From assembly GCF_022968825.1 (NCBI RefSeq), contig NZ_JALHKS010000001.1, forward strand, positions 186,001 to 250,000: 64,000 nt of DNA, read 5' to 3'. The notes under the pieces were generated by a model, which saw only the letters and a list, made by a program, of their open reading frames with translations, was not told the origin of the DNA and did no database searches. How positions within the stretch are numbered: position 1 is the first letter of the stretch; every line of letters begins with the position of its first letter. A program made the translations under genes and the position numbers. Shown one piece after another: positions 1-64,000 of the stretch. The stretch comes from Chryseobacterium salipaludis (GTDB lineage Bacteria > Bacteroidota > Bacteroidia > Flavobacteriales > Weeksellaceae).

Positions 1-1457
1 AGGGCACCGATGTCTTTAACGGAATTCATCCTGTTGAAACCATTATCACTGGCCAGGAAACTCTTACCAAAACCGGCCGAGCCACGCACATTTGGATAGA
101 TTACAGCTACGCCCATTTCGTTGGTGTAGTAATTATTCGAGCCCAGCGATGAAGCTTTGGACTGGCCTTCCGGCCCGCCATGAATACTGATCAGCACTGG
201 TCTTTTGCCCGTGAACTTAGACGAGGCAGGATAATAGAAACCGCTAATTTTCATTTTATCAAAGGAAGTCCATTCAATGAACCTGGGTTCAGACATGTCC
301 TGCTTCTGCATTTCTCCCTGCTCACTGTCTGTCCATCTTTCTGTTTTCATCGTGGCCAGATCCAGGCGATAAATGTCGGAGCTGGAATCGTAAGTGGACT
401 GCGAGAAAAATAAACTCTGACCGTCTTTACTAAATTTTGTACTTCCGATGAGACCTACCGCTAAACCGGGCACCTCCTGATATTTTTTGGTATTCAGATC
501 CATCAGGTATATTTTATCTAAACCTCCTTCATTGGTTTTAAATACAAGCTTACCGGCTTTTTTGGATTGGCTGAACGATTCCACGCCCCAGGGAATATCA
601 GTGGTCAGATATTGCACTTTGCCGGTTTTTAAGTTCATCTGCGCTAATCGGGTAAACTCGTTATTTCGGTCGGTGAGATAAAAGATCTCATCAGGATCGC
701 TGGTAAATTTAGCACCGGACTGGATGATTTGTTTATCCTTGCGGTTTGTAATCGCTTCCAGCTTTTTAGAAACCGTATCAAACAAATAAAGATGCGATTC
801 GTTGGCCGAAATATACTCGCCGATAATCAGCTTTGTGCCGTCTTTCGAAATGTCGCTGATGCTCCATCCGCCACCTTTTACCTGCAAAATCAGTTCTGCG
901 CTTTCGGGCTTCAGAGGATCCATATAATAAATATCACGGTCGCCGCCGTTTCTTTTGGTCGAAGTAAAGTAGAAGCCGGAACCATCTTTCTTCCATTTCA
1001 TGCCGCCATTTTGGGAACGTCCGCCGTCGGTAAGAAGCGTTGACTCCATGGTTGCCAAATCGAAACGGAACAACTGCCCAAATTCATTTCCACCAATATC
1101 GCGGCTATAGACCAGAAAATTTCCATGGACCGGCTGATACGATGCCGTATTGACCGGCTCATCAAAAAAAGTAAGTTGTTTTCTGGCACCCATCGGCTGG
1201 GATAACTGATGTAACTGATTGGTCGAAGCAAAACGCGTCACTATAATCATTTCCCGTCCGTTTGGGTGAAGTGCGGTGATGCTGGCACCACGGCTTTCGG
1301 AATACTTCTTAATTTTCTGGCTAAGCGACTTTGGGATTGCGGGAATATTTTGTGCAATCAGGTTTTCATTAGGAACAATGACACTTTCTGCTGATTGCGC
1401 GAAAAGAAAAGAAGTTCCGCACAAAAAAGCAGCCGGCAACAAATAACGAATTTTCAT
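1..1457 (-). CDS. S9 family peptidase (prolyl oligopeptidase/DPP-IV-like), C-terminus off the window
   Basis: Reading from an ATG at 1457 towards position 1 gives 485 codons with no stop. The protein opens with a Sec signal peptide (MKIRYLLPAAFLCGTSFLFA) and continues as a WD40-like beta-propeller with repeated D/G-x-S-P/K-D blades (for example DISKDGTKL and TKFSKDGQSLFFS). The start of the alpha/beta hydrolase domain follows, with the oxyanion-hole segment SIHGGPEGQ and then NVRGSAGFGKSF. The nucleophile Ser, Asp and His lie beyond the window edge and cannot be checked. By family it is a periplasmic or surface serine peptidase that trims oligopeptides. It is codirectional with lpdA, but a terminator separates them. 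Confidence 0.93.
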   Translation of the reverse strand, partial: MKIRYLLPAAFLCGTSFLFAQSAESVIVPNENLIAQNIPAIPKSLSQKIKKYSESRGASITALHPNGREMIIVTRFASTNQLHQLSQPMGARKQLTFFDEPVNTASYQPVHGNFLVYSRDIGGNEFGQLFRFDLATMESTLLTDGGRSQNGGMKWKKDGSGFYFTSTKRNGGDRDIYYMDPLKPESAELILQVKGGGWSISDISKDGTKLIIGEYISANESHLYLFDTVSKKLEAITNRKDKQIIQSGAKFTSDPDEIFYLTDRNNEFTRLAQMNLKTGKVQYLTTDIPWGVESFSQSKKAGKLVFKTNEGGLDKIYLMDLNTKKYQEVPGLAVGLIGSTKFSKDGQSLFFSQSTYDSSSDIYRLDLATMKTERWTDSEQGEMQKQDMSEPRFIEWTSFDKMKISGFYYPASSKFTGKRPVLISIHGGPEGQSKASSLGSNNYYTNEMGVAVIYPNVRGSAGFGKSFLASDNGFNRMNSVKDIGA

Positions 1458-1492
1458 TGACAATAATTTTTCCGGTTAAGATACTCAAATTA

Positions 1493-1524
1493 GACAAAAA
1501 AAACCACCGCCAAGGCGATGGTTT
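1493..1524 (-). terminator. Rho-independent terminator after lpdA
   Basis: On the minus strand an 11-nt stem (AAACCATCGCC / GGCGGTGGTTT, one G-T pair, tiny loop) is followed by a run of T. It lies 27 nt beyond the lpdA stop and ends that transcript before the S9 peptidase gene. Confidence 0.85.
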
Positions 1525-1550
1525 CATATGATATAAAAGAATATTGAGTT

Positions 1551-2942
1551 TTAAATGTGAATTACTTCACCGTACGCAGCTGCAACTGCTTCCATGACTG
1601 CTTCCGAAATGGTTGGGTGCGGGTGAATTGCTTTCAGCACTTCGTGACCGGTGGTTTCCAGTTTTCTGGCCACTACTGCTTCCGCAATCATATCGGTAAC
1701 GCCATCGCCTACCATGTGGCAGCCGAGCCATTCGCCGTACTTGGCATCAAAAATAACTTTAATGAATCCATCAGTATCGCCATTGGCTGTCGCCTTTCCG
1801 GAGGCAGAGAACGGAAACTTACCAACTTTCAGTTCGTAACCTTTTTCTTTTGCCTGTTTTTCGGTTAGACCAACAGAGGCTACTTCAGGATGACAATAGG
1901 TACAACCCGGAACATTGCCGTAATCAATTTTTTCCACGTGCATTCCTTTAATTTTTTCCACGCAGGTGATTCCTTCCGCGGACGCAACGTGCGCCAGAGC
2001 CTGTGTCGGCAAAATATCTCCGATGGCATAATAACCGGGAACAGAAGTTTCATACCATTCATTCACCAGTACTTTGCCTTTTTCTGTTTTAATGCCTACT
2101 TCTTCAAAGCCTTGTCCTTCCACATTAGAAGCAATTCCAACTGCAGACAGCAGAATATCAGCTTCCAGTGTTTCCGTGCCTTTGGCCGTTTTCACTGTCG
2201 CTTTTACACCGTTTCCGGAAGTATCTACCGCTTCAACGGAAGAATTGGTCATAATGTTGATGCCCGCTTTTTTCAAAGATTTTTCCATGTGTTTGGAAAC
2301 ATCTTCATCTTCCACCGGCAGGATAGTCGGCATAAATTCAACGATGGTCACCTTGGTTCCCATGGCGTTATAAAAATCAGCAAATTCCACCCCGATCGCG
2401 CCGGAACCTACAACTATCATCGATTTTGGCTGCTCAGGTAAGTTTAAGGCCTGACGGTATCCAATCACCTTTTTACCATCTTGTGGCAAGTTCGGCAGTT
2501 CACGTGAGCGTGCACCGGTTGCGATGATGATATGCTGAGCGCTGTATTCTGTAGCTTTTCCGTTTTCATCGGTCACAGAAACTTTTTTTCCTTTCTGAAC
2601 TTTAGCCGTTCCCATGATGACATCAATTTTATTCTTCTTCATCAGGAAAGAGATACCACCACTCATCTTCTGCGCTACACCGCGGCTGCGTTGTACTACT
2701 TTGGAAAAATCAAAACCCGGGTTTTCTACTTTATTTAAACCATACTGCTCAGCCTCCTGCAGGTATTTGAAAACATGCGCGGATTTCAGCAGGGCTTTGG
2801 TAGGGATACAACCCCAGTTCAGGCAGATCCCGCCGAGGCTTTCTTTTTCGATGACAGCAGTTTTAAATCCGAGCTGTGCTGCTCTGATGGCAGCTACATA
2901 ACCGCCGGGACCGCTTCCGATGACAATGATATCGTAGTTCAT
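1551..2942 (-). CDS. lpdA: Dihydrolipoyl dehydrogenase (E3)
   Basis: This 463-residue FAD flavoprotein reoxidises dihydrolipoamide of 2-oxoacid dehydrogenase complexes and passes electrons to NAD+. The N-terminal FAD-binding GSGPGG motif is at residues 9-14. The redox-active disulfide is in GGICLNWGCIPTK (C41/C46). A second dinucleotide motif, VVGSGAIGVEF, occurs mid-protein, the AIGDI FAD motif follows, and the catalytic HPHPTISE His-Glu pair is near the C-terminus. Length is normal for the family. It lies just downstream of the fused E1 gene on the same strand. A terminator in the 139-bp gap suggests separate transcripts, but the pairing fits one ketoacid dehydrogenase complex. No E2 gene is in the window. 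Confidence 0.97.
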   Translation of the reverse strand: MNYDIIVIGSGPGGYVAAIRAAQLGFKTAVIEKESLGGICLNWGCIPTKALLKSAHVFKYLQEAEQYGLNKVENPGFDFSKVVQRSRGVAQKMSGGISFLMKKNKIDVIMGTAKVQKGKKVSVTDENGKATEYSAQHIIIATGARSRELPNLPQDGKKVIGYRQALNLPEQPKSMIVVGSGAIGVEFADFYNAMGTKVTIVEFMPTILPVEDEDVSKHMEKSLKKAGINIMTNSSVEAVDTSGNGVKATVKTAKGTETLEADILLSAVGIASNVEGQGFEEVGIKTEKGKVLVNEWYETSVPGYYAIGDILPTQALAHVASAEGITCVEKIKGMHVEKIDYGNVPGCTYCHPEVASVGLTEKQAKEKGYELKVGKFPFSASGKATANGDTDGFIKVIFDAKYGEWLGCHMVGDGVTDMIAEAVVARKLETTGHEVLKAIHPHPTISEAVMEAVAAAYGEVIHI

Positions 2943-3040
2943 TATTAATAAAATTTTATGCGAATTTACGGAAAATATTTCAGCCCTGAGGCCTGGGAGG
3001 CAGATAGAGAGCTTCTTTCCCGCTGAGATTTTATGACATG

Positions 3041-3065
3041 AAAAAAGCAGGCTTTCACCTGCTTT
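3041..3065 (-). terminator. Rho-independent terminator after the E1 gene
   Basis: On the minus strand AAGCAGG, a 6-nt loop, CCTGCTT and then a T-run. It starts 16 nt past the stop of the E1 gene. Confidence 0.8.
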
Positions 3066-3081
3066 ATTTCATATGTTTTGT

Positions 3082-5511
3082 TTAAATCTGCGGAAACTTC
3101 TGCGGGTTTAGTTCCGTGAACATGGCATAAATTTTCTCGACCATATCATCAGTGCTTGGTTTGCTGAAATAATCGCCGTCACTTGCATACGGTGGCCGGT
3201 GATTTTCCGCAGAAATGGTGAGCGGATCAGAATCCAGATAGCGGAAAGCTTTCTGTTTTTCCAGAATTTGCTGCAGGATAAAGGCCGAGGCACCACCTTC
3301 CACATCTTCATCAATCACCATGAGGCGATTGGTTTTTTTCACGCTTTCCAGAATATCATGACTTAAATCAAACGGAATTAAAGATTGAATATCAATTACT
3401 TCCGCAGAAATCCCTAATTCCTCCAATTGTTCTGCCGCTTCCATCACCAGTCGCCAGGTGGAGCCGTAGGTAACCAGCGTAACATCCGTACCGGATTTAG
3501 TCACTTCCACTTTTCCAACTGGAACGGTAAATTCACCGAGATTATCCGGTTGTTTTTCTTTGAGTCGATATCCGTTCAGACATTCCACAATCAGGGCCGG
3601 CTCATCCGACTGTAACATGGTATTGTAGAAGCCGGCAGCCTTGGTGAGGTTTCTTGGCACCAATACCAGAATTCCTTTCGACAGGTTCAGAATTCCCGCC
3701 ATTGGTGAACCGGAATGCCAAATGCCTTCCAGGCGGTGGCCTCTCGTTCTGATAATCAAAGGCGCTTTCTGTCCTCCTCGTGTGCGATATTGTACTGTAG
3801 CCAGGTCATCGCTCATGCCCTGCAGGCAGTATAGAATATAATCCAGATACTGAATCTCCGCAATCGGTCTCAGTCCGCGCATTGCCATTCCAATCCCCTG
3901 GCCCAGAATGGTAGCTTCCCGGATGCCAGTATCAGCAATCCGGAGTTCGCCATATTTTTCCTGCAATCCTTCCAGCCCCTGGTTCACATCACCAATATTT
4001 CCCGTGTCTTCACCGAAAATTAAAGTTTCCGGATACTTACTGAAAATTTGGTCGAAGTTATTTCTGATGACTACTCTGCCATCTACCGTTTCCGAACCTT
4101 CAGAATACACCGGTTCAACTTCGGCTACGTTCGTCGCTTTCCATTCAGACTGTGAATACAGGTGAGAAGAGTAATTCTGTTTTTCTTCTGCTAAAAGCTG
4201 CTCGTATTTTTCGGCCAGCGCCGTACGGGAATGCGTGTTATTTTTTCTGGTCAGCAATGATGCTCGTCGTACCAAATGGAAAATATCGCGTTTGGCGACG
4301 GAAACGAGTTTCGTGAATTTCTCAATTTCCGCAGAAACTTCAGTTTGCTCGGCGGCAAGAGTTTTAACCAGCGGCAGCAATTCTTCCACCAGATGATCAA
4401 TGGTTGCGCGATAGGCTTCCCAGGCTTTTTTCTGACCGTCCTTTACAACTTTTTTGGCTTCCGCATCCAACGCGTCCAGCTCCTCAGTAGTTGCCAGTTG
4501 CTGTTCTGCGCCTTCAATTTCAATAGAGTAATTCAGAATCCATTCACGGAATTTTAAGAGCCCGTCATATTCTCCTTCCCACTTCAAGCGGTCTCCGCTT
4601 TTGTAGCGTTCATGGGAACCGGAAGTCGAGTGGCCTTGCGGCTGTGTTACCTCTACCACATGCACCACTACCGGAATACTCTCGGTACGTGCAAAATGTT
4701 CCGCGCGCGCATACGCGTCCAGCAACGACGGGTAATCCCAGGCTTTTACCTGAATAATTTCGCATCCCTGCTCTTCTCCCTCTTTACGCTGGAAACCCGA
4801 CAGCATTTCGGCGATATCCGCCTTCGCACGCTGGTTTTGGGTGGGAACGGAAATTCCGTAGCCATCATCCCAGATAGAAACAATCATCGGCACCTGCAAT
4901 GCACAAGCCGCGTTCAGGGTTTCCCAGAAGTGGCCTTCCGCGGTGGAAGCATCGCCAATGGTTCCAAAAGCTACTTCATTTCCGCCGTTCGAAAACTTCT
5001 CGGAACCATCGAACTGTACAGATTTATAAATTTTAGAAGCCTGTGCCAGTCCCAATAAGCGTGGCATCTGGCCGGCGGTGGGAGAAATATCTGAAGATAT
5101 GTTTTTTTGCTTGGTCAGGTCCTTCCAGCTGCCGTCCTCATTCAGACTGCGGGTAGCGTAGTGACCGTTCATCTGGCGTCCGGCGGAAGCGGGTTCGCGC
5201 TCGATGTTAGTATCTGCATATAATTGTGCAAAGAAACTTTCTACCGTTAAGGCATCGATGGCCATAGCAAAAGTCTGGTCACGATAGTATCCGGACCTGA
5301 AATCACCATCGCGGAATACTTTGGCCATTGCCAGCTGTGGGAGCTCCTTACCATCGCCAAAAATACCAAACTTCGCTTTACCGGTAAGAACCTCGCGGCG
5401 GCCCAGTAATGACATCTCGCGGGAAATTCGTCCCAGTCGGTAATCAGCAAGAATCTGTTCCTTAAAATCCTGAAAACTGATTTGCTGTGTTTCTATATAA
5501 GTAGTTTGCAT
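3082..5511 (-). CDS. 2-oxoacid (probably branched-chain) dehydrogenase E1, alpha and beta subunits fused
   Basis: A single 809-residue protein carries both halves of a heterotetrameric E1. The N-terminal ~340 residues are E1-alpha, with the thiamine-diphosphate region GDASTAEGHF (186-195) and the following DDGYG at 215-219. A helical linker covers roughly residues 340-470. The C-terminal part is E1-beta, with FGEDTG, RIADTGIREATI and IRTRGHRLEG. It decarboxylates a 2-oxoacid and acylates the E2 lipoyl group. The alpha/beta fusion is known in Bacteroidota and is usually annotated as a 2-oxoisovalerate or generic dehydrogenase E1. Substrate cannot be fixed from sequence; branched-chain use is inference. 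lpdA (E3) follows. A -7 element lies 16 bp upstream of the ATG. Confidence 0.93.
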   Translation of the reverse strand: MQTTYIETQQISFQDFKEQILADYRLGRISREMSLLGRREVLTGKAKFGIFGDGKELPQLAMAKVFRDGDFRSGYYRDQTFAMAIDALTVESFFAQLYADTNIEREPASAGRQMNGHYATRSLNEDGSWKDLTKQKNISSDISPTAGQMPRLLGLAQASKIYKSVQFDGSEKFSNGGNEVAFGTIGDASTAEGHFWETLNAACALQVPMIVSIWDDGYGISVPTQNQRAKADIAEMLSGFQRKEGEEQGCEIIQVKAWDYPSLLDAYARAEHFARTESIPVVVHVVEVTQPQGHSTSGSHERYKSGDRLKWEGEYDGLLKFREWILNYSIEIEGAEQQLATTEELDALDAEAKKVVKDGQKKAWEAYRATIDHLVEELLPLVKTLAAEQTEVSAEIEKFTKLVSVAKRDIFHLVRRASLLTRKNNTHSRTALAEKYEQLLAEEKQNYSSHLYSQSEWKATNVAEVEPVYSEGSETVDGRVVIRNNFDQIFSKYPETLIFGEDTGNIGDVNQGLEGLQEKYGELRIADTGIREATILGQGIGMAMRGLRPIAEIQYLDYILYCLQGMSDDLATVQYRTRGGQKAPLIIRTRGHRLEGIWHSGSPMAGILNLSKGILVLVPRNLTKAAGFYNTMLQSDEPALIVECLNGYRLKEKQPDNLGEFTVPVGKVEVTKSGTDVTLVTYGSTWRLVMEAAEQLEELGISAEVIDIQSLIPFDLSHDILESVKKTNRLMVIDEDVEGGASAFILQQILEKQKAFRYLDSDPLTISAENHRPPYASDGDYFSKPSTDDMVEKIYAMFTELNPQKFPQI

Positions 5512-5527
5512 AGATGCTATATTTTTA

Positions 5528-5535
5528 CAAAGATA
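5528..5535 (-). promoter_or_regulatory. Bacteroidota -7 promoter element for the E1 gene
   Basis: TATCTTTG on the minus strand matches the TAnnTTTG consensus. It is 16 nt upstream of the E1 start codon. No convincing -33 TTG is visible. Confidence 0.6.
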
Positions 5536-5587
5536 ATAATTTTACCCATGATTTTGCAGCTTTCGAAATACAGTGGCCTTACCGTAT

Positions 5588-5624
5588 AAAAACAAAAAAC
5601 CGAAGTTTCAACAGAGAAACTTCG
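5588..5624 (-). terminator. Rho-independent terminator after the DUF2007-like gene
   Basis: On the minus strand a perfect 9-bp stem (CGAAGTTTC / GAAACTTCG) with a 6-nt loop is followed by GTTTTTTGTTTTT. Confidence 0.88.
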
Positions 5625-5671
5625 ATTTCTGTAAAACGTAAAAATTTAAAAAATATGAAGGTGTATTTGGT

Positions 5672-5899
5672 TTAAAGGTTATATAACAAATCTTTACTAA
5701 GTGCCTCATCCACAATACGGAGCGCCTCCCGCTCCTGCTCTAAAGTGACATAAACAGCAATCGTTTCGCTCGTAGATAACATCGACTGAGAAGGTCCTGC
5801 CACGGCGGAAATCCCTTCCTGCTCCAGCAAATTCTGCACCTTTTTTATCAGTGCCGGCATCTCGCTCTCGAAGATTGCGGCTGTGCTTTTCTCTTCCAT
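5672..5899 (-). CDS. Small DUF2007-like (putative signal-transducing) protein
   Basis: 75 residues with no signal peptide or membrane segment. The pattern of an N-terminal helix (EMPALIKKVQNLLEQEGI), a short variable loop, a hydrophobic strand (IAVYVTLEQ) and a C-terminal amphipathic helix resembles the DUF2007 fold, which is PII/ACT-like. The sequence is too short for certainty. It is a single gene with its own terminator downstream and an unusual inverted repeat upstream (5914-5953) that overlaps its probable promoter (TACCTTTA). Function unknown. Confidence 0.65.
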   Translation of the reverse strand: MEEKSTAAIFESEMPALIKKVQNLLEQEGISAVAGPSQSMLSTSETIAVYVTLEQEREALRIVDEALSKDLLYNL

Positions 5900-5913
5900 A
5901 GCTGCATTTGTTT

Positions 5914-5953
5914 GCTAAAGGTACAAAAAAAACTGAATTTTTGCACCTTTAGC
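5914..5953. repeat. Long inverted repeat between lat and the DUF2007-like gene
   Basis: Two 16-nt arms, GCTAAAGGTaCAAAAA and TTTTTGcACCTTTAGC, with one mismatch and an 8-nt spacer. The arm nearer the small gene contains its likely -7 element (TACCTTTA on the minus strand). No T-run follows the hairpin in the lat direction, so a regulatory role is more likely than a plain terminator. Confidence 0.7.
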
Positions 5954-6006
5954 ATATAAATTTTTATAAAAGTTTAAGATCTATATTTTTCATTACTAAA
6001 AAAACA

Positions 6007-7347
6007 TTAAGATCCCATTTTGTTAAGGCATTTTTCAATAAGGTTCAGCGACATCTGCAGTTCCTCTCGGCTTACGTTCAGATGCGGACGATATCGGATG
6101 GATTTCTCACCGCAACCCAAGATAATCATGTACTCCTCATACAGCATTTGCTGCAGCGTATTTCGCATCTCCGGCGTGGCCAGATCAAAAGCGCACATGA
6201 GTCCGCGGCCGCGGGCATTGGAAATTTTATCCGGATATTTCGCCTGCAAATCCTGCAAACCTTCCAGCAGAAACGCACCTGCTTCTGCCGCATATTCCAC
6301 CAGATTTTCTTTTTCAATGATTTCCAGAATTAACTGAAAACGCAGCATGTCAATCAGATTGCCGCCAAATGTGGAGTTGATCCGTGAACTTTCACGAAAA
6401 ACATTGTTAGGAATTTCATCAAACTTTTCTTTATTGGCCAACACACCGCAAACCTGGGTTTTCTTACCAAACGCAATAATATCCGGAGCTACGCTGAAAT
6501 TTTCATACGCCCACATTTTACCGGTGAGCCCGATGCCTGTTTGTACTTCATCAAAAATAAGCAGCACTTCATTTTCATCGCAAATTTTTCGTAAGCCCTG
6601 GAAGAACTCATCACGGAAATGGTGATCGCCTCCTTCAGCCTGAATAGGTTCAATGATGATGCACGCCACTCTGTTTGGATTGGCCAGAATGGCTTCGGTA
6701 ATATTTAGCAGCGCACGGTTTTCCTGGGTGATTGTTTCCTTCAGATTTTCTTCTGTAACCGGGAAATTCAAATGCGGGTTTACGATACGCGGCCAGTCAA
6801 ATTTGGGAAAATACTCATATTTACGCGGGTCTGCAGTATTGGTTAAACTCAGTGTATATCCGCTTCGCCCGTGAAATGCCTGTTTAAAGTGGATACAGAT
6901 GCCGGCTTCCACATCGATCCCTTTTTCAAAATTTTTCCGGGTCTTCCAGTCGAAACACGCTTTCATGGCATTTTCCACTGCCAGTGTTCCACCCGATATA
7001 AAGAAAGCATACTGCAGTTCTTTCGGGATGGCTACGCGCTCGAAGGTTTCCATAAAATCGGCAAATTCCTGCGAATACACATCAGCGAGGGTTGGTTTAT
7101 TGATGGCCATTTTACCAAGCCATTCGGCTTTCTCTACGATATGCGGATGGTTGTAACCGACTGCCATGGACGCAAACATAGAAAACATATCCAGGAAATT
7201 CTTGCCGCTGCGGCGGTCGTGAATCCAGGAGCCATGCGACTTTTCAATATCCATAACAAAATCGAAACCGTCTGCCAGCAAATGCCGGGAAAGGGTTTCT
7301 TTCACAGCATTGGCGGAGACTGGTTGGGGTGCAGTTGTATTATTCAT
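6007..7347 (-). CDS. lat: L-lysine 6-transaminase (lysine epsilon-aminotransferase)
   Basis: A class III PLP aminotransferase of 446 residues from the ATG at 7347, which gives MNNTTAPQPV. The frame is open 63 codons further upstream, but that part overlaps the ALDH gene and does not look coding. Landmarks are AFFISGGTLAVENAMKACF for substrate/PLP phosphate binding, IFDEVQTGIG with the PLP-contacting Asp, and IIAFGKKTQVCG with the Schiff-base Lys. The FGKKTQVCG context is typical of Lat rather than ornithine or GABA transaminases. It moves the epsilon-amino group of lysine to 2-oxoglutarate, giving 2-aminoadipate 6-semialdehyde (cyclising to piperideine-6-carboxylate). The ALDH7 gene 31 bp upstream would oxidise that product. 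Confidence 0.92.
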   Translation of the reverse strand: MNNTTAPQPVSANAVKETLSRHLLADGFDFVMDIEKSHGSWIHDRRSGKNFLDMFSMFASMAVGYNHPHIVEKAEWLGKMAINKPTLADVYSQEFADFMETFERVAIPKELQYAFFISGGTLAVENAMKACFDWKTRKNFEKGIDVEAGICIHFKQAFHGRSGYTLSLTNTADPRKYEYFPKFDWPRIVNPHLNFPVTEENLKETITQENRALLNITEAILANPNRVACIIIEPIQAEGGDHHFRDEFFQGLRKICDENEVLLIFDEVQTGIGLTGKMWAYENFSVAPDIIAFGKKTQVCGVLANKEKFDEIPNNVFRESSRINSTFGGNLIDMLRFQLILEIIEKENLVEYAAEAGAFLLEGLQDLQAKYPDKISNARGRGLMCAFDLATPEMRNTLQQMLYEEYMIILGCGEKSIRYRPHLNVSREELQMSLNLIEKCLNKMGS

Positions 7348-7378
7348 ATTAATATATTGATTTAGAGGTGATTGGTGA

Positions 7379-8929
7379 TTAGATATTAAATTTGATTCCC
7401 TGCGCCAGTGGCAACGTATCCGTATAATTAATGGTGTTGGTCTGACGGCGCATGTAGTATTTCCAGACATCGGAGCCGGATTCGCGGCCGCCGCCTGTTT
7501 CCTTTTCGCCGCCGAAAGCGCCACCAATTTCAGCACCGGAGGTACCGATATTTACATTGGCAATTCCACAGTCGGAGCCATTCTGGGAAAGGAATAATTC
7601 TGCCTGCCGCAAATCCTGCGTCATGATAGCGGAGCTTAATCCCTGCGGAACATCATTCTGCATAGCAATGGCATCTTCCAGATTCTGGTATTTCATGATA
7701 TATAGAATCGGGGCAAAGGTTTCGTGCTGCACGATTTCGTAGTGATTTTCAACTTCAGCAATACATGGTTTCACATAACAACCAGAGCCATACACCTCAC
7801 CTTCGAGTACGCCGCCTTCAACAATAAAATTCCCGCCCTCGGCTTTGCATTTTTCAATGGAATCAAGATATTGCTGCACGGCATCTTTGTCAATCAAAGG
7901 TCCAACGTGGTTATTTTCATCCAACGGATTTCCGATACTAAGCTGTCCATATGCATTGATAAGGCGTTTCCTAACTTCCTCATAAACAGAGTCATGGACA
8001 ATAAGTCTTCGTGTGGACGTACAACGTTGGCCCGCCGTACCGACTGCGCCGAATACCGCTCCTATAATGGACATATCCAGATCTGCATTTTCGGTAATGA
8101 TAATGGCATTATTCCCACCAAGTTCCAGAATGGATTTTCCAAAACGTTTGGCGACGTTCACTCCTACCGTACGCCCCACTTTTGTGGAACCGGTGAAGGA
8201 AACCAGCGCGACATTTTTGTCGTTAACCAAACGGTCACCGATAATATGGTCGCCTACGAGCATGGAAGAAACTCCTTCCGGCATATCGTTCTCGCGCAGT
8301 ACTTCACTGATAATATTCTGGCACGCAATGGCGCAAAGCGGTGTTTTTTCCGAAGGTTTCCAAACCGTGACGTTTCCGCAAATCCAGGAGAGCGTGGTGT
8401 TCCAGGACCAAACCGCCACCGGGAAATTAAATGCCGAGATAATCCCGACAATGCCCAGCGGGTGATATTGTTCGTACATTCGGTGCCCGGGTCTTTCCGA
8501 ATGCATGGTGAAGCCGTGCAACTGGCGCGACAGCCCGACCGCAAAATCGCAGATGTCAATCATTTCCTGAACTTCGCCCAAGCCTTCCTGCAGGGATTTT
8601 CCCATTTCATAGGAAACTAGTTTTCCGAGGTCTTCTTTATATTCACGCAGTTTTAAGCCAAACTGACGAACCAGCTCCCCTCTTTTGGGTGCAGGAATCT
8701 GGCGAAACTGCAGCGCAGCTTTTTTCGCCGTACTTATTACTTTATCATAATCTTCTGTGGTTGCTGTAGTTACCGAGGCAATCAGTTCGCCATCGGTAGG
8801 AGAATAACTTTCGAGCGCGAAACCGGTGGCAAAATAGTCGCCTCCGGTGGACACGCCTTTATTATTGCTTTGAATCCCCAGTTTTTCCAGAGATTTTCCG
8901 ATGCCGAATTCTTTGTTTTGTTGAGACAT
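7379..8929 (-). CDS. amaB: 2-aminoadipate 6-semialdehyde dehydrogenase (ALDH7/antiquitin type)
   Basis: A 516-residue NAD+-dependent aldehyde dehydrogenase of the ALDH7 group. Visible features are the nucleotide-binding SAFNFPVAVWSWN segment, general base E269 in LELGGNN, and nucleophile C303 in GQRCTSTRRL. The residues NVNIGTSGAEIGGAFGGEK near the C-terminus are an ALDH7 signature. It oxidises 2-aminoadipate semialdehyde to 2-aminoadipate. The gene is first in a two-gene operon with lat (31-bp gap). The same pair (also called pcd/lat) is known from flavobacteria able to form pipecolic acid. A weak -7 element (TATCTTTA) lies just upstream. Confidence 0.92.
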   Translation of the reverse strand: MSQQNKEFGIGKSLEKLGIQSNNKGVSTGGDYFATGFALESYSPTDGELIASVTTATTEDYDKVISTAKKAALQFRQIPAPKRGELVRQFGLKLREYKEDLGKLVSYEMGKSLQEGLGEVQEMIDICDFAVGLSRQLHGFTMHSERPGHRMYEQYHPLGIVGIISAFNFPVAVWSWNTTLSWICGNVTVWKPSEKTPLCAIACQNIISEVLRENDMPEGVSSMLVGDHIIGDRLVNDKNVALVSFTGSTKVGRTVGVNVAKRFGKSILELGGNNAIIITENADLDMSIIGAVFGAVGTAGQRCTSTRRLIVHDSVYEEVRKRLINAYGQLSIGNPLDENNHVGPLIDKDAVQQYLDSIEKCKAEGGNFIVEGGVLEGEVYGSGCYVKPCIAEVENHYEIVQHETFAPILYIMKYQNLEDAIAMQNDVPQGLSSAIMTQDLRQAELFLSQNGSDCGIANVNIGTSGAEIGGAFGGEKETGGGRESGSDVWKYYMRRQTNTINYTDTLPLAQGIKFNI

Positions 8930-9050
8930 AATTTTTTATTGAGTTGACCTTAAAGATAGAAAATTTAGCTAAAAGCAAAAAACTTTAGCAATTTATCGTG
9001 TCTTTAATTCTTTTATTTATAATTGTGTAAAACCGCCACTTTTTCTTTAA

Positions 9051-9590
9051 TCAATGGCGTTTCGCCCATTGTTCTTTATTAATCCTGAAGATGATATTAA
9101 TTTTTGGTGCTTCGCCATAATATGCAATTTCCTGCTCACCGGTATTTTCAGCACCTAATTTTTCCATGGCGCGCACGGAGCGAAGATTATCGCGGCCGAC
9201 GTGAAAATCAACTGTATCGACAAACCGGAAAATATAATCCAGCATCAGTTTTTTAACCTGTGCATTAAATCCGCGACCCCAGTATGCTTTGCCGTAAAAA
9301 GTATATCCTATTAAAATCGATTTAGATTCAGCATCATAATCATAAAAACGGGTACTGCCGATTACCGCATTGTCGGATTTATTTATAATTAAAAAAGCAC
9401 CACCACTTTCCAGCGCACCTTTGAAAAAATTTTGGAATACTTCTCTTTTATACCGGTCTTTATTAGGATGCATGGACCAAACTTCTGGATCACGCGCTAC
9501 TTCGTATAATTTTTCAAAATCAGAGGATTTCAAAGACTGCAGCAGCACGCTATCATTTTCAAGTCCAGGCTGCAGATTAATATGGGTCAT
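9051..9590 (-). CDS. GNAT family N-acetyltransferase (RimJ/RimL-like)
   Basis: 179 residues with the GNAT order of elements: an N-terminal LQSLKSSDFEKLYEVARDP helix, beta-strands AFLIINKSDNAVIGSTRFYDYD, then YTFYGKAYWGRGFN. The last carries the acetyl-CoA pyrophosphate loop, in variant form, before helix KKLMLDYIF. It ends with the HVGRDNLRSVRAMEKLGAE segment typical of RimJ/RimL-like enzymes acting on protein N-termini or small amines. Cytoplasmic. The substrate cannot be inferred. It is codirectional with the genes on both sides and has a 26-bp gap to the membrane protein gene upstream. Confidence 0.9.
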   Translation of the reverse strand: MTHINLQPGLENDSVLLQSLKSSDFEKLYEVARDPEVWSMHPNKDRYKREVFQNFFKGALESGGAFLIINKSDNAVIGSTRFYDYDAESKSILIGYTFYGKAYWGRGFNAQVKKLMLDYIFRFVDTVDFHVGRDNLRSVRAMEKLGAENTGEQEIAYYGEAPKINIIFRINKEQWAKRH

Positions 9591-9616
9591 AAAAAAGAAT
9601 TAAAGGAAAACGTAAT

Positions 9617-10024
9617 TTACTGTGAGCGTACATAAGGAGAAGAAAAGAATTCCGCGGTGAATTTCCTAAAGTCAATTAGCTTTCTATAATGGATGTAAAT
9701 CGCCGCTGAAATTAAAGAAATCACCGAAACGTACATAACTGTAAATAGTACATTTGCCGCTGTAGGCCACAAAAACACAAACGCCGCGGTTAAAAAAAGA
9801 CACATGATTACGTTATAAACAAAAGCGCTTTTAAATTTCATGGGAATCAAACCGGTCAAGAAATTCCATGGGACCATCCGGTCGGTTATTTCAGGCCGGG
9901 CATCATGAGTGAAATCAACCATAGCCCGTTGTGAAAATCCAATCCGTACTTCTATTATGTCTCCTTGCGCATTAAACTTGTATTTGCTGTTTCGGAGATA
10001 TTCTAAAAAAGGTTCTTTATTCAT
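9617..10024 (-). CDS. Small membrane protein of unknown function
   Basis: 135 residues. The N-terminal ~60 are soluble. Two hydrophobic segments follow, about residues 66-88 (SAFVYNVIMCLFLTAAFVFL) and 92-113 (LFTVMYVSVISLISAAIYIH), separated by a short turn. A basic C-terminal stretch of about 20 residues follows. This predicts a helical hairpin in the inner membrane with both ends in the cytoplasm. I do not recognise the family. It lies between the DUF2911 gene and the GNAT gene with short gaps (23 and 26 bp), so all three may be cotranscribed. Confidence 0.72.
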   Translation of the reverse strand: MNKEPFLEYLRNSKYKFNAQGDIIEVRIGFSQRAMVDFTHDARPEITDRMVPWNFLTGLIPMKFKSAFVYNVIMCLFLTAAFVFLWPTAANVLFTVMYVSVISLISAAIYIHYRKLIDFRKFTAEFFSSPYVRSQ

Positions 10025-10047
10025 AATGCAGTATCAGTCGCTTAAGT

Positions 10048-10641
10048 TTATTTCTTCGAGGCTTCTTTTTCAATCGCTCTGATTTCAGTCAGTTTTTCAA
10101 CGATTCGGTCAGTCGTTTTGGTATCAGCCCCCGTGATAGGCACGTCCACGCGAACATCTGCCCACATACAGGAAAGCTGAATCTGATTTCCGGACGGAGT
10201 CAGAAGCCAGGTTAAAACTTCTTGGGCCGGCATTAATTTCTGTACCGGCACGGTGATTTCCGCCACATTCAAATCAGCTTTGTAATTGTAGGCGCCCCAC
10301 TGTTCTGCTTCTTTATTAAATAAAACACGCCAAGAGGTCGCCTGCGGAATCACAAAGACAGCATACGAACCCGGCGGCAAAACAGTATTTCCTACTTTCA
10401 CCGGCTGTCCAAAAGTAATCTTAGTGGCACTGTTTGCACCGGCGCGCCACACTTCACCATAAGGAACCAACGCTCCAAAAATTTTCCTGTTGTTAACCGA
10501 AGGCCGGCCATAATCCAGGCTGACTTTTGAAACTGAAAACTGCTGCTCGATGGTTTGCCGCGGACTTGCCGCGGGCAAATTATATTGCGCAAAGGCAGAA
10601 ACACCTGCACTTAAAGCAATAAAAAAGAATAATTTTTTCAT
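10048..10641 (-). CDS. DUF2911 domain secreted protein
   Basis: 197 residues starting with a clear signal peptide (MKKLFFFIALSAGVSAFAQ). The core SPRQTIEQQFSVSKVSLDYGRPSVNNRKIFG, read here in overlapping pieces, together with LVPYGEVWRAGANSATKITF and PPGSYAVFVIPQ, is the conserved DUF2911 pattern found in many Bacteroidota and predicted to be an all-beta periplasmic domain. No enzyme function is known. It is upstream of the membrane-protein gene on the same strand. Confidence 0.88.
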   Translation of the reverse strand: MKKLFFFIALSAGVSAFAQYNLPAASPRQTIEQQFSVSKVSLDYGRPSVNNRKIFGALVPYGEVWRAGANSATKITFGQPVKVGNTVLPPGSYAVFVIPQATSWRVLFNKEAEQWGAYNYKADLNVAEITVPVQKLMPAQEVLTWLLTPSGNQIQLSCMWADVRVDVPITGADTKTTDRIVEKLTEIRAIEKEASKK

Positions 10642-10692
10642 TTTAATTTATGATTGTTCGTTTTTAATGAGATAAATGTACATAAAAACAAA

Positions 10693-10727
10693 ATAAAAAA
10701 GCCAGCCGAATTCGCATCCGGCTGGCT
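10693..10727 (-). terminator. Rho-independent terminator after the fasciclin gene
   Basis: On the minus strand a 9-bp perfect stem (AGCCAGCCG / CGGCTGGCT) with a 10-nt loop is followed by TTTTTATTTTG. Confidence 0.9.
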
Positions 10728-10754
10728 CCCACATTAAAAATAAAACTATGAAAA

Positions 10755-11243
10755 CTATGGCATCAGCACATGATCAATCACATGAATCACACCATTTGAC
10801 TGGTTTACATCGGCAATGGTAACTGCAGCGTTGTTTCCTTTTGCGTCAGTAACATATATTTTGTTTCCTTTCATCCAGAAAGTAAGTTCCTCTCCCTGAA
10901 CCGTTTTTACCATGTATTTACCGTTGTTTTTCTTGATCCAGGTCATCAGATCCTTTGCGGAAATACGTCCGGGAACTACGTGATAGGTAAGGATAGAAGT
11001 CAGCATCGCTTTGTTCTCCGGCATCACAAGTTTATCGACTGTACCGGCCGGTAGTTTATCAAAGGCTGCGTTGGTCGGTGCAAAAACGGTGAAAGGGCCG
11101 GCTGACTGCAGCGTTTCTACCAGACCTGCGGCTTTTACAGCTGCAACCAGTGTGGTGCGGTCTTTTGAGTTCACTGCATTCTCCACAATATTCTTGCTCG
11201 GATACATGACAGCACCACCTACCATTACGGTTTTCTCTTTCAT
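10755..11243 (-). CDS. Fasciclin (FAS1) domain protein, apparently missing its signal peptide
   Basis: 162 residues forming one complete FAS1 domain: SKDRTTLVAAVKAAGLVETL, the H1 box FTVFAPTNAAFDKLP, the YHVVPG motif and the H2 box GVIHVIDHVLMP. FAS1 proteins of Chryseobacterium relatives normally begin with a lipoprotein or Sec signal followed by a VMVGGAAMYPSKNI-like segment. Here translation starts directly at MKEKTVMVGG, with an in-frame stop three codons upstream, so export is not predicted. Directly upstream, on the other strand, lies a fragment of an anti-sigma factor. FAS1 genes often sit next to sigma/anti-sigma pairs in this group, so this looks like a rearrangement that cut both 5' ends. 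Confidence 0.88.
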   Translation of the reverse strand: MKEKTVMVGGAVMYPSKNIVENAVNSKDRTTLVAAVKAAGLVETLQSAGPFTVFAPTNAAFDKLPAGTVDKLVMPENKAMLTSILTYHVVPGRISAKDLMTWIKKNNGKYMVKTVQGEELTFWMKGNKIYVTDAKGNNAAVTIADVNQSNGVIHVIDHVLMP

Positions 11244-11259
11244 TTTAGATTAAGCGGAA

Positions 11260-11376
11260 ATGGTCTGTGTTATTCCCAGTGCCAGGGATCCGCAGGCGTT
11301 TGCCATTACCGTTGAGCCGGAAGGCGGAAGCAAAGTTCCTACTTTGGAAGAAATGGTCGTGATGGGAGAAATGTAG
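11260..11376 (+). pseudogene. C-terminal remnant of an anti-sigma factor (RskA-like)
   Basis: A 38-codon open stretch on the plus strand ends in DPQAFAITVEPEGGSKVPTL and then a Glu/Met-rich tail. The pattern AFA-V/I-T/S-x-EP-x-GGS-x-x-PT is the hallmark C-terminus of RskA-family anti-sigma factors. The preceding ~200 residues, including the zinc-finger and membrane parts, are absent, and a stop codon lies just upstream (11251). It is head-to-head with the truncated fasciclin gene, 16 bp away. It is most likely a dead fragment left by an inversion or deletion. The short length is the main caveat. Confidence 0.68.
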
Positions 11377-11394
11377 CGAAAAAGAACTAAAGAT

Positions 11395-11419
11395 AAAAAA
11401 GCCACTCAATCGAGTGACT
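11395..11419 (-). terminator. Rho-independent terminator after the general stress gene
   Basis: On the minus strand AGTCACTC, loop GATT, GAGTGGCT and then TTTTTATC. It is 26 nt past the stop of the gene at 11445. Confidence 0.85.
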
Positions 11420-11444
11420 TTCATCTTATCTTATGTTCGGCGGT

Positions 11445-11993
11445 TTACAGATGTGTACTGTTTCCGGTGTTTCCGTACCATGTATCGTAAGTAGAACGGG
11501 CATCATCTTCGTGTCTTGGTTTAAAGCCCATATAGATTCCGCCTTCTTTCACGCGGTCTCTGTAACGTTCTGCTTCATCTTCCGGCACGCCTACTCCCGT
11601 CAGAGCGCCAATAAGCCCTCCGGCTGCTGCTCCGGTTCCTGCGCCGGCAAGACCTGCCGCAAGCGGTCCTGCTACGATCAGTCCCAGACCCGGCAGCAAT
11701 ACATTGGTACCAATCGCAGCTACTGCTCCTACCACGGCACCGATTCCACCACCGATCAGGGATCCTGTACCGGCGTTCTCAGCTACTTTGTCGCCAAGAG
11801 CGGTGTCATCATTATCGTGATCTTTGAAATATCTATTGCGGGTGTCGTCGGACATCATCACGTTGATTTCATCCTGGGTATACCCTTTATTTTTCAACTC
11901 GTTGTAGGCCGCATCAGCCTCCTCACGGGTGTTAAAAACTTTTGACACATAATTGCTTCTGTACTCCGGTACGTAATTCGTGTTACTTTCCAT
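11445..11993 (-). CDS. General stress protein 17M/YflT-like with glycine-rich membrane segment
   Basis: 182 residues. The N-terminal part (SKVFNTREEADAAYNELKNK and GYTQDEINVMMSDD) matches the heat-induced stress protein YflT/GSP17M domain. A long Gly/Ala-rich segment (about residues 78-133) follows, with GGGIGAVVGAVAAIG and GTGAAAGGLIGALTG, like glycine-zipper membrane regions. After it come GVPEDEAERYRDRVKEGG, the usual YflT ending motif, and an acidic tail. It probably acts in envelope or general stress. The partner is unknown. Monocistronic, with its own terminator. Confidence 0.85.
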   Translation of the reverse strand: MESNTNYVPEYRSNYVSKVFNTREEADAAYNELKNKGYTQDEINVMMSDDTRNRYFKDHDNDDTALGDKVAENAGTGSLIGGGIGAVVGAVAAIGTNVLLPGLGLIVAGPLAAGLAGAGTGAAAGGLIGALTGVGVPEDEAERYRDRVKEGGIYMGFKPRHEDDARSTYDTWYGNTGNSTHL

Positions 11994-12155
11994 AGTGTTT
12001 AAATTTTTTAATGGATTAATAAATGATTTGTTGGTGCTAACAGGGATTCAATAAAAATGCCATGTAAAATATCCTGCTGAAGTTTAACCTTTTTTAAGAA
12101 TAAAAGAAACATTCTACTGCTAAGGACTTTAAGGCAGTTTACGAAACATAAAATC

Positions 12156-12182
12156 AAAAAAGACAGACTGAAGTCTGTCTTT
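12156..12182 (-). terminator. Rho-independent terminator of the pyrB-carA-carB operon
   Basis: On the minus strand an 11-nt perfect stem (AAAGACAGACT / AGTCTGTCTTT) with a 2-nt nominal loop and a T-run. It begins 22 nt after the carB stop. Confidence 0.9.
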
Positions 12183-12203
12183 AAAATGTTCATTATTCAC
12201 TCA

Positions 12204-15200
12204 TTACATGGCTTCCATTTTGAAACTCATGCTTTCAATTACTTTTAGAATAGCTTCTACTGTATCCATGGAAGTCAGACACGGCACTCCGTTTTCTACA
12301 GAAGTCCGGCGGATCTGGAAACCGTCGCGTTCGGATTGTTTTCCCTTGGTCATGGTATTTACAATGTACTGCACTTTCCCTTTCTGAATCAGATCAATCA
12401 GGTTGATTTCCGGATTTTCCTCGATTTTATATCCAATCTTGGTAGATACACCATGTTCTTCAAAATAGCGTGCTGTCCCTTCTGTCGCCCAGATACGGAA
12501 TCCGATCTCCTGGAAACGGCGCGCAAGGTCGCAGGCTTCTGCCTTATGTTTATCAGCAACCGTAAACAAGATGGCACCGTGCAGCGGCACTTTTCTGCCC
12601 GCTCCTACCAGGCCTTTATACAGCGCTTTTTCCAATGTCTGATCTTTGCCCATCACTTCACCGGTCGATTTCATCTCAGGACCCAGCGAAATGTCTACTC
12701 TTGCCATTTTAGAGAAAGAGAAAACAGGTACTTTCACATACACACCTTCCTGCACCGGCGCGAGCCCATTTCGGTATCCGAGCTCTTTAAGACTTTTACC
12801 CAAGATCGCTTTCGTGGCCACATTTGCCATGGGAATATTGGTAATCTTCGAAAGGAAGGGAACAGTCCGGCTGGCACGCGGATTTACTTCAATCACATAG
12901 ACTTCTCCTTCGTATAAAACGTACTGGATGTTCATCAGTCCGACAACATTCAGTCCTCTGGCCAGACGTTCCGTATAATCCACCAGTTTTTTCAGCTGCT
13001 CTTCCGTAATATTCTGCGGCGGATACACGGCGATAGAATCTCCCGAGTGCACGCCCGCCCTTTCGATATGTTCCATAATTCCAGGAATCACGACCGTTTC
13101 ACCATCCGAAATGGCATCCACTTCTACTTCTTTTCCGGTCAGGTACCGGTCAATCAAAATCGGATGATCCGAGAACTCGCGTACGGCGTTCTCCATATAG
13201 TGACGCAACTCTGAGGAATCGTACACAATTTCCATGGCGCGCCCACCGAGCACATAACTTGGTCTCACGAGTACCGGGAAACCGATTTCCTGCGCAATTT
13301 CCTGTGCTTCTGTTTCGGTAAAACATGTTTTTCCCATCGGCTGCGGAATGCCGAGTTCCTGCAAAGCAGCTTCAAATTTATTACGGTTTTCCGCACGATC
13401 CAGATCTTCCAGCGATGTTCCCAAAATCTCAACACCGTGTGCCGCCAGCTTTTCTGCGAGGTTAATCGCCGTCTGGCCACCGAACTGAACCACCACGCCT
13501 TTAGGTTTTTCGAGTTCGATGATGTTCATTACATCTTCTTCCGTCAGCGGCTCGAAGTAGAGTTTATCAGAAATTGAGAAGTCGGTGGAAACGGTTTCCG
13601 GGTTATTATTAATGATGATGGCCTCGTAACCCATTTCCTTGATAGCCCACACCGAATGTACGGTTGCATAATCAAACTCCACTCCCTGCCCGATGCGGAT
13701 TGGTCCCGAACCCAGCACGATAATCTTTTCTTTATCAGAAGGTACGCTTTCATTTTCTTCTTCATACGTTCCGTAGAAATACGGTGTATCACTTTCAAAC
13801 TCAGCCGCGCAGGTATCGACCATTTTGTAAACCGGCATAATTCCTCTGCTTTTTCTAAACTCAAAAACAGCGCGCTGGTCGGTGTTCCATAAGTGGGCAA
13901 TACTTAAATCAGAAAAGCCCAGCTTTTTGGCTTGCAGCGTAATTTCAGGTTCATATTGGCTGGCTGCAATCGCCTTTTCAAAATCGATCAGTTTTTTAAT
14001 TTTATATATAAAGAAAGGATCGATCTGGCTCCATTCCACAATCTGTTTCCAATCGTAGCCCTGCCGCAAAGCATCGCCGATAATGAAAAGCCGCTCATCA
14101 TCACAGACGCGGATGCGCTGTTCAATTTCCTCCGGTGTCAATGCAGCAGCGCGGTCGCGATTCAGGCCGATATGCCTTAGTCCAGTTTCAAGGGAGCGAA
14201 TTGCTTTTTGTAAGGATTCCTCAAAGTTGCGGCCGATCGCCATCACCTCGCCGGTGGCTTTCATCTGGGTAGAGAGGCGGCGATCGGCAGTTTCAAATTT
14301 ATCAAAAGGAAAACGCGGGAATTTGGTAACCACATAATCCAGCGCCGGTTCAAAGGAAGCATACGTCTTTCCGGTTACCGGATTTAAAATTTCATCGAGG
14401 GTAAGGCCCACCGCGATTTTTGCCGCAATCTTGGCAATTGGATAGCCGGTGGCTTTACTGGCCAGCGCGGAAGAGCGAGAAACTCTTGGATTAACTTCAA
14501 TGATGTAATAATTATAAGAATGCGGATCGAGCGCCAACTGTACATTACAGCCACCTTCAATGCCCAGCGCACGAATAATTTTTAAGGATGAATTACGCAA
14601 CATCTGGTATTCTCTGTCAGACAAAGTCTGCGAGGGCGCCACTACGATAGAGTCACCGGTGTGCACGCCGACCGGATCGATATTCTCCATGTTGCAGACG
14701 ACGATCGCATTGTCATTGCTGTCGCGCATCACTTCGTATTCAATCTCCTTATAACCCGCGATAGATTTTTCAATTAAACACTGGGTAACGGGACTGTATT
14801 TTAGCCCAAACGCAGTGATCTCCTTTAATTCTGCTTCGTTACCTGCAATACCGCCGCCGGTGCCACCCATGGTAAAAGCAGGACGCACAATCACCGGATA
14901 ACCAATCCGCTCAGCGAAATCAAGTGCAGCCTCCACGGTCATTACAATATCGGAATCCGGTACCGGCTCGTTTAGTTCTTTCATCAGGCTGCGGAACAGG
15001 TCGCGGTCTTCCGCCTGGTTAATGGCGGAAAGTTTGGTGCCGAGCACTTCCACTTTGCATTCGTCCAGAATCCCGGATTTTTCCAATTCAACCGCCATGT
15101 TTAAACCGGTTTGTCCGCCCAAAGTTGGCAGCAGCGCATCGGGTCTTTCTTTGCGGATAATATGACTCACGAATTCCAGGGAAATGGGTTCAATGTACAC

Positions 15201-15386
15201 TTTATCAGCAATTTCCACATCCGTCATAATCGTTGCCGGATTGGAGTTTATAAGGATGACCCGATAGCCTTCTTCTTTCAGCGAAAGACATGCCTGGGTT
15301 CCGGCATAATCAAATTCTGCCGCCTGGCCGATGATGATGGGTCCCGAGCCGATGACGAGGATGGTTTTTATATCGTTTCTTTTCAT
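12204..15386 (-). CDS. carB: Carbamoyl-phosphate synthase large subunit
   Basis: 1060 residues, close to the family's usual ~1070. Two homologous ATP-grasp halves are visible. The first starts at [20 protein letters not shown]. The second starts at [20 protein letters not shown]. Each carries the ATP-grasp landmarks ([13 protein letters not shown] and [13 protein letters not shown]) and an IEVNPR-x-SR segment. The C-terminal MGS-like allosteric domain begins near [18 protein letters not shown]. It uses ammonia from CarA, bicarbonate and two ATP to make carbamoyl phosphate for pyrimidines and arginine. It is last in the pyrB-carA-carB operon. Confidence 0.98.
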
Positions 15387-15478
15387 TTTTACTTTTTATT
15401 TAGAGCAGATTTTATGTGTGTTTAAGGATGTAACTGAATCCATCGGAGCATTAATCTTCTGAAATTCAGAAATTGACT

Positions 15479-16540
15479 TTATTTATTTTTAAAGTTTTCC
15501 ATCATCAAAATAAAATCATCGAAGAGAAATCCGGTATCTTCCGGACCGGGACTTGCTTCCGGGTGGAACTGCACGGACATGCAGGGATACTGCTCATGTA
15601 AAAGTCCCTGATTTGTATTGTCATTAATCGCTGTATGCGTTTCCACCAAGCCGGTACCTGCAAGCGAAGGTGAAGCTACGGCATAGCTGTGATTCTGGGA
15701 AGTGATCGCAACCTTTCCTGTTTTTAGATTTTTAACGGGATGATTCCCGCCACGGTGACCAAACTTCAGTTTAAATGTTTTGGCACCGCAGGCCAGCGCA
15801 ATCAGCTGATGCCCCATGCAGATGCCGAAAAGCGGAACTTTGCCCATCAGCTCACGAATCATTTCCGGCGCACTTTCCACATCTTCCGGGTTGCCGGGGC
15901 CGTTGGACAGAACAACGCCATCCGGATTCATCTGCAGGATTTCCGGCGCAGACGTATCATAAGGAACCACCGTTACATCACAATTCCGAAGAGAAAGCTC
16001 ACGCAGAATACCGAGTTTCGAACCAAAATCCACCAGCACGACTTTCAGTCCGCGGCCGGGGCTGGCATATGGCGTTTTCGTAGAAACCTGTGCAATCAGA
16101 TCTTTGCGATACTCATTATCAACGGTAGCGGTTTCATTATCAGCATCCACTATTTTACCCTGAATGGTACCGTGATTTCGGAGTACGCGCGTAAGCCGCC
16201 GCGTGTCAATACCCGAAAGTCCTGCAATGTTGTGCTGCTTCAAAAACGCATCGAGCGACATCTGACTTCTGAAGTTCGACGGAAAGTCGCAAACTTCCTT
16301 CACAATCACCGCTTTCACGACGGGCACAATCGCTTCGTTGTCATCACGGTTAATTCCGTAATTGCCAATGAGCGGATAGGTCAGGCAAACCATTTGCCCG
16401 CAATTGGACGGATCGGTGAGCAGTTCTTGGTAACCGCTCATCGACGTGTTGAAAACCACTTCTCCGGAAGCATCCTGGCCGCCGCCGAAGGCCTCGCCAT
16501 AAAACACTTCGCCGGAAGCTAATATTAGTTTCTTTTTCAT
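15479..16540 (-). CDS. carA: Carbamoyl-phosphate synthase small (glutaminase) subunit
   Basis: 353 residues. The N-terminal domain starts MKKKLILASGEVFYGEAFGG and includes the FNTSMSGYQE segment typical of CarA. The C-terminal class I glutamine amidotransferase domain has nucleophile Cys in PLFGICMGHQLIALACG and the catalytic His-Pro-Glu in SVQFHPEASPGPEDT. It releases ammonia from glutamine and channels it to CarB. The genes are spaced by 49 bp (pyrB-carA) and 92 bp (carA-carB) with no terminator between them, indicating one operon. Confidence 0.97.
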   Translation of the reverse strand: MKKKLILASGEVFYGEAFGGGQDASGEVVFNTSMSGYQELLTDPSNCGQMVCLTYPLIGNYGINRDDNEAIVPVVKAVIVKEVCDFPSNFRSQMSLDAFLKQHNIAGLSGIDTRRLTRVLRNHGTIQGKIVDADNETATVDNEYRKDLIAQVSTKTPYASPGRGLKVVLVDFGSKLGILRELSLRNCDVTVVPYDTSAPEILQMNPDGVVLSNGPGNPEDVESAPEMIRELMGKVPLFGICMGHQLIALACGAKTFKLKFGHRGGNHPVKNLKTGKVAITSQNHSYAVASPSLAGTGLVETHTAINDNTNQGLLHEQYPCMSVQFHPEASPGPEDTGFLFDDFILMMENFKNK

Positions 16541-16589
16541 TTTTACTTTTTATCCTTTTCTTTCTATTTTCGATTGTTTCAGGCAGTCA

Positions 16590-17516
16590 TCAGTGAATGC
16601 TTTCTGCCGGCGAGTTCGGTTCCGAGAAAGTGAAACCTCGTTTTTCCAAAGCAGTTTTTAAAATAGCCATGCGCGCAAACACCCCATTTTCCATCTGCTT
16701 AAAGATTCTGGAACGGCTGCTTTCCACTAATTCATCTGCAATCTCAACACCCCGGTTGATCGGTGCCGGGTGCATAATGATGGCATTTTCTTTCATGGCC
16801 GCGGCGCGTTCTGTAGTAAGTCCGAATTTACGGTGGTAGCGCTCAGCCGGCAGATTCAGTTTCTCGTCCTGGTTGTGTCTTTCGTGCTGAATCCGCAACA
16901 GCAGCAGGACATCCACCTCTTTCACCAGATCATCGATGGGCAGATAAGTTCCGTTGATCAGGGTTCCTTCATCAAACCATTTTTCCGGGCCGGAGAAATA
17001 TACCTTAGCGCCCAGTTTACGTAATACTTCTGCATTCGAATTAGCTACGCGGCTGTGTTTGATATCGCCCACAATCCCCACTTTCAAACCTTCAAACTTT
17101 CCGAATTCCTGGCGGATGGTCATCAGGTCCAGCATATTCTGGGAAGGATGATTGCCGGTACCATCGCCACCGTTTATAATCGACATATCGATGCCATTGA
17201 ACTCATCATAAAATTTTTCTTTGTGATGACGAATGACGCACAATTCAAGGCCCAGGCTTTTCAGCGTTTTTACCGTATCGTACATGGATTCGCCTTTGTT
17301 CACACTGCTGGAAGAAATATCAAATGGAATGACCTGCAATCCCAGTTTCCGTTCTGCGACTTCAAAACTTGTTTTGGTGCGCGTACTGTTTTCGAAAAAG
17401 AGATTGGCCACATAAATTTCCTGGTCGGCTTTCAGGATTTTACCCTTGGCAAATTCTTCGGCGTCCTGCAGTAATCTGTTAATTTTCTCAACGGATAAAT
17501 CAGCGGTTCTCAGCAT
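16590..17516 (-). CDS. pyrB: Aspartate carbamoyltransferase catalytic subunit
   Basis: 308 residues, the usual catalytic-chain length. The carbamoyl-phosphate binding motif is FFENSTRTKTSFE (STRT). HPSQNMLDLMTI and VGDIKHSRVANSN are conserved PyrB segments, and MHPAPINRGVEI is the family's C-terminal signature. It condenses carbamoyl phosphate with aspartate, the first committed step of pyrimidine synthesis. No pyrI regulatory chain follows; carA and carB do. The 5' leader carries a terminator hairpin directly before the start codon, so control by transcription attenuation is likely (see 17536-17650). Confidence 0.97.
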   Translation of the reverse strand: MLRTADLSVEKINRLLQDAEEFAKGKILKADQEIYVANLFFENSTRTKTSFEVAERKLGLQVIPFDISSSSVNKGESMYDTVKTLKSLGLELCVIRHHKEKFYDEFNGIDMSIINGGDGTGNHPSQNMLDLMTIRQEFGKFEGLKVGIVGDIKHSRVANSNAEVLRKLGAKVYFSGPEKWFDEGTLINGTYLPIDDLVKEVDVLLLLRIQHERHNQDEKLNLPAERYHRKFGLTTERAAAMKENAIIMHPAPINRGVEIADELVESSRSRIFKQMENGVFARMAILKTALEKRGFTFSEPNSPAESIH

Positions 17517-17535
17517 AATCTTAAAGTTTTAAAAT

Positions 17536-17565
17536 AAAAAAAACGAAGCCGGCAGGGCTTCGTTT
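17536..17565 (-). promoter_or_regulatory. Candidate transcription attenuator in the pyrB leader
   Basis: On the minus strand a 10-bp perfect stem (AAACGAAGCC / GGCTTCGTTT) with loop CTGCC is followed by a U-rich tract and lies just 19-48 nt before the pyrB ATG, inside the transcribed leader. The other flanking gene (acs) is divergent, so this hairpin cannot serve as an end-of-gene terminator. Upstream of it are a smaller hairpin (AGCGG-TGTTG-CCGCT) and a run of seven U. That order, pause hairpin then U tract then terminator, is the layout of the E. coli pyrBI UTP-sensing attenuator. Confidence 0.75.
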
Positions 17566-17636
17566 CATAAAAAAATATTGTTATCAGCGGCAACACCGCT
17601 TTTCTCTGTCTCGTGAAAAAGGAAATAATCTTTCAT
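17565..17636 (-). CDS. Possible 23-residue leader peptide of the pyr operon
   Basis: On the minus strand ATG at 17636 opens 23 codons (beginning MKDYFLFHETEK, ending NNIFL) and stops with TGA at 17567-17565, exactly at the first base of the attenuator's 5' arm. A ribosome at the stop would cover that arm and prevent the terminator from forming, as PyrL translation does in enterobacteria. The start is only 6 nt from the -7 element, so the message would be almost leaderless, which lowers confidence. There is no homologue by eye; the case rests on position. Confidence 0.45.
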   Translation of the reverse strand: MKDYFLFHETEKSGVAADNNIFL

Positions 17637-17642
17637 CGGCTA

Positions 17643-17650
17643 CAAAGATA
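17643..17650 (-). promoter_or_regulatory. Bacteroidota -7 promoter element for the pyrB-carA-carB operon
   Basis: TATCTTTG on the minus strand, a perfect TAnnTTTG match. It puts the transcription start near 17636-17639, giving a leader of about 120 nt that contains the candidate leader ORF and the attenuator. Confidence 0.65.
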
Positions 17651-17764
17651 AAACATAATTCAGGAAACGAGAAAACTTTTAAAAAATATTTTAAGTGACT
17701 CGCTGAAAACCCATCAAATTCTTAAATAATACCTACATTTAACTTTCTTTTAAAATTAAGCCAG

Positions 17765-19672
17765 ATGAATAACTACACTGTTGAGAACCTGCCGGATTAC
17801 TTTAAACAATACAAGAAATCAATCAAGAACCCGAAAAAATTCTGGGACAAAATTGCTGATGAAAACTTTGTATGGTATCAGCGCTGGTCGAAAGTGGTGG
17901 ATTATGACATGGAAGAGGCCAAAATTAAATGGTTTAAAAATGCCAAGCTCAACATCACCAAAAACTGTATTGATCGGCATTTGCAGGAACGGGGAGATAA
18001 AACCGCCATTATTTTTGAGCCTAATAATCCTGAGGAAGCCGCACAGCATATTTCGTACAGTGAACTGCGCGAGCGTGTCTGCAAAATAGCGAACGTTTTG
18101 CGCGATCTGGGCGTAGAAAAAGGCGACCGAGTCTGCATCTATTTACCGATGATCCCGGAACTTGCCGTGACCATGCTGGCTTGTGCAAGACTTGGTGCGG
18201 TACATTCCGTGATATTCGCAGGATTTTCTGCTGCTGCAGTACGTTCGCGCGTGAATGACTGTGGCGCCAAACTCGTTATCTGCTCCGACGGAAGTTTCCG
18301 CGGATCAAAAGCCATTGATCTGAAAGGCATCATCGATGAAGCAGTAGACCAGTGTCCAAGCGTGGAAAAAGTGCTGGTCGTGAAACGCACGAATTCCGAT
18401 GTTGAAATGAAAGAAGGCCGCGACCTTTGGCTGGAACCCTTGTACAAAGCGGCGGCGCCTGATTTTATTTCTGTCATCATGGATGCGGAGGATCCATTGT
18501 TTATTTTATACACGTCGGGTTCCACCGGAAAACCGAAAGGAATGCTGCACACCACGGCCGGCTACATGGTGTACACTGCATATACTTTTAAAAATGTTTT
18601 TAATTATAGAGAAAATGACATTTATTGGTGTACGGCAGATATCGGCTGGATTACCGGCCATTCTTATATTTTGTATGGGCCGCTGCTCAACGGAGCAACA
18701 ACCGTCATCTTCGAGGGCGTGCCAACGTATCCTCAGCCCGACCGCTTCTGGGAAGTCATTGAAAAGCACAAAGTTACTCAGTTTTATACGGCGCCAACTG
18801 CCATCCGGTCCCTGGCCAAGGAATCCTACGAATGGGTGGAGAAACATGACCTGTCCAGTCTGCGGGTGATAGGATCCGTAGGCGAACCGATTAATGATGA
18901 AGCCTGGCACTGGTATAACGATCATGTAGGCAAGAAAAAATGCCCGATTGTCGATACATGGTGGCAAACCGAAACCGGCGGCATTATGATTTCGCCCATT
19001 CCTTTTGTAACACCGACAAAACCCACCTATGCGACCTTGCCGTTGCCGGGCATTCAACCAGTTTTAATGGATGACAAGCGAAATGAAATTACAGGCAATC
19101 AGGTGAACGGCAACCTTTGTATCCGCTTTCCGTGGCCGGGAATTGCACGCACCATCTGGGGTGACCACCAGCGTTATAAAGAAACTTACTTTACCGCATT
19201 TCCGGGCAAGTATTTTACGGGCGACGGTGCCCTGCGTGATGAAGTGGGCTATTACCGCATTACCGGCCGTGTGGATGATGTAATTATCGTTAGCGGTCAC
19301 AATCTGGGGACTGCGCCTATAGAGGACAGCATCAATCTGCATCCGGCTGTGGCAGAATCAGCCATTGTAGGTTTCCCGCACGAAGTGAAAGGAAGCGGGC
19401 TGTATGGCTATGTGATGCTGAAAGATACCGGTGAAAGCCGCGACAAGGATAACCTGCGCAAGGAAATTAATAACCTGATTGCCGAGACCGTCGGGCCGAT
19501 CGCGAAACTGGATAAGATTCAGTTTGTCTCTGCCTTGCCTAAAACGCGTTCCGGTAAAATTATGCGCCGTATTTTAAGAAAGATTGCCGAAGGTGATTTT
19601 GCCAATTTCGGCGACACGTCTACCCTCCTCAATCCCGAAATTGTAGAAGAAATTAAAGAAGAAAGAATTTAA
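17765..19672 (+). CDS. acs: Acetate--CoA ligase (acetyl-CoA synthetase)
   Basis: 635 residues, an ANL-superfamily adenylating enzyme. It has the P-loop-like YTSGSTGKPKGMLH motif, the WCTADIGWITGHSY core typical of Acs, DTWWQTETGG, and the C-terminal LPKTRSGKIMRRILRK motif. The Lys in that last motif (RSGK) is the catalytic residue that deacetylases control in this family. It makes acetyl-CoA from acetate, ATP and CoA. It is divergent from pyrB. The next gene starts only 9 bp after its stop, so acs and the polyketide/lipid cluster are likely cotranscribed and acs may feed that cluster with acetyl units. Confidence 0.97.
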   Translation: MNNYTVENLPDYFKQYKKSIKNPKKFWDKIADENFVWYQRWSKVVDYDMEEAKIKWFKNAKLNITKNCIDRHLQERGDKTAIIFEPNNPEEAAQHISYSELRERVCKIANVLRDLGVEKGDRVCIYLPMIPELAVTMLACARLGAVHSVIFAGFSAAAVRSRVNDCGAKLVICSDGSFRGSKAIDLKGIIDEAVDQCPSVEKVLVVKRTNSDVEMKEGRDLWLEPLYKAAAPDFISVIMDAEDPLFILYTSGSTGKPKGMLHTTAGYMVYTAYTFKNVFNYRENDIYWCTADIGWITGHSYILYGPLLNGATTVIFEGVPTYPQPDRFWEVIEKHKVTQFYTAPTAIRSLAKESYEWVEKHDLSSLRVIGSVGEPINDEAWHWYNDHVGKKKCPIVDTWWQTETGGIMISPIPFVTPTKPTYATLPLPGIQPVLMDDKRNEITGNQVNGNLCIRFPWPGIARTIWGDHQRYKETYFTAFPGKYFTGDGALRDEVGYYRITGRVDDVIIVSGHNLGTAPIEDSINLHPAVAESAIVGFPHEVKGSGLYGYVMLKDTGESRDKDNLRKEINNLIAETVGPIAKLDKIQFVSALPKTRSGKIMRRILRKIAEGDFANFGDTSTLLNPEIVEEIKEERI

Positions 19673-19681
19673 AATTTACTG

Positions 19682-20815
19682 TTGGACAATAAGCATTCAG
19701 ATATCATTATTGTTGGCGGCGGCCTGGCTGGTTTATCGGCTGCACTTCATTTGCTGCACGAGGGATTTAGCGTTACGGTGATAGAGAAAAGCAGCTATCC
19801 GAAACACAAGGTTTGCGGGGAATACATTTCCAATGAAGTGCGAAGTTATCTGCAGTGGCTCGGTCTTGATCTCGAGAAACTTCAGCCCGCTGAAATTACC
19901 CATCTGCAGTTTTCCTCTGTGTCCGGAAAAGTTTTACATACCCAACTTCCGCTGGGCGGATTCGGGGTAAGCCGCTACACGCTGGATGACGCCATGATGA
20001 AACTGGTGATTGCCCTAGGCGGAAAAATAGTGCAGGAACAGGTAAATGATATTATTTTTAATGATAATCTTTTTACCGTCAGAACAGATAAAAACAGTGA
20101 ACTAACGGCACCGGTAGTTCTGGGCGCTTTCGGAAAGCGTTCCAATCTGGATATTAAGCTGGAGCGTACTTTTCTAAAGAAGAGAACACCCTGGCTGGCG
20201 GTCAAAGCGCACTATCAGGGAGATTTTGATGATACACTTGTCGGGTTGCATAATTTTCGCGGCGGCTACTGCGGGGTTTCTAAGTTGGAAAATGGCAGCA
20301 TAAACATCTGTTATCTTGCGCACTTTAAAACTTTTAAAAAGCATAAAAACATTGAAGAATACCAGCGCGAAATTGTGAGACAGAATCCGCATTTAGATAA
20401 AATTTTAAGTGGCGCTACGATGATATTTGAAAAACCTTTAACCATCAGTCAGATTTCTTTTGCACCGAAAACGGCGGTAGAAAATCATGTCCTGATGATG
20501 GGCGATACGGCAGGGCTAATTCATCCGCTGTGCGGCAACGGAATGGCCATGGCGATCCACAGTGCGAAACTGGCGGCAGAAGGAGTTACTTTATTTTTAC
20601 ATAAAAAAATCAACCGCGCACAGCTGGAAAATGAGTATCGAAAACAATGGCAGAAGAACTTTAGCGGAAGACTCAGCATTGGCAGACTTTTAGGTAAACT
20701 GCTGGAGCATGCAAAACTGGCGGAAATTGGCACCGGCCTGCTCATGTACTTTCCTTTTCTGCTGCCGATTATTATCCGTAAGACCCACGGAAAAGAACTT
20801 ATGACGACAAAATAA
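19682..20815 (+). CDS. FAD-dependent oxidoreductase, geranylgeranyl-reductase/hydroxylase family
   Basis: 377 residues if the TTG at 19682 is the start; no ATG is near, and the FAD motif begins only a few residues later. The N-terminal Rossmann motif IIIVGGGLAGLSAALHLL is followed by VIEKSSYPKHKVCGEYIS, a typical group A flavoprotein lead. The second FAD motif is MGDTAGLIHPLCGNGMAMAI. A hydrophobic segment near the C-terminus (TGLLMYFPFLLPIIIR) suggests membrane attachment. The family includes ring hydroxylases and C=C reductases acting on lipids and quinones. It is first of seven tightly packed genes with a type III PKS and probably tailors its product. Confidence 0.85.
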   Translation: MDNKHSDIIIVGGGLAGLSAALHLLHEGFSVTVIEKSSYPKHKVCGEYISNEVRSYLQWLGLDLEKLQPAEITHLQFSSVSGKVLHTQLPLGGFGVSRYTLDDAMMKLVIALGGKIVQEQVNDIIFNDNLFTVRTDKNSELTAPVVLGAFGKRSNLDIKLERTFLKKRTPWLAVKAHYQGDFDDTLVGLHNFRGGYCGVSKLENGSINICYLAHFKTFKKHKNIEEYQREIVRQNPHLDKILSGATMIFEKPLTISQISFAPKTAVENHVLMMGDTAGLIHPLCGNGMAMAIHSAKLAAEGVTLFLHKKINRAQLENEYRKQWQKNFSGRLSIGRLLGKLLEHAKLAEIGTGLLMYFPFLLPIIIRKTHGKELMTTK

Positions 20816-21529
20816 ATGGCTATAGATACCACATACCGGACGGATGCAGAGGAAATGATGGATGATTTTTCTCTGAGTAACGAGGCACTGATTACAGCGC
20901 TGAAGGATTTGTCGCGTATTAATTTATTGCTTGGCGGCAACAATGTAACGAGAAATGGTGTTTCGCAACTCTTGAAAAATATTCCGCGCGACCGGGAAAT
21001 CACCATTGTGGATTTTGGTTGTGGCGGCGGTGACCTGCTGCGGATGCTGGCAGATTTTGGCCAAAAAAATAACAGAAAATTCCGGCTTATTGGTGTAGAT
21101 GCCAACGAAACAGCCATTCGGTTTGCAAGTGAGCATTCGGTCGCTTATCCTAACATAGAATTTATCACGGCTGATATTTTTAAAACTGATTTTAAGGGTT
21201 TTCAGCCGGACATCGCTTTGCTTACCCTCACGCTTCATCATTTCAAAGATCCGGACATCAAAGAAATTCTGCATATTTTGTATGAAGACGTTTCGTTGGG
21301 AATCGTGGTAAATGATTTGCAGCGCAGCAAGCTCGCCTACCGTTTGTTTCAGGCAGTTATTTTTGTCTTCAGGCTGGAACCGATGACCGCGCAGGATGGA
21401 TTAATTTCCATACTAAGAGGATTTAAACGAAAAGATTTAGTACTTTTCTCTAAGCAATTAAACTTTACCAAATACCGCATCCGCTGGAAATGGGCCTTCC
21501 GATGGCAGTGGATTATACATAAATTATGA
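20816..21529 (+). CDS. Class I SAM-dependent methyltransferase
   Basis: 237 residues with the glycine-rich SAM motif VDFGCGGGDLLRML (motif I), the acidic residue in LIGVDANETAI, and LLTLTLHHF as post-motif I/IV. The start codon abuts the stop of the FAD gene, and the last four bases overlap the start of the type III PKS gene (ATGA), so translation is coupled. It probably O- or C-methylates the polyketide. It is a different fold class from the isoprenylcysteine-methyltransferase-like SrsB/BpsB of known phenolic-lipid operons. Confidence 0.88.
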   Translation: MAIDTTYRTDAEEMMDDFSLSNEALITALKDLSRINLLLGGNNVTRNGVSQLLKNIPRDREITIVDFGCGGGDLLRMLADFGQKNNRKFRLIGVDANETAIRFASEHSVAYPNIEFITADIFKTDFKGFQPDIALLTLTLHHFKDPDIKEILHILYEDVSLGIVVNDLQRSKLAYRLFQAVIFVFRLEPMTAQDGLISILRGFKRKDLVLFSKQLNFTKYRIRWKWAFRWQWIIHKL

Positions 21530-22578
21530 GTGTACACATTGTAACGGTGGCCAGGCAGCTGCCACAATATTCCCGTAAAACAGCCGACATTCTTCCCTTC
21601 GTTGACCAGTGGATGGAAGACCAAGACAGTCGTTTTGCACGAAAAGTAAAAAAGATTTTCGAAGGTGCAGCGGTGGATCAGCGCTACTCTATTATGGATC
21701 CTGTCGAAGTATTTACGGCAACTTCCTTTGAAGAGAAAAATGATATTTACACCCGGGAAGCCATCATCATCGGTGAGCAGGTCTTAAGCAAAGCACTGGC
21801 CAAGGCCGGCTGGGAACCTGAGTCGCTGGATTATATTATCACGGTAAGCTGCACGGGAATTATGATTCCCTCACTGGACGCCTATCTGATTAACCGTTTA
21901 AAATTAAAACAAGATATCGTGCGCCTGCCCGTGACCGAAATGGGTTGTGCGGCGGGTGTTTCCGGTACTATTTACGCCAAAAACTTTCTGAAAGCAAATC
22001 CCGGCAAGCGTGCCGCGGTTATTGCCGTGGAAAGCCCCACCGCTACTTTTCAGCTGCAGGACTACTCAATGGCAAATGTGGTAAGCGCTGCTATCTTCGG
22101 GGATGGTGCTGCCTGTATGCTCCTGTCTTCTGAAGAAGAGGCCCCCGGTCCGGAAATTATAGCGGAAGGCATGTATCATTTTTATGAAAATGATCATATG
22201 ATGGGTTTTAAATTGACCAATTCCGGTCTGCAGATGGTACTGGATGTGGAAGTTCCGGAAACCATTGCCGAACATTTCCCACAAATTTTGCATCCCTTCC
22301 TGGCTGCGGAAGATTTAGGCATTGCTGATATTGACCACCTTATTTTTCATCCGGGCGGAAAGAAAATAGTCCAGATGGTGGAAGATTTATTCTCAGATTT
22401 AGGAAAGGATATTAACATGACCAAAGAAGTACTGCGGCTCTACGGAAATATGTCCAGCGCCACCGTGCTATATGTATTGGAAGAAATTATGAAGCAGAAT
22501 CCGCAGAAAGGCGAGCGCGGTTTAATGCTGAGTTTCGGGCCGGGCTTTTCTGCCCAACGTGTTTTACTGCAATGGTAG
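21526..22578 (+). CDS. Type III polyketide synthase (chalcone synthase/alkylpyrone-alkylresorcinol synthase family)
   Basis: 350 residues, standard for homodimeric type III PKS. The Cys-His-Asn triad is intact: C141 in VTEMGCAAGVSG, H275 in HLIFHPGGKKIV and N308 in YGNMSSATVLYVL. FGDGAACMLL and the C-terminal MLSFGPGFSAQRVLLQW (GFGPG-like loop) are further family marks. It would extend an acyl starter with malonyl-CoA and cyclise the chain to a pyrone or resorcinol. The neighbouring ACP, KS, DH and ER genes suggest a dedicated ACP-bound fatty starter. Ring type and chain length cannot be read from the sequence. Confidence 0.95.
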   Translation: MSVHIVTVARQLPQYSRKTADILPFVDQWMEDQDSRFARKVKKIFEGAAVDQRYSIMDPVEVFTATSFEEKNDIYTREAIIIGEQVLSKALAKAGWEPESLDYIITVSCTGIMIPSLDAYLINRLKLKQDIVRLPVTEMGCAAGVSGTIYAKNFLKANPGKRAAVIAVESPTATFQLQDYSMANVVSAAIFGDGAACMLLSSEEEAPGPEIIAEGMYHFYENDHMMGFKLTNSGLQMVLDVEVPETIAEHFPQILHPFLAAEDLGIADIDHLIFHPGGKKIVQMVEDLFSDLGKDINMTKEVLRLYGNMSSATVLYVLEEIMKQNPQKGERGLMLSFGPGFSAQRVLLQW

Positions 22579-23360
22579 AAACTAAAGTAAAAAATCAGTG
22601 GGCTTTGATACTGGGCGGCAGTTCCGGTCTGGGCCTGGCATCTGCACAAAAACTGGCCTTGGACGGTTTTAATATCATCATCGTTCACCGAAGTCCGAGA
22701 AGTGAATTAACCGGAATTCAAAAAGAGTTTGATGTCATCCGCGAAACCGGTGTGCGCCTGATTGATTTCAATAAAGATGCTTTAAATCCCGTGCAGCAGA
22801 AAAACATGGTCGCGGAAATACGAAAAGAAATAAGTCCCGAAGGAAAAATCAACTGTTTGTTACACAGCATTGCCAAAGGAAATCTGAAACCGATGACCGG
22901 TGAAAATGCACTGAGCACGGAAGATTTTTCAATTACGCTACAAGCGATGGCGACCAGTTTTTATGATTGGGTGCGGCTGATTTTCAACGCCAGTTTATTC
23001 GCCAAAGATGCGCGTTTGCTCGCTTTTACCAGCGAAGGAAGTTCACGCCCGTTACCAAATTATGCTGCCATTTCAGCAGCAAAAGCGGCGCTGGAAGCGA
23101 TGATGCGAAGTATCGCCCTGGAATTTGCTCCGTACGGAATCCGCGCGAATTGTATTCAAGCGGGCGTAACGGATACACGGTCGCTGCAAATGATCCCGGG
23201 CAGCGACGAAATAAAAAAAGTAACCCAAAACCGAAATCCGTTTGGCCGCTTAACCACACCGCGGGATGTGGCCGACGTGGTCAGTCTCTTGTGCCTTCCG
23301 GAAGCAGCCTGGATCAACGGCTGCGTTATTCCTGTAGACGGCGGCGAACATCTTTGCTAA
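22572..23360 (+). CDS. SDR resembling trans-2-enoyl-ACP reductase (FabI/FabL type)
   Basis: 262 residues, a Rossmann SDR with NAD(P)-binding GGSSGLGLASAQKL. The active-site spacing is Y164-x6-K171 (NYAAISAAKAAL) rather than the usual SDR YxxxK. Y-x6-K together with the strand LLHSIAKGN (compare FabI VHSIAFA) marks enoyl-ACP reductases. The C-terminal VIPVDGGEHL ending fits as well. It overlaps the PKS gene by 7 bp. It would saturate the enoyl-ACP made by the dehydratase next door. A ketoreductase role is possible but fits the motif spacing less well. Confidence 0.82.
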   Translation: MVETKVKNQWALILGGSSGLGLASAQKLALDGFNIIIVHRSPRSELTGIQKEFDVIRETGVRLIDFNKDALNPVQQKNMVAEIRKEISPEGKINCLLHSIAKGNLKPMTGENALSTEDFSITLQAMATSFYDWVRLIFNASLFAKDARLLAFTSEGSSRPLPNYAAISAAKAALEAMMRSIALEFAPYGIRANCIQAGVTDTRSLQMIPGSDEIKKVTQNRNPFGRLTTPRDVADVVSLLCLPEAAWINGCVIPVDGGEHLC

Positions 23361-23361
23361 T

Positions 23362-23793
23362 ATGAAATTTCAGGAAATCATACATCATCTTCCATACACC
23401 GAACCATTCCTGTTTGTAGACGAACTGCTGCACGTGGATGAAAACGGTGCAAAGGGAACTTATACTTTCAGCGAAACACTCGACTTTTATAAAGGTCATT
23501 TTAAAAACTTTCCCGTAACACCCGGGGTTATCCTGACCGAAACCATGGCGCAGATTGGCGTGGTTTGCTTAGGGTTATATTTATGTAAAGATGACCTTAA
23601 TTCAAAAAAATCGATCGGTCTGACCTCTACGCAGATTGAATTTTTAAAACCTGTATTTCCCGGTGAAAAAGTAACCGTGGAATCCAGAAAAGTTTACTTC
23701 AGATTTAACAAACTTAAATGCGCTGTAACCATGTATAACGCGGCCGGCGAAGTGGTATGTGAAGGAGAAATCGCCGGAATTATCGCAAATTAA
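23362..23793 (+). CDS. 3-hydroxyacyl-ACP dehydratase (FabZ-like hotdog protein)
   Basis: 143 residues with the FabZ-type active site: H46 in KGHFKNFPVTPGVIL and E60 in TETMAQIG. The N-terminal HHLPYTEPFLFVDELL matches FabZ's LPHRYPFLLVD pattern. It dehydrates 3-hydroxyacyl-ACP to the trans-2-enoyl-ACP. There is one base between the SDR stop and this start. Being the cluster's own copy, it is likely dedicated to the polyketide/lipid product rather than housekeeping fatty-acid synthesis. Confidence 0.9.
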   Translation: MKFQEIIHHLPYTEPFLFVDELLHVDENGAKGTYTFSETLDFYKGHFKNFPVTPGVILTETMAQIGVVCLGLYLCKDDLNSKKSIGLTSTQIEFLKPVFPGEKVTVESRKVYFRFNKLKCAVTMYNAAGEVVCEGEIAGIIAN

Positions 23794-23801
23794 ATGCCAG
23801 C

Positions 23802-25082
23802 ATGATGAATAAGAGACGTGTAGTGATTACGGGAATGGGCGCTGTTTCACCAAATGGTGTGGGACTGGCCGCCTTCGAAGAAGCAATAAAAAAAGGCACC
23901 TCGGGAATACGTTTCGACCAGCAATTGGCGGACCTGCAATTCTCCTGTCAGGTGGCCGGTACGCCGCAGCTTTCGGAGGAGATCATCAATCATTATTTTA
24001 CGCCACTGGAACTTCGGAATTTCGCTGCAACCGGCATCATGTATGGTGTGATTGCCGGAATGGAAGCCTGGAATGATGCGAGCTTAACGATCGCTGGTTC
24101 GGAGGAACCGCTGTGGCACGCCGGAACCATTTTCGGCGCGGGTACCTCGGGGATCGAAAAGTTTCGCGAGAGTATTTATAAGATTGATGATCTGCAAACC
24201 CGGCGGCTGGGCAGTACGGCCGTTGTACAAACCATGAACAGTGGTGTTTCGGCATTTTTGGCAGGCAAACTTGGTTTGGGCAATATGGTAACCACCAATT
24301 CGTCTGCCTGCACTACCGGCACCGAAAGTATACTGATGGCTTTTGACCGAATTCAGTCCGGGCAGGCAGATATCATGCTGGCGGGCAGCACGAGTGACTC
24401 CGGTCCGTATATCTGGGGCGGCTTCGATGCGATGAAGGTATGTAATTTTAAGAGCAATGAGGAGCCCGAAGCGGCATCGCGGCCGATGAGTGCGTCTGCC
24501 GCCGGATTTATACCGGGCAGCGGTGCGGGTGCTTTGGTCCTGGAAGAACTGGAGAGCGCCGTGGCGCGCGGGGTGAGGATTTATGCCGAAGTTCTCGGCG
24601 GAAATATTAATAACGGCGGTCAGCGCGGTGGAGGTACCATGACGGCGCCTAATTCTACCGCGGTACAGAAATCTGTACAAGATGCGCTTAAGGCAGCAGG
24701 TGTGCACGCACAGGATATTGATTACATCAGCGGGCATCTCACCGCAACTTCCAAAGACAGTACTGAGATTCAGAATCTCGCAACCGCTCTGAAACGGAAG
24801 GGCAAGAACTTTCCTTATATCAACTCGCTGAAATCGCTCACGGGCCATTGCCTGTCCGCGGCCGGCAGCCTGGAAAGTGTGGCAGCAGTACTCCAGCTGG
24901 CCCATGATTATGTAGCACCCAATCGTAACTGCCAGGATTTGCATCCGGAAATCGCAGAAACTATTGACCGCACCTGCGTGCCGCAAGAACTGATCCGAAC
25001 CTCTATTGAAATAGCCGCAAAAGTGAGTTTTGGTTTTGGCGATGTGAACGGATGTGTTATCTTTAAAAAATATAAAAACTAA
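23802..25082 (+). CDS. Beta-ketoacyl-ACP synthase II-like (FabF family)
   Basis: 426 residues. The Cys-His-His triad of elongating condensing enzymes is complete: C170 in TNSSACTTGTESI, H312 in ISGHLTATSKDS and H349 in KSLTGHCLSAAGS. The first His box reads GHLTAT instead of the FabF-typical AHGTST, a divergence seen in secondary-metabolism KS proteins. Two adjacent ATG codons could start it; the first is used. It condenses malonyl-ACP with an acyl-ACP and so lengthens the starter made by this module. It lies 8 bp after the dehydratase gene. Confidence 0.93.
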   Translation: MMNKRRVVITGMGAVSPNGVGLAAFEEAIKKGTSGIRFDQQLADLQFSCQVAGTPQLSEEIINHYFTPLELRNFAATGIMYGVIAGMEAWNDASLTIAGSEEPLWHAGTIFGAGTSGIEKFRESIYKIDDLQTRRLGSTAVVQTMNSGVSAFLAGKLGLGNMVTTNSSACTTGTESILMAFDRIQSGQADIMLAGSTSDSGPYIWGGFDAMKVCNFKSNEEPEAASRPMSASAAGFIPGSGAGALVLEELESAVARGVRIYAEVLGGNINNGGQRGGGTMTAPNSTAVQKSVQDALKAAGVHAQDIDYISGHLTATSKDSTEIQNLATALKRKGKNFPYINSLKSLTGHCLSAAGSLESVAAVLQLAHDYVAPNRNCQDLHPEIAETIDRTCVPQELIRTSIEIAAKVSFGFGDVNGCVIFKKYKN

Positions 25083-25088
25083 AAAATT

Positions 25089-25343
25089 ATGAGCCGGGAA
25101 GATTATCTGTTGCAGCTGAAAGAAATTGTGAAGCCGTATGTGAAAGAGGAACAGGCACTGGAAAACCTGAATGAAAATACCGATTTCCTGAATGACCTGA
25201 ACATCAATTCTGCCAATCTCGTGGACGTGGTGCTGGACGTGGAGGAAGCTTTCGACATTGAGATAGACAATGAATCCATGGAGACGATGCGTGATGTGAA
25301 ATCAGCACTCGCGGTGATAGAAGCAAAATTAAATTCAAAATAA
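25089..25343 (+). CDS. Acyl carrier protein
   Basis: 84 residues, acidic and helical. The phosphopantetheine attachment Ser is S41 in FLNDLNINSANLVDVVLDVEE, where DLNINS stands in for the usual DLGxDS. The spacing after the Ser (a helix with repeated Val/Leu) is typical. It carries the growing acyl chain for KS, DH and ER. It is the last gene of the cluster, 6 bp after the KS gene. No phosphopantetheinyl transferase or malonyl transferase is nearby, so the housekeeping enzymes must supply these steps. Confidence 0.92.
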   Translation: MSREDYLLQLKEIVKPYVKEEQALENLNENTDFLNDLNINSANLVDVVLDVEEAFDIEIDNESMETMRDVKSALAVIEAKLNSK

Positions 25344-25405
25344 AAAACCGTTAAGCCGTGCGGGTAAAATCCTGAATTGATAAGTGAAGGCTCCGCGCGA
25401 AGTTG

Positions 25406-25413
25406 TACCTTTG
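25406..25413 (+). promoter_or_regulatory. Bacteroidota -7 promoter element for the transaldolase gene
   Basis: TACCTTTG, matching TAnnTTTG, lies 17 bp before the ATG at 25431. No terminator separates the ACP gene from this promoter, so read-through is also possible. Confidence 0.6.
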
Positions 25414-25430
25414 CAAAAAATATTTTTAAT

Positions 25431-26084
25431 ATGAAATTTTTTATTGACACAGCGAATCTGGACCAAATCCGTGAAGCACAGGACCTGGGAATTCTGGATG
25501 GAGTAACCACCAATCCCTCCCTGATGGCGAAAGAAGGCATCAGCGGAAAAGAGGCTATTCTGAATCACTATAAAACAATCTGCGAAATCGTGGATGGTGA
25601 TATCTCCGCAGAAGTACTGAGCACGACCTATGATGAAATGATTGCAGAGGGCGAAGAACTGGCCGCTATTCATCCTAATATCGTTGTGAAAATCCCAATG
25701 ATTAAAGACGGAATCAAAGCGTTAAAATATTTCTCGGACAAAGGAATTAAGACTAACTGTACCCTGATCTTCTCTGCAGGTCAGGCGCTTTTAGCGGCAA
25801 AGGCAGGTGCAACCTATGTGTCGCCTTTCCTGGGAAGACTGGATGATATCTCGGTAGACGGCATTAATCTGATTGAAGAAATCCGGGTAATCTTCGATAA
25901 CTATCTATTTGATACCGAAATTCTGGCAGCGTCAATCCGTTCTCCTATGCATATTATCAACTGTGCGAAAATTGGGGCAGATGTGGTAACCTCTCCGCTG
26001 GCTTCTATTTTGAACCTGCTGAACCACCCGCTGACCGACAAAGGTTTGGAACAATTCGTGGCTGATGCCAAGAAAATGGGATAA
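25431..26084 (+). CDS. Transaldolase / fructose-6-phosphate aldolase (FSA-type)
   Basis: 217 residues from the ATG at 25431 ([10 protein letters not shown]). An open reading frame extends further upstream but runs through the promoter. This is the short FSA/TalC subfamily: [13 protein letters not shown], the Schiff-base Lys in [26 protein letters not shown] and [13 protein letters not shown] are diagnostic. It is a TIM-barrel class I aldolase of the pentose phosphate pathway. Members are annotated as either transaldolase or FSA, and sequence alone does not decide. A terminator follows. Confidence 0.93.
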
Positions 26085-26109
26085 CCTTTTTGATTTAAAT
26101 TATATTTCG

Positions 26110-26136
26110 AAACCGTCACTTGCTGGCGGTTTTTTT
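26110..26136 (+). terminator. Rho-independent terminator after the transaldolase gene
   Basis: Stem AACCGTCA / TGGCGGTT with one G-T pair, loop CTTGC, followed by a run of T. Confidence 0.85.
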
Positions 26137-26165
26137 ATATCAATGATGCTTATTTAAATTTTAAA

Positions 26166-26196
26166 TTGTAAAAAATTTAATTGTTGCCTATCTTTG
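26166..26196 (+). promoter_or_regulatory. Complete Bacteroidota promoter for the nitroreductase gene
   Basis: TTG at 26166-26168 (-33), a 20-bp spacer and TATCTTTG at 26189-26196 (-7). One of the best promoter matches in the window; the ATG follows 28 bp downstream. Confidence 0.72.
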
Positions 26197-26224
26197 TATT
26201 GATATTAACTTTTAAAAATTTAAA

Positions 26225-26857
26225 ATGTCTTTAATAGAAAATTTACAATGGCGCCATGCCGTAAAAGCGTATGATCCAACGAAGAAAGTAGCTGAAGAAG
26301 ATGTTCAGAAAATATTGGAAGCCGCCCGCCTGGCGCCGACTTCTTCGGGTTTACAACCATTTCGGATTATTGTTGTGGAAAGTCAGGAACTAAAAGAAAA
26401 AATGGTGGCCGGCGCTCTGAATCCGGAAGTGATGAAAGAATGTTCTCATGTGCTCGTGTTTGCTGCCTGGGATCATTATTCAGATGAAAAAATTGACCGT
26501 GTGTATGACCGCCACACTGATGAGCGCAATTTACCGCGCGGCCGCTTCGGAAGTTATACGGATAAGCTGAAAGAACTGTATAACGGCCAGACCCCTGAGC
26601 AGCACTTTGCCCACGCGGCAAGACAAACGTATATCGCCCTTGGGCTCGCCATGGCACAGGCAGCTGAATTGAAGATTGACAGCACGCCGGCGGAAGGTTT
26701 CAGCAATGAAGTGGTCGACGAAATTCTGGAGCTCAAAGAATTAGGTCTGAAAAGCGTTACTTTGCTCTATCTTGGCTATCGCGATTTGGAACGCGATTAT
26801 CTTTCGCACATGAAAAAAGTAAGAATTCCGATGGAGGAATTTATTATTGCAAAATAA
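26225..26857 (+). CDS. NAD(P)H-dependent FMN oxidoreductase (nitroreductase, NfsB-like)
   Basis: 210 residues. The N-terminal RHAVKAYDPTKKV and ILEAARLAPTSSGLQPF are FMN-contact motifs of NfsB-type enzymes. The C-terminal LGYRDLERDYLSHMKKVR is also typical. It reduces quinones, nitroaromatics or similar two-electron acceptors as a cytoplasmic homodimer. A MarR/OhrR-type regulator gene follows 27 bp downstream on the same strand, suggesting that electrophile or peroxide stress controls the pair. Confidence 0.92.
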   Translation: MSLIENLQWRHAVKAYDPTKKVAEEDVQKILEAARLAPTSSGLQPFRIIVVESQELKEKMVAGALNPEVMKECSHVLVFAAWDHYSDEKIDRVYDRHTDERNLPRGRFGSYTDKLKELYNGQTPEQHFAHAARQTYIALGLAMAQAAELKIDSTPAEGFSNEVVDEILELKELGLKSVTLLYLGYRDLERDYLSHMKKVRIPMEEFIIAK

Positions 26858-26884
26858 CTGCTGCCTGATTAAAACAATCATCTC

Positions 26885-27313
26885 ATGGACAAAACACCAA
26901 AACTGAGCGAGCAATTATGTTTTCCGTTTTATCTGATGGCAAAAGAAATCACGGGGATGTACCGGCCTTTTCTGGAAGAACTTGATATAACGTATTCTCA
27001 GTATCTGGTAATGATGGTTCTGTGGGAATACGAACGGCTTACCGTCAATCAAATTGGTGAAAAACTGCACCTGGACAGCGGCACACTGACGCCGCTGCTC
27101 AAACGGCTGGAAGCAAAATCATATCTCATCCGCCACCGCTGCCGCGAAGATGAACGCGTGGTAGAAGTGTTCCTGACAGACAAAGGAATTGCGCTGCAGG
27201 AAAAAGCCTGCCTGATCCCGGGAAAAATGCAGGAAAAATTAAATTTATCTGATAACGAAATTTCGGACTTGAAAGAAACCGTGCAAAAATTAATGCGGAT
27301 TATTGAGAAATGA
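26885..27313 (+). CDS. MarR family regulator, OhrR-like
   Basis: 142 residues with a winged helix: YSQYLVMMVLWEYERLTVNQ, then LHLDSGTLTPLLKRLEAKSYL (recognition helix) and the wing RHRCREDERVVEVFLT. The N-terminal SEQLCFPFYLMAK has a Cys at position 12, aligned with the peroxide-sensing Cys of OhrR. The SGTLTPLLKRLE box is also OhrR-specific. It probably represses its own operon with the upstream nitroreductase until the Cys is oxidised. No ohr gene is present in the window, so the partner differs from the classical one. Confidence 0.9.
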   Translation: MDKTPKLSEQLCFPFYLMAKEITGMYRPFLEELDITYSQYLVMMVLWEYERLTVNQIGEKLHLDSGTLTPLLKRLEAKSYLIRHRCREDERVVEVFLTDKGIALQEKACLIPGKMQEKLNLSDNEISDLKETVQKLMRIIEK

Positions 27314-27353
27314 AACAACCGTTTTGAAACGTAAGCACAGTTTAATTTAATAC

Positions 27354-27390
27354 AAAGCGTCAAAACTTATTAGAATTTTGACGCTTTTTT
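27354..27390 (+). terminator. Rho-independent terminator after the OhrR-like gene
   Basis: A 12-bp perfect stem (AAAGCGTCAAAA / TTTTGACGCTTT) with a 10-nt loop, followed by T. Confidence 0.9.
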
Positions 27391-27474
27391 GTCTTACCCT
27401 TTTGCTGTTAAATTCGGACGAGTATTCCTTTTACTAATGTTAAAATTATAAATCAGCCTTGACAAGCCGTTTAT

Positions 27475-27512
27475 AAAAAACAAAAAGGATAAAAACTAAT
27501 TTATCCTTTTTG
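27475..27512 (-). terminator. Rho-independent terminator after tRNA-Arg
   Basis: On the minus strand, directly after the tRNA 3' end, a 13-nt stem (CAAAAAGGATAAA / TTTATCCTTTTTG) is followed by a T-run. Confidence 0.85.
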
Positions 27513-27586
27513 TGACCGCGGAGGGATTCGAACCCCCAACCCTCAGAGCCGAAATCTGATATTCTATCCAGTTGAACTACGCAGCC
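27513..27586 (-). tRNA. tRNA-Arg (anticodon TCG)
   Basis: The 74-nt minus-strand sequence folds into a full cloverleaf. The acceptor stem is GGCTGCG / CGCGGTC with two G-T pairs, and the discriminator is A. The anticodon stem is TCAGA / TCTGA with loop TTTCGGC (anticodon TCG, reading CGA). The T arm is GGGGG-TTCGAAT-CCCTC. CCA is not encoded. It is a single tRNA gene with its own terminator. Confidence 0.93.
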
Positions 27587-27643
27587 TCTTATTTTTAAAC
27601 CAACTTTTGCTATCTAAAAAACAAGTTCGGTTTTTTTTTAGGT

Positions 27644-29410
27644 TTAGAAGGAAATTTTCACTCCACCCAAGACCTGTGCGCCAAGTACTTTATAGCCTTT
27701 GAAGGTCTGATAATGGTTGTTCAGGAGGTTATTACCGTGGGCAAAAATACTAAAATTTTTGTGAACCTGGTACTCCGCCGATAAATTTAAATCCGCAAAA
27801 CCGGAAACCTTATCATTGGTGTTTTGTTCGCTTGCATAGAGCAGCGGATTCAGCGCATCCTCCGTCACGGTGAAGGAATTGATAGTCAGGTCCGAACGGA
27901 AAAATGCCTGCGCACCCAAATGCAGTTTTTTATCGAACAGCAGATATTTTGCACCAATATGGGCATCCACCAGCGGTACATTATAAATATGATCGTAGGT
28001 ATCCAGCTTATATTTTCTGAAGTTAACTTCTGCATCAAAAGTCAGATTCGCCAACGGAAAATACTGCACGCTTCCACTCGCTTCGCTCACCGTACCGTTA
28101 TCGTATAGCGCCGAGAATGTATTTGCATAATCATAAGGAGCGCGTTCTGCCTCCGTATTTTTATTAAAGATATCATTGGCGCCAAAAAAGAGGATATTGT
28201 TGATTTTCCCGTATCCGGCGCGGAAGTTATATTTAATTTGCTGATCCACATCACCGCGCAGTCCCACATAAAACTTATATTTTGTTTCGGTTGGGCGGAT
28301 GTCCTGATCAGACAACAGGAACGCATTTACCTCAAGCATTTCACCGTAGGAATTCAGGTGCAGTCCGCCGTCAACGCCGGCATAAAACTTAAATTCATCT
28401 GCCGCGGCAAACTGTGCTTCCGCCTGCGGGAACCAATAGGTTTTGTTGGTTTTTTCCTGTTCAGGTAAAAGAAGTCCGTTGTAGGTTGAATTTAAAAACG
28501 AAAAGCCCGAGCCCAGTTTCACATAAGAATCATCCAGCCGGAACGTGATGGCCGGCGTGAGCGTCATATTCAAAAACTGAGAGGCGTGTTTCTCCATAAT
28601 ATCGAAATTGCTTTTCTGGGTTTCCAGCATCGCGCCCAGATCCACATAGAAATTAACGGTTCCGAGTTCCACGCCGTGTTTTGATAAATTCACCGCTACT
28701 GATGCCTGATTTTCCTTTGCATCAAACCCGTCAGACAAAAAAGAAGATTTCACACGGACGTCGTTCAGGATTTCATTGGAATAAAAATCGTAATATCCGT
28801 TGACTTTAAATTGATTGGTTCGCTGTTTTAAGTCAATATCTGATGAAGGCGCCAGCGCATAAATCCCATAATAGCGATAATCATTCAGCGAATAATTAGC
28901 GTCCACGCTCAGTTTACCGACTTCGCCAAAACTGTTCAGAAACACGCCAACTGTTCCGCTGTTCTGTTTTGAGTCCCAGGGATATTCTTTTTTCAGGCCT
29001 TTCGTGGAGAGCAAATGCACATCGGCGCCTACTTCCATATTATTTTCCAGTAGACCGGAAATCAAGCCATCCGCCAGAATTTTTCCGTAATTGCCCATGC
29101 CGACCTGAAAGTAATTGTTGCGATACTCGGCATCGAATTTTGGTGAAATGTCTTCGCCCTGAATCACCGAGGTACGGAAATCAGAAGCAGCGGGAACATT
29201 GGTGATATCGTAGGTAGGCGGGTTCGCCGATTTTTCCTCCGGCGGATAATTTTTCTCGGCCGGTACGGAAGTTTTTTTCTTTTCAATCTTGCGGACTTCC
29301 GGCTCGCGTTTGCGGTCCAGGATTAGTTTTTCTTCTTTAATCTGTCCGAAGGCTGCGGCGGAAGAAACCATTAGCCCAAGTAAAAATATATGCTGAATTC
29401 TTTTGTTCAT
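27644..29410 (-). CDS. Outer-membrane beta-barrel protein (TonB-receptor-like barrel without plug)
   Basis: 588 residues. A signal peptide (MNKRIQHIFLLGLMVSSAAAFG) is followed by a Lys/Glu/Pro-rich periplasmic stretch to about residue 65. The rest is a long series of alternating amphipathic strands (for example YFQVGMGNYGKIL, KLSVDANYSLNDY, KFYVGLRGDV and FSIFAHGNNLLN) ending in ...GGVKISF with C-terminal Phe. NLLNNHYQ and the strand density resemble the C-terminal barrel of TonB-dependent receptors, but no plug domain or CarboxypepD-like domain is present. It follows the 987-residue TPR gene by 60 bp, so the two probably act together at the outer membrane. Substrate unknown. Confidence 0.85.
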   Translation of the reverse strand: MNKRIQHIFLLGLMVSSAAAFGQIKEEKLILDRKREPEVRKIEKKKTSVPAEKNYPPEEKSANPPTYDITNVPAASDFRTSVIQGEDISPKFDAEYRNNYFQVGMGNYGKILADGLISGLLENNMEVGADVHLLSTKGLKKEYPWDSKQNSGTVGVFLNSFGEVGKLSVDANYSLNDYRYYGIYALAPSSDIDLKQRTNQFKVNGYYDFYSNEILNDVRVKSSFLSDGFDAKENQASVAVNLSKHGVELGTVNFYVDLGAMLETQKSNFDIMEKHASQFLNMTLTPAITFRLDDSYVKLGSGFSFLNSTYNGLLLPEQEKTNKTYWFPQAEAQFAAADEFKFYAGVDGGLHLNSYGEMLEVNAFLLSDQDIRPTETKYKFYVGLRGDVDQQIKYNFRAGYGKINNILFFGANDIFNKNTEAERAPYDYANTFSALYDNGTVSEASGSVQYFPLANLTFDAEVNFRKYKLDTYDHIYNVPLVDAHIGAKYLLFDKKLHLGAQAFFRSDLTINSFTVTEDALNPLLYASEQNTNDKVSGFADLNLSAEYQVHKNFSIFAHGNNLLNNHYQTFKGYKVLGAQVLGGVKISF

Positions 29411-29470
29411 GGAAAGTGTATGTTTAGCGTTATGACCGTCTTATAGAAGACAGTCCACAGCTTGTACGGA

Positions 29471-32434
29471 TTACTTTTTAATTTGTTTTTTAAGGTCGCG
29501 TGCTTCGGCTACGATATCCGGGAAATCCTGATAATTTTCTATCAGCTGATCTGCCGTGTAACTCGCCTGATAATTATCTTTCAGTCCCATGTAGTTGCGC
29601 ACCATCAGTACCAAAGCTTTCGCGCCCCAATATTCTTCGGAAGCGTAATTATTAGCCAGTTTAAAGATGGTTTCATTGGATGTTTTAAAAGCTTTCGCCT
29701 TATTCTGATAGAACGCCTTTGCATACAAGGCTTCAGCCGCTACTTCCGTATTGGCTGATTTTTCCAGCGCGGCATAGGCGCTTTTGGCGTCATTATCCTT
29801 GCCGCTGTTCATCAGGCTGCGCGCTTTGATTACTTTTGCCAGCTCCAGCACCGAGGCAGAGTTTTTAGCATTTTTTAAGACCTGGTCAGCCAGCGCCTCG
29901 GCCTTGCGGAAATCTTTATCATGCGCGTACAGTTTCATCAGCTCCACATTGGCAAAATTCCGGATGTTTACGTTGGTCGAAGAAGCCAGCGGCTCCAAAT
30001 ATTTGCGCGCTTCGCGGGTATTGTTCTGTGCCAGGTAGATTTGCGCGAGTCTGGTTTGTGCATCTTCCTGATAGTCATTTTGTACCGCCGCAACTTCCTG
30101 GAGGACCAGCAATGCTTTCGCCGTATTTTGTGTTTGGTAATAACTTTCACCCAGTTCATACTGCGATTGGTACAAGCCCTCTCCTACCGGATTCTGGGTC
30201 AGGTATTTTTCATACAAAGGAATGGCTTTCTTAAAATCCTTCGCAGCATACAGGCTGCGGGCCGTATTCAGATTGATCTCATCAATTTCGGAAGCATTCA
30301 GGCTGATACCCACACTTTGTGCAAACGCCTGATAGCCTGCCACATCATTATTCTTCAAAAATAAAGGTCTGGCAGCCTGCACCACTTTCGCGGCATAGGC
30401 CGTGTTGCGGTATTGGTTGGCCAGCACTTTTAATTCTGAAAGTGCTTTCGCATCCTGGTTTTGGTCAATATAATTCTGAGCGCGGTAAATCTGTGCATTT
30501 GCTACCAGATCACGATCCGGACTGGTTTTTATCACCTGTGAGAAATAATCATTGGAACTCGCAAAGTCATCATTGGCTGCATAGGCCGTTGCGATCTCAA
30601 ACTGAGCATCATCCGCATATTCGGAATTTTTATATTGTGCCAGCAGTTTCTTCAGTTCTGCGATTTTGGCAACGGTATCGCCTTTGAAACCAAGTGCCAT
30701 TGCTTTCTGGAACAGTGTATAATCATCCGCCTGGTCTGTTTTATCATAGATGGCAATCGCTTCATTCAGATTATTTTCAGCATAATACGTATCCGCTAAC
30801 CGCAATTCCGCATCTGCTTTAAATTCCGGTTTTGGATTGTTCAGATAAGCCTGGAAATGCTGCTGTGCTTTGTCGAACTTTTTAGATTTAAAATAAGCAT
30901 AGCCTAAATCATAATTCAGCTGTTGCTTCTCGGGGAATTCCGCCGTTTTCAGTTGTTCCAGGCGCACAACAGCAGAGGGATAGTTCCCTTTTAAGTAATA
31001 CGTTTGGGCAACCCAGTAACGGGCGCGGGCATTAAATTCTTTATTAATATTAAATTCCAGGCTGCGCAGGAAATATTTTTCAGCTTCGTCCAGGTTCCCT
31101 TTGTTAAACTCTTCCGTTCCCAAAAGGAACGAAACTTCCTGGTCAATACGGTCGGTTTCCGGTGTGGAATCAGGCATTTTATCAATGGCCGCCAGCGTTC
31201 CGCGGTAATCACCGGAATAAACATAAGATTTAACCAATAAAGATTTCAGCGCCGGCGTGTCGGCACTCTTGGGATATTTGGTAATATAATTCTGAATAAC
31301 CGTTGAGGCAGATTCGAACGGGTTTCCGAGTTCGTAACTCAATTTTGCATATTGCAGGTGCGCCAATTGCTGCACCCTTGCATCATACGTCATCTGATAA
31401 GCAGAACGGAAAGCGGACAAGGCTTCCTGTTTTTTACCTACTTCCAGATAGGCATTCCCTAACTGGTAATACGCGTTTTGCGCCGTCGCTGAATTGCTGT
31501 TAATGAGCTGATTGTAATACGAAACCGCCTCATCATATTTATGAAGCTGCGCCGTCACAAAACCCATTTCATACAAATCACTTTCGGAAGGATTGGAATT
31601 ACTGTCCAGATAGATTTTGAGATGCGGATAAGCAGAGCTGTAATCCGACTTCATAAAATAACTTTCGCCAATAATCTTATGTACCTCAGCCTTATATTCC
31701 TCCGAAATATTTTCATTTAAAAGCGCATTGCCTTCATAAATGGCCTGGTCATAATTTTTATCATTAAAATACAGCTGCACATAGTAAGGCTTGACGATGC
31801 GGGCGTATTTGCCGTTTTCTTTTATCTGGTCGAAGTACGAAAAGGCACGGTCGTTTTGCCCGTCGGCGTAATACAAATGGCCGAGCATATAGGTGATGTC
31901 ATCGCGGTCGGTGGCGGTGGCGGTATCATAGGCTTCAGCAAGCGCTTCAATGGCTCCCTGAGAGTCACCGGTCATGAAACGGGCATACCCCAGTTTCATC
32001 ACATACTGTGTATTTTCTTCCCGCGAAAGCTGATACTGATTGACTTTCTGCAGGGTTTCCAGCACTTTATCAAAATCTTTCTGTGCTAAATAAAAATCAG
32101 CCAGCGGCAGATTGGCCTGTGCGAAATAAGCGGAGTTCGGATACTCTCTGATAAAAGCATCCAAGCCCTGCTCTGCATGGTTGCGGCGCAGGATGACACC
32201 GATTACGTTGTCAAAAAAGCGAGCGGCTTCTGCTTTGGAGGCCGTGAGATGGCGGTTATAAAAATACTGACGCGCATATTCATGCTGCGCAGCACCATAT
32301 ATTTTTTGTTCATATAAATTTTCAGCCAGCCGGAAACGGTAATTTTCACGGTCGCTGTAGAAAGCAGACTGCTGAGCCTGGGACCAGCCCATGAGCAGGA
32401 ACGCGGCGGCAGCTAAAACTTTTTGTGACTTCAT
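29471..32434 (-). CDS. Large periplasmic tetratricopeptide-repeat protein
   Basis: 987 residues from the ATG at 32434, which gives a good signal peptide (MKSQKVLAAAAFLLMGWSQAQ). The frame stays open 12 codons further upstream without an obvious signal. The whole mature protein is TPR/Sel1-like helical hairpins (about 20 or more units of ~34 residues), for example LADFYLAQKDFDKVLETLQKV and ARYWVAQTYYLKGNYPSAVVRL. Such proteins scaffold complexes in the periplasm. It sits between a T9SS type B surface protein (115 bp upstream) and the beta-barrel gene (60 bp downstream), which suggests one envelope complex. Function otherwise unknown. Confidence 0.9.
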   Translation of the reverse strand: MKSQKVLAAAAFLLMGWSQAQQSAFYSDRENYRFRLAENLYEQKIYGAAQHEYARQYFYNRHLTASKAEAARFFDNVIGVILRRNHAEQGLDAFIREYPNSAYFAQANLPLADFYLAQKDFDKVLETLQKVNQYQLSREENTQYVMKLGYARFMTGDSQGAIEALAEAYDTATATDRDDITYMLGHLYYADGQNDRAFSYFDQIKENGKYARIVKPYYVQLYFNDKNYDQAIYEGNALLNENISEEYKAEVHKIIGESYFMKSDYSSAYPHLKIYLDSNSNPSESDLYEMGFVTAQLHKYDEAVSYYNQLINSNSATAQNAYYQLGNAYLEVGKKQEALSAFRSAYQMTYDARVQQLAHLQYAKLSYELGNPFESASTVIQNYITKYPKSADTPALKSLLVKSYVYSGDYRGTLAAIDKMPDSTPETDRIDQEVSFLLGTEEFNKGNLDEAEKYFLRSLEFNINKEFNARARYWVAQTYYLKGNYPSAVVRLEQLKTAEFPEKQQLNYDLGYAYFKSKKFDKAQQHFQAYLNNPKPEFKADAELRLADTYYAENNLNEAIAIYDKTDQADDYTLFQKAMALGFKGDTVAKIAELKKLLAQYKNSEYADDAQFEIATAYAANDDFASSNDYFSQVIKTSPDRDLVANAQIYRAQNYIDQNQDAKALSELKVLANQYRNTAYAAKVVQAARPLFLKNNDVAGYQAFAQSVGISLNASEIDEINLNTARSLYAAKDFKKAIPLYEKYLTQNPVGEGLYQSQYELGESYYQTQNTAKALLVLQEVAAVQNDYQEDAQTRLAQIYLAQNNTREARKYLEPLASSTNVNIRNFANVELMKLYAHDKDFRKAEALADQVLKNAKNSASVLELAKVIKARSLMNSGKDNDAKSAYAALEKSANTEVAAEALYAKAFYQNKAKAFKTSNETIFKLANNYASEEYWGAKALVLMVRNYMGLKDNYQASYTADQLIENYQDFPDIVAEARDLKKQIKK

Positions 32435-32549
32435 GTACTCCTGATTTAATTGTGAGCGCTGCCACACCAAAGTGCTGGCAGCGCCATAATTTTAAAGAAA
32501 CGAAAATACAGAAAAGTTATTGCCTGAGCAACGCGGCGGCGCGCGGCGG

Positions 32550-35500
32550 TTACCGCTGATTTTTGAGAAGAATCCAGCCCTGGCGCTGCTCGGAAGTGCG
32601 GGTAACAGGGTCCGTCCAGGATACTAAATACCAATAAGTACCGGTGGGCACCGCCTGTCCGGCGGCGGTTCCGTTCCAGGCCGCATCTGCTCCGGAATCA
32701 GCCTGATACATTACATTTCCAAACCGGTCGGTGATGGTTAACTTTACATCATTCATACGGTCGAGATAATCGATTTTCCAGACATCATTTTTACCGTCGG
32801 CGTTGGGTGTGAAGGCGTTATTAATTTTAATAAAATAAACGGTTTTCGGCGGACCGAAACAGCCAGCTGCAGATTTTACCTGGATTTCGTAGCTGATCGG
32901 TTCCGGATTAAGGAGGACATGGGAGTTCTGCGGCTTACCATTAAAATAGTAAGTGTACGGCTGGGTGCCGCCTTCGGCAGTCACTTCGATGGACGTATTG
33001 CTTTGTTTAATGGCGGTTATCTTCGGCTGGTTACGATCCGAAGGTGTGAACGGATATTCAGTGACACAACCGTTTTCATTGATGGCTACCACTTTATATT
33101 CATACCCAAAGTCAATGTCAGCATAAGACAAAGTGAGCGAATCACCGGATGTGAGCAGATCGCCATTCGGCGCAAGCCATCTGATTTCATTGAAATCGGA
33201 GTCGTTCGGCACCTGAAGCCAAAGAGTTTCGCCATAGCAGATATTAAGATTGCCGGAGAGATTGAGGGTGGTGGGCGTGTTGACAATTAAATTTACCGGA
33301 ATTACCACCGGACAAAATCCTGGTTCTTCAACCTGAATATAAATGATCTGGAAAAATGCGGTTTCATTGGTATAAACAGAGGGAATCGGCTGAGTCAGTG
33401 AAGAATCCTTGTAGTACCGAAACGTTGCACTTTGAGCAGAACTTATTTCAAAATGCAGTGTTTTTAAATCAAATTCTGTGAAGCCGTCACTGTCAGCATC
33501 ACAAAGCGGATATTTTAAATCATGGTTTAGAACAGGCGTAAGGCTTCCATTTTCGAAGGTAACAGTTTGCAACGTGCTTTTACATCCTGTCGCTCTATTT
33601 TCCATATAAAACTTCAAGTCAAACGGGAGAATCGAGACAGAAAAATCACCCGATAACTCATTGCCGTTTTCATCGGTGAAAATAAAATCTTCAGGGGTTG
33701 AGATGGCTTTAGATTTAAAATCAGACAGTGCATAAGAGGTCTGACCGCAAATTATGATGGAGGAAATTTGCGCGACGGGAATTTCTTGATACTTCAGATC
33801 AAACTGAATGATATCTGAACAACCAGTAAGATTATTAGTGGTATTATAAATAAACTGCATGTAAGGCTGTCCGCGCAAGTCGGGATTATAATTTTTCCAC
33901 TCGGCTTCATCTAATTCAATACCGTTTTCGTCAAAATACTTTGTAATCGTTTGGTATGGAAAACTGCCAATATAATCGTGAATATCAGTCGTTAAGTCAA
34001 AGGTTCGCTGGCCGCATGCAGAAAACTTCTGCTCCGGTGTTTGCTTAATAAGTTTTGGAGGATTGTAAACCACTAAATTAAGTATCGGTGGATCCTGCGC
34101 AAGACATCCCGTCGCCGTATTTTCTATTTTTACGTAAACTTTTCCTTTGCCTCTGTACTGCAGATCAAATATCTGATCCGTCATAGCTGTATCTCTATAG
34201 AACGTCACCAGAATATCCGGACCGTATGTCAGTTCCCGCTCTGTTATTTCTAAATCAAAATATTCATCGTCACTCCTGCAATGCGGCGGAAACTCCGTAT
34301 ATGGACGCACCTCTACTTCAGGGTGGTAGTTAAACTTTAGAGTAAAAACAGATTCACAGGTTACATCAGGATGTTGGATTTTCACCAACACCTGATCATG
34401 AGCCGCTAAATCAATTTGCTGCAGCGCTGAAAACGTGTTTCCATTATCAATTGAATACAGGAAACTAAAATTCAGCTCATTATATCTGCTTTCAAAACTA
34501 CTTAGGCTATAAGTAGGCGTGCCAATACAAATATTATTCGATAAGACAACCTCACCATCTGCGGGCGTGCTTAGCAAAACCACTTTTAAAGGAAAGTCCT
34601 GGGTGCAGTTTGCTACGTTTTGTGAGGTTACTCTCACAGTTAGCTGAGCCGGTTGATTTGCGACAAGAAGATACTCCTCGGGATTTTGAATCAGGGCATT
34701 TCCTTCAAAAAACTCCACCTTGTACTGCGCCGGATTTGTGGGATAGTAGTCAATAAGATTAATTAGTCGCTGGCTTTCGCCAGAGGTTGCGCAGAGGTGA
34801 TAAGATGATGGATTGAGAGGCGGAAAATCACTGGCCAGCGTAACGGTTTCAGCGTCAGACTCCACATAGCAACTGCTGTTAGTTTTACCAACCCGGACAA
34901 AATAATTTCCGTTCGCAGTCACCGTAACTTTATTCGAAGTGGAAGAAAACGGGTTGGCATCGCCGGCTTTATACCATGTATAGGTCATCCCGGTGATGGC
35001 TGGTGTTTCCAGTGTAACACTGCCGCAGGTTTGATTTTGAATCTGGATTGCTGGCTTTTGCAATTTGTGAAAAACAACTTCACCAGTTTGTACGACGCTC
35101 GGATCTTCCGCATAGGTAACCTGCACTTTAAGCTGATCACCATCCAGTGGCTCGAAGCTGGGGAGTGCAGCTGAGGTTGCACCAGGTATTTCGACATTGT
35201 TGCGTAACCATTTTACCTGTGGAGTGAGTTGTTGCTTAGGAGTGAACAACCACGCTTCAGAACCGGAGGTAAAAGTACCGTTATTATACGGAGAACTGAG
35301 TTCGTTATTTATGGGCCAGCGCCCTTTGGTGGCATCTGAGTTTTGCAGGCCAAGAATCGCATTGCTATTACTGCTGGATTTAATAACTTTAATAATGATT
35401 CGCCCGTCTTCTAGCAACACAATCTGGTTGCTTAACGGGCTTGTATATCCTCCACCGACTAACCTTTCGTTTATATTGGTAAAACTTACGATTAAAGCAG

Positions 35501-36152
35501 TCTTGCCTTCATAGTTGGTGTCACCATAAGTTATTTTATCATAAATAGAATCACTGTTATATTTTAACTCCGTAAAACCGGCAAAAATGTGAGCAAGATT
35601 TAAACTCTGTGCCGGGTCCAAGGTATTTACTTTATTATATTCAATAGACGGAATTTTATACTGGTTTGATTGCCCCAGATTTCCACTATGTACCTGATCT
35701 GCATAAATATTATTCTGTAATAGAGACAATTCACTTTGCTCACCGAAGACCAGCCGGCCATTTGAACCAACGACCAAATGTGAATAACTTTTCCCAAAAT
35801 AACTGAAGGTAAACGGAATTGGTACAGATTCGCTGAAATGGTCTTCTCCTATTTTATTTTTAAAAGGAACCGGGTTGGAACGGTTACTAATGTTGAAAGA
35901 TGAAAGGCTGGTCATCGCATAATCCCCGGTAGAAGTCGCCGTTGCGTTCACTTTTACATGAAAGGTTTCACCGTTACAAAACAATTGTGGCGACGATAAA
36001 ACACTTCCATCATTTGCGTTCAATATGGAAATATTCTGCCCGTAAATCGTTGAAATAAATAAAAATAAATAAAGCTGTAAAAACCGATACACCGTCTTTT
36101 TTTGTTTAAAAGTATTGTTTCTTTTCAAATGAACCTGTAGACCTAACGGCAT
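32550..36152 (-). CDS. Large T9SS type B sorting-domain surface protein
   Basis: 1200 residues from the ATG at 36152. A TTG at 36128 would give the neater signal peptide MKRNNTFKQKKTVYRFLQLY..., and I cannot decide between them. The hydrophobic FLQLYLFLFISTIYG segment is the signal. The N-terminal mature region contains FTFSYFGKSYSHLVVGSNG and a lectin-like beta fold to about residue 320. About eight Ig-like repeats with paired Cys follow (QTCGSVTL, NICIGTPTYSLSSFES, ICGQTSYALSDFKS). The C-terminal ~90 residues (NNAFTPNADGKNDVWKI ... GWILLKNQR) are the gliding-motility-associated type B signal for T9SS export and surface attachment. It is divergent from the permease gene. Confidence 0.92.
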   Translation of the reverse strand: MPLGLQVHLKRNNTFKQKKTVYRFLQLYLFLFISTIYGQNISILNANDGSVLSSPQLFCNGETFHVKVNATATSTGDYAMTSLSSFNISNRSNPVPFKNKIGEDHFSESVPIPFTFSYFGKSYSHLVVGSNGRLVFGEQSELSLLQNNIYADQVHSGNLGQSNQYKIPSIEYNKVNTLDPAQSLNLAHIFAGFTELKYNSDSIYDKITYGDTNYEGKTALIVSFTNINERLVGGGYTSPLSNQIVLLEDGRIIIKVIKSSSNSNAILGLQNSDATKGRWPINNELSSPYNNGTFTSGSEAWLFTPKQQLTPQVKWLRNNVEIPGATSAALPSFEPLDGDQLKVQVTYAEDPSVVQTGEVVFHKLQKPAIQIQNQTCGSVTLETPAITGMTYTWYKAGDANPFSSTSNKVTVTANGNYFVRVGKTNSSCYVESDAETVTLASDFPPLNPSSYHLCATSGESQRLINLIDYYPTNPAQYKVEFFEGNALIQNPEEYLLVANQPAQLTVRVTSQNVANCTQDFPLKVVLLSTPADGEVVLSNNICIGTPTYSLSSFESRYNELNFSFLYSIDNGNTFSALQQIDLAAHDQVLVKIQHPDVTCESVFTLKFNYHPEVEVRPYTEFPPHCRSDDEYFDLEITERELTYGPDILVTFYRDTAMTDQIFDLQYRGKGKVYVKIENTATGCLAQDPPILNLVVYNPPKLIKQTPEQKFSACGQRTFDLTTDIHDYIGSFPYQTITKYFDENGIELDEAEWKNYNPDLRGQPYMQFIYNTTNNLTGCSDIIQFDLKYQEIPVAQISSIIICGQTSYALSDFKSKAISTPEDFIFTDENGNELSGDFSVSILPFDLKFYMENRATGCKSTLQTVTFENGSLTPVLNHDLKYPLCDADSDGFTEFDLKTLHFEISSAQSATFRYYKDSSLTQPIPSVYTNETAFFQIIYIQVEEPGFCPVVIPVNLIVNTPTTLNLSGNLNICYGETLWLQVPNDSDFNEIRWLAPNGDLLTSGDSLTLSYADIDFGYEYKVVAINENGCVTEYPFTPSDRNQPKITAIKQSNTSIEVTAEGGTQPYTYYFNGKPQNSHVLLNPEPISYEIQVKSAAGCFGPPKTVYFIKINNAFTPNADGKNDVWKIDYLDRMNDVKLTITDRFGNVMYQADSGADAAWNGTAAGQAVPTGTYWYLVSWTDPVTRTSEQRQGWILLKNQR

Positions 36153-36190
36153 AAAAGCTTTTATTAATACACTTTTTCCGAATTTTCTTT

Positions 36191-36198
36191 TACATTTG
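36191..36198 (+). promoter_or_regulatory. Bacteroidota -7 promoter element for the permease gene
   Basis: TACATTTG lies 17 bp before the ATG at 36216. It is in the short divergent region shared with the T9SS type B gene. Confidence 0.55.
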
Positions 36199-36215
36199 TG
36201 TAAATCTTGAATTTT

Positions 36216-37898
36216 ATGAATCAGCTCTTCCGACGAAAACAATACAGTGAAAGTGGCCATTCTTCCGGCCTGGTGCGTGCCCTGGGAATGTGGGATATTG
36301 TTTTTTTCGGGATTGCGGCGATTATCGGGGCCGGAAGTTTTTCCTCGCTGGGTGAAGCTGTTTTTCGTGGCGGACCGGGCGTAATTGTGCTCTATATCAT
36401 CTGCGGGATCGCCTGTGGTTTTACGGCCTTATGCTACGCGGAATTCGCCAGCCGTATTCCCACGGCAGGTTCTGCGTACACGTATGCCTATGCCAGTTTT
36501 GGGGAATTAATGGCCTGGATCATCGGTTGGGCGCTGATTATGGAATATTCTTTTGGGAATATATATGTAGCGTTTTCGTGGTCGGATTATTTTACCAGTT
36601 TTATGGGGAGAATTGGCGTGCACATTCCGGATTATCTGACCTGCAGTTACACGGAAGCCAGGAAAGCCATGCTGGCCGGTTCGCAAAACCGCGAATTGCT
36701 GAGCGCCTGGAAAAATGCACCAATGCTCGGCAATCTGCGTGTGATTTTTGATCTGCCGGCGCTCGTGATTAACGGGTTAATTACCTGGCTGGTGTACATC
36801 GGCGTGCGCGAATCAAAGAATTTCAATAACCTGTTTGTCATCTTAAAGCTGTTTATTATCCTGCTCGTCATCGCCGTAGGGATGGCTTTTGTGGATACGG
36901 ATAACTGGCTGCCGGTAAGTACAGTGACCGGCGAACCTTCTTTGATGCCCAATGGTTTTGCCGGCGTAATGAGTGCCGTTTCCGGGGTGTTCTTTGCCTA
37001 TATTGGCTTTGATGCACTCAGTGTTCTGTCCGAAGAAACCAAAAATCCGCAACGCAATCTGCCACGCGGAATGATTATCTCGCTTATTCTTTGTACCGTA
37101 ATTTATATTATTCTGACGCTCGTGCTGACCGGTATGGTGGATTACCGGCGCTTTGACGGCGTGGGCGACCCACTGGCATTCATCTTTGAAAAAACCAATG
37201 CCAATATTGCCTGGATGGAACTGGTGGTTTCACTTGGTGCCATCGTCGCAATTACGACTGTACTTTTAGTGTTCCAGATGGGCCAGCCGAGAATCTGGTA
37301 CGCTATGAGCCGTGACGGTCTGATGCCGAAGAAGTTCCTCACCATTCACCCGAAATATAAAACACCTTCTTTCGCTACCATCATTACGGGAATCGTAGTA
37401 GGAATTCCGATCTTTTTCACCGACAAAAGCTTTATTCTGGATTTTACCAGTATCGGGACGATCTTTGCCTTTGTACTGGTTTGCGGAGGAGTTTTGCTGC
37501 TGCCGGCCAAGCAAAAACTGCCGGGCAGATTCCATCTTCCCTACATCAGCTCCAGGTTTGCATTTCCGGTTATTTTCCTGGGCGGACTGATCTTTTTCTA
37601 CTTCTGGCAGCCGGAATTTTTCGCCAATCTGATGGATTGGAAGGACCCGAACGAAGGTGAATTCCGGATTTCAATTTTCTTTTTTATCATCATTAATATT
37701 ATTCTGTGCATTGTCACGCTGATCAGAAACCTTTCCCTGATTCCTTTGCTGGGGCTTAGTTCCTGCCTATACCTTTTAACGGGGATGACGCATGATAACT
37801 GGTTTTATTTTGCGGTTTGGTTTGGAATTGGTTTGGTGATTTATTTTGTATATGGCTACCGTCACAGCAAATTGCGGGCGGAGCAAACTGCAGAATAA
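36216..37898 (+). CDS. APC-family amino-acid permease (cationic amino-acid transporter type)
   Basis: 560 residues from the ATG at 36216 (MNQLFRRKQYSESG). About 12-14 membrane segments are visible. TM1 carries the substrate-loop glycines (FFGIAAIIGAGSFSSLGEA), and FGELMAWIIGWALIMEYSFGNIYVAF is TM3. The cytoplasmic LSEETKNPQRNLPRGMI loop is a hallmark of the CAT/YfnA group, and RIWYAMSRDGLMPKKF follows TM8. It imports amino acids with protons or exchanges them; the exact substrate is not evident. The Mpo1-like gene starts at the very next base, so the two are cotranscribed. Confidence 0.92.
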   Translation: MNQLFRRKQYSESGHSSGLVRALGMWDIVFFGIAAIIGAGSFSSLGEAVFRGGPGVIVLYIICGIACGFTALCYAEFASRIPTAGSAYTYAYASFGELMAWIIGWALIMEYSFGNIYVAFSWSDYFTSFMGRIGVHIPDYLTCSYTEARKAMLAGSQNRELLSAWKNAPMLGNLRVIFDLPALVINGLITWLVYIGVRESKNFNNLFVILKLFIILLVIAVGMAFVDTDNWLPVSTVTGEPSLMPNGFAGVMSAVSGVFFAYIGFDALSVLSEETKNPQRNLPRGMIISLILCTVIYIILTLVLTGMVDYRRFDGVGDPLAFIFEKTNANIAWMELVVSLGAIVAITTVLLVFQMGQPRIWYAMSRDGLMPKKFLTIHPKYKTPSFATIITGIVVGIPIFFTDKSFILDFTSIGTIFAFVLVCGGVLLLPAKQKLPGRFHLPYISSRFAFPVIFLGGLIFFYFWQPEFFANLMDWKDPNEGEFRISIFFFIIINIILCIVTLIRNLSLIPLLGLSSCLYLLTGMTHDNWFYFAVWFGIGLVIYFVYGYRHSKLRAEQTAE

Positions 37899-38228
37899 AT
37901 GATGACAAAGAATTTTAAAACCTTCGACGAATTTTATCGTTTTTACCTGACACAGCATCAGCACGCCGGCACGCGGATGATGCATTTCGCGGGCACGCTT
38001 GTAATTTTGACCGCGGTGATTTATGTGCTGCTTACCGGCAAAACTAAGTTCCTGTGGTATATTCCCATCCTGGGTTTTGGGCTACAATGGCTTTCACATT
38101 TCATGTTCGAAGGAAATAAGCCTGTGATGATGCGTTACTTCTTCCCGGAAGTTATGGCAGATTTCCGGATGTTCTGGGAATTGCTGAGCCGCAAACAACA
38201 TTTCCGGTCACAAAAAAACCCGGCGTAA
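37899..38228 (+). CDS. Mpo1-like (DUF962) integral membrane protein
   Basis: 109 residues. The pattern FDEFYRFYLTQHQHAGTRMMHFAG followed by two membrane segments and QWLSHFMFEGNKP is that of DUF962/Mpo1. The yeast member is an Fe(II)-dependent dioxygenase that shortens 2-hydroxy fatty acids. The conserved histidines expected for iron binding (H20, H22, H29 and the His of LSHF) appear to be present. Its start abuts the permease stop. The shared bidirectional terminator overlaps its stop codon. Confidence 0.85.
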   Translation: MMTKNFKTFDEFYRFYLTQHQHAGTRMMHFAGTLVILTAVIYVLLTGKTKFLWYIPILGFGLQWLSHFMFEGNKPVMMRYFFPEVMADFRMFWELLSRKQHFRSQKNPA

Positions 38229-38246
38229 GGTCCGGGTTTGTTTCTA
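38212..38246. terminator. Bidirectional terminator between the Mpo1-like and lipoprotein genes
   Basis: Stem AAACCCGG / CCGGGTTT with an 8-nt loop. T-runs occur on both strands (TTTGTTTCTATTTTTT on plus, TTTTTTTG on minus). It overlaps the stop of the Mpo1-like gene and the last codon of the minus-strand lipoprotein gene. Confidence 0.85.
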
Positions 38247-38924
38247 TTTTTTCATAAAAGTTTTTCGTTCCGCTTCGATGGTTTTATCAACCGCTTCACG
38301 AATTTTTCCGGCAGCATTTTCGTATGCAGGCGGCGTATTCCATTTTCCTTTAATGACAATTGACTGCGCTTCGGGGTTCGAATAGTAGAGCGACTGGTCA
38401 TCCAGGTTTACCACCTTGGTGTCGATATAGGCAAAAGCTGCACGACCAGTTTCAATCATGCTGTAATAGCTTACCATAATCCCCCAGTTCATATTCACAA
38501 AAATAACATTATCTACATTATATTTGTTTTTCAGGTATCCAAGGTCATAAGTACTGTACTTTTTACCTTCTGCTTTTTCACCTTTAAATTTGCTTGCATT
38601 TTTTGCATCAAATTCTTCGTCGATAACCACCACTTCCTGTCCACGATCACGCATTGCCTGCACATATAAGGTAATCAGATCCTGTTTTGGATTAATCTGT
38701 CCCTTCACATAATCGAGCAACGTCTGGTACTTATCGCCGGAGGTTACTGCCAAGTCCAGCAACCCTTGGGAACCTTCCCGGTATTTCTGGGGCTCAGTTA
38801 CATTCACAAAAATCCCCACCTTGCCGGGTTTCTGTAAATAATCTTCGTTCATCGGCACTTTAACCGCACAGGAAACAGTCATCCACAAAACGGATAACAG
38901 CATTAAATAATTAAGTTTTTTCAT
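38244..38924 (-). CDS. Lipoprotein of unknown function
   Basis: 226 residues with a lipoprotein signal: MKKLNYLMLLSVLWMTVSC with the lipobox Cys at residue 19. The mature part is mixed alpha/beta (KVGIFVNVTEPQKY, DRGQEVVVIDEEF, NVDNVIFVNMNWGIM, AFAYIDTKVVNLDD). It is reminiscent of lipoproteins that assess or bind something at the outer membrane, but no known domain stands out. The segment YNVDNVIFVNMNWGIM followed by TGRAAFAYIDTKVVNL loosely recalls TolB-N/LpoB-like folds; that is only an impression. Single gene. Confidence 0.8.
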   Translation of the reverse strand: MKKLNYLMLLSVLWMTVSCAVKVPMNEDYLQKPGKVGIFVNVTEPQKYREGSQGLLDLAVTSGDKYQTLLDYVKGQINPKQDLITLYVQAMRDRGQEVVVIDEEFDAKNASKFKGEKAEGKKYSTYDLGYLKNKYNVDNVIFVNMNWGIMVSYYSMIETGRAAFAYIDTKVVNLDDQSLYYSNPEAQSIVIKGKWNTPPAYENAAGKIREAVDKTIEAERKTFMKK

Positions 38925-39006
38925 TTAAATAAATTTCGCCAAAAGTAAGTTAAAAATGAATATGGGAACTATATTATTTTTACATTCTAAACTAATTTTA
39001 ATTAAT

Positions 39007-39038
39007 TAAAAATGGCAACCTCTTTTCGAAATTGCCAA
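39007..39038 (-). terminator. Rho-independent terminator after the SPFH gene
   Basis: On the minus strand TGGCAA, a 13-nt partly self-complementary loop, TTGCCA and TTTTT. It lies 28 nt past the stop. Confidence 0.65.
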
Positions 39039-39064
39039 TAATATATTTTAAAAAAGTAAAAATT

Positions 39065-40000
39065 TTAGTTCCGGTCACGTCGCTGATCATCATTGCCCAG
39101 TTTATTATTCTGCAGATCATCCATTTTCTGGGTGGCTGCCATGGAAACCATTAGATCGTTTAGCAAGGTGCTGGCAGAACTTGGCGAGTTTGGCAGTAAG
39201 ACAAGGTTGCTGCGGTTATTCCCTCCAATAGCCTGCAGCGTATCATAATGCTGTGTCACCACGATCAGAGCGGAAGCTTCCTGCGCATTGATATCTGCAG
39301 CATTCAGCATTTTCACCGATTCCTCAAGACCTTTGGCGATCTCCCGGCGCTGGTCTGCAATCCCCTGCCCCTGCAATTTCTTGGATTCAGCCTCTGCTTT
39401 TGCCACGGCAACAATCCGGATTTTCTGTGCTTCGGATTCATATTCAGCAGCGGTTTTTTCGCGTTCCGCAGCGTTGATGCGGTTCATGGCGTGCTTCACC
39501 TGCTCATCCGGATCAATATCGGTTACGAGTGCTTTGATGATATCATAGCCATAACTCTGCATCGCGTCCTGTAATTCGCTTTTCACCGCGATGGCCACAT
39601 CATCTTTGCGCACAAAAACGTCGTCGAGTTTTAATTTCGGAACCTCTGCGCGCACGACGTCGAAAACATAAGAAGTAATCTGATTTTCGGGATTCTCCAA
39701 CTGATAAAAGGAATCTGCCACCTGGCCCTTAATGACCTGATACTGCACAGATACTTTCATTCGCACAAATACATTGTCCAGCGTTTTGGTATCAATGATG
39801 ACATCGAGTTGCTGAATCCGCAAATTCACGCGCTTGGCAACCTGATCAATAAAAGGAATTTTAAGATGAAGCCCGGGATGACGCACAACTAAAAATTTAC
39901 CCAGCCGTTCCACCACCGCAGCCGTTGCCTGCTTCACCGTGAAAAACGATGCAAAAAGGACTACCAGTCCGAAAAATACTATAAATCCAAGAAATGCCAT
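39065..40000 (-). CDS. SPFH (stomatin/prohibitin, band 7) membrane protein
   Basis: 311 residues. An N-terminal membrane segment (FLGFIVFFGLVVLFASFF) precedes the SPFH domain: VVERLGKFLVVRHPGLHLKIPFID, read as overlapping pieces, QQLDVIIDTKTLDNVFV, and YVFDVVRAEVPKLKLDDVF. A coiled-coil region rich in Ala/Glu (NAAEREKTAAEYESEAQKIR) follows, and an acidic/Asn-rich tail. It matches the bacterial stomatin-like group that organises membrane microdomains and often pairs with an NfeD protein, which is not present here. Length is typical. Confidence 0.92.
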   Translation of the reverse strand: MAFLGFIVFFGLVVLFASFFTVKQATAAVVERLGKFLVVRHPGLHLKIPFIDQVAKRVNLRIQQLDVIIDTKTLDNVFVRMKVSVQYQVIKGQVADSFYQLENPENQITSYVFDVVRAEVPKLKLDDVFVRKDDVAIAVKSELQDAMQSYGYDIIKALVTDIDPDEQVKHAMNRINAAEREKTAAEYESEAQKIRIVAVAKAEAESKKLQGQGIADQRREIAKGLEESVKMLNAADINAQEASALIVVTQHYDTLQAIGGNNRSNLVLLPNSPSSASTLLNDLMVSMAATQKMDDLQNNKLGNDDQRRDRN

Positions 40001-40049
40001 ATAATGATTGTTTAAAATTTTAAATATATTTCTGCTAAAGATACTGGAT

Positions 40050-41345
40050 TTACATGGTCATTCCAATATCAATTCCTTTTATTTTACGATATAAATCGGT
40101 GGCAAAATTATCCGTCATCCCCGACACGTAATCCAGTACGCCAAGCACTTTCTGGTAGTCGCTTCCCTGTTCATAGCGGAACTGCTCCGGCAATAACTTC
40201 AGCGCCATTTTATGATATGATTTCTTCTGATCTTCGAGCACAGCAGGAACGAAATGATCCAGGAGTTCGTACATTACATTATAACCCGCATTTTCGATTT
40301 CCACTACGGCCCGGTGATTGTAAATTTTATCAAAGGAAAAACGCTCAATCTCCGCAAGCGCCTCACTTTCTTTTTTAAATATATCCAGCAAACCTTCGGT
40401 TAAATTACCCGCAACAATCGTTTCAAAGTTACTGCAGTAGAGGTGAATGCTTTTGTTAATGAGCGCATTGATCACCTTGGCGCGCAAATAGGAAACCCTT
40501 TCATTGGCATTGCGGATCACGGCCAACTTATCGGTAATCTTTTTTTCTTCCGCGGGATTCACCGCACAGATCAGATCTGTAAAAAGATTTTCACAATCTT
40601 TGGAATGCACAATGCCCAGCCGGTGCGCATCTTCCATATCAATGATATTATAGCAAATATCATCTGCCGCTTCCACGAGCCACACAAACGGATGACGCCG
40701 GAAAATAACGGGCTCGGTACTTTCCTGTTGTAAGCCTGTTTCGGCGGCAATGTGCAGAAAGGTATTTTTCTGATCCTGAAAGAAACCAAATTTCTTGCGG
40801 TGCAGTCTGGATTTATCACGCGCCACCGCTTCACAGGGATATTTGGCAATCGCGGCCAAGGTGGTAAAAGTCAGCTGCGTGCCACCATCGTCTTTTCCGG
40901 TTTGCTGATGTGTCAGTACACGGATGGCGTTGGCATTCCCTTCGAAGTTAATTAAATCTGCCCATTGTTTTTCATTAAACTTATGTTGAAACTGGGATTC
41001 ATTCCTTTCGAAGTAGCTGGCGATGGCATCTTCTCCGCTGTGGCCAAACGCGGGATTACCCACATCGTGGCAAAGGCAGGCGGCGGCAATTACATTATGC
41101 AACTGGTGGCGGTAAAACTCCGCGGCGTCTGCAGAAATATCCTGGCCGTAATTTTCTACAACAAATTCACCGGCCAGTGTGCCGAGACTGCGACCGACTG
41201 AAGCTACTTCCAGGGAATGTGTAAGCCGGTTGTGCACAAAGACACTGCCGGGCAGCGGAAATACCTGGGTCTTATTTTGCATGCGCCGGAAAGCAGAGGA
41301 GAAAATAATCCGGTCAAAATCCCGCTGAAAATCGGTGCGTGACAC
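40050..41345 (-). CDS. dgt: dGTP triphosphohydrolase, apparent N-terminal frameshift
   Basis: 431 residues from a GTG at 41345. SRTDFQRDFDRIIFSSAFRR, QNKTQVFPLPGSVFVHNRLTHSLEV in two pieces, and the HD motif CLCHDVGNPAFGHSGE identify dGTPase. It hydrolyses dGTP to deoxyguanosine and triphosphate. The conserved residues normally preceding this point (IIYHRRTGTDSATRV) are encoded in the same frame upstream of the GTG, but a TAA blocks that frame at 41388-41390. An ATG at 41401 opens MDLNK in another frame. One extra base near AAATAAATC would join them into a normal start. It is either a real frameshift, a read error, or a late start on GTG. Confidence 0.9.
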   Translation of the reverse strand: MSRTDFQRDFDRIIFSSAFRRMQNKTQVFPLPGSVFVHNRLTHSLEVASVGRSLGTLAGEFVVENYGQDISADAAEFYRHQLHNVIAAACLCHDVGNPAFGHSGEDAIASYFERNESQFQHKFNEKQWADLINFEGNANAIRVLTHQQTGKDDGGTQLTFTTLAAIAKYPCEAVARDKSRLHRKKFGFFQDQKNTFLHIAAETGLQQESTEPVIFRRHPFVWLVEAADDICYNIIDMEDAHRLGIVHSKDCENLFTDLICAVNPAEEKKITDKLAVIRNANERVSYLRAKVINALINKSIHLYCSNFETIVAGNLTEGLLDIFKKESEALAEIERFSFDKIYNHRAVVEIENAGYNVMYELLDHFVPAVLEDQKKSYHKMALKLLPEQFRYEQGSDYQKVLGVLDYVSGMTDNFATDLYRKIKGIDIGMTM

Positions 41346-41401
41346 CCGGGTGGCCGAATCGGTACCGGTACGACGGTGGTAAATGATTTATTTAAATCCA
41401 T
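41346..41401 (-). other. Displaced 5' coding end of dgt
   Basis: In the dgt frame this stretch encodes IIYHRRTGTDSATR, the conserved N-terminus of the family, but starts after a TAA. The only nearby ATG (41401) reads MDLNKSFTTVVP in the other frame. The two join cleanly if one base is added in the A/T-rich run at about 41385-41392. Confidence 0.6.
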
Positions 41402-41430
41402 AGCACGTCAAAAATACGGGATTTAAGATG

Positions 41431-41497
41431 AAGAAGTTTTTAATTTATTTTATACTTAAATACATTAATAATCAGAACTATCGGATTAAAACTTCTT
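41431..41497. repeat. Inverted repeat between dgt and the T9SS type A gene
   Basis: AAGAAGTTTTtAAT at 41431-41444 is complementary to ATTAAAACTTCTT at 41485-41497, with one bulged T and a spacer of 40 nt. It sits in the divergent region between two genes. No function is assigned. Confidence 0.5.
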
Positions 41498-41619
41498 TTT
41501 AAAACATGGCAATACTTTAGTGGGAAACGCTGCTGCTTACTCAAAAAACAAATGTTAAAACCTCCCTCACAATTGGTTCTGCTCTAATTTATCGGTATTA
41601 TTGGCAAAATTTAATTTTA

Positions 41620-42543
41620 ATGAAGAAAAAGTACTTTTTTATTTTAACAATGTGTTCGACGATGGCCTGGTCACAGCAAACTATCTCATTTGAAACATCG
41701 GAAGGGTATGCTTTAGGGGACCTCAACGGCCAAAACGGCTGGACCGTTACTGAAAGCAGCGATGGTTTTATCACCAATCAGATCATCACAAACGAGAAAT
41801 CGAAAGACGGAAACTATTCTTTTAAAAATGCATATCTGGATGGAACCGGCCCACAATGGGTTCCTATTATTGGCGCTGAAAAAACTTTTCCGCAACCACT
41901 CGATCACAGAAACACCACCATTTCGTATGATTTTCTGTCACCCGAGCAAGACGGCGCAGATTACGAATTTGCTGTCTATGCGATCAACGAGCAGGAAGAA
42001 ACGTTTGACATTATGACGGCGGTCGGATTTCAGAATGAAGGGAAAATGTATTTTTACACGGAACCTAATTTTGACGGATATGTTCGTATGGATGATGTTA
42101 CATGGCAGCCAAACCAATGGTACACTATGGAAGTGCGCTTTACCGCTGATAAACTCATTTATCTGCTGAATGGAACGCAAGTCCTGGAAGCACCAAATAC
42201 CAGTACTTTTGATTTGATAGGCTTTACTTTATTGCATAACAATTATGGTGGCGATGCTTATTATGATAATATTAAAATCAACAGCCAGCCGCTGGCCGTT
42301 CATGACCTGACTTCTGCTAAGATAACGGTATATCCGAACCCGGTCGAAAAGACACTTCATCTGACTTTCCCTGCGAATGAAAAAGCCGTGGAAATCGCGG
42401 TCTACAATACTGCCGGTCAGTTGCTGCATAAGGTTGCAGGCGCAGACACGGTAGATGTTTCAGCTTTTGCAAAAGGAATGTATATCATCATAGCCAAAAC
42501 AGATAAGAACCGATCTTACCAGACAAAATTCATCAAAAAATAA
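41620..42543 (+). CDS. Secreted T9SS type A sorting-domain protein
   Basis: 307 residues. The signal peptide is MKKKYFFILTMCSTMAWSQ. The middle is a single jelly-roll/concanavalin-like beta domain (TISFETSEGYALGDLNGQNGW, YSFKNAYLDG, WQPNQWYTMEVRFTADKLIYL, YGGDAYYDNIKI) similar to carbohydrate-binding or laminin-G-like modules. The C-terminal ~75 residues, ITVYPNPVEKTLHL ... KGMYIIIAKTDKN ... KFIKK, form the type A T9SS signal, so the protein is exported across the outer membrane. The ligand is unknown. It shares a bidirectional terminator with gcvP. Confidence 0.9.
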   Translation: MKKKYFFILTMCSTMAWSQQTISFETSEGYALGDLNGQNGWTVTESSDGFITNQIITNEKSKDGNYSFKNAYLDGTGPQWVPIIGAEKTFPQPLDHRNTTISYDFLSPEQDGADYEFAVYAINEQEETFDIMTAVGFQNEGKMYFYTEPNFDGYVRMDDVTWQPNQWYTMEVRFTADKLIYLLNGTQVLEAPNTSTFDLIGFTLLHNNYGGDAYYDNIKINSQPLAVHDLTSAKITVYPNPVEKTLHLTFPANEKAVEIAVYNTAGQLLHKVAGADTVDVSAFAKGMYIIIAKTDKNRSYQTKFIKK

Positions 42544-42549
42544 TATTAA

Positions 42550-42580
42550 AAAACGGCCGCTCGAAAAGAGCGGCCGTTTT
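42550..42580. terminator. Bidirectional terminator between the T9SS type A gene and gcvP
   Basis: A 13-bp perfect stem (AAAACGGCCGCTC / GAGCGGCCGTTTT) with loop GAAAA. Convergent genes end on both sides. Confidence 0.92.
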
Positions 42581-42599
42581 CTATTTGTAGTACGAACGA

Positions 42600-45461
42600 T
42601 TAGTTCATATAACTTTCAATCGGAGCACAGGTACAGATCAAGTTTCTGTCACCGTACGCTTCATCCACACGGGAAACCGAGGCAAAGAATTTGCGCTCAC
42701 GTACCCATTCCAGCGGATAGGCCGCTTTTTCACGGGAATATGGTTTATCCCAATTATCTGAAATCACCAGCTGTTCTGTGTGCGGTGCGTTCTTTAGCAC
42801 ATTGTTCCCAAGATCAGCGCCGCCTTCTGCGATTTCATCAATTTCTCTTTTAATAGAAATCAAAGCTTCCGCGAAACGGTCGATTTCCTCCTTGCTTTCG
42901 GATTCAGTTGGCTCGATCATCAGCGTACCGGCTACCGGGAAGCTCACAGTTGGCGCGTGATATCCGTAGTCCATCAAACGCTTGGCGACATCTGCCACTT
43001 CAATCCCCAGAGATTTGAACTGCCGGAAATCCACGATACATTCGTGTGCGACACGGCCGTTTGCATTTGCATACAAAATCGGGAAATGCTCAGACAATAC
43101 TTCTTTCAGGTAATTGGCATTGAGGATTGCGTGTTCCGTAGCCTTCTTCAATCCGTCGGTTCCGAGCATCTTAATATAAGCATAGGAAATATTTAGTACC
43201 AAAGAAGAACCGTAAGGCGCTCCTGAGATCGCTTTAATGGCTTCCGAACCGCCGGTTTCAATGTTTGGATTTGCCGGCAGGAAAGGCACCAGGTGTTCTG
43301 CCACGCAGATCGGCCCTACACCGGGACCACCGCCACCATGGGGTATCGCAAAGGTTTTATGGAGATTCAGGTGACAAACATCGGCGCCGATATTTCCCGG
43401 AGAGGTAAATCCAACCTGTGCATTCATGTTGGCACCGTCCATGTAAATCTGTCCGCCATGCTCGTGAATCAGCGCGGTAATTTCTTTAATATTATCATCG
43501 AAGAAACCGTAAGTAGAAGGATAAGTAATCATCACCGCACCTAGATTTTCACTGTGCTGTTCTGCTTTCGCTTTCAGATCCTCGAAATCGATTTCACCGT
43601 TTTCCAGGTTTTTCACCACGACCACCTTCATGCCGGCAATCACTGCAGAAGCCGGGTTAGTGCCGTGCGCCGACTGCGGAATCAACACAATATTACGATG
43701 TGCTTCCCCACGGGATTTGTGGTACTCGCGAATAACCATCAGGCCGGCATATTCACCCTGCGCCCCGGAATTGGGCTGCAAGGAAGTTCCCGCAAAACCG
43801 GTAATTTCAGCCAAGTCCTTTTCCAGTTCTTTAATCAGTTTCTGATAACCCTGCGCCTGCTCCACCGGCACAAATGGATGCACACTGCCCCACTCTGCCC
43901 AGGAAAGCGGTAACATTTCGGTGGCTGCATTCAGCTTCATGGTGCACGAGCCCAAAGAAATCATGGAATGCGTGAGCGATAAATCTTTGCGCTCCAGCCT
44001 TTTGATGTAGCGCATCAGCTCAGTTTCTGTGTGGTATTTATTAAACACCTCTTCCTGAAGAATCGCATCAGTACGAAGGTTTTCTTCCGGAATCTGAAGC
44101 TCCTCGCGGAAATCCAGTTCGAAACTTTCTTTATTCTTAAATGCTGCTAATGCGTTAAACAACTGCTGAACTTTTTCCTGCGTAGAAGCTTCGTTTAACG
44201 AAATGCTGACAATGTCTTCGGAGAAATAATTCAGATTAATTCGCTTTTCTTCCAGCAATTCTTTCAGTTTTGCTTTATCTGCTTCCGGGAGCGTAAATTT
44301 AACGGTATCGAAGATCGGTTCATCGGCAATCTCATATCCTAACTGCTGAAGCCCGTTACGAAGTGCTACCGCTTTATAGTGAATTTGTGACGCAATGAAA
44401 TCCAGTCCCTGCGGACCGTGATATACGGCATACATACCGGCCATTACAGCCAATAATACCTGTGCCGTGCAAATGTTTGAAGTTGCTTTTTCACGTTTGA
44501 TATGCTGTTCACGAGTTTGGAGCGCCATTCTCAGCGCGCGTTTCCCGTACATATCCTGAGACACGCCGATGATTCTGCCGGGAATATCTCTTTTATAGCT
44601 GGATTTACAAGTAAAGAAAGCAGCATGCGGACCACCATAGCCCATCGGAATGCCGAAACGCTGGGTCGTTCCAACGGCACAGTCTGCCCCCATATCAGCC
44701 GGTGATTTCAATTTCACCAAAGCCATCGGGTCACAGGCAACCGCTACCTGCAGATCATTGTTTTTATATTCTGCAATCGCCTCCGTGTAGTCGATGATAA
44801 TCCCATTTTTACCCGGATACTGCAACAATACGCCGAAAAATCCTTCGGACGTAGATACAGTTGCGTGATCGGCGACAACAATTTCAATTCCCAATCCTTC
44901 CGCTTTTGTCTGCAGTACCGCAACAGTCTGGGGCAACACCAGGTCTGAAATTAAAAATTTATTGGCACCCGCTTTTTTCTGGTCACGGCTGCGGCTTTCA
45001 AAGAACATGTGCATCGCTTCAGCAGCGGCAGTAGATTCATCAAGCAAAGAGGCATTGGCCAGTTCAAAACCAGTCAGATTGGCAACAACGGTTTGGAAGT
45101 TAAGCAGCGCTTCCAGTCTGCCTTGTGCGATTTCTGCCTGATAAGGTGTGTATGCGGTGTACCAGGAAGGATTTTCCAGGATATTGCGCTGGATGACACT
45201 TGGCAGGATGGTATTATGGTACCCAAAACCAATGTAATTGTCAAACATCTTATTTTGGGAAGCAAGGTCTTTGGAATGTGCCAGCATTTCGTGCTCGGAT
45301 AAAGCAGGTGTAATGTCCAGATCCTGTTGCAGGCGAATGGAATCGGGAATGGTTTGTGAGATTAATTCTTCCATTCCGGAAACGCCTGTGCGGTCCAGCA
45401 TCGCCTGTGTGTCGGCTTCGTTCAGCGAAATGTGACGGTTAACAAACTGAGTAGTATTCAT
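42600..45461 (-). CDS. gcvP: Glycine dehydrogenase (decarboxylating), P-protein of the glycine cleavage system
   Basis: 953 residues, the fused full-length form. N-terminal segment FVNRHISLNEADTQAML, then GYHNTILPSVIQRNILENPSWYTAYTPYQ in pieces, is characteristic. The PLP lysine lies in CHLNLHKTFAIPHGGGGPGVGP near the C-terminal half. It decarboxylates glycine and transfers the aminomethyl group to the lipoylated H-protein. No gcvH or gcvT is near, so the system is scattered, as is common in Bacteroidota. No glycine riboswitch is visible upstream. Confidence 0.98.
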   Translation of the reverse strand: MNTTQFVNRHISLNEADTQAMLDRTGVSGMEELISQTIPDSIRLQQDLDITPALSEHEMLAHSKDLASQNKMFDNYIGFGYHNTILPSVIQRNILENPSWYTAYTPYQAEIAQGRLEALLNFQTVVANLTGFELANASLLDESTAAAEAMHMFFESRSRDQKKAGANKFLISDLVLPQTVAVLQTKAEGLGIEIVVADHATVSTSEGFFGVLLQYPGKNGIIIDYTEAIAEYKNNDLQVAVACDPMALVKLKSPADMGADCAVGTTQRFGIPMGYGGPHAAFFTCKSSYKRDIPGRIIGVSQDMYGKRALRMALQTREQHIKREKATSNICTAQVLLAVMAGMYAVYHGPQGLDFIASQIHYKAVALRNGLQQLGYEIADEPIFDTVKFTLPEADKAKLKELLEEKRINLNYFSEDIVSISLNEASTQEKVQQLFNALAAFKNKESFELDFREELQIPEENLRTDAILQEEVFNKYHTETELMRYIKRLERKDLSLTHSMISLGSCTMKLNAATEMLPLSWAEWGSVHPFVPVEQAQGYQKLIKELEKDLAEITGFAGTSLQPNSGAQGEYAGLMVIREYHKSRGEAHRNIVLIPQSAHGTNPASAVIAGMKVVVVKNLENGEIDFEDLKAKAEQHSENLGAVMITYPSTYGFFDDNIKEITALIHEHGGQIYMDGANMNAQVGFTSPGNIGADVCHLNLHKTFAIPHGGGGPGVGPICVAEHLVPFLPANPNIETGGSEAIKAISGAPYGSSLVLNISYAYIKMLGTDGLKKATEHAILNANYLKEVLSEHFPILYANANGRVAHECIVDFRQFKSLGIEVADVAKRLMDYGYHAPTVSFPVAGTLMIEPTESESKEEIDRFAEALISIKREIDEIAEGGADLGNNVLKNAPHTEQLVISDNWDKPYSREKAAYPLEWVRERKFFASVSRVDEAYGDRNLICTCAPIESYMN

Positions 45462-45574
45462 ATAATTTTACTAGATTTTTCTGCTTGGAAAAGGTTCGTA
45501 AAAATACAACTAATTCAGAGAAGATACAATGCAATATGGCAGCACTAAAGATGCTGAAAATCATTTCTTTTTTA

Positions 45575-45606
45575 TTTTGACTTAGTCTAAATAACCTTTA
45601 TATTTG
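45575..45606 (+). promoter_or_regulatory. Complete Bacteroidota promoter for the 50-residue Cys-rich gene
   Basis: TTTTG at 45575-45579 (-33), a 19-bp spacer and TATATTTG at 45599-45606 (-7). Only four bases (CACC) separate the -7 element from the ATG, so the transcript would be nearly leaderless. Confidence 0.75.
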
Positions 45607-45610
45607 CACC

Positions 45611-45763
45611 ATGAATTTGCAGATTATCCCCTTCAAAATACAACCGCTCGCGCCGGCGGTTTCCTGGTCCAAAGAAATGATGTGCGGCAAAAAGAAATGC
45701 TGTAAAAAATTTAAGAAAGGCAAACGGTGCAAGAAATGCCCGGGCCGGCTGAAGATGGAATAA
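45611..45763 (+). CDS. 50-residue Cys- and Lys-rich protein, unknown
   Basis: The protein starts MNLQIIPFKIQPLAP and continues with AVSWSKEMMCGKKKCCKKF, then KKGKRCKKCPGRLKME. It has five Cys in the pattern C-x4-C-C-x8-C-x2-C within its last 30 residues, plus about 14 Lys/Arg, so it is very basic. The Cys spacing could bind zinc or another metal, and the charge could bind nucleic acid or membrane. There is no signal peptide. The gene has an excellent promoter (45575-45606), normal codon use, and ends 4 bp from the convergent J-protein gene. I do not recognise the family. Confidence 0.78.
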   Translation: MNLQIIPFKIQPLAPAVSWSKEMMCGKKKCCKKFKKGKRCKKCPGRLKME

Positions 45764-45767
45764 TTCT

Positions 45768-46421
45768 TTAAGCAGAAGTGAAGAACTTCCAGGCAATAAT
45801 GAGCAACACAATGACCATAAAAATTCCGAGGGTCATTTGTAAAACTCTGGGCATGCCGGATGGATTGGTGTAAGACGGACGTTCCGGACGAAACATTTCT
45901 TCCACTTCGCTTTTGAACTGTTCGGTTTTATTTTCAAAAACTTCTGTGATCGTGATTCCCTGCACCACCGTTTTATTCAGCAGCGTGTTTGTTGCATGCA
46001 GCAGCAGCTGAAATTTCCCATCTTTGAATTCAGTAATCCTGATGACCCGCTCGCCATATCCTTTTTCGAGGCCAAAAGGCAGCACTTTTACGACATCTGC
46101 ATTTTGGGTCTGCCAGGTAATAATCACTTCCTCGCCTTTTTGTACCCGGATTTTATTCACTGTAAATGATTTGATCACCGGTGGCAAAGCCGGACGGTAA
46201 CTGCGTTGTTCGTGGGCTAAGTTTTCATCATAAATTCTCCGCTTATCGGTGTCATTCAGCATTTCATAGGCTTCCTGCGCTTCCCGGAACCGGTCTTCAA
46301 AAAATTCGTCCCCGGGATTTTTATCGGGATGGTATTTCAGAGAGAGTTTACGATAAGCCTTTTTTACTTCTTCAGCAGAAGCATTTTCAGGAATACCGAG
46401 AAAATAATAATAATTCTTCAT
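45768..46421 (-). CDS. Tail-anchored J-domain (DnaJ-like) protein
   Basis: 217 residues. A complete J domain occupies residues 1-66 (YYFLGIPENASAEEVKKAYR, HPDKNPGDEFFEDRF with the HPD triad). An all-beta Ig-like middle domain covers about residues 80-160 (PPVIKSFTVNKIRVQKGEEV, ITWQTQNADVVKVLPFG). A C-terminal membrane anchor follows (VLQMTLGIFMVIVLLIIAWKFF). There is no Gly/Phe region, zinc domain or client-binding C-terminus, so it is a specialised Hsp70 co-chaperone, probably recruiting DnaK to the inner membrane. No dnaK is near. Confidence 0.9.
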   Translation of the reverse strand: MKNYYYFLGIPENASAEEVKKAYRKLSLKYHPDKNPGDEFFEDRFREAQEAYEMLNDTDKRRIYDENLAHEQRSYRPALPPVIKSFTVNKIRVQKGEEVIITWQTQNADVVKVLPFGLEKGYGERVIRITEFKDGKFQLLLHATNTLLNKTVVQGITITEVFENKTEQFKSEVEEMFRPERPSYTNPSGMPRVLQMTLGIFMVIVLLIIAWKFFTSA

Positions 46422-46545
46422 TCAGGAAAAAAGGCCGGCAGCTCGGATGATTTAGGATCACCGGAATTTGATTACAAATTTGCGCATTAATCTCTTGTTA
46501 AAAAAACGAAGGTAAAAAAATTACAGTTTGCAAACCGGAGCAAGG

Positions 46546-46995
46546 TCAGATTTGTTCAGACTCGGCAATTTGCTTCAGCAGTTCCAGGCCTTTATTAAAC
46601 CCATCCATGATACGTTCATCATAAATCTGGTAGGTATGAACCACAATCCGAAGTTCGGTGAGGCGCGGTTCTATTTCTCGCAGAAAATATTTTTCTTCAA
46701 TTCCGCTCCACTCCATTACCGGCTGGCTTTTAATGTCGACCACGCCGTTCTTATAGGTTCCTAAATGCTGAAAAATTACTTCTTTCGGTTCCTGCATCTG
46801 CTCAATGGTGGAAAAAAGGCCGTTGTTTTCATCATCTAAAAAAAGAGTGGTTCCGCCCAGTTTCCAGTCGCTTTCAATTTTGGTAATCTTTCCGATGTAC
46901 TGTGTCCATTGCCGGTAGGTTTCCGGTGACCATAGCAGTTTCCAGAGTTCCTCGGCGCTCGTTGCTATTCGGATTTTAAATTCCAGTGTTTCCAT
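46546..46995 (-). CDS. SRPBCC (START-like) domain protein
   Basis: 149 residues. METLEFKIRIATSAEELWKLLWSPETYRQW is the typical start of an AHSA1/START-like domain, read here in overlapping pieces. WKLGGTTLFLDD, then HLGTYKNGVVD and EMSG-like strands, and the final long helix IMDGFNKGLELLKQIAE complete the fold. These proteins hold a hydrophobic ligand; the ligand is unknown. Two further members lie at 49076 and 49569. Confidence 0.85.
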   Translation of the reverse strand: METLEFKIRIATSAEELWKLLWSPETYRQWTQYIGKITKIESDWKLGGTTLFLDDENNGLFSTIEQMQEPKEVIFQHLGTYKNGVVDIKSQPVMEWSGIEEKYFLREIEPRLTELRIVVHTYQIYDERIMDGFNKGLELLKQIAESEQI

Positions 46996-47053
46996 GTATA
47001 AACTTTAAACCAACTTCAACAAACACGTTGCCAATGGTAGTTTTAGAATAATC

Positions 47054-47106
47054 TTAGGTTAAATTTATTGCTAACACTCTATTTAGAACTCATATTTTTA
47101 ACCTAA
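47054..47106. repeat. Inverted repeat at the 3' end of yeiH
   Basis: TTAGGTTAAA at 47054-47063 is perfectly complementary to TTTAACCTAA at 47097-47106, which contains the yeiH stop codon. The 33-nt spacer and lack of a T-run argue against a classical terminator. Confidence 0.5.
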
Positions 47107-48047
47107 AAGTAAAGAATAGCCGCAAGCGCAAGAACAGAAATAGCAACCCACAGAATCGTTCCCTGCACCACCGGCCTATGACCTACCGCTTTTAATAATG
47201 TCCAGGACAGGCCACTGCCGATCAGAAACAAGGTTAAGGTTAAGCCGGCTTTAGAAATCATTACGATATACGGGCTGATCGTCTGCACACCCGGTACGTA
47301 AGTATTCACCAAAATGGCCACCACGAAAAGTCCGATGAAATAAGGGATTTTGATTTTCGCATCCTTGCTTTTAAAGATTCCGGCACTTATTAAGGACAAA
47401 GGAATAATCCACAGTGCCCGCGCCAGTTTTACGGTGGTAGCCACCTGCAGAGCTTCATCACCATATTTCGCTGCGGCACCAACCACAGAACTCGTATCAT
47501 GAATGGCGATCGCGCACCACAGGCCGAAATCATTCTGTGACATGTGCAGAAAATGACCGGCAGCCGGAAACACAAACAGCGCGACACTATTTAATATAAA
47601 TATAACACCTAAGGCAACGCTGACCTGTTTTTCATTGGCGCGAATCACCGGCGTTAAGGCAGCGATTGCACTTCCTCCACAAATGGCCGTACCGCCGGAA
47701 ATCAGGTAGGAAATAATCTTTTCGATTTTTAAGATCTTACCCAGCAACAACCCGAAAGTTAAGGTACCAAGAATGGAAACAACGGTAAACATAAATCCCT
47801 CACTGCCAGCCTGTAGCGCTGCCGTTACATTCATGCCGAAACCGAGACCAACCACGGAGAACTGCAGCAAGAAATGAATAGACCGTTTCGCCAGTTTTTC
47901 ATACGGGTGACGAAGCACCTGCGCCACGATGATACCCATCAGTAAAGCAATCGGTGGCGAAACGTAGGGTGTGAGGCAAAACACAGCGAGCAGTATAAAC
48001 AAAAATCCGGACCAACTCAGGGTGAGATTTGATGATATCTTTTGCAT
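47103..48047 (-). CDS. YeiH/UPF0324 family putative sulfate exporter
   Basis: 314 residues with about ten membrane segments. The family signature is visible: LLQFSVVGLGFGMNVTAALQAG, YLISGGTAICGGSAIAALTPVI, and AIHDTSSVVGAAAKYGDEAL. The E. coli YeiH homologue is listed as a putative sulfate exporter, and related genes are controlled by the LysR regulator YeiE. Here the LysR gene lies directly upstream on the same strand (68-bp gap), rather than divergently. Confidence 0.9.
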   Translation of the reverse strand: MQKISSNLTLSWSGFLFILLAVFCLTPYVSPPIALLMGIIVAQVLRHPYEKLAKRSIHFLLQFSVVGLGFGMNVTAALQAGSEGFMFTVVSILGTLTFGLLLGKILKIEKIISYLISGGTAICGGSAIAALTPVIRANEKQVSVALGVIFILNSVALFVFPAAGHFLHMSQNDFGLWCAIAIHDTSSVVGAAAKYGDEALQVATTVKLARALWIIPLSLISAGIFKSKDAKIKIPYFIGLFVVAILVNTYVPGVQTISPYIVMISKAGLTLTLFLIGSGLSWTLLKAVGHRPVVQGTILWVAISVLALAAILYF

Positions 48048-48115
48048 AAAATAATTTTATACAAAGCTCCGAAATGCAGTTGCTTTTACCTAATACAAGT
48101 AGCTATCACCAATAA

Positions 48116-48997
48116 CTACAGGTTATGGGGGAGGTAGTTAAAGAACAGATTTGCGAGCGGGTTTCTGTCCGCTTTTTTACGAACGAGATAGAAATATCGT
48201 TCGATGACGAGATCTTCCACATCAACGATTTTTAACGTATTATTTTTCAGTTCCTTCACCATTGCGGCTACTGAAAGAAAGGCGAAAGCATCTGAGTACA
48301 GGAGATAGTTTTTTATACTTTCGGTGTTCTCCAAAACAATTTCCGTGTGGAAATCAGAACTTTTTAACTGATGGGAAGACAGCCCTTTGTGGATGACCTC
48401 CAGCGAGCCCGAACCTGCTTCTCTCCAAACCATTGGAAAACGCCGAACCTCTGAAAGTGTTACCGTGGGATTCACCGGATTGGAAGCACGCGTACAAAGC
48501 ACAATTTCATCCCGCAGGAAAGGCTGATACTCCAATTCCGCGCGGCGGCTGTTGCCCTCCACAATTCCGATATTGACAGAGCTATTCTGCAGCAGTTGTT
48601 CTATCTTTTGGCTGTTCCCAGTGGAAAGTTCTGCCTGTACCGAGGGATGGTCTTTTCTGAAAGCGGCCAGAAATTCAGGTATGATATATTGCCCGGCCGT
48701 AGAGCTGGCACCGATTTTCAAGACGCCGCCCTGCTGATTTTGTAAAGCGGCCATTTCAGCGTCCAGCTGACGGTAGCGTGAAAATATTTCACCTGCGTAT
48801 CTCAGCAACACCTTTCCTGCCGCCGTCAGGCGGATAGAAGAGGCACTGCGGTCAAACAACCGGACCTGATACTCTTTCTCCAGTTCGCGGATGTGCCGGG
48901 ACACGGCAGGCTGCGAAATATCCAGCTCGTCGGCAGCACGGCTGAAACTCAGGCGCTGCGCCACAGTATAAAAGACCTGTAACCGGTAATCCCGCAT
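48116..48997 (-). CDS. LysR family transcriptional regulator (CysB/YeiE-like)
   Basis: 293 residues. The N-terminal helix-turn-helix is RDYRLQVFYTVAQRLSFSRA followed by DELDISQPAVSRHIRELEKE. The effector-binding domain starts at about residue 92 (GVLKIGASSTAGQYIIPEFL), a pattern of regulators with small-anion or sulfur-related ligands. It probably controls the yeiH gene just downstream. A perfect stem-loop (49014-49033) lies 17-36 nt upstream of its start and could be an autoregulatory site. Confidence 0.93.
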   Translation of the reverse strand: MRDYRLQVFYTVAQRLSFSRAADELDISQPAVSRHIRELEKEYQVRLFDRSASSIRLTAAGKVLLRYAGEIFSRYRQLDAEMAALQNQQGGVLKIGASSTAGQYIIPEFLAAFRKDHPSVQAELSTGNSQKIEQLLQNSSVNIGIVEGNSRRAELEYQPFLRDEIVLCTRASNPVNPTVTLSEVRRFPMVWREAGSGSLEVIHKGLSSHQLKSSDFHTEIVLENTESIKNYLLYSDAFAFLSVAAMVKELKNNTLKIVDVEDLVIERYFYLVRKKADRNPLANLFFNYLPHNL

Positions 48998-49013
48998 ATC
49001 TTAACATGTGAAA

Positions 49014-49033
49014 GCTGAAACTACTGTTTCAGC
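49014..49033. promoter_or_regulatory. Perfect stem-loop upstream of the LysR gene
   Basis: GCTGAAAC-TACT-GTTTCAGC, an 8-bp perfect stem with a 4-nt spacer. No T-run follows on the minus strand, so it could be a regulator-binding palindrome or a weak terminator for the SRPBCC gene at 49076. Confidence 0.5.
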
Positions 49034-49075
49034 CCGTCGGTTCATTATTAATAAAAGTTATTCTGCTGCTGTAGC

Positions 49076-49492
49076 TTATTTAGCATTTTCAACATGCTTA
49101 TGAAAGCGGTCCAGGATCGCATACCAAGCCATCCGCTGCATTTCGCGGGAGTATTTATGTTCCGGCTCAAAGATCTGCACAATTTCTGTCATTTCCGGAT
49201 CCAGCTCATTGAAGAACACTTCCACGGTGCGCCCGTCGGTGAGTTTTGTTCGTACATATTCCTTTTCTCTGATTTCCTCGATCGTGCCGGCAAAATCATA
49301 TCCGTAACTTTTATCCCGGTATTCCATGCGATAATTAAAGTGGCCACCCACCCGGAAATCAATGGAAGCTTTGGGACAATGCCACTTGGGTGTTGCAAAA
49401 TTCCACTTCATAATATGCTTCGGATGATAGAAATAATCCCAAACTTTCTGCAACGGTTCCAATATTGTAATTTTAATAGTAATAGGTTCCAT
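49076..49492 (-). CDS. SRPBCC/AHSA1-like protein
   Basis: 138 residues from the ATG at 49492 (MEPITIKITILEPLQKVWDY). The open frame extends upstream into the neighbouring gene but lacks domain character there. HPKHIMKWNFATPKWHCPKA, VGGHFNYRMEYRD and the C-terminal helix WYAILDRFHKHVEN are typical of the AHSA1/SRPBCC fold. It is paralogous to the next gene upstream (49569), with the same ITILEPLxxxW start, and likely arose by tandem duplication. Ligand unknown. Confidence 0.85.
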   Translation of the reverse strand: MEPITIKITILEPLQKVWDYFYHPKHIMKWNFATPKWHCPKASIDFRVGGHFNYRMEYRDKSYGYDFAGTIEEIREKEYVRTKLTDGRTVEVFFNELDPEMTEIVQIFEPEHKYSREMQRMAWYAILDRFHKHVENAK

Positions 49493-49568
49493 TCTGATTG
49501 TTTTCGCTAAAAATACAGAATATTTTTTAAATAACCTATAAGCTATTGTGTTTTTACACGCGGAATGC

Positions 49569-49979
49569 TTACTTTTCCTCCAGGTATTTCTGCAGGTGAT
49601 ACAGCAATCCGTACCAGGTATCATACTCCATACTGCGCATATTTCGCGGATCCGGCTGAAACTCAGTATTGATCACGGTAGTTGACGGATCTGCCTGCCG
49701 CATGGTGGTTACCGCTTCGCGGCCATCGGTAAGGCGAAGACTTATTTTGCGCTGTGGTTCAATCTCTGTAAAAATCCCTTCAAACTCTCGCGTGTAATCG
49801 CCATTGTGTTCGATTTGATACAGGAAATGCCCGTCCACCCTGAAGTCATGCTCGGCTTTGCTGCACTCCCAATCATCGGTAGGACGAAACCATTTTTTGA
49901 TTTCCTCTGTATCAGTGTAGGCGTTCCAGGTCGTTTCGAGCGGTTTCAGTATTGTAATTTCCAGCTGAATAGTTTCCAT
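49569..49979 (-). CDS. SRPBCC/AHSA1-like protein
   Basis: 136 residues. METIQLEITILKPLETTWNA, DTEEIKKWFRPTDDWECSKA, RVDGHFLYQIEHNGD and the C-terminal WYGLLYHLQKYLEE define the AHSA1 fold. The similarity to the protein encoded at 49076, and its position 76 bp upstream on the same strand, indicate a duplication followed by divergence. Confidence 0.87.
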   Translation of the reverse strand: METIQLEITILKPLETTWNAYTDTEEIKKWFRPTDDWECSKAEHDFRVDGHFLYQIEHNGDYTREFEGIFTEIEPQRKISLRLTDGREAVTTMRQADPSTTVINTEFQPDPRNMRSMEYDTWYGLLYHLQKYLEEK

Positions 49980-50035
49980 AAGTTTTATTTAATTTAATAT
50001 AGTACAATGCTCCTTTTAACTGTGCATAACCATAC

Positions 50036-50065
50036 TAAAAACCTTGCCATTTCCGGGCAAGGTTT
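50036..50065 (-). terminator. Rho-independent terminator after tpx
   Basis: On the minus strand AAACCTTGCC, a 7-nt loop, GGCAAGGTTT then TT. It is 25 nt past the tpx stop. Confidence 0.85.
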
Positions 50066-50089
50066 ATTGTTGAGTACTTTCTGCAGTAC

Positions 50090-50587
50090 TTATTTCACTG
50101 CTTCCAGCGCTTTCTCATAATCCGGTTCCTGTGCAATTTCCGAAACTTGTTCGGAATATACTACTTTGCCATTTTCATCGGTAACAATCACCGCGCGGCT
50201 CAGCAGGCCTTTCATCGGGGAATCGGTTATAGTTACACCGTAATCTTCGCCAAAACTTCCTCGGAAATCGGAAAAGGTTTCCACATGATCCAGTCCCTCT
50301 GCAGCACAAAAACGCTTGAGCGCAAACGGCAGGTCGCGGGAAACATTAATAACTACCGTATTATCCAGGTCGCCGGCTTTTTCATTAAACTCACGAGCAG
50401 CTGCGGCACAAACACCGGTATCAATACTGGGGAAAATATTAAAAATGATTTTCTTGCCGGAAAACTCATCCAGTGTTCTGTTTTTTAAATCTGTATCTAC
50501 CAGTTCAAAAGATTTTACGCTGGTTCCGTTTTCGGGAAGTTCGCCGGTAGTGGTAACCGAATCGCCGTGTAATGTAATTTTTGCCAT
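50090..50587 (-). CDS. tpx: Thiol peroxidase (atypical 2-Cys peroxiredoxin)
   Basis: 165 residues. The peroxidatic Cys is C60 in FPSIDTGVCAAAAREF, the Tpx signature. The resolving Cys is in ALKRFCAAEGLDHVET. The start MAKITLHGDSVTTTGELP is also family-typical. It reduces hydrogen peroxide and alkyl hydroperoxides in the cytoplasm using thioredoxin. It has its own promoter (TATATTTG at 50610-50617) and terminator. Confidence 0.96.
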   Translation of the reverse strand: MAKITLHGDSVTTTGELPENGTSVKSFELVDTDLKNRTLDEFSGKKIIFNIFPSIDTGVCAAAAREFNEKAGDLDNTVVINVSRDLPFALKRFCAAEGLDHVETFSDFRGSFGEDYGVTITDSPMKGLLSRAVIVTDENGKVVYSEQVSEIAQEPDYEKALEAVK

Positions 50588-50609
50588 GATATTTTTTTTA
50601 AATGTTCTT

Positions 50610-50617
50610 CAAATATA
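50610..50617 (-). promoter_or_regulatory. Bacteroidota -7 promoter element for tpx
   Basis: TATATTTG on the minus strand, 22 nt upstream of the tpx ATG. Confidence 0.6.
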
Positions 50618-50670
50618 AGGCTTACAGCGCAGAAAAGCGAGCCAACAGCCGTTAAACAATTCTTAAAATA

Positions 50671-51150
50671 TCAGGATTTAATCTTGACTTCTCTAAGTAG
50701 TTCAGCCAGTTCCGAAGCTTTCAGAAAGCCATTGTACCGAAAAATAACCTTGAGATCGGGGGTTAAAATAAGCAAAGCCGGATAGCCGGCTTCGCCCTCC
50801 TGTTCTGCTAATTTTGCAGCCAGCTCATGGTAGCCGCTGCCCACACCGGTCGGTTTATATTCGTACAGCTCACTTCCAAAATAAATAGGCTGTTTTTCCG
50901 CTGCATCCAGTTTTGCAAAATAATAATCCTCCGTCAGCAGCTTTTTAACCTCAGGATTATTAAAAGTAGTTTTCTGCATGGCTTTGCAGTAATTGCACCA
51001 ATCCGTATGCAGAAAAAGCACCACTGGTTTGGATGCTTTCTGCGTTTGCTGCACTACGATCTCCACAGGATGCTGCTGCGCCCTGACTGCCGCGGAAAAC
51101 AGCAGCAGGAACAGCAGGTTTCGTGTTAAATGAAAACAGCGATTTTTCAT
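50671..51150 (-). CDS. Secreted thioredoxin-fold protein
   Basis: 159 residues with a signal peptide (MKNRCFHLTRNLLFLLLFSAAVRAQ, in two overlapping pieces). The active site is LHTDWCNYCKAMQKTTFNN (CxxC), the cis-Pro lies in GYPALLILTPDLK. It is a periplasmic thiol:disulfide protein of the DsbD-gamma/DUF255-like type. It starts 3 bp after the TonB receptor stop, so the two are cotranscribed. That receptor has a CxxC in its plug, a possible substrate. Confidence 0.9.
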   Translation of the reverse strand: MKNRCFHLTRNLLFLLLFSAAVRAQQHPVEIVVQQTQKASKPVVLFLHTDWCNYCKAMQKTTFNNPEVKKLLTEDYYFAKLDAAEKQPIYFGSELYEYKPTGVGSGYHELAAKLAEQEGEAGYPALLILTPDLKVIFRYNGFLKASELAELLREVKIKS

Positions 51151-51153
51151 ACT

Positions 51154-53439
51154 TTATTTAAAATGATATTTAATTCCCAGAAAACCGCGGATGCCCTGAT
51201 TGGGTGCATACACATATTCCGGGTCAAAGGTTAATTTATATGGGTTGTCCGGTGTCTGGATCACCTGGCCATCCGGACCGAAAACGACGTTGTTATCAAA
51301 GGGGTCTTCTGTTCGTGCAATGATAAACGGATTCCCTTTGTTCGGTGTCCAGTTCAAAAGATTTTTTACACCCGCATAGAATTCAAAGTTCCTCCTGCCG
51401 CCGTAGGTAAACTGGATATTCTGAATACTCCACCACGGTGAATACGGCTTCCGCGGGTCCAAATCACTCAGCAGTGGCAGGCGCATCGGGCTGTAAATAT
51501 TTCCGGTGTAATCAATCGTAAGCTGCCAGGGCTGTATTTTGTAGGATACCGCCCAGGTTCCCATAAACTTCTCCGTCAGGATCTGGTGCGTAGTTTCTCC
51601 TTCGGTGGTAATGGTATTTTTCATTAAGGTTGCGCCCAAAATAAACTTCAGGCCGTTGGCAAAGTTCAGATCGGCATTTAGGGTAAGTCCCTTGCTGATG
51701 GCGTGACCGTCGATATTATTATAAATAATCTTGTTCGGATCCGTTTCGTAATCCGGCACAATTCTGTTCGTGAAATACGTAAAGAACGCAGACGCATCCA
51801 AACCGATCATACTGCCGGAATCCAAAAAGATTTTTTTAATATAATTCAGGTTGACGTTATACGACTGCTCTGGTTTCAGATCGCTGAGGATTTCCACCTC
51901 GCGCGCACCAGTTAGCGCGGCATGTTCTTCCGTGAAAAGGTTCACCACCCGGAAACCAGTCCCGGCATTGAGGCGGAAGACATCGCTGTGATTGAGTGTC
52001 CATTTGTAGGCAACTCTCGGCGTAAAGATATTTCCCTGAATGCTGTTGTAATCATATCGGGCGCCCAGCAATAATTTATGCCTTTCTGCCAGTGTAATTT
52101 CATCCTGAATAAATACACCGGGCAGGAATGTTTTTTCCGGCTGATTTACGCCATCTGCATCAGAAGTACCGGGCGTGTTATCATCATAATACGTGTACCG
52201 CAAGGCTGTACCCGCAAGCAGGTCGTGGCGGCCGATTTTTTTATCCCAGGTTAACTGACCAAAGGCAATTTTCTGGTTGGCAATATAGGATTCGGTGCCA
52301 TAGCGACTGTCCTGATCGTGGTTTACAAAAGAAAACCCAAAGAACATTTTCTCATATACCGGCAACTGGTAATTCCCGAAAACTTCGGAGCGGCTGGTGT
52401 AAATACTTTCACCATATACCTCATCACCACCGCGGTAGGATTTTTTCCAGTTCATTTCACCGCCCCACCGGTCTTCGTACATATAACGTCCCGCTATGCT
52501 GAACAATTTGCTGTCGCGACGGTTAAAATTATACTTCTGGTAGACGGAAATGCGATGCTGCAGGGTGACGTCGGTGAAGTTGTCATTATTATTATCAATC
52601 GGATTGCTGTAATTGTAGTAGTTAATTCCCGTCAACACATCTACATTTTTGCCGAGGCTAAACTTAAATCCTAAATCGGTGTTATATTCTCCCCAGGTGG
52701 TCGAAAATAAATCGGCGCTGAATCTGGGCGCGGTCTTGGCGTTTTTGGTTATGATATTAATTAAACCACCTACTGCTTCACTTCCGTACAAAGAAGAAGC
52801 CGGCCCTTTCACAACCTCTACCTGCTCAATGAGTGAGTTCGGAATCCCGGATAATCCGTAGACCGTTCCCAGTGAGCTGACGATGGGCATACCGTCAATG
52901 AGAATTATGGTGTAAGGTCCTTCCAGGCCATTAATGTGAATATCGCCCGTGCTGCAGATATTGCAGTTCAATTGCGGCCTCACGCCGTTCACATTCTGCA
53001 AGGCATCAAATATATTAGGCGTCGGGTTTTTCTTAAAGTAAGTCTGCGAATACACTTCCACGGCTACCGGGCTTTCGGATCTGCGCACAGCTTTCATTGT
53101 ACCCGTAATCACAACATCTTCAATGTCCGTGGCTTTTTCATTTGACTTTAAATTAATATCTAAAGCCGCCTGCTCATTTTCAGCAACGGTGATGGATTTA
53201 CTGAAAGGCTGGTGACTTTCGATGCGCGCTTTTATTTTATAAGTCCCGGCGGGAATACTGTCAAAACGGTACAGACCCTCATTATCAGTAAATGTGGCAT
53301 AATCTGTTCCGTCTAAAAAAACACCCACTGCTACGTTAGGTTCACCTTCTGCAGTTAAAGTGCCGGAAATAGAAGAAGTCTGCGCCTGAAAAATTCCGGC
53401 GGTTGCCAAAGCCACTACAGAGAACACTACTCTTTTCAT
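51154..53439 (-). CDS. TonB-dependent receptor with CxxC in the plug
   Basis: 761 residues. Signal peptide MKRVVFSVVALATAGIFQAQ is followed by a CarboxypepD-like domain (SISGTLTAEGEPNVAVGVFL to about residue 100) and the plug, whose TonB-box-like lead is EDVVITGTM. In the plug, LNCNICSTGDIHINGLEGPY contains a C-x-x-C. IDGMPIVSSLGTVYGLSG and VEVVKGPASSLYGSEAVGG are standard plug motifs. The barrel ends in IKYHFK. The Cys pair in this position is shared with other Bacteroidota receptors of unknown or metal-related substrate. It lies upstream of the thioredoxin gene in a two-gene operon. Confidence 0.94.
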   Translation of the reverse strand: MKRVVFSVVALATAGIFQAQTSSISGTLTAEGEPNVAVGVFLDGTDYATFTDNEGLYRFDSIPAGTYKIKARIESHQPFSKSITVAENEQAALDINLKSNEKATDIEDVVITGTMKAVRRSESPVAVEVYSQTYFKKNPTPNIFDALQNVNGVRPQLNCNICSTGDIHINGLEGPYTIILIDGMPIVSSLGTVYGLSGIPNSLIEQVEVVKGPASSLYGSEAVGGLINIITKNAKTAPRFSADLFSTTWGEYNTDLGFKFSLGKNVDVLTGINYYNYSNPIDNNNDNFTDVTLQHRISVYQKYNFNRRDSKLFSIAGRYMYEDRWGGEMNWKKSYRGGDEVYGESIYTSRSEVFGNYQLPVYEKMFFGFSFVNHDQDSRYGTESYIANQKIAFGQLTWDKKIGRHDLLAGTALRYTYYDDNTPGTSDADGVNQPEKTFLPGVFIQDEITLAERHKLLLGARYDYNSIQGNIFTPRVAYKWTLNHSDVFRLNAGTGFRVVNLFTEEHAALTGAREVEILSDLKPEQSYNVNLNYIKKIFLDSGSMIGLDASAFFTYFTNRIVPDYETDPNKIIYNNIDGHAISKGLTLNADLNFANGLKFILGATLMKNTITTEGETTHQILTEKFMGTWAVSYKIQPWQLTIDYTGNIYSPMRLPLLSDLDPRKPYSPWWSIQNIQFTYGGRRNFEFYAGVKNLLNWTPNKGNPFIIARTEDPFDNNVVFGPDGQVIQTPDNPYKLTFDPEYVYAPNQGIRGFLGIKYHFK

Positions 53440-53461
53440 ATAAAACTATCATTTTACGTTT

Positions 53462-53496
53462 CAAATGTAAAAGTAACAAGGTTAGTATTATCTAAC
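53462..53496 (-). promoter_or_regulatory. Promoter with overlapping palindrome upstream of the TonB receptor operon
   Basis: TACATTTG (minus, 53462-53469) is the -7 element, 22 nt before the start codon. Eleven bases upstream sits GTTAG-TATTAT-CTAAC (53481-53496), an operator-like inverted repeat covering the -33 region. A repressor there would control the receptor/thioredoxin pair. Confidence 0.5.
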
Positions 53497-53555
53497 AATT
53501 ATTTTTAATTATAATATTTAAAGTATTTTATGATTATAAGTCAGAATAAAAACAA

Positions 53556-53590
53556 CAAAAAAGCAGCTCCGAACGAAACTGCTTTTTTTT
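53556..53590 (-). terminator. Rho-independent terminator after the DedA gene
   Basis: Stem AAAGCAG / CTGCTTT with a 12-nt loop and T-runs on both strands. It is 22 nt past the DedA stop. Upstream on the other side is the divergently oriented promoter region, so only the minus direction needs it. Confidence 0.75.
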
Positions 53591-53611
53591 ATATTGTTAA
53601 GGCTTACTGTG

Positions 53612-54283
53612 TTATGCCTCTTCTTTCTTGCCGCCGAAGAAAAATTTAATAATAATCGGGAGGGTGGTAATCAGCACAATGATGATAATTATCATCTCCA
53701 GATGTGATTTCAAATCAATATCAAACTGATTTTTAAATAAAGCATCCAGATAATGCCCGGCAAAAATAAGCGAGAATGACCAAAGCACCGCACCGATGAT
53801 ATTATCAACCAAAAATCTTTTTTTATCCATTTTCACAATTCCCGCAACAATCGGCGTGAAAGTCCGTACGATAGGAAGGAAGCGCGCCATAATCACCGCC
53901 AGGGCACCATGTTGCTCAAAAAAATCATGAGCCTGGAAAAGGTATTTCTTTTTAAAAAGGAAAGAATCTTCTCTTTTATACAGCGCAGGACCGGCCTTAA
54001 TGCCAAACCAGTACCCAATCTCGTTTCCGATAATGGCTGCGAGCGAAACAGCTGAAGCTAAAATGGTAGTATCGAGCAAATCACTGCCGGTGGAGCCGAA
54101 AGTTTCCCTGATAATATCGACGGCATAAATACCGGACACAAAAAGAAGACTGTCGCCAGGTAGGAAAAAGCCGACAAATAAACCCGTTTCTGCAAAGACA
54201 ATAAATAAGATGAGCCAAAATCCACCCATCTTAATATAAAACTCCGGATTGAGTAAATCCTTCCAGCTCTCGAAATTTTCCAT
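53612..54283 (-). CDS. DedA family membrane protein (VTT domain)
   Basis: 223 residues with about five membrane segments. The family motif is FAETGLFVGFFLPGDSLLFVSG. The arginine-containing FLPIVRTFTPIVAGIVKM and the preceding HGALAVIMARF are conserved. DedA proteins act as lipid-carrier flippases/transporters (undecaprenyl phosphate or phospholipid recycling). The last ~25 residues are a further hydrophobic helix and a basic tail. It has a -7 element only 5 bp from the ATG. Confidence 0.93.
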   Translation of the reverse strand: MENFESWKDLLNPEFYIKMGGFWLILFIVFAETGLFVGFFLPGDSLLFVSGIYAVDIIRETFGSTGSDLLDTTILASAVSLAAIIGNEIGYWFGIKAGPALYKREDSFLFKKKYLFQAHDFFEQHGALAVIMARFLPIVRTFTPIVAGIVKMDKKRFLVDNIIGAVLWSFSLIFAGHYLDALFKNQFDIDLKSHLEMIIIIIVLITTLPIIIKFFFGGKKEEA

Positions 54284-54288
54284 ACGCG

Positions 54289-54296
54289 CAAAGATA
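54289..54296 (-). promoter_or_regulatory. Bacteroidota -7 element 5 bp upstream of the DedA start
   Basis: TATCTTTG on the minus strand; only ACGCG separates it from the start codon, so the mRNA should be leaderless or nearly so. Confidence 0.6.
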
Positions 54297-54316
54297 ATAA
54301 AAGCGGCCGCCGGCCG
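54297..54316 (-). terminator. Possible short GC-rich terminator after prfB
   Basis: On the minus strand CGGCC-GGC-GGCCG then CTTTTATT. The stem is short but very GC-rich; it overlaps the DedA promoter region. Confidence 0.4.
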
Positions 54317-54347
54317 GGCGTGATAATTTGTTAAAGTTTACTAAAGT

Positions 54348-55460
54348 TTAAAGACTGTCTTCCTCGTCGGAAACCGCCGTTCCATCGGCCATGAGGAAAG
54401 CTTTGAGGAAAGGTGTGAGCTCGCCGTTCATCACCGAATCCACATCCGAAGTTTCGTAGCCGGACCGAACATCTTTTACCAGTTTGTACGGATGCATCAC
54501 GTAATTTCGGATCTGGCTGCCCCATTCGATCTTCATTTTGTTGGCTTCAATTTCATTTCTGGCTTTCATACGTTCTTCAAGCTCAATCTCATACAGGCGG
54601 GACCGCAGCAACTGCATTGCCTTTTCCTTGTTCTGAAGCTGTGAACGCGATTCCGAGTTTTCAATGATAATTCCCGTTGGCGCATGACGAAGACGGACGG
54701 CTGTTTCTACCTTATTCACGTTCTGGCCACCCGCGCCGCTGGAACGCATGGTTTCAAAAGAAATATCGGCCGGATTAATATGAATTTCAATTGTATCGTC
54801 GACCAACGGATACACGTAGACGGAAACAAAGCTCGTATGACGCTTCGCATTGGAGTCAAACGGAGAAATACGCACCAGGCGATGAACGCCGTTTTCGCCG
54901 CGCAGATAACCAAACGCAAATTCACCATCAATTTCGAGTGTCACGGTCTTCACACCAGCCACATCACCTTCCTGGAAGTTGAGTTCTTTTACTTTGTAAC
55001 CCTGGTGCTCAGCCCACATGGTGTACATTCGCATCAGCATGCCGGCCCAATCGCAGCTTTCAGTGCCGCCGGCACCGGCCGTAATCTGCAGCACGGCGGA
55101 AAGTTCGTCGCCTTCATTGGAGAGCATATTTTTAAACTCGAGGTTTTCGATTTTTTCGAGCAGCACCGCAAACGCTTCGTCCAGTTCTGCAGCGGACTCA
55201 GGATCTTCCTTTGCAAATTCCTGCAAAACCTGAACATCTTCAAACCGCGAGAAAATTTCCTCGTAATCATCCACCCATTTCTTTTTGGATCGGAGTTGTT
55301 TCATAAAAGCTTCTGCTTCCTTGGGCTGATCCCAGAATTCAGGCGCCAGTGTTTTTTCTTCATCGTTCGCGATTTCTACTTTTTTTCTTTCGATCTGTAG
55401 AAATTTATAGAGTTCTGCAATTCTTTGCTGGGCGTCTTTTATTTGGTCGCTGTTCGTCAT
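54348..55460 (-). CDS. prfB: Peptide chain release factor 2
   Basis: 370 residues in one uninterrupted frame. The codon-recognition tripeptide SPF occurs in [20 protein letters not shown] and the catalytic GGQ in [23 protein letters not shown] marks RF2 (UGA/UAA) rather than RF1 (PxT). The N-terminus [20 protein letters not shown] aligns with the region where many bacteria have the autoregulatory UGA frameshift; here the codons run CTC TAT AAA TTT CTA CAG without a UGA, so no programmed frameshift. A -7 element sits 4 bp upstream of the ATG. Confidence 0.97.
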
Positions 55461-55464
55461 TTTG

Positions 55465-55472
55465 CAAATTTA
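55465..55472 (-). promoter_or_regulatory. Bacteroidota -7 element 4 bp upstream of prfB
   Basis: TAAATTTG on the minus strand; CAAA then ATG. Suggests a leaderless prfB mRNA. Confidence 0.6.
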
Positions 55473-55589
55473 CTGTTTTTTCCGCATGGAATACAGCAGA
55501 GATTGAACCGGAATCTGACAGTAAAGGCCGTGATTATAGTTCGGAACTATTCTTATCCTCAATCATTGAATCCGAACAATATCCTGACT

Positions 55590-56396
55590 TTAGGACCGCG
55601 TACTGTTGAACACAACAGTCAGTACAAAAACAATAATGGATAATAAGAGAACCGTATAATACAAAGCCAAAGCTCCCACTGTTCTTACGACCGTCTGCAC
55701 CCGTGGCTTGGGAGAAAAATACTGCGTGACGGTCCAGATGATGTATATATTTATTAATAGAAAAAAAAGAAAACTAAGATCCAGCCATTGTTTGTGCAGC
55801 AGCATCAACATTATATAAAGAAACATTCCCTGTCCCGTGATGAAGGTGAAAATAACCAGCCATTCCGGTAAGATCTGTCGGTAGGGCCGGAACACCAGCC
55901 ATAAGCAAAACGCCAGCAACGGAACCATCAGCAACGCACTCACAGCGTAGTGACTGTTGATCCACTCCATTACGGCAGACACGTTATGAATAACCGACTG
56001 AGCAGTTTTAACGACCTGTTTCTGGTAAAGATCGACCGCCTCCGCCGACTGGCTTAGTTCAACTTTTCCCTGGAGAAGCACCGCACCGCTATTCAACCAA
56101 TGATTCAGCAAAATAGTAACAGTAGCCAAAACCATGATGAGTAAGGCAGGTTCAAAGTGGTCTTTCCGTTTGCCGACCACATATTCACGGATCGTGTGCC
56201 CGGGTTTGATAAGCAGCTCCTTCAGGGTGTAAATAATTCCTTTATCCACATGAAAAACCCCGTGCTGCACTTCATGCACCAGAAAATGATAGTCGATTCT
56301 GTGCGTATCGGTACGCTGTCCGCATTCATGGCAAAATTTCTGCTGCAGATGTAAAGACTGGCTACAGTTCCGGCAGCGGATATGTACTGGAGACAT
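55590..56396 (-). CDS. DUF3667 domain membrane protein with zinc ribbon
   Basis: 268 residues. The N-terminal zinc ribbon reads CRNCSQSLHLQQKFCHECGQ (two CxxC knuckles, residues 8-26). Then DYHFLVHEVQHGVFHVDKGI and IREYVVGKRKDHFEPALLI are the conserved DUF3667 elements. Five membrane segments follow. Role unknown; members are common in Bacteroidota. Single gene, with a -7 element (TAAATTTG) about 16 bp before the start. Confidence 0.88.
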   Translation of the reverse strand: MSPVHIRCRNCSQSLHLQQKFCHECGQRTDTHRIDYHFLVHEVQHGVFHVDKGIIYTLKELLIKPGHTIREYVVGKRKDHFEPALLIMVLATVTILLNHWLNSGAVLLQGKVELSQSAEAVDLYQKQVVKTAQSVIHNVSAVMEWINSHYAVSALLMVPLLAFCLWLVFRPYRQILPEWLVIFTFITGQGMFLYIMLMLLHKQWLDLSFLFFLLINIYIIWTVTQYFSPKPRVQTVVRTVGALALYYTVLLLSIIVFVLTVVFNSTRS

Positions 56397-56487
56397 GGTG
56401 TTAGGTTTTTATCAAATTTAAATATTTTATTTGCTAAATGCCTGCCGCACAGCCTACTATTTTCAGTTTTAGTACCTTTAAGACGAA

Positions 56488-56883
56488 ATGGATATCCACG
56501 AAGTTTTTAAAATATATAAAAATACAGGCGATACGGCCCTGGCTCAGTTAGCGCCTGCTGATATAGAACTGCAGATTCCGGAACCTTTTGCGAAGATGGC
56601 CGGATTAAAAAGGTCTTCATTGGAACTTAAGAGCCTTGATCAGATTACATCAGTCTGGAAGATCTTATCGAGTAAAATGGAGGAACATTTATGTGATAAT
56701 AAAAAATCCGATGATTCTGAAAATTTCCTGCTGGTAGCAGCTTGCGCTTTTGTGGCCGGGCAACTGCACGCCAGGTCAAAGTTTGCAGAAAGTGATCGAA
56801 AAGGAAAAACACCAGGTGAACCTGAAAATGCTTCTCCTGTCTGTTTTTTGGGCAGTGATGAAATTCGGGACGAGTACCGGTAA
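56488..56883 (+). CDS. Hypothetical protein
   Basis: 131 residues, soluble and mostly helical. MDIHEVFKIYKNTGDTALAQ then LELKSLDQITSVWKILSSKM; a small hydrophobic stretch (FLLVAACAFVAGQLHA) in the middle is too short to be a confident membrane helix. I do not recognise a family. It has a weak -7 element (TACCTTTA) before the ATG. The opposite strand also has an open frame (56640-56927), which looks like a shadow. Moderately confident it is a gene, from start context and codon use. Confidence 0.6.
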   Translation: MDIHEVFKIYKNTGDTALAQLAPADIELQIPEPFAKMAGLKRSSLELKSLDQITSVWKILSSKMEEHLCDNKKSDDSENFLLVAACAFVAGQLHARSKFAESDRKGKTPGEPENASPVCFLGSDEIRDEYR

Positions 56884-56950
56884 TGACTTATGTCAGTTAC
56901 TTGTAAACGCTTTGCCGCCGCCTCCATAAATTAGGACAAAAAATAATCCG

Positions 56951-56958
56951 TAAATTTG
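56951..56958 (+). promoter_or_regulatory. Bacteroidota -7 promoter element for mtaB
   Basis: TAAATTTG, 13 bp upstream of the mtaB ATG. Confidence 0.6.
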
Positions 56959-56971
56959 CGGCCTTAGTATT

Positions 56972-58321
56972 ATGAAGAATTTAATCCCGAAAACTGCTGC
57001 TTTTCATACACTTGGCTGTAAACTTAACTTCGCTGAAACTTCTACCATCGCGCGCCAGCTGACCGGTGCCGGTTATGATAAGGTAAGCTTTGATGAGCGT
57101 GCGGATGTCTATGTGATCAATACCTGCTCTGTAACTGATAATGCAGACCGCGAGTGCAAATTCCACGTAAAACGTGCACAGAAAGCCAACCCAGATGGTT
57201 TGGTGGTAATTTTAGGTTGCTATGCACAGCTGAAACCTGAGGAAATTGCCGGGATCGAGGGAGTGGATCTGGTTCTGGGTGCAAAAGAAAAATTTAATAT
57301 ACTGAGCTATCTCGATGATTTGCAGAAAACCACCAGCCACGGTGTCATTCATTCCTGCGAGATTGAGGCTGCTGATACTTTTATCGGCTCCTACTCCATC
57401 GGTGACCGCACACGCGCCTTTCTGAAGGTGCAGGATGGCTGTGATTATAAATGTACGTACTGCACCATTCCGCTCGCCAGAGGAATTTCCAGAAGTGATA
57501 CCATCGCCAGCGTAGTTGGCAATGCGCGTGAAATTGCTTCACGTGATATTAAAGAAATCGTACTAACCGGTGTGAATATCGGTGATTACGGCAAGGGAGA
57601 GTTCGGGAATAAGAAACATGAGCACACCTTTCTGGATTTAATTCAGGAACTGGATAAAGTGGACGGGATTGAGCGCATCCGCATTTCATCGATTGAACCC
57701 AACCTATTGAAAGACGAAAGCATTGATCTGGTAGCGAACAGCCGCCGTTTCGTGCCGCATTTTCATATACCGCTGCAAAGTGGCTGCGACGATCTTCTGA
57801 AAAAGATGAAGCGTCGTTACCTGACTTCTTTATACAGAAACCGCGTTGAAAAAATCAGAGAAGTGATGCCGCATGCCTGCATCGGCGTTGATGTGATTGT
57901 GGGTTTCCCCGGTGAAACGGAAGAAAAATTTATGGAAACGTACCGCTTTATTCAGGAGCTTCCGATCTCCTATCTGCATGTTTTCACCTACTCCGAAAGA
58001 GAAAATACAGAAGCTGCAGAGATGGATCAGGTGGTTCCCATCCCTGAACGGAAAAGAAGAAATAAAATGCTGCGCATCCTGTCCGAAAAGAAGAAACACG
58101 CTTTCTATGAAAGTCAGCTGGGCACGGTGCAGCCCGTCCTTTGGGAACATGAAAATAAGGATGGTTACATGCTGGGCTTTAGCAGCAATTATGTTCGTGT
58201 GAAAAAACCTTTCGACCCGGACAGTGTGAACCAGATTGAAAATTTAAAATTAGTCAAAATGGACAACGACGGCACTGTAACAGTAGCCGCCGCGTTCGAA
58301 GATTTTCTGGCCCGGGTTTAA
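56972..58321 (+). CDS. mtaB: tRNA (t6A37) C2-methylthiotransferase MtaB
   Basis: 449 residues. N-terminal UPF0004 domain with three cluster Cys (FHTLGCKLNFAE, VINTCSVTDNADRECKF, and VVILGCYAQLKPEEI). Radical-SAM motif VQDGCDYKCTYCTIPLARG (CxxxCxxC). The C-terminal TRAM domain covers about the last 65 residues. LGCKLN and the TYCTIP context separate MtaB from MiaB and RimO. It converts t6A to ms2t6A at position 37 of ANN-decoding tRNAs. Its stop overlaps the stop of a small convergent gene. Confidence 0.95.
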   Translation: MKNLIPKTAAFHTLGCKLNFAETSTIARQLTGAGYDKVSFDERADVYVINTCSVTDNADRECKFHVKRAQKANPDGLVVILGCYAQLKPEEIAGIEGVDLVLGAKEKFNILSYLDDLQKTTSHGVIHSCEIEAADTFIGSYSIGDRTRAFLKVQDGCDYKCTYCTIPLARGISRSDTIASVVGNAREIASRDIKEIVLTGVNIGDYGKGEFGNKKHEHTFLDLIQELDKVDGIERIRISSIEPNLLKDESIDLVANSRRFVPHFHIPLQSGCDDLLKKMKRRYLTSLYRNRVEKIREVMPHACIGVDVIVGFPGETEEKFMETYRFIQELPISYLHVFTYSERENTEAAEMDQVVPIPERKRRNKMLRILSEKKKHAFYESQLGTVQPVLWEHENKDGYMLGFSSNYVRVKKPFDPDSVNQIENLKLVKMDNDGTVTVAAAFEDFLARV

Positions 58322-58473
58322 TTTTCTACCGGTTGCACATCTCCTGTAGGCAGTTCATTAAAATAATCATTAAAGAAAGGCCCCAGAATGAAGTAAGAAA
58401 TGATGGCAATGATAATGGCTACAATCCCGATAATAACAATGGGCGCGGGTTTATTTTTTTTAGACGGTTCCAT
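58318..58473 (-). CDS. 51-residue single-pass membrane protein, unknown
   Basis: Starts MEPSKKNKPAP, then one transmembrane helix (IVIIGIVAIIIAIISYFILG, residues 12-31), then an acidic/aromatic tail FFNDYFNELPTGDVQPVEN. The basic N-terminus should be cytoplasmic and the C-terminus periplasmic. No family recognised. It is convergent with mtaB and their stop codons overlap (3 bases shared). Single genes of this type are common small-membrane-protein candidates and are often left unannotated. Confidence 0.7.
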   Translation of the reverse strand: MEPSKKNKPAPIVIIGIVAIIIAIISYFILGPFFNDYFNELPTGDVQPVEN

Positions 58474-58567
58474 ATTTTATTTTTTTTAGTTAAAAAATAA
58501 CTTGCAATTTCTGAACCATATTGTATCTGCTGAATCGTTGCGTGAGAATTATTCTTAAGGCAATGGC

Positions 58568-59194
58568 CTAGTAATATTTCTTTTCGTATTTCACACCGGC
58601 CGGAATGGCAACGGCAAGCCTGTTTTCTGCAGGTACCAGTGGACAGCTGTAATCGAAAGCATTATAAGCACAATACGGATGATAGGCTTTATTAAAGTCA
58701 ATCATTACTGTTTTTCCTGTTGATTTTTTAATGTCCAGATAACGGCCGCCACCATAAGTCTCCTCATCATTAGTCAGGTCCCGGAAAGGCAAAAAGAGTG
58801 AGGTCGCATCGCGCACGGTGCCATCGGGTTTCAGGCTTTCATACAACGTAAGCTGATATTCTTTTGCATCCAACAAAAACGTGGCAATACCAAAGCTCCT
58901 GAACTTTTTATTCTGTCCGCTGGACGTAGGTATTTCAAAAGGCAGCGCTTCAGGCGTTCGCTTCAGATGCGCCTGCACCGCATATTTTTTATTCACAGGA
59001 AAAAAAGGCAATTCTGTAAATTCTTTCAGGTGCCGGCCACGCAAAGGCGTGTGCGCGGAATCGCGAAAGGAAGCGTTTAGTTCCTGACGGAAGGCTGTTA
59101 TTTCGTCTTCATACGAATGGTGGCGGGCGGTCGCGCAGGAAGTCAACGACATTAAAAGCACCGAAATACAAAATAAAAAGCTACTTTTTTTCAT
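58568..59194 (-). CDS. DUF1684 lipoprotein
   Basis: 208 residues. Lipoprotein signal MKKSSFLFCISVLLMSLTSC with the lipobox Cys at residue 20. The DUF1684 core is visible: LFLPFRDLTNDEETYGGGRY, IDFNKAYHPYCAYNAFDYSC, and CPLVPAENRLAVAIPAGVKY. The conserved Cys and His in HPYCAYN and YSCP suggest a small-molecule or metal site, but no reaction is established. Probably periplasm-facing outer or inner membrane lipoprotein. Confidence 0.88.
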   Translation of the reverse strand: MKKSSFLFCISVLLMSLTSCATARHHSYEDEITAFRQELNASFRDSAHTPLRGRHLKEFTELPFFPVNKKYAVQAHLKRTPEALPFEIPTSSGQNKKFRSFGIATFLLDAKEYQLTLYESLKPDGTVRDATSLFLPFRDLTNDEETYGGGRYLDIKKSTGKTVMIDFNKAYHPYCAYNAFDYSCPLVPAENRLAVAIPAGVKYEKKYY

Positions 59195-59224
59195 GTATTA
59201 AAAATAGCTTAAATTTATGATATG

Positions 59225-59623
59225 CTATATGAGGTCTACATTGTAAATATCGGTATTGTTTCGCGTAATAGCGGGAACAAAAAAGCCGCCTTCCTGTGGA
59301 ATATCTTCGAGCAGATCGAAAGAAGTACAGTTGTCCGGCAGCCCGGAAAAAATTAAGGTAAAAGTATAACCAACGCCACCGGGCAGCAAAGTCCAGTACG
59401 GGTAGAGCGTAATATGTTCATGATGCACCAGTTTACTGCGATGTCCGCTGACCCGGTCAACCAAAAAAGTAGTGGGCCAGATTCTGATCAGCAGATCCTC
59501 CATCGAAGCATTTTTAACCTTGCAGTGCACAATCACCTGCTTCTCCTGCAAAGTCTGATTCTGAATTTCATGTAAAAGCTCCGGTGCAATTTTCACCGGA
59601 GCTATTGTTTCGTTTCTAATCAT
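59225..59623 (-). CDS. Hypothetical beta-rich protein conserved in flavobacteria
   Basis: 132 residues, no signal or membrane segment. Strands such as KQVIVHCKVKNASMEDLLIR, HHEHITLYPYWTLLPGG and YTFTLIFSGLPDNCTSFDLL and the ending TRNNTDIYNVDLI form an Ig-like/beta-sandwich pattern that I have seen in unannotated flavobacterial proteins. No function is known. Its own promoter (59631-59638) lies inside the spacer and the mqo stop region, so it is expressed apart from mqo. Confidence 0.75.
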   Translation of the reverse strand: MIRNETIAPVKIAPELLHEIQNQTLQEKQVIVHCKVKNASMEDLLIRIWPTTFLVDRVSGHRSKLVHHEHITLYPYWTLLPGGVGYTFTLIFSGLPDNCTSFDLLEDIPQEGGFFVPAITRNNTDIYNVDLI

Positions 59624-59630
59624 TTGGATA

Positions 59631-59638
59631 CAAAGATA
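59631..59638 (-). promoter_or_regulatory. Bacteroidota -7 element for the gene at 59225
   Basis: TATCTTTG on the minus strand, 7 bp before the ATG and directly adjacent to the mqo stop codon. Transcription would start within about 2 nt of the ATG. Confidence 0.6.
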
Positions 59639-61135
59639 CTAATAATGCAGATCTAGTTTTTCTTTTGTGTAGGCTCGGATTTTCTGCACCATTTCGGGGT
59701 GCTCTGCTAATTTGTAGCCATAACTCGGAATCATCTCTTTCAGTTTCTCGCGCCACTCGCCGTTCATCTTTTCCGGGAAACATTTTTCCAACACCTGCGT
59801 CATCGCATAGGCAGCCGTGGACGCACCCGGAGAAGCGCCCAGCAGAGAAGCAATCGTTCCTTTTTTATTCACAACGACTTCGGTTCCGAATTCCAGTTTT
59901 CCGCCTTCAATTTCGTCACGCTTGATGATTTGTACCCGCTGTCCTGCCACCATCAGTTCCCAGTCTTCTTCGCGCGCCTCCTTCACGAACTCACGCAAAT
60001 GCTGGATGCGCTGAGATTTCGTCATCGCCACCTGCCGCACAAGATATTGGGTTAACGGTAAATTATGCCACCATGCACCAAATAAAGAGCGGATGTTTTT
60101 AAAGTTGACACTTTCAGGCAAATCAAGATAACTACCCTGCTTCAGAAACTTGGTGGAAAAGCCTGCAAAAGGTCCGAATAATAGCGCTTCTTTTCCGTCG
60201 ATAATTCTAAGGTCCAGGTGTGGAACACTCATCGGCGGCGCATCCACGGTTGCCTGGGTATATACTTTGGTTTGATGCTTTGCAATCAGTTCGGGATTGT
60301 GGGACACCAGCCACTGGCCTGAAACGGGGAAACCGCCGTAACCTTCGCTTTCACGAATATCCGTACTGTCAAGCAAGGGCAAAGCATAACCACCCGCACC
60401 AATAAAAACAAAATCTGCGGTTACATCGTGCATTTTATGCTGCAGCCTGTCTTTTACTTTTACCAGCCATTTATCGTCGTCCGTAGGATCGATATCTTTT
60501 ACGTTATAATATAAAAAGACTTCCACATTACTGTCGTCCACAAGGAAGCGGCCCATTTTTCTGGTCAGCGAACCGAAATTTACATCTGTACCCAAATCCA
60601 TTTTCGTGGCTGCCAACTGCTCACTTTTCTTACGCTTTTCCATGATCAGCGGAATCCATTCCCGTAATTTATCATGATCAGTGGTAAACTGCATTCCCTT
60701 GAACAATTCAGACTGCGTAAGTTTTTCATGACGGCGGCGCAGGAATTCAGCATCACCTTTCCCGAAAACGAGACTCATGTGCGGGCAGGAGTTGATGAAT
60801 TCATGCGGGTTGGATATATACCCTTTTGATAATAAGAAAGACCAGAACTGCTTAGAAATTTCAAATTGTTCCGCGATGGTTTCTGCCTTAGAAATGTCGA
60901 TGCTACCATCTTCACGCTGCGGCGTATAATTCAGTTCACAGAAAGCGGAGTGGCCCGTGCCGGCATTATTCCAGGCAGCGGAACTCTCCCGCGCGAAGCG
61001 GCCCAGCCGTTCGAATATGACGATTTTCAAAGTTGGATCCAGTTCGTGCAGCAGCGTGCCCAAAGTGGCACTCATAATACCGCCTCCGATCAGGATCACA
61101 TCGTAATGAGATTTTGGAGTTTTGTGTGTAGACAT
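59639..61135 (-). CDS. mqo: Malate:quinone oxidoreductase
   Basis: 498 residues. The N-terminal FAD motif is DVILIGGGIMSATLGTLLHE, followed by FERLGRFARESSAAWNNAGTGHSA in pieces, a strongly conserved Mqo stretch. Also GAWWHNLPLTQYLVRQVAMT and LLGASPGASTAAYAM near the C-terminus. It oxidises malate to oxaloacetate at the inner membrane and passes electrons to menaquinone, replacing NAD-malate dehydrogenase in the TCA cycle. Length is normal. Confidence 0.97.
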   Translation of the reverse strand: MSTHKTPKSHYDVILIGGGIMSATLGTLLHELDPTLKIVIFERLGRFARESSAAWNNAGTGHSAFCELNYTPQREDGSIDISKAETIAEQFEISKQFWSFLLSKGYISNPHEFINSCPHMSLVFGKGDAEFLRRRHEKLTQSELFKGMQFTTDHDKLREWIPLIMEKRKKSEQLAATKMDLGTDVNFGSLTRKMGRFLVDDSNVEVFLYYNVKDIDPTDDDKWLVKVKDRLQHKMHDVTADFVFIGAGGYALPLLDSTDIRESEGYGGFPVSGQWLVSHNPELIAKHQTKVYTQATVDAPPMSVPHLDLRIIDGKEALLFGPFAGFSTKFLKQGSYLDLPESVNFKNIRSLFGAWWHNLPLTQYLVRQVAMTKSQRIQHLREFVKEAREEDWELMVAGQRVQIIKRDEIEGGKLEFGTEVVVNKKGTIASLLGASPGASTAAYAMTQVLEKCFPEKMNGEWREKLKEMIPSYGYKLAEHPEMVQKIRAYTKEKLDLHY

Positions 61136-61224
61136 AAATTATTTTTTTCTTAGAAACAGCGAAATACATTGTGCAGTAGTTTAGTACTTATTGCATTTTC
61201 GCCGGACCCAAAATACAGCAAATA

Positions 61225-61248
61225 GGCCGCCAAATAAAAATGGCGGCC
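61225..61248. terminator. Hairpin after gpsA, possible terminator
   Basis: GGCCGCCA / TGGCGGCC with an 8-nt loop, 34 nt past the gpsA stop. The following sequence on the minus strand is only mildly T-rich (TATTTGCTGTATTTTG), so terminator activity is uncertain. Confidence 0.55.
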
Positions 61249-61281
61249 CGGAGATATTTTGTTATCTATAAAAGAGTAAAC

Positions 61282-62307
61282 CTAATTAAGCAGCAGCGTC
61301 AGTTTTTCGTACTCTGTTTCTGCATTCTTCTCTTCATATAACACGCCATAAATAGTATCGATAATTGGCGTGTTCATGTTTTTTTCGCGTGCGGTGTGAT
61401 ACACAGAATCCGCAGCATAATACCCTTCTGCAATCATATTCATCGATTGGATCGCTGATTTTACGGTGTAGCCTTTACCAATCAGGTTACCCAAATTGCG
61501 ATTTCGCGAGAAAAGTGAGTAAGCCGTAACCAGCAAATCTCCTAAATAAGCACTTTCATTCACATCGCGTGGGACTTCGTACACGCCTTCCAGGAAGGTT
61601 TCCATTTCGCGGATGGCGTTGGAAACGAACACTGCCGTGAAGTTATCTCCATAACCCAGTCCGCTGGCAATACCGGCTCCGACAGCATAAATATTTTTCA
61701 AAATAGCGCTGTACTCGTTGCCCAGAATATCTTTGCTGCAGTGAACTTTTATAAAGTCAGAATTGAAGAGTGTATGCAGTTTTTCACTCACCTCATCCTC
61801 AGCCGCCGCAATGGTTAAATAAGAAAGACGTTCCATCGCGACTTCTTCCGCGTGGCAAGGTCCAGCAATGACGGCCTGCTGCCTGAAACCAATCCCGAAA
61901 TCATTGCGAAGATAATGCGCCACCACATCATTTGCTTTCGGCACAATTCCCTTAATCGCAGAAACAAAGATTTTCCCATCACAGCCGCAGGACATTTTCT
62001 CCAGTGTATCAGAAAGGTAAATAGAAGGCGTTGCCAGAACAATCACATCACAAGCCGAAACCAACTCATTAATATCGGTGGTGACTGCCAGCATATCTGC
62101 ATCAAAGGAAACTGAAGTAAGATACGTTGGATTATGGCCCCGCATTTCAATGGCGCCTTTCACATATTCATTCCGTACGCACCAATGCACCTTCTCACTG
62201 TTTTCCACCAGCATTTTTACAATGGCCGTTGCGAAACTTCCGCTTCCTACCACGCCTACTTTAATCTGATGGTCAGGTTTCGATCGAGCTGTTTTTTCTT
62301 TTTTCAT
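61282..62307 (-). CDS. gpsA: NAD(P)H-dependent glycerol-3-phosphate dehydrogenase
   Basis: 341 residues. N-terminal Rossmann motif VGVVGSGSFATAIVKMLVEN. IVLATPSIYLSDTLEKM, then AVIAGPCHAEEVAMERLSYL and the catalytic lysine-containing LGNEYSAILKNIYAVGAGIA are GpsA signatures. It reduces dihydroxyacetone phosphate to sn-glycerol 3-phosphate for phospholipid synthesis. A -7 element (TATATTTG, 62353-62360) lies 45 bp upstream. Confidence 0.96.
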   Translation of the reverse strand: MKKEKTARSKPDHQIKVGVVGSGSFATAIVKMLVENSEKVHWCVRNEYVKGAIEMRGHNPTYLTSVSFDADMLAVTTDINELVSACDVIVLATPSIYLSDTLEKMSCGCDGKIFVSAIKGIVPKANDVVAHYLRNDFGIGFRQQAVIAGPCHAEEVAMERLSYLTIAAAEDEVSEKLHTLFNSDFIKVHCSKDILGNEYSAILKNIYAVGAGIASGLGYGDNFTAVFVSNAIREMETFLEGVYEVPRDVNESAYLGDLLVTAYSLFSRNRNLGNLIGKGYTVKSAIQSMNMIAEGYYAADSVYHTAREKNMNTPIIDTIYGVLYEEKNAETEYEKLTLLLN

Positions 62308-62352
62308 AGTTTAAGGTTTATCGCCGCGCGGGTTCCCGGCGGTGCGACGCTG

Positions 62353-62360
62353 CAAATATA
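62353..62360 (-). promoter_or_regulatory. Bacteroidota -7 promoter element for gpsA
   Basis: TATATTTG on the minus strand, giving a leader of about 40 nt before the gpsA ATG. Confidence 0.55.
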
Positions 62361-62436
62361 TTAAGACTTTATCATAGTACTTGCCAAGGCCAGGCATAGA
62401 TGAACAGTAATAGGCGGCAGCAAAATGCTAATATTT

Positions 62437-62476
62437 ATCAGGATTCGTCCTGATCCTTTAAGTTTTTGTAAATTTG
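62437..62476 (+). promoter_or_regulatory. Promoter of the M23 gene with a palindrome over the -33 region
   Basis: TAAATTTG at 62469-62476 is the -7 element. A perfect 7-bp inverted repeat with TTCG spacer (ATCAGGA-TTCG-TCCTGAT, 62437-62454) lies 14 bp upstream, across the -33 zone. No T-run follows it. Operator or coincidental hairpin. Confidence 0.5.
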
Positions 62477-62509
62477 CACCGCTTTTTTTGAATTTAAAAT
62501 AGATCATTT

Positions 62510-63367
62510 ATGAAATACCTCTTAGCGCGATTAAAAAATTCCGTGGTCGTCATTGTGCTGCTTTCTGCAGTAATCATTGCACAGGGCCTGCTTATCGGAA
62601 AACTTTATGCGGAGAAAGACCATAAAAACTATGCAGTAAATTTAATTCCGGTGCAAACTGAGAAAGACAGTGTGGACTTTGCCGGAATGAAATCGAATTT
62701 AACGCTCATCGAACAGTCGGTTCAGCAACTCAACAATTTCCTTGCCGCGAAAAATGTTCCGGCGGTGCAACTTGAGAAGCTTTCCAAGGACAGTTTGCAG
62801 AATGCGGTCTACGTAGGCCGCCAAACCCGGCGCTACAGTCAGTATCTGGCGGAGCTGCAGCAAAAATTACAGTTTGTGCCACTTGGTATTCCGGCTGACG
62901 GATATATTTCTTCACAATTTGGAAAACGAACCAATCCGATCCCGACCAAAACGGTCTTACTGGCTTCTGTTGCAGCGAAAAACAAAGCGACAGCTTCCGA
63001 CAGTACTTCCACCGGCACAAAAGAACTGAACAATGTCCCGGCCGAAAAGGAACAGATTCAGTTTCACAAGGGACTTGATATTGCGGTTGCGCACGGTTCG
63101 CCAGTTCGCTGCGCGGCAGCAGGTCGTGTTATTTTTGCCGGCTTCAAAGGAGGCTATGGGAACTGCATCATTATTTCACACGGCAACGGTCTGGACACGT
63201 TATACGGCCATCTTTCTGAAATCAATGTAAAAACGAATGATGAAGTCACCGTAAATCAGGTGATTGCCAAATCCGGAAATACAGGACGTTCCACCGGTCC
63301 GCATCTGCATTATGAAGTGCACAAGAATAATAAACCGGTCAATCCGAAGTTATTTTTGAACCTATAA
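62510..63367 (+). CDS. M23 family metallopeptidase (LytM domain), inner-membrane anchored
   Basis: 285 residues. An N-terminal anchor helix (SVVVIVLLSAVIIAQGLLIG, about residues 12-31), then a coiled-coil stalk (LIEQSVQQLNNFLAAK, LAELQQKLQFVPLG). The LytM domain shows zinc ligands in FHKGLDIAV (H-x3-D) and TGPHLHYEV (HxH). GYISSQFGKRTNPI precedes it, as in M23 peptidases that cut peptidoglycan cross-links. All ligands are present, so it is probably active rather than an EnvC-like activator. A ~45-residue Ser/Thr/Lys-rich insert (TVLLASVAAKNK ... VPAEKEQ) lies between the two halves. Confidence 0.92.
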   Translation: MKYLLARLKNSVVVIVLLSAVIIAQGLLIGKLYAEKDHKNYAVNLIPVQTEKDSVDFAGMKSNLTLIEQSVQQLNNFLAAKNVPAVQLEKLSKDSLQNAVYVGRQTRRYSQYLAELQQKLQFVPLGIPADGYISSQFGKRTNPIPTKTVLLASVAAKNKATASDSTSTGTKELNNVPAEKEQIQFHKGLDIAVAHGSPVRCAAAGRVIFAGFKGGYGNCIIISHGNGLDTLYGHLSEINVKTNDEVTVNQVIAKSGNTGRSTGPHLHYEVHKNNKPVNPKLFLNL

Positions 63368-63370
63368 TAC

Positions 63371-63410
63371 AAAGCCGCTCCAGAGTATGAAGCGGCTTCT
63401 TATGTTTTGA
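63371..63410 (+). terminator. Probable terminator after the M23 gene
   Basis: AAGCCGCT / AGCGGCTT with an 11-nt loop, then CTTATGTTTT. The T-run is weak. Confidence 0.6.
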
Positions 63411-63468
63411 AGATATCAGCAAAGATCTTTTTAAGCAAAGAATGATTATCGTACAAAGATAGAACATC

Positions 63469-63771
63469 TTAGGCGAGAATAGAATTCTCCCGGAAAGAGA
63501 AAGAATCTTGTTCTTTCATATCGCCGATGCTAATTAAGCGTACATCGGGCGGAAGAATATGATCGCGGAGGTTTTGCAGAAAGACGCGGCTTCTTTTGCC
63601 GAATATGTCGGTATCAATTACGACTGCAGAAATATCTTCTGATTTACAGATATTGAAAATACTTTCGGTTTCTTTTGGTTTTATGATTTCAAACTGGCGA
63701 CGTTTAAAAAAACGGCGAATTTTAGATAACGGTTTGTTTTCGTGGTCGATAATAAGTACTTTGCTTTTCAT
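63469..63771 (-). CDS. Short receiver-like protein
   Basis: 100 residues from the ATG at 63771 (MKSKVLIIDHENKPL). The strand KVLIIDHEN and the later AVVIDTDIFGK resemble the first and third strands of a response-regulator receiver domain, with possible phospho-acceptor Asp in VVIDTD. It is short for a receiver (~120), and the usual second acidic residue and the C-terminal Lys are not evident. It may be degenerate or a regulator that works without phosphorylation. No DNA-binding domain. Possibly also a pseudo-receiver partner of an unseen kinase. Confidence 0.65.
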   Translation of the reverse strand: MKSKVLIIDHENKPLSKIRRFFKRRQFEIIKPKETESIFNICKSEDISAVVIDTDIFGKRSRVFLQNLRDHILPPDVRLISIGDMKEQDSFSFRENSILA

Positions 63772-64000
63772 TTCTTTTCCTTTCCGAGGCGGAATCCAAA
63801 AGCATGCCAGAAACAAACTGTCGCTATAATTACCTCAAGGTCAAACCCATGGATGATAAGATAAAATTTTGAAGGTGCAGAATGCAGTCCTAAGATGGCT
63901 ATTATTTCGAATCAGCAACCATATTGCTTTATTGCATACAAGTCGTAATTCTGCAAAATTAAAGAGTAAAGCAGAATGTTATATACCTTTCAAAACAACT
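63772..64000. other. 229 bp without a recognised gene
   Basis: Scanning both strands I see no convincing coding frame, RNA or terminator here. The strand composition is A/T-rich and it is probably the upstream region of the receiver-like gene or of a gene beyond the window. Confidence 0.5.

What the first reader, a model, noticed from the sequence alone, without database searches (positions are those of the whole stretch)
19682..25343. Type III polyketide synthase cluster with its own fatty-acid-synthase module and tailoring enzymes
Seven tightly packed plus-strand genes, with overlaps or gaps of 0-8 bp, encode a FAD oxidoreductase, a class I methyltransferase, a type III PKS, a Y-x6-K enoyl-reductase-like SDR, a FabZ-like dehydratase, a FabF-like KS and an ACP. 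The active sites needed for PKS (C141/H275/N308), KS (C170/H312/H349), dehydratase (H46/E60) and ACP (S41) are present. Known phenolic-lipid operons such as srsABC combine a type III PKS, a methyltransferase and a flavin hydroxylase but use primary-metabolism starters. Azotobacter ars genes use type I FAS to feed type III PKS. A dedicated type II module feeding a type III PKS together with srs-like tailoring is, as far as I know, uncharacterised. Predicted product: a methylated and oxidised alkyl-resorcinol, -pyrone or -quinone membrane lipid.
Basis: partly seen in the sequence, partly recalled or inferred. Interest (0 to 1): 0.8.

Follow-up and report, generated by a model that had tools for sequence, protein, structure and literature searches.

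The report
Seven-gene lipid factory in Kaistella-like bacterium
Seven adjacent genes, inherited together in many flavobacteria, look like a kit that builds its own fatty chain on a private carrier protein and hands it to a ring-forming enzyme to make an unusual methylated lipid; its product is not known to us.

Summary
In detail: a FAD enzyme, a methyltransferase (MT), a type III PKS, a FabL-like reductase (ER), a FabZ-like dehydratase (DH), a FabF-like synthase (KS) and an ACP form one tight + strand block with intact catalytic residues. It behaves as a cassette. The core FAD-MT-PKS-DH-KS-ACP, same order and strand, is in 46 of 46 orthologous loci from two genome draws; 79 of 80 named loci have all six, the miss (L110) being cut by a contig end. 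All 33 phylum-draw genomes with this PKS have the KS. Of nine genus-mates without the PKS, five have acs followed by tal, in one 69 bp apart. None of 34 distant Bacteroidota type III PKS loci carries KS/DH/ACP; 15 are PKS-MT-FAD triads. No locus has its own ketoreductase candidate, and the ER is missing from 20 of 46. Related modules sit beside DarB or in polysaccharide-type loci, suggesting a portable acyl-ACP supplier. The PKS has clade-only changes (F228, P171, D240), so a resorcinol or quinone product is plausible but not shown. New variant of a known kind.

The parts
19682..20815 (+). FAD-dependent oxidoreductase (superfamily of geranylgeranyl reductases, flavin halogenases and aromatic hydroxylases), TTG start
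   Evidence: Pfam FAD-binding models; TIGR02032 below cut-off; AlphaFold2 model pLDDT 91.1, Foldseek matches to halogenases, 3-hydroxybenzoate 6-hydroxylase, PqsL and a GGR-like protein; 30-45% identical to FAD proteins of 10 triad loci
20816..21529 (+). class I SAM methyltransferase (NF004851/PRK06202-like, below cut-off)
   Evidence: MTs of 15 triad loci match its profile at 128-302 bits
21526..22578 (+). type III polyketide synthase; catalytic C141/H275/N308; clade-specific T19, V50, P171, A173, F228, D240, S336, Q344
   Evidence: best PDB sequence match M. tuberculosis Pks11, E 5e-49
22572..23360 (+). FabL-like SDR, Y164-x6-K171, putative enoyl-ACP reductase (optional in relatives)
   Evidence: B. 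subtilis enoyl-ACP reductase 3oic the only PDB match at E <= 1e-25
23362..23793 (+). FabZ-like hot-dog dehydratase, H46/E60
23802..25082 (+). FabF-like ketosynthase, C170/H312/H349; 31% identical to the other KS of this genome
25089..25343 (+). acyl carrier protein, attachment site S41
17765..19672 (+). flank, not counted as part: acetate-CoA ligase acs, left border of the block
   Evidence: TIGR02188 above cut-off; followed by tal in five block-free genus-mates
25422..26084 (+). flank, not counted as part: transaldolase-like tal, right border (start taken at an internal ATG; the listed ORF begins at 25377; name recalled from the sequence, no family scan run)

Best explanation
A single biosynthetic cassette for a phenolic lipid. 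KS, DH and ACP, here with a FabL-like ER, elongate an acyl chain on a dedicated ACP; ketoreduction, malonyl loading and chain start are borrowed from housekeeping fatty-acid synthesis. The acyl-ACP is handed to the type III PKS, which adds malonyl units and closes a ring, most likely a resorcinol-type ring; the methyltransferase and FAD enzyme then methylate and oxidise it, possibly to a hydroquinone or quinone. Shown: the genes, intact active sites, inheritance as one block, absence of KS/DH/ACP beside the 34 distant type III PKSs compared, homology of MT and FAD to triad operons, and reuse of related modules with other partners. Inferred: ACP-to-PKS transfer, chain length and saturation, ring type, methylation site, oxidation and biological role. 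Rough odds: module feeds the PKS 0.85; resorcinol-type ring 0.6; quinone end product 0.4.
For: Six-gene core, same order and strand, in 46 of 46 drawn loci and in 79 of 80 named loci once L116, where MT and PKS share one reading frame, is counted. KS in all 33 phylum-draw genomes with the PKS; in the family draw KS and ER occur in the same 16 of 148 genomes, 15 of them with the PKS. acs is followed by tal in five of nine block-free genus-mates. Module-bearing PKSs form one side of one branch of the PKS tree (SH-aLRT 100, one change). Fifteen triads have PKS and MT, with FAD strong in 11 and weak in 4, and no KS/DH/ACP. Related modules lie near DarB-family genes in L281 and L282 (635 and 615 bits, cut-off 550) and in a glycosyltransferase locus in L231, which fits acyl supply. 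Direct acyl-ACP transfer to type III PKSs is reported for ArsB/ArsC and for GCS/SCO7671 (PMC6274091, passages) and use of ACP-bound substrates for CylI (PMC8086630, passages).
Against: No ketoreductase candidate in any of 46 drawn blocks. ER missing from 20 of 46 draws with no close relative elsewhere in those genomes. The PKS lacks the Trp of 33 of 34 comparison enzymes and has Pro where 34 of 34 have Cys, so its product may differ from triad alkylresorcinols. The FAD model does not separate hydroxylase, halogenase and reductase functions. The KS also occurs without this PKS in G110 and in five phylum genomes, so it is not tied to it. No expression or chemical data.
Confidence: 0.6

Rival explanations
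1. Same supply logic, different ring: the re-shaped type III PKS makes an alkylpyrone, alkylresorcylic acid or another polyketide that MT and FAD decorate, so 'alkylresorcinol or quinone' is wrong.
For: F228, P171, A173 and D240 are fixed in 47 of 47 module-clade rows and rare or absent in 34 comparison rows. Trp281 in ArsB against Gly in ArsC governs resorcinol against pyrone formation (PMC6274091, passage); that F228 is the same column is my inference, since no call returned ArsB or ArsC. The best PDB match, Pks11, is named an alpha-pyrone enzyme, although it has Trp at this column.
Against: Planctomycetota MT-oxidoreductase-PKS operons were shown to make alkylresorcinols, one with an added C-methyl group (PMC10896814, abstract and passages). 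Phe is still bulky and aromatic. The clade sits on a long branch (1.24), so some fixed differences are expected by drift alone.
Confidence: 0.25
2. ER-less versions make an unsaturated or polyenyl chain, and the ER of this lineage makes it saturated, so the family yields lipids that differ in saturation.
For: ER in 26 of 46 draws; in the 20 genomes without it the best SDR listed is at most 35% identical, while block ERs measured by BLAST are 58-70% identical to the window's. ER presence changes at least 4 times on the PKS tree.
Against: A housekeeping enoyl reductase could serve, as a housekeeping ketoreductase must; no chemistry is at hand.
Confidence: 0.3
3. KS/DH/ER/ACP make a separate lipid and are only operon neighbours of an ordinary PKS-MT-FAD set that uses housekeeping acyl-CoA.
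For: Related modules exist without this PKS; triads lack the module.
Against: KS/DH/ACP are missing from none of the 46 drawn loci and, of 80 named loci, only from L110, which the contig end cuts; loci with inserted genes (L073, L074, L077) keep them nearby.
Confidence: 0.1

Closest known systems
srsABC / hidABC / pkqABC-type operons (type III PKS, methyltransferase, oxidoreductase)
   Same: PKS with homologous MT and FAD oxidoreductase side by side; 15 of 34 distant Bacteroidota loci look like this, FAD homology strong in 11 of the 15
   Different: No KS/DH/ACP module in those 15; their PKS has Trp where this has Phe in 15 of 15; gene order here FAD-MT-PKS, there PKS-MT-FAD or FAD-PKS-MT
Azotobacter vinelandii ars system
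   Same: A fatty-acid synthase encoded with the type III PKS passes acyl chains from its ACP to it (PMC6274091, passage)
   Different: There a type I FAS (title of a reference; multidomain nature recalled); here separate type II-like proteins without a ketoreductase, plus MT and FAD
Cylindrocyclophane CylI and M. tuberculosis Pks11
   Same: CylI receives its chain from a dedicated PKS (PMC8086630, passages); Pks11 is the nearest solved sequence
   Different: The supplier of CylI is a free ACP plus type I PKSs
Dialkylresorcinol / flexirubin (DarB) clusters
   Same: Resorcinol-forming enzyme near ER, DH, KS, ACP and PPTase genes: L281 and L282 carry a related module near DarB
   Different: This genome has no DarB above cut-off and one further match to this KS; DarB-family proteins are not type III PKSs (recalled)
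bpsAB-type operons (name recalled)
   Same: Type III PKS followed by a methyltransferase gene in sister loci
   Different: There an ICMT-family methyltransferase (PF04140, scanned for L191 only; L192, L194, L196 similar by eye); here a class I enzyme, FAD and the module

Membership tests
srs/hid/pkq-type phenolic-lipid operon | type III PKS with Cys-His-Asn active site | tested here: met
   127 of 127 rows
srs/hid/pkq-type phenolic-lipid operon | adjacent homologous class I MT and FAD oxidoreductase | tested here: met
   46 of 46 draws; FAD 30-45% identical to FADs of 10 triads
srs/hid/pkq-type phenolic-lipid operon | Trp at the cyclisation position (ArsB W281; column inferred) | tested here: not met
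   Phe in 47 of 47; Trp in 33 of 34 comparison rows
srs/hid/pkq-type phenolic-lipid operon | product is a methylated alkylresorcinol or alkylquinone | not testable with these tools
   needs mass spectrometry
Azotobacter ars system | multidomain type I FAS beside the PKS | tested here: not met
   separate KS, DH, ER and ACP proteins
Azotobacter ars system | PKS accepts acyl-ACP from the partner synthase | not testable with these tools
   needs enzymology
complete type II FAS/PKS module | KS, DH and ACP with intact active sites | tested here: met
complete type II FAS/PKS module | own ketoreductase | tested here: not met
   one SDR (the ER) in the block here; one or none in each of 46 draws; one FabG above TIGR01830 cut-off elsewhere in the genome
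dialkylresorcinol / flexirubin cluster | DarB in the genome | tested here: not met
   no match above the NF053539 cut-off
bpsAB-type operon | ICMT-family methyltransferase | tested here: not met
   MT matches Methyltransf_25 and similar models

The most novel reading that the evidence does not exclude
Bacteroidota carry a portable acyl-ACP supply cassette (DH-KS-ACP, often with ER and phosphopantetheinyl transferase) that has been plugged into different lipid end-users; here it serves a type III PKS whose active-site pocket was re-shaped in the same lineage to take the private acyl-ACP and make a phenolic or pyrone lipid of a class not yet described, and gain or loss of the single ER gene sets whether the chain is saturated or polyenyl.
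Probability: 0.35. Interest if true: 0.75.

Novelty: new variant of a known kind. Interest (0 to 1): 0.6.

Why it matters
Type III PKS clusters made up 10.74% of gene clusters in a survey of Flavobacteriaceae (PMC10734526, passage), yet in the searches named I found no described product for this one. In other phyla such lipids enter cyst membranes (PMC4824345, start of abstract in a listing) or act as alternative respiratory quinones (PMC9927152, passages). A discrete supply module makes ACP-to-type III PKS transfer, and the effect of natural ER gain or loss on chain saturation, directly testable in laboratory strains such as Flavobacterium johnsoniae, which has an ER-less locus here (L140).

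Tried and rejected
Cuniculene, recalled as a possible hybrid, was looked up; the listing ties it to Aquimarina and I did not pursue it or compare clusters. Koreenceine was checked in passages of PMC6498172: type II PKS systems of a Pseudomonas, not this. acs as a pathway gene: 9 bp upstream here, but the distance to the FAD reading frame in relatives runs from about 0 to over 6 kb and 28 of 46 draws have no acs in the stretch scanned, so I treat it as a flank. Halogenase or geranylgeranyl-reductase function of the FAD protein: motifs recalled for those families (WxWxIP, YxWxFP-like) match 0 of 127 rows, weak evidence against both. The ArsB Trp281 column could not be tied to an ArsB or ArsC sequence. 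Promoter and terminator scans gave counts near the shuffled mean (22 against 15.8, sd 4.6; 13 against 10.3, sd 3.0) and are not used.

Limits. The 34 distant loci come from 33 of the 140 phylum-draw genomes with a weaker PKS match and were picked by me down the listed table, not drawn at random; the fetched stretches are 8-15 kb, so a distant module would be missed. Match lists were cut by the tools; the named set is the best 80 of 534 and leans to close relatives. The eight clade-specific positions were picked by a filter (fixed in 47 rows, another residue in at least 75% of 34) after seeing F228; the clade has a long branch. Trees are quick searches with open forks and flagged long branches; in the KS tree the G110 row falls among the type III PKS-module rows and those rows need 2 changes. 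In 4 of 15 triads (L205, L207, L209, L210) the FAD profile match is weak, 39-48 bits. The first count gave 78 of 80 named loci; L116 had been marked as lacking MT because MT and PKS share one open frame there. Gene names such as glyoxalase-like or polysaccharide-type not backed by a call are by eye. MIBiG and antiSMASH were not at hand. That nothing is in print rests on searches in an open-licence library that lacks most subscription journals.
Full report
What is there. The window belongs to a 2.53 Mb genome in 22 contigs; the nearest named relatives by PKS are Kaistella species, 84% identity for K. solincola. Between acs and tal lie seven + strand genes with junctions from a 7 bp overlap to an 8 bp gap. 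Pfam places them as FAD oxidoreductase, class I methyltransferase, type III PKS, SDR of the enoyl-ACP-reductase type, FabA/FabZ-like dehydratase, ketosynthase and ACP; the best NCBIfam models are below their cut-offs throughout. The nearest solved sequences are M. tuberculosis Pks11 for the PKS (5e-49), FabF enzymes for the KS, and B. subtilis enoyl-ACP reductase for the SDR.

More than chance adjacency. In the family draw 15 of 148 genomes have a PKS ortholog at 78% identity or more, 12 of 21 in the window's genus; the other listed matches are at 32% or less (list cut). In the phylum draw 173 of 395 genomes match at E <= 1e-25, with a gap between 33 genomes at 68% or more and the other listed ones at 38% or less (list cut). 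I fetched all 46 ortholog loci other than the window's own. All 46 carry FAD, MT, PKS, DH, KS and ACP on one strand in that order; ER is in 26, a phosphopantetheinyl transferase (PPTase) in 27, the latter only outside the window's family. PPTase identity is Pfam-confirmed for L140 and L231. In the named set all six are in 79 of 80: L110 is cut by a contig end 71 bp after the PKS; L116 has MT and PKS in one open frame and was first counted as a miss. ER is in 15 and PPTase in 65 of these 80. Searching with the KS, all 33 phylum-draw genomes with the PKS have it, plus 5 others of 395. In the family draw KS and ER occur in the same 16 of 148 genomes: the 15 with the PKS and G110.

Present or absent as a block. 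I looked at acs in the nine genus-mates without the PKS. No block gene matched at E <= 1e-10 in the 5-13 kb fetched around acs. In five of nine acs is followed by tal: 69 bp from the acs match end in L250, about 0.8 kb in L243-L245, 2.5 kb in L246. In the other four tal was not in the stretch; one of these (L249) ends near acs.

Comparison enzymes. Of 34 distant type III PKS loci from 33 of the remaining 140 genomes, none has a KS, DH or ACP match; 15 are triads with MT (128-302 bits) and FAD (338-483 bits in 11, 39-48 bits in 4); 19 have neither, some with an ICMT-like gene next door. On the PKS tree the module-bearing rows are one side of one branch (SH-aLRT 100, one change), and ER needs four changes inside it. 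FADs of 10 triads are 30-45% identical to the window's, with 33 invariant columns over 38 rows.

Reuse of the module. G110, same genus and no PKS ortholog, has ACP-ER-DH-KS-PPTase (KS 55% identical) after four Pfam-confirmed glycosyltransferase genes and an EpsG-family gene, with a hexapeptide-repeat protein behind it. The five extra phylum genomes have KS at 43-51% identity. L281 and L282 carry ER-DH-KS-ACP-PPTase, divergent from and two ORFs away from a DarB-family gene (635 and 615 bits, cut-off 550). L283 has ER-DH-KS-ACP with a GNAT-like and a GT2 gene and, about 4 kb off, a BioF/serine-palmitoyltransferase-type enzyme below cut-off; L284 and L285 have DH-KS-ACP with GNAT-like and GT2 genes and no ER. 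This favours a supplier of acyl-ACP with exchangeable users; that is inference from gene context.

The PKS itself. Catalytic residues are invariant. Against the 34 distant PKSs eight positions are fixed in 47 module-clade rows and different in nearly all others: T19, V50, P171 (Cys in 34 of 34), A173, F228 (Trp in 33 of 34), D240 (Ser in 33 of 34), S336, Q344 (Glu in 34 of 34). By recalled chalcone-synthase numbering P171 and F228 are cavity positions; F228 is probably the ArsB Trp281 column, which governs resorcinol against pyrone formation (PMC6274091, passage), but ArsB/ArsC were not returned by any search. The branch is long, so some such differences are expected.

What is missing. No ketoreductase candidate: each of 46 drawn blocks holds one SDR match (26) or none (20). 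The genome has one FabG above cut-off elsewhere. In the 20 ER-less genomes 18 have SDR matches at E <= 1e-15, none above 35% identity. The genome has one match to the PPTase family, one further match to this KS, at 31%, and no DarB above cut-off.

The FAD protein. The model is confident (pLDDT 91.1) and matches halogenases, 3-hydroxybenzoate 6-hydroxylase, PqsL and a GGR-like protein with similar scores, so the fold does not decide its reaction.

Comparison with print. Planctomycetota and picocyanobacterial MT-oxidoreductase-PKS operons make alkylresorcinols with C- or O-methylation (PMC10896814, abstract and passages). Actinobacterial PKS-MT-oxidoreductase operons make polyketide quinones (PMC9927152, passages). 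ArsB/ArsC take chains from a FAS ACP, CylI from type I PKSs (PMC6274091, PMC8086630, passages). Surveys count type III PKS clusters in Flavobacteriaceae without describing them in the passages I saw (PMC10734526, PMC7440613). A discrete type II-like module feeding a type III PKS was not evident in the listings; I did not open most of the papers listed.

Verdict. Observation confirmed, interpretation partly supported, new variant of a known kind. The firm points are the strict co-inheritance, the block-wise presence or absence, the optional ER and PPTase, the reuse of related modules with other partners, and the clade-specific residues of the PKS.

Noticed in passing
L231:8903-12857: In genus-mate G110, which lacks the PKS, ACP-ER-DH-KS-PPTase genes follow four glycosyltransferase genes and an EpsG-family gene, with a hexapeptide-repeat protein behind them.
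   Followed up: partly
L281:7077-13411 and L282:7092-13272: Related ER-DH-KS-ACP-PPTase modules lie divergent from DarB-family dialkylresorcinol genes.
   Followed up: partly
L283:2480-12875; L284:6621-10871; L285:6282-10646: Related KS modules with GNAT-like and GT2 genes, in L283 near a BioF/serine-palmitoyltransferase-type enzyme; possibly a glycolipid pathway.
   Followed up: partly
L073:10888-11973; L074:10897-11979; L077:10887-11969: Frigoriflavimonas and Halpernia loci have an NADH:flavin oxidoreductase (Old Yellow Enzyme) gene on the opposite strand between ER and DH (Pfam PF00724 for L074; the other two by eye).
   Followed up: partly
L072:11764-12141: A YycE/glyoxalase-type gene lies between KS and ACP in Flavobacterium caeni.
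   Followed up: no
L116:301-1962: In one Flavobacterium MAG, MT and type III PKS share a single open frame; natural fusion or assembly error not decided.
   Followed up: no
L281:4309-5124: A second SDR lies about 3 kb from the DarB-associated module, a possible ketoreductase for it.
   Followed up: no
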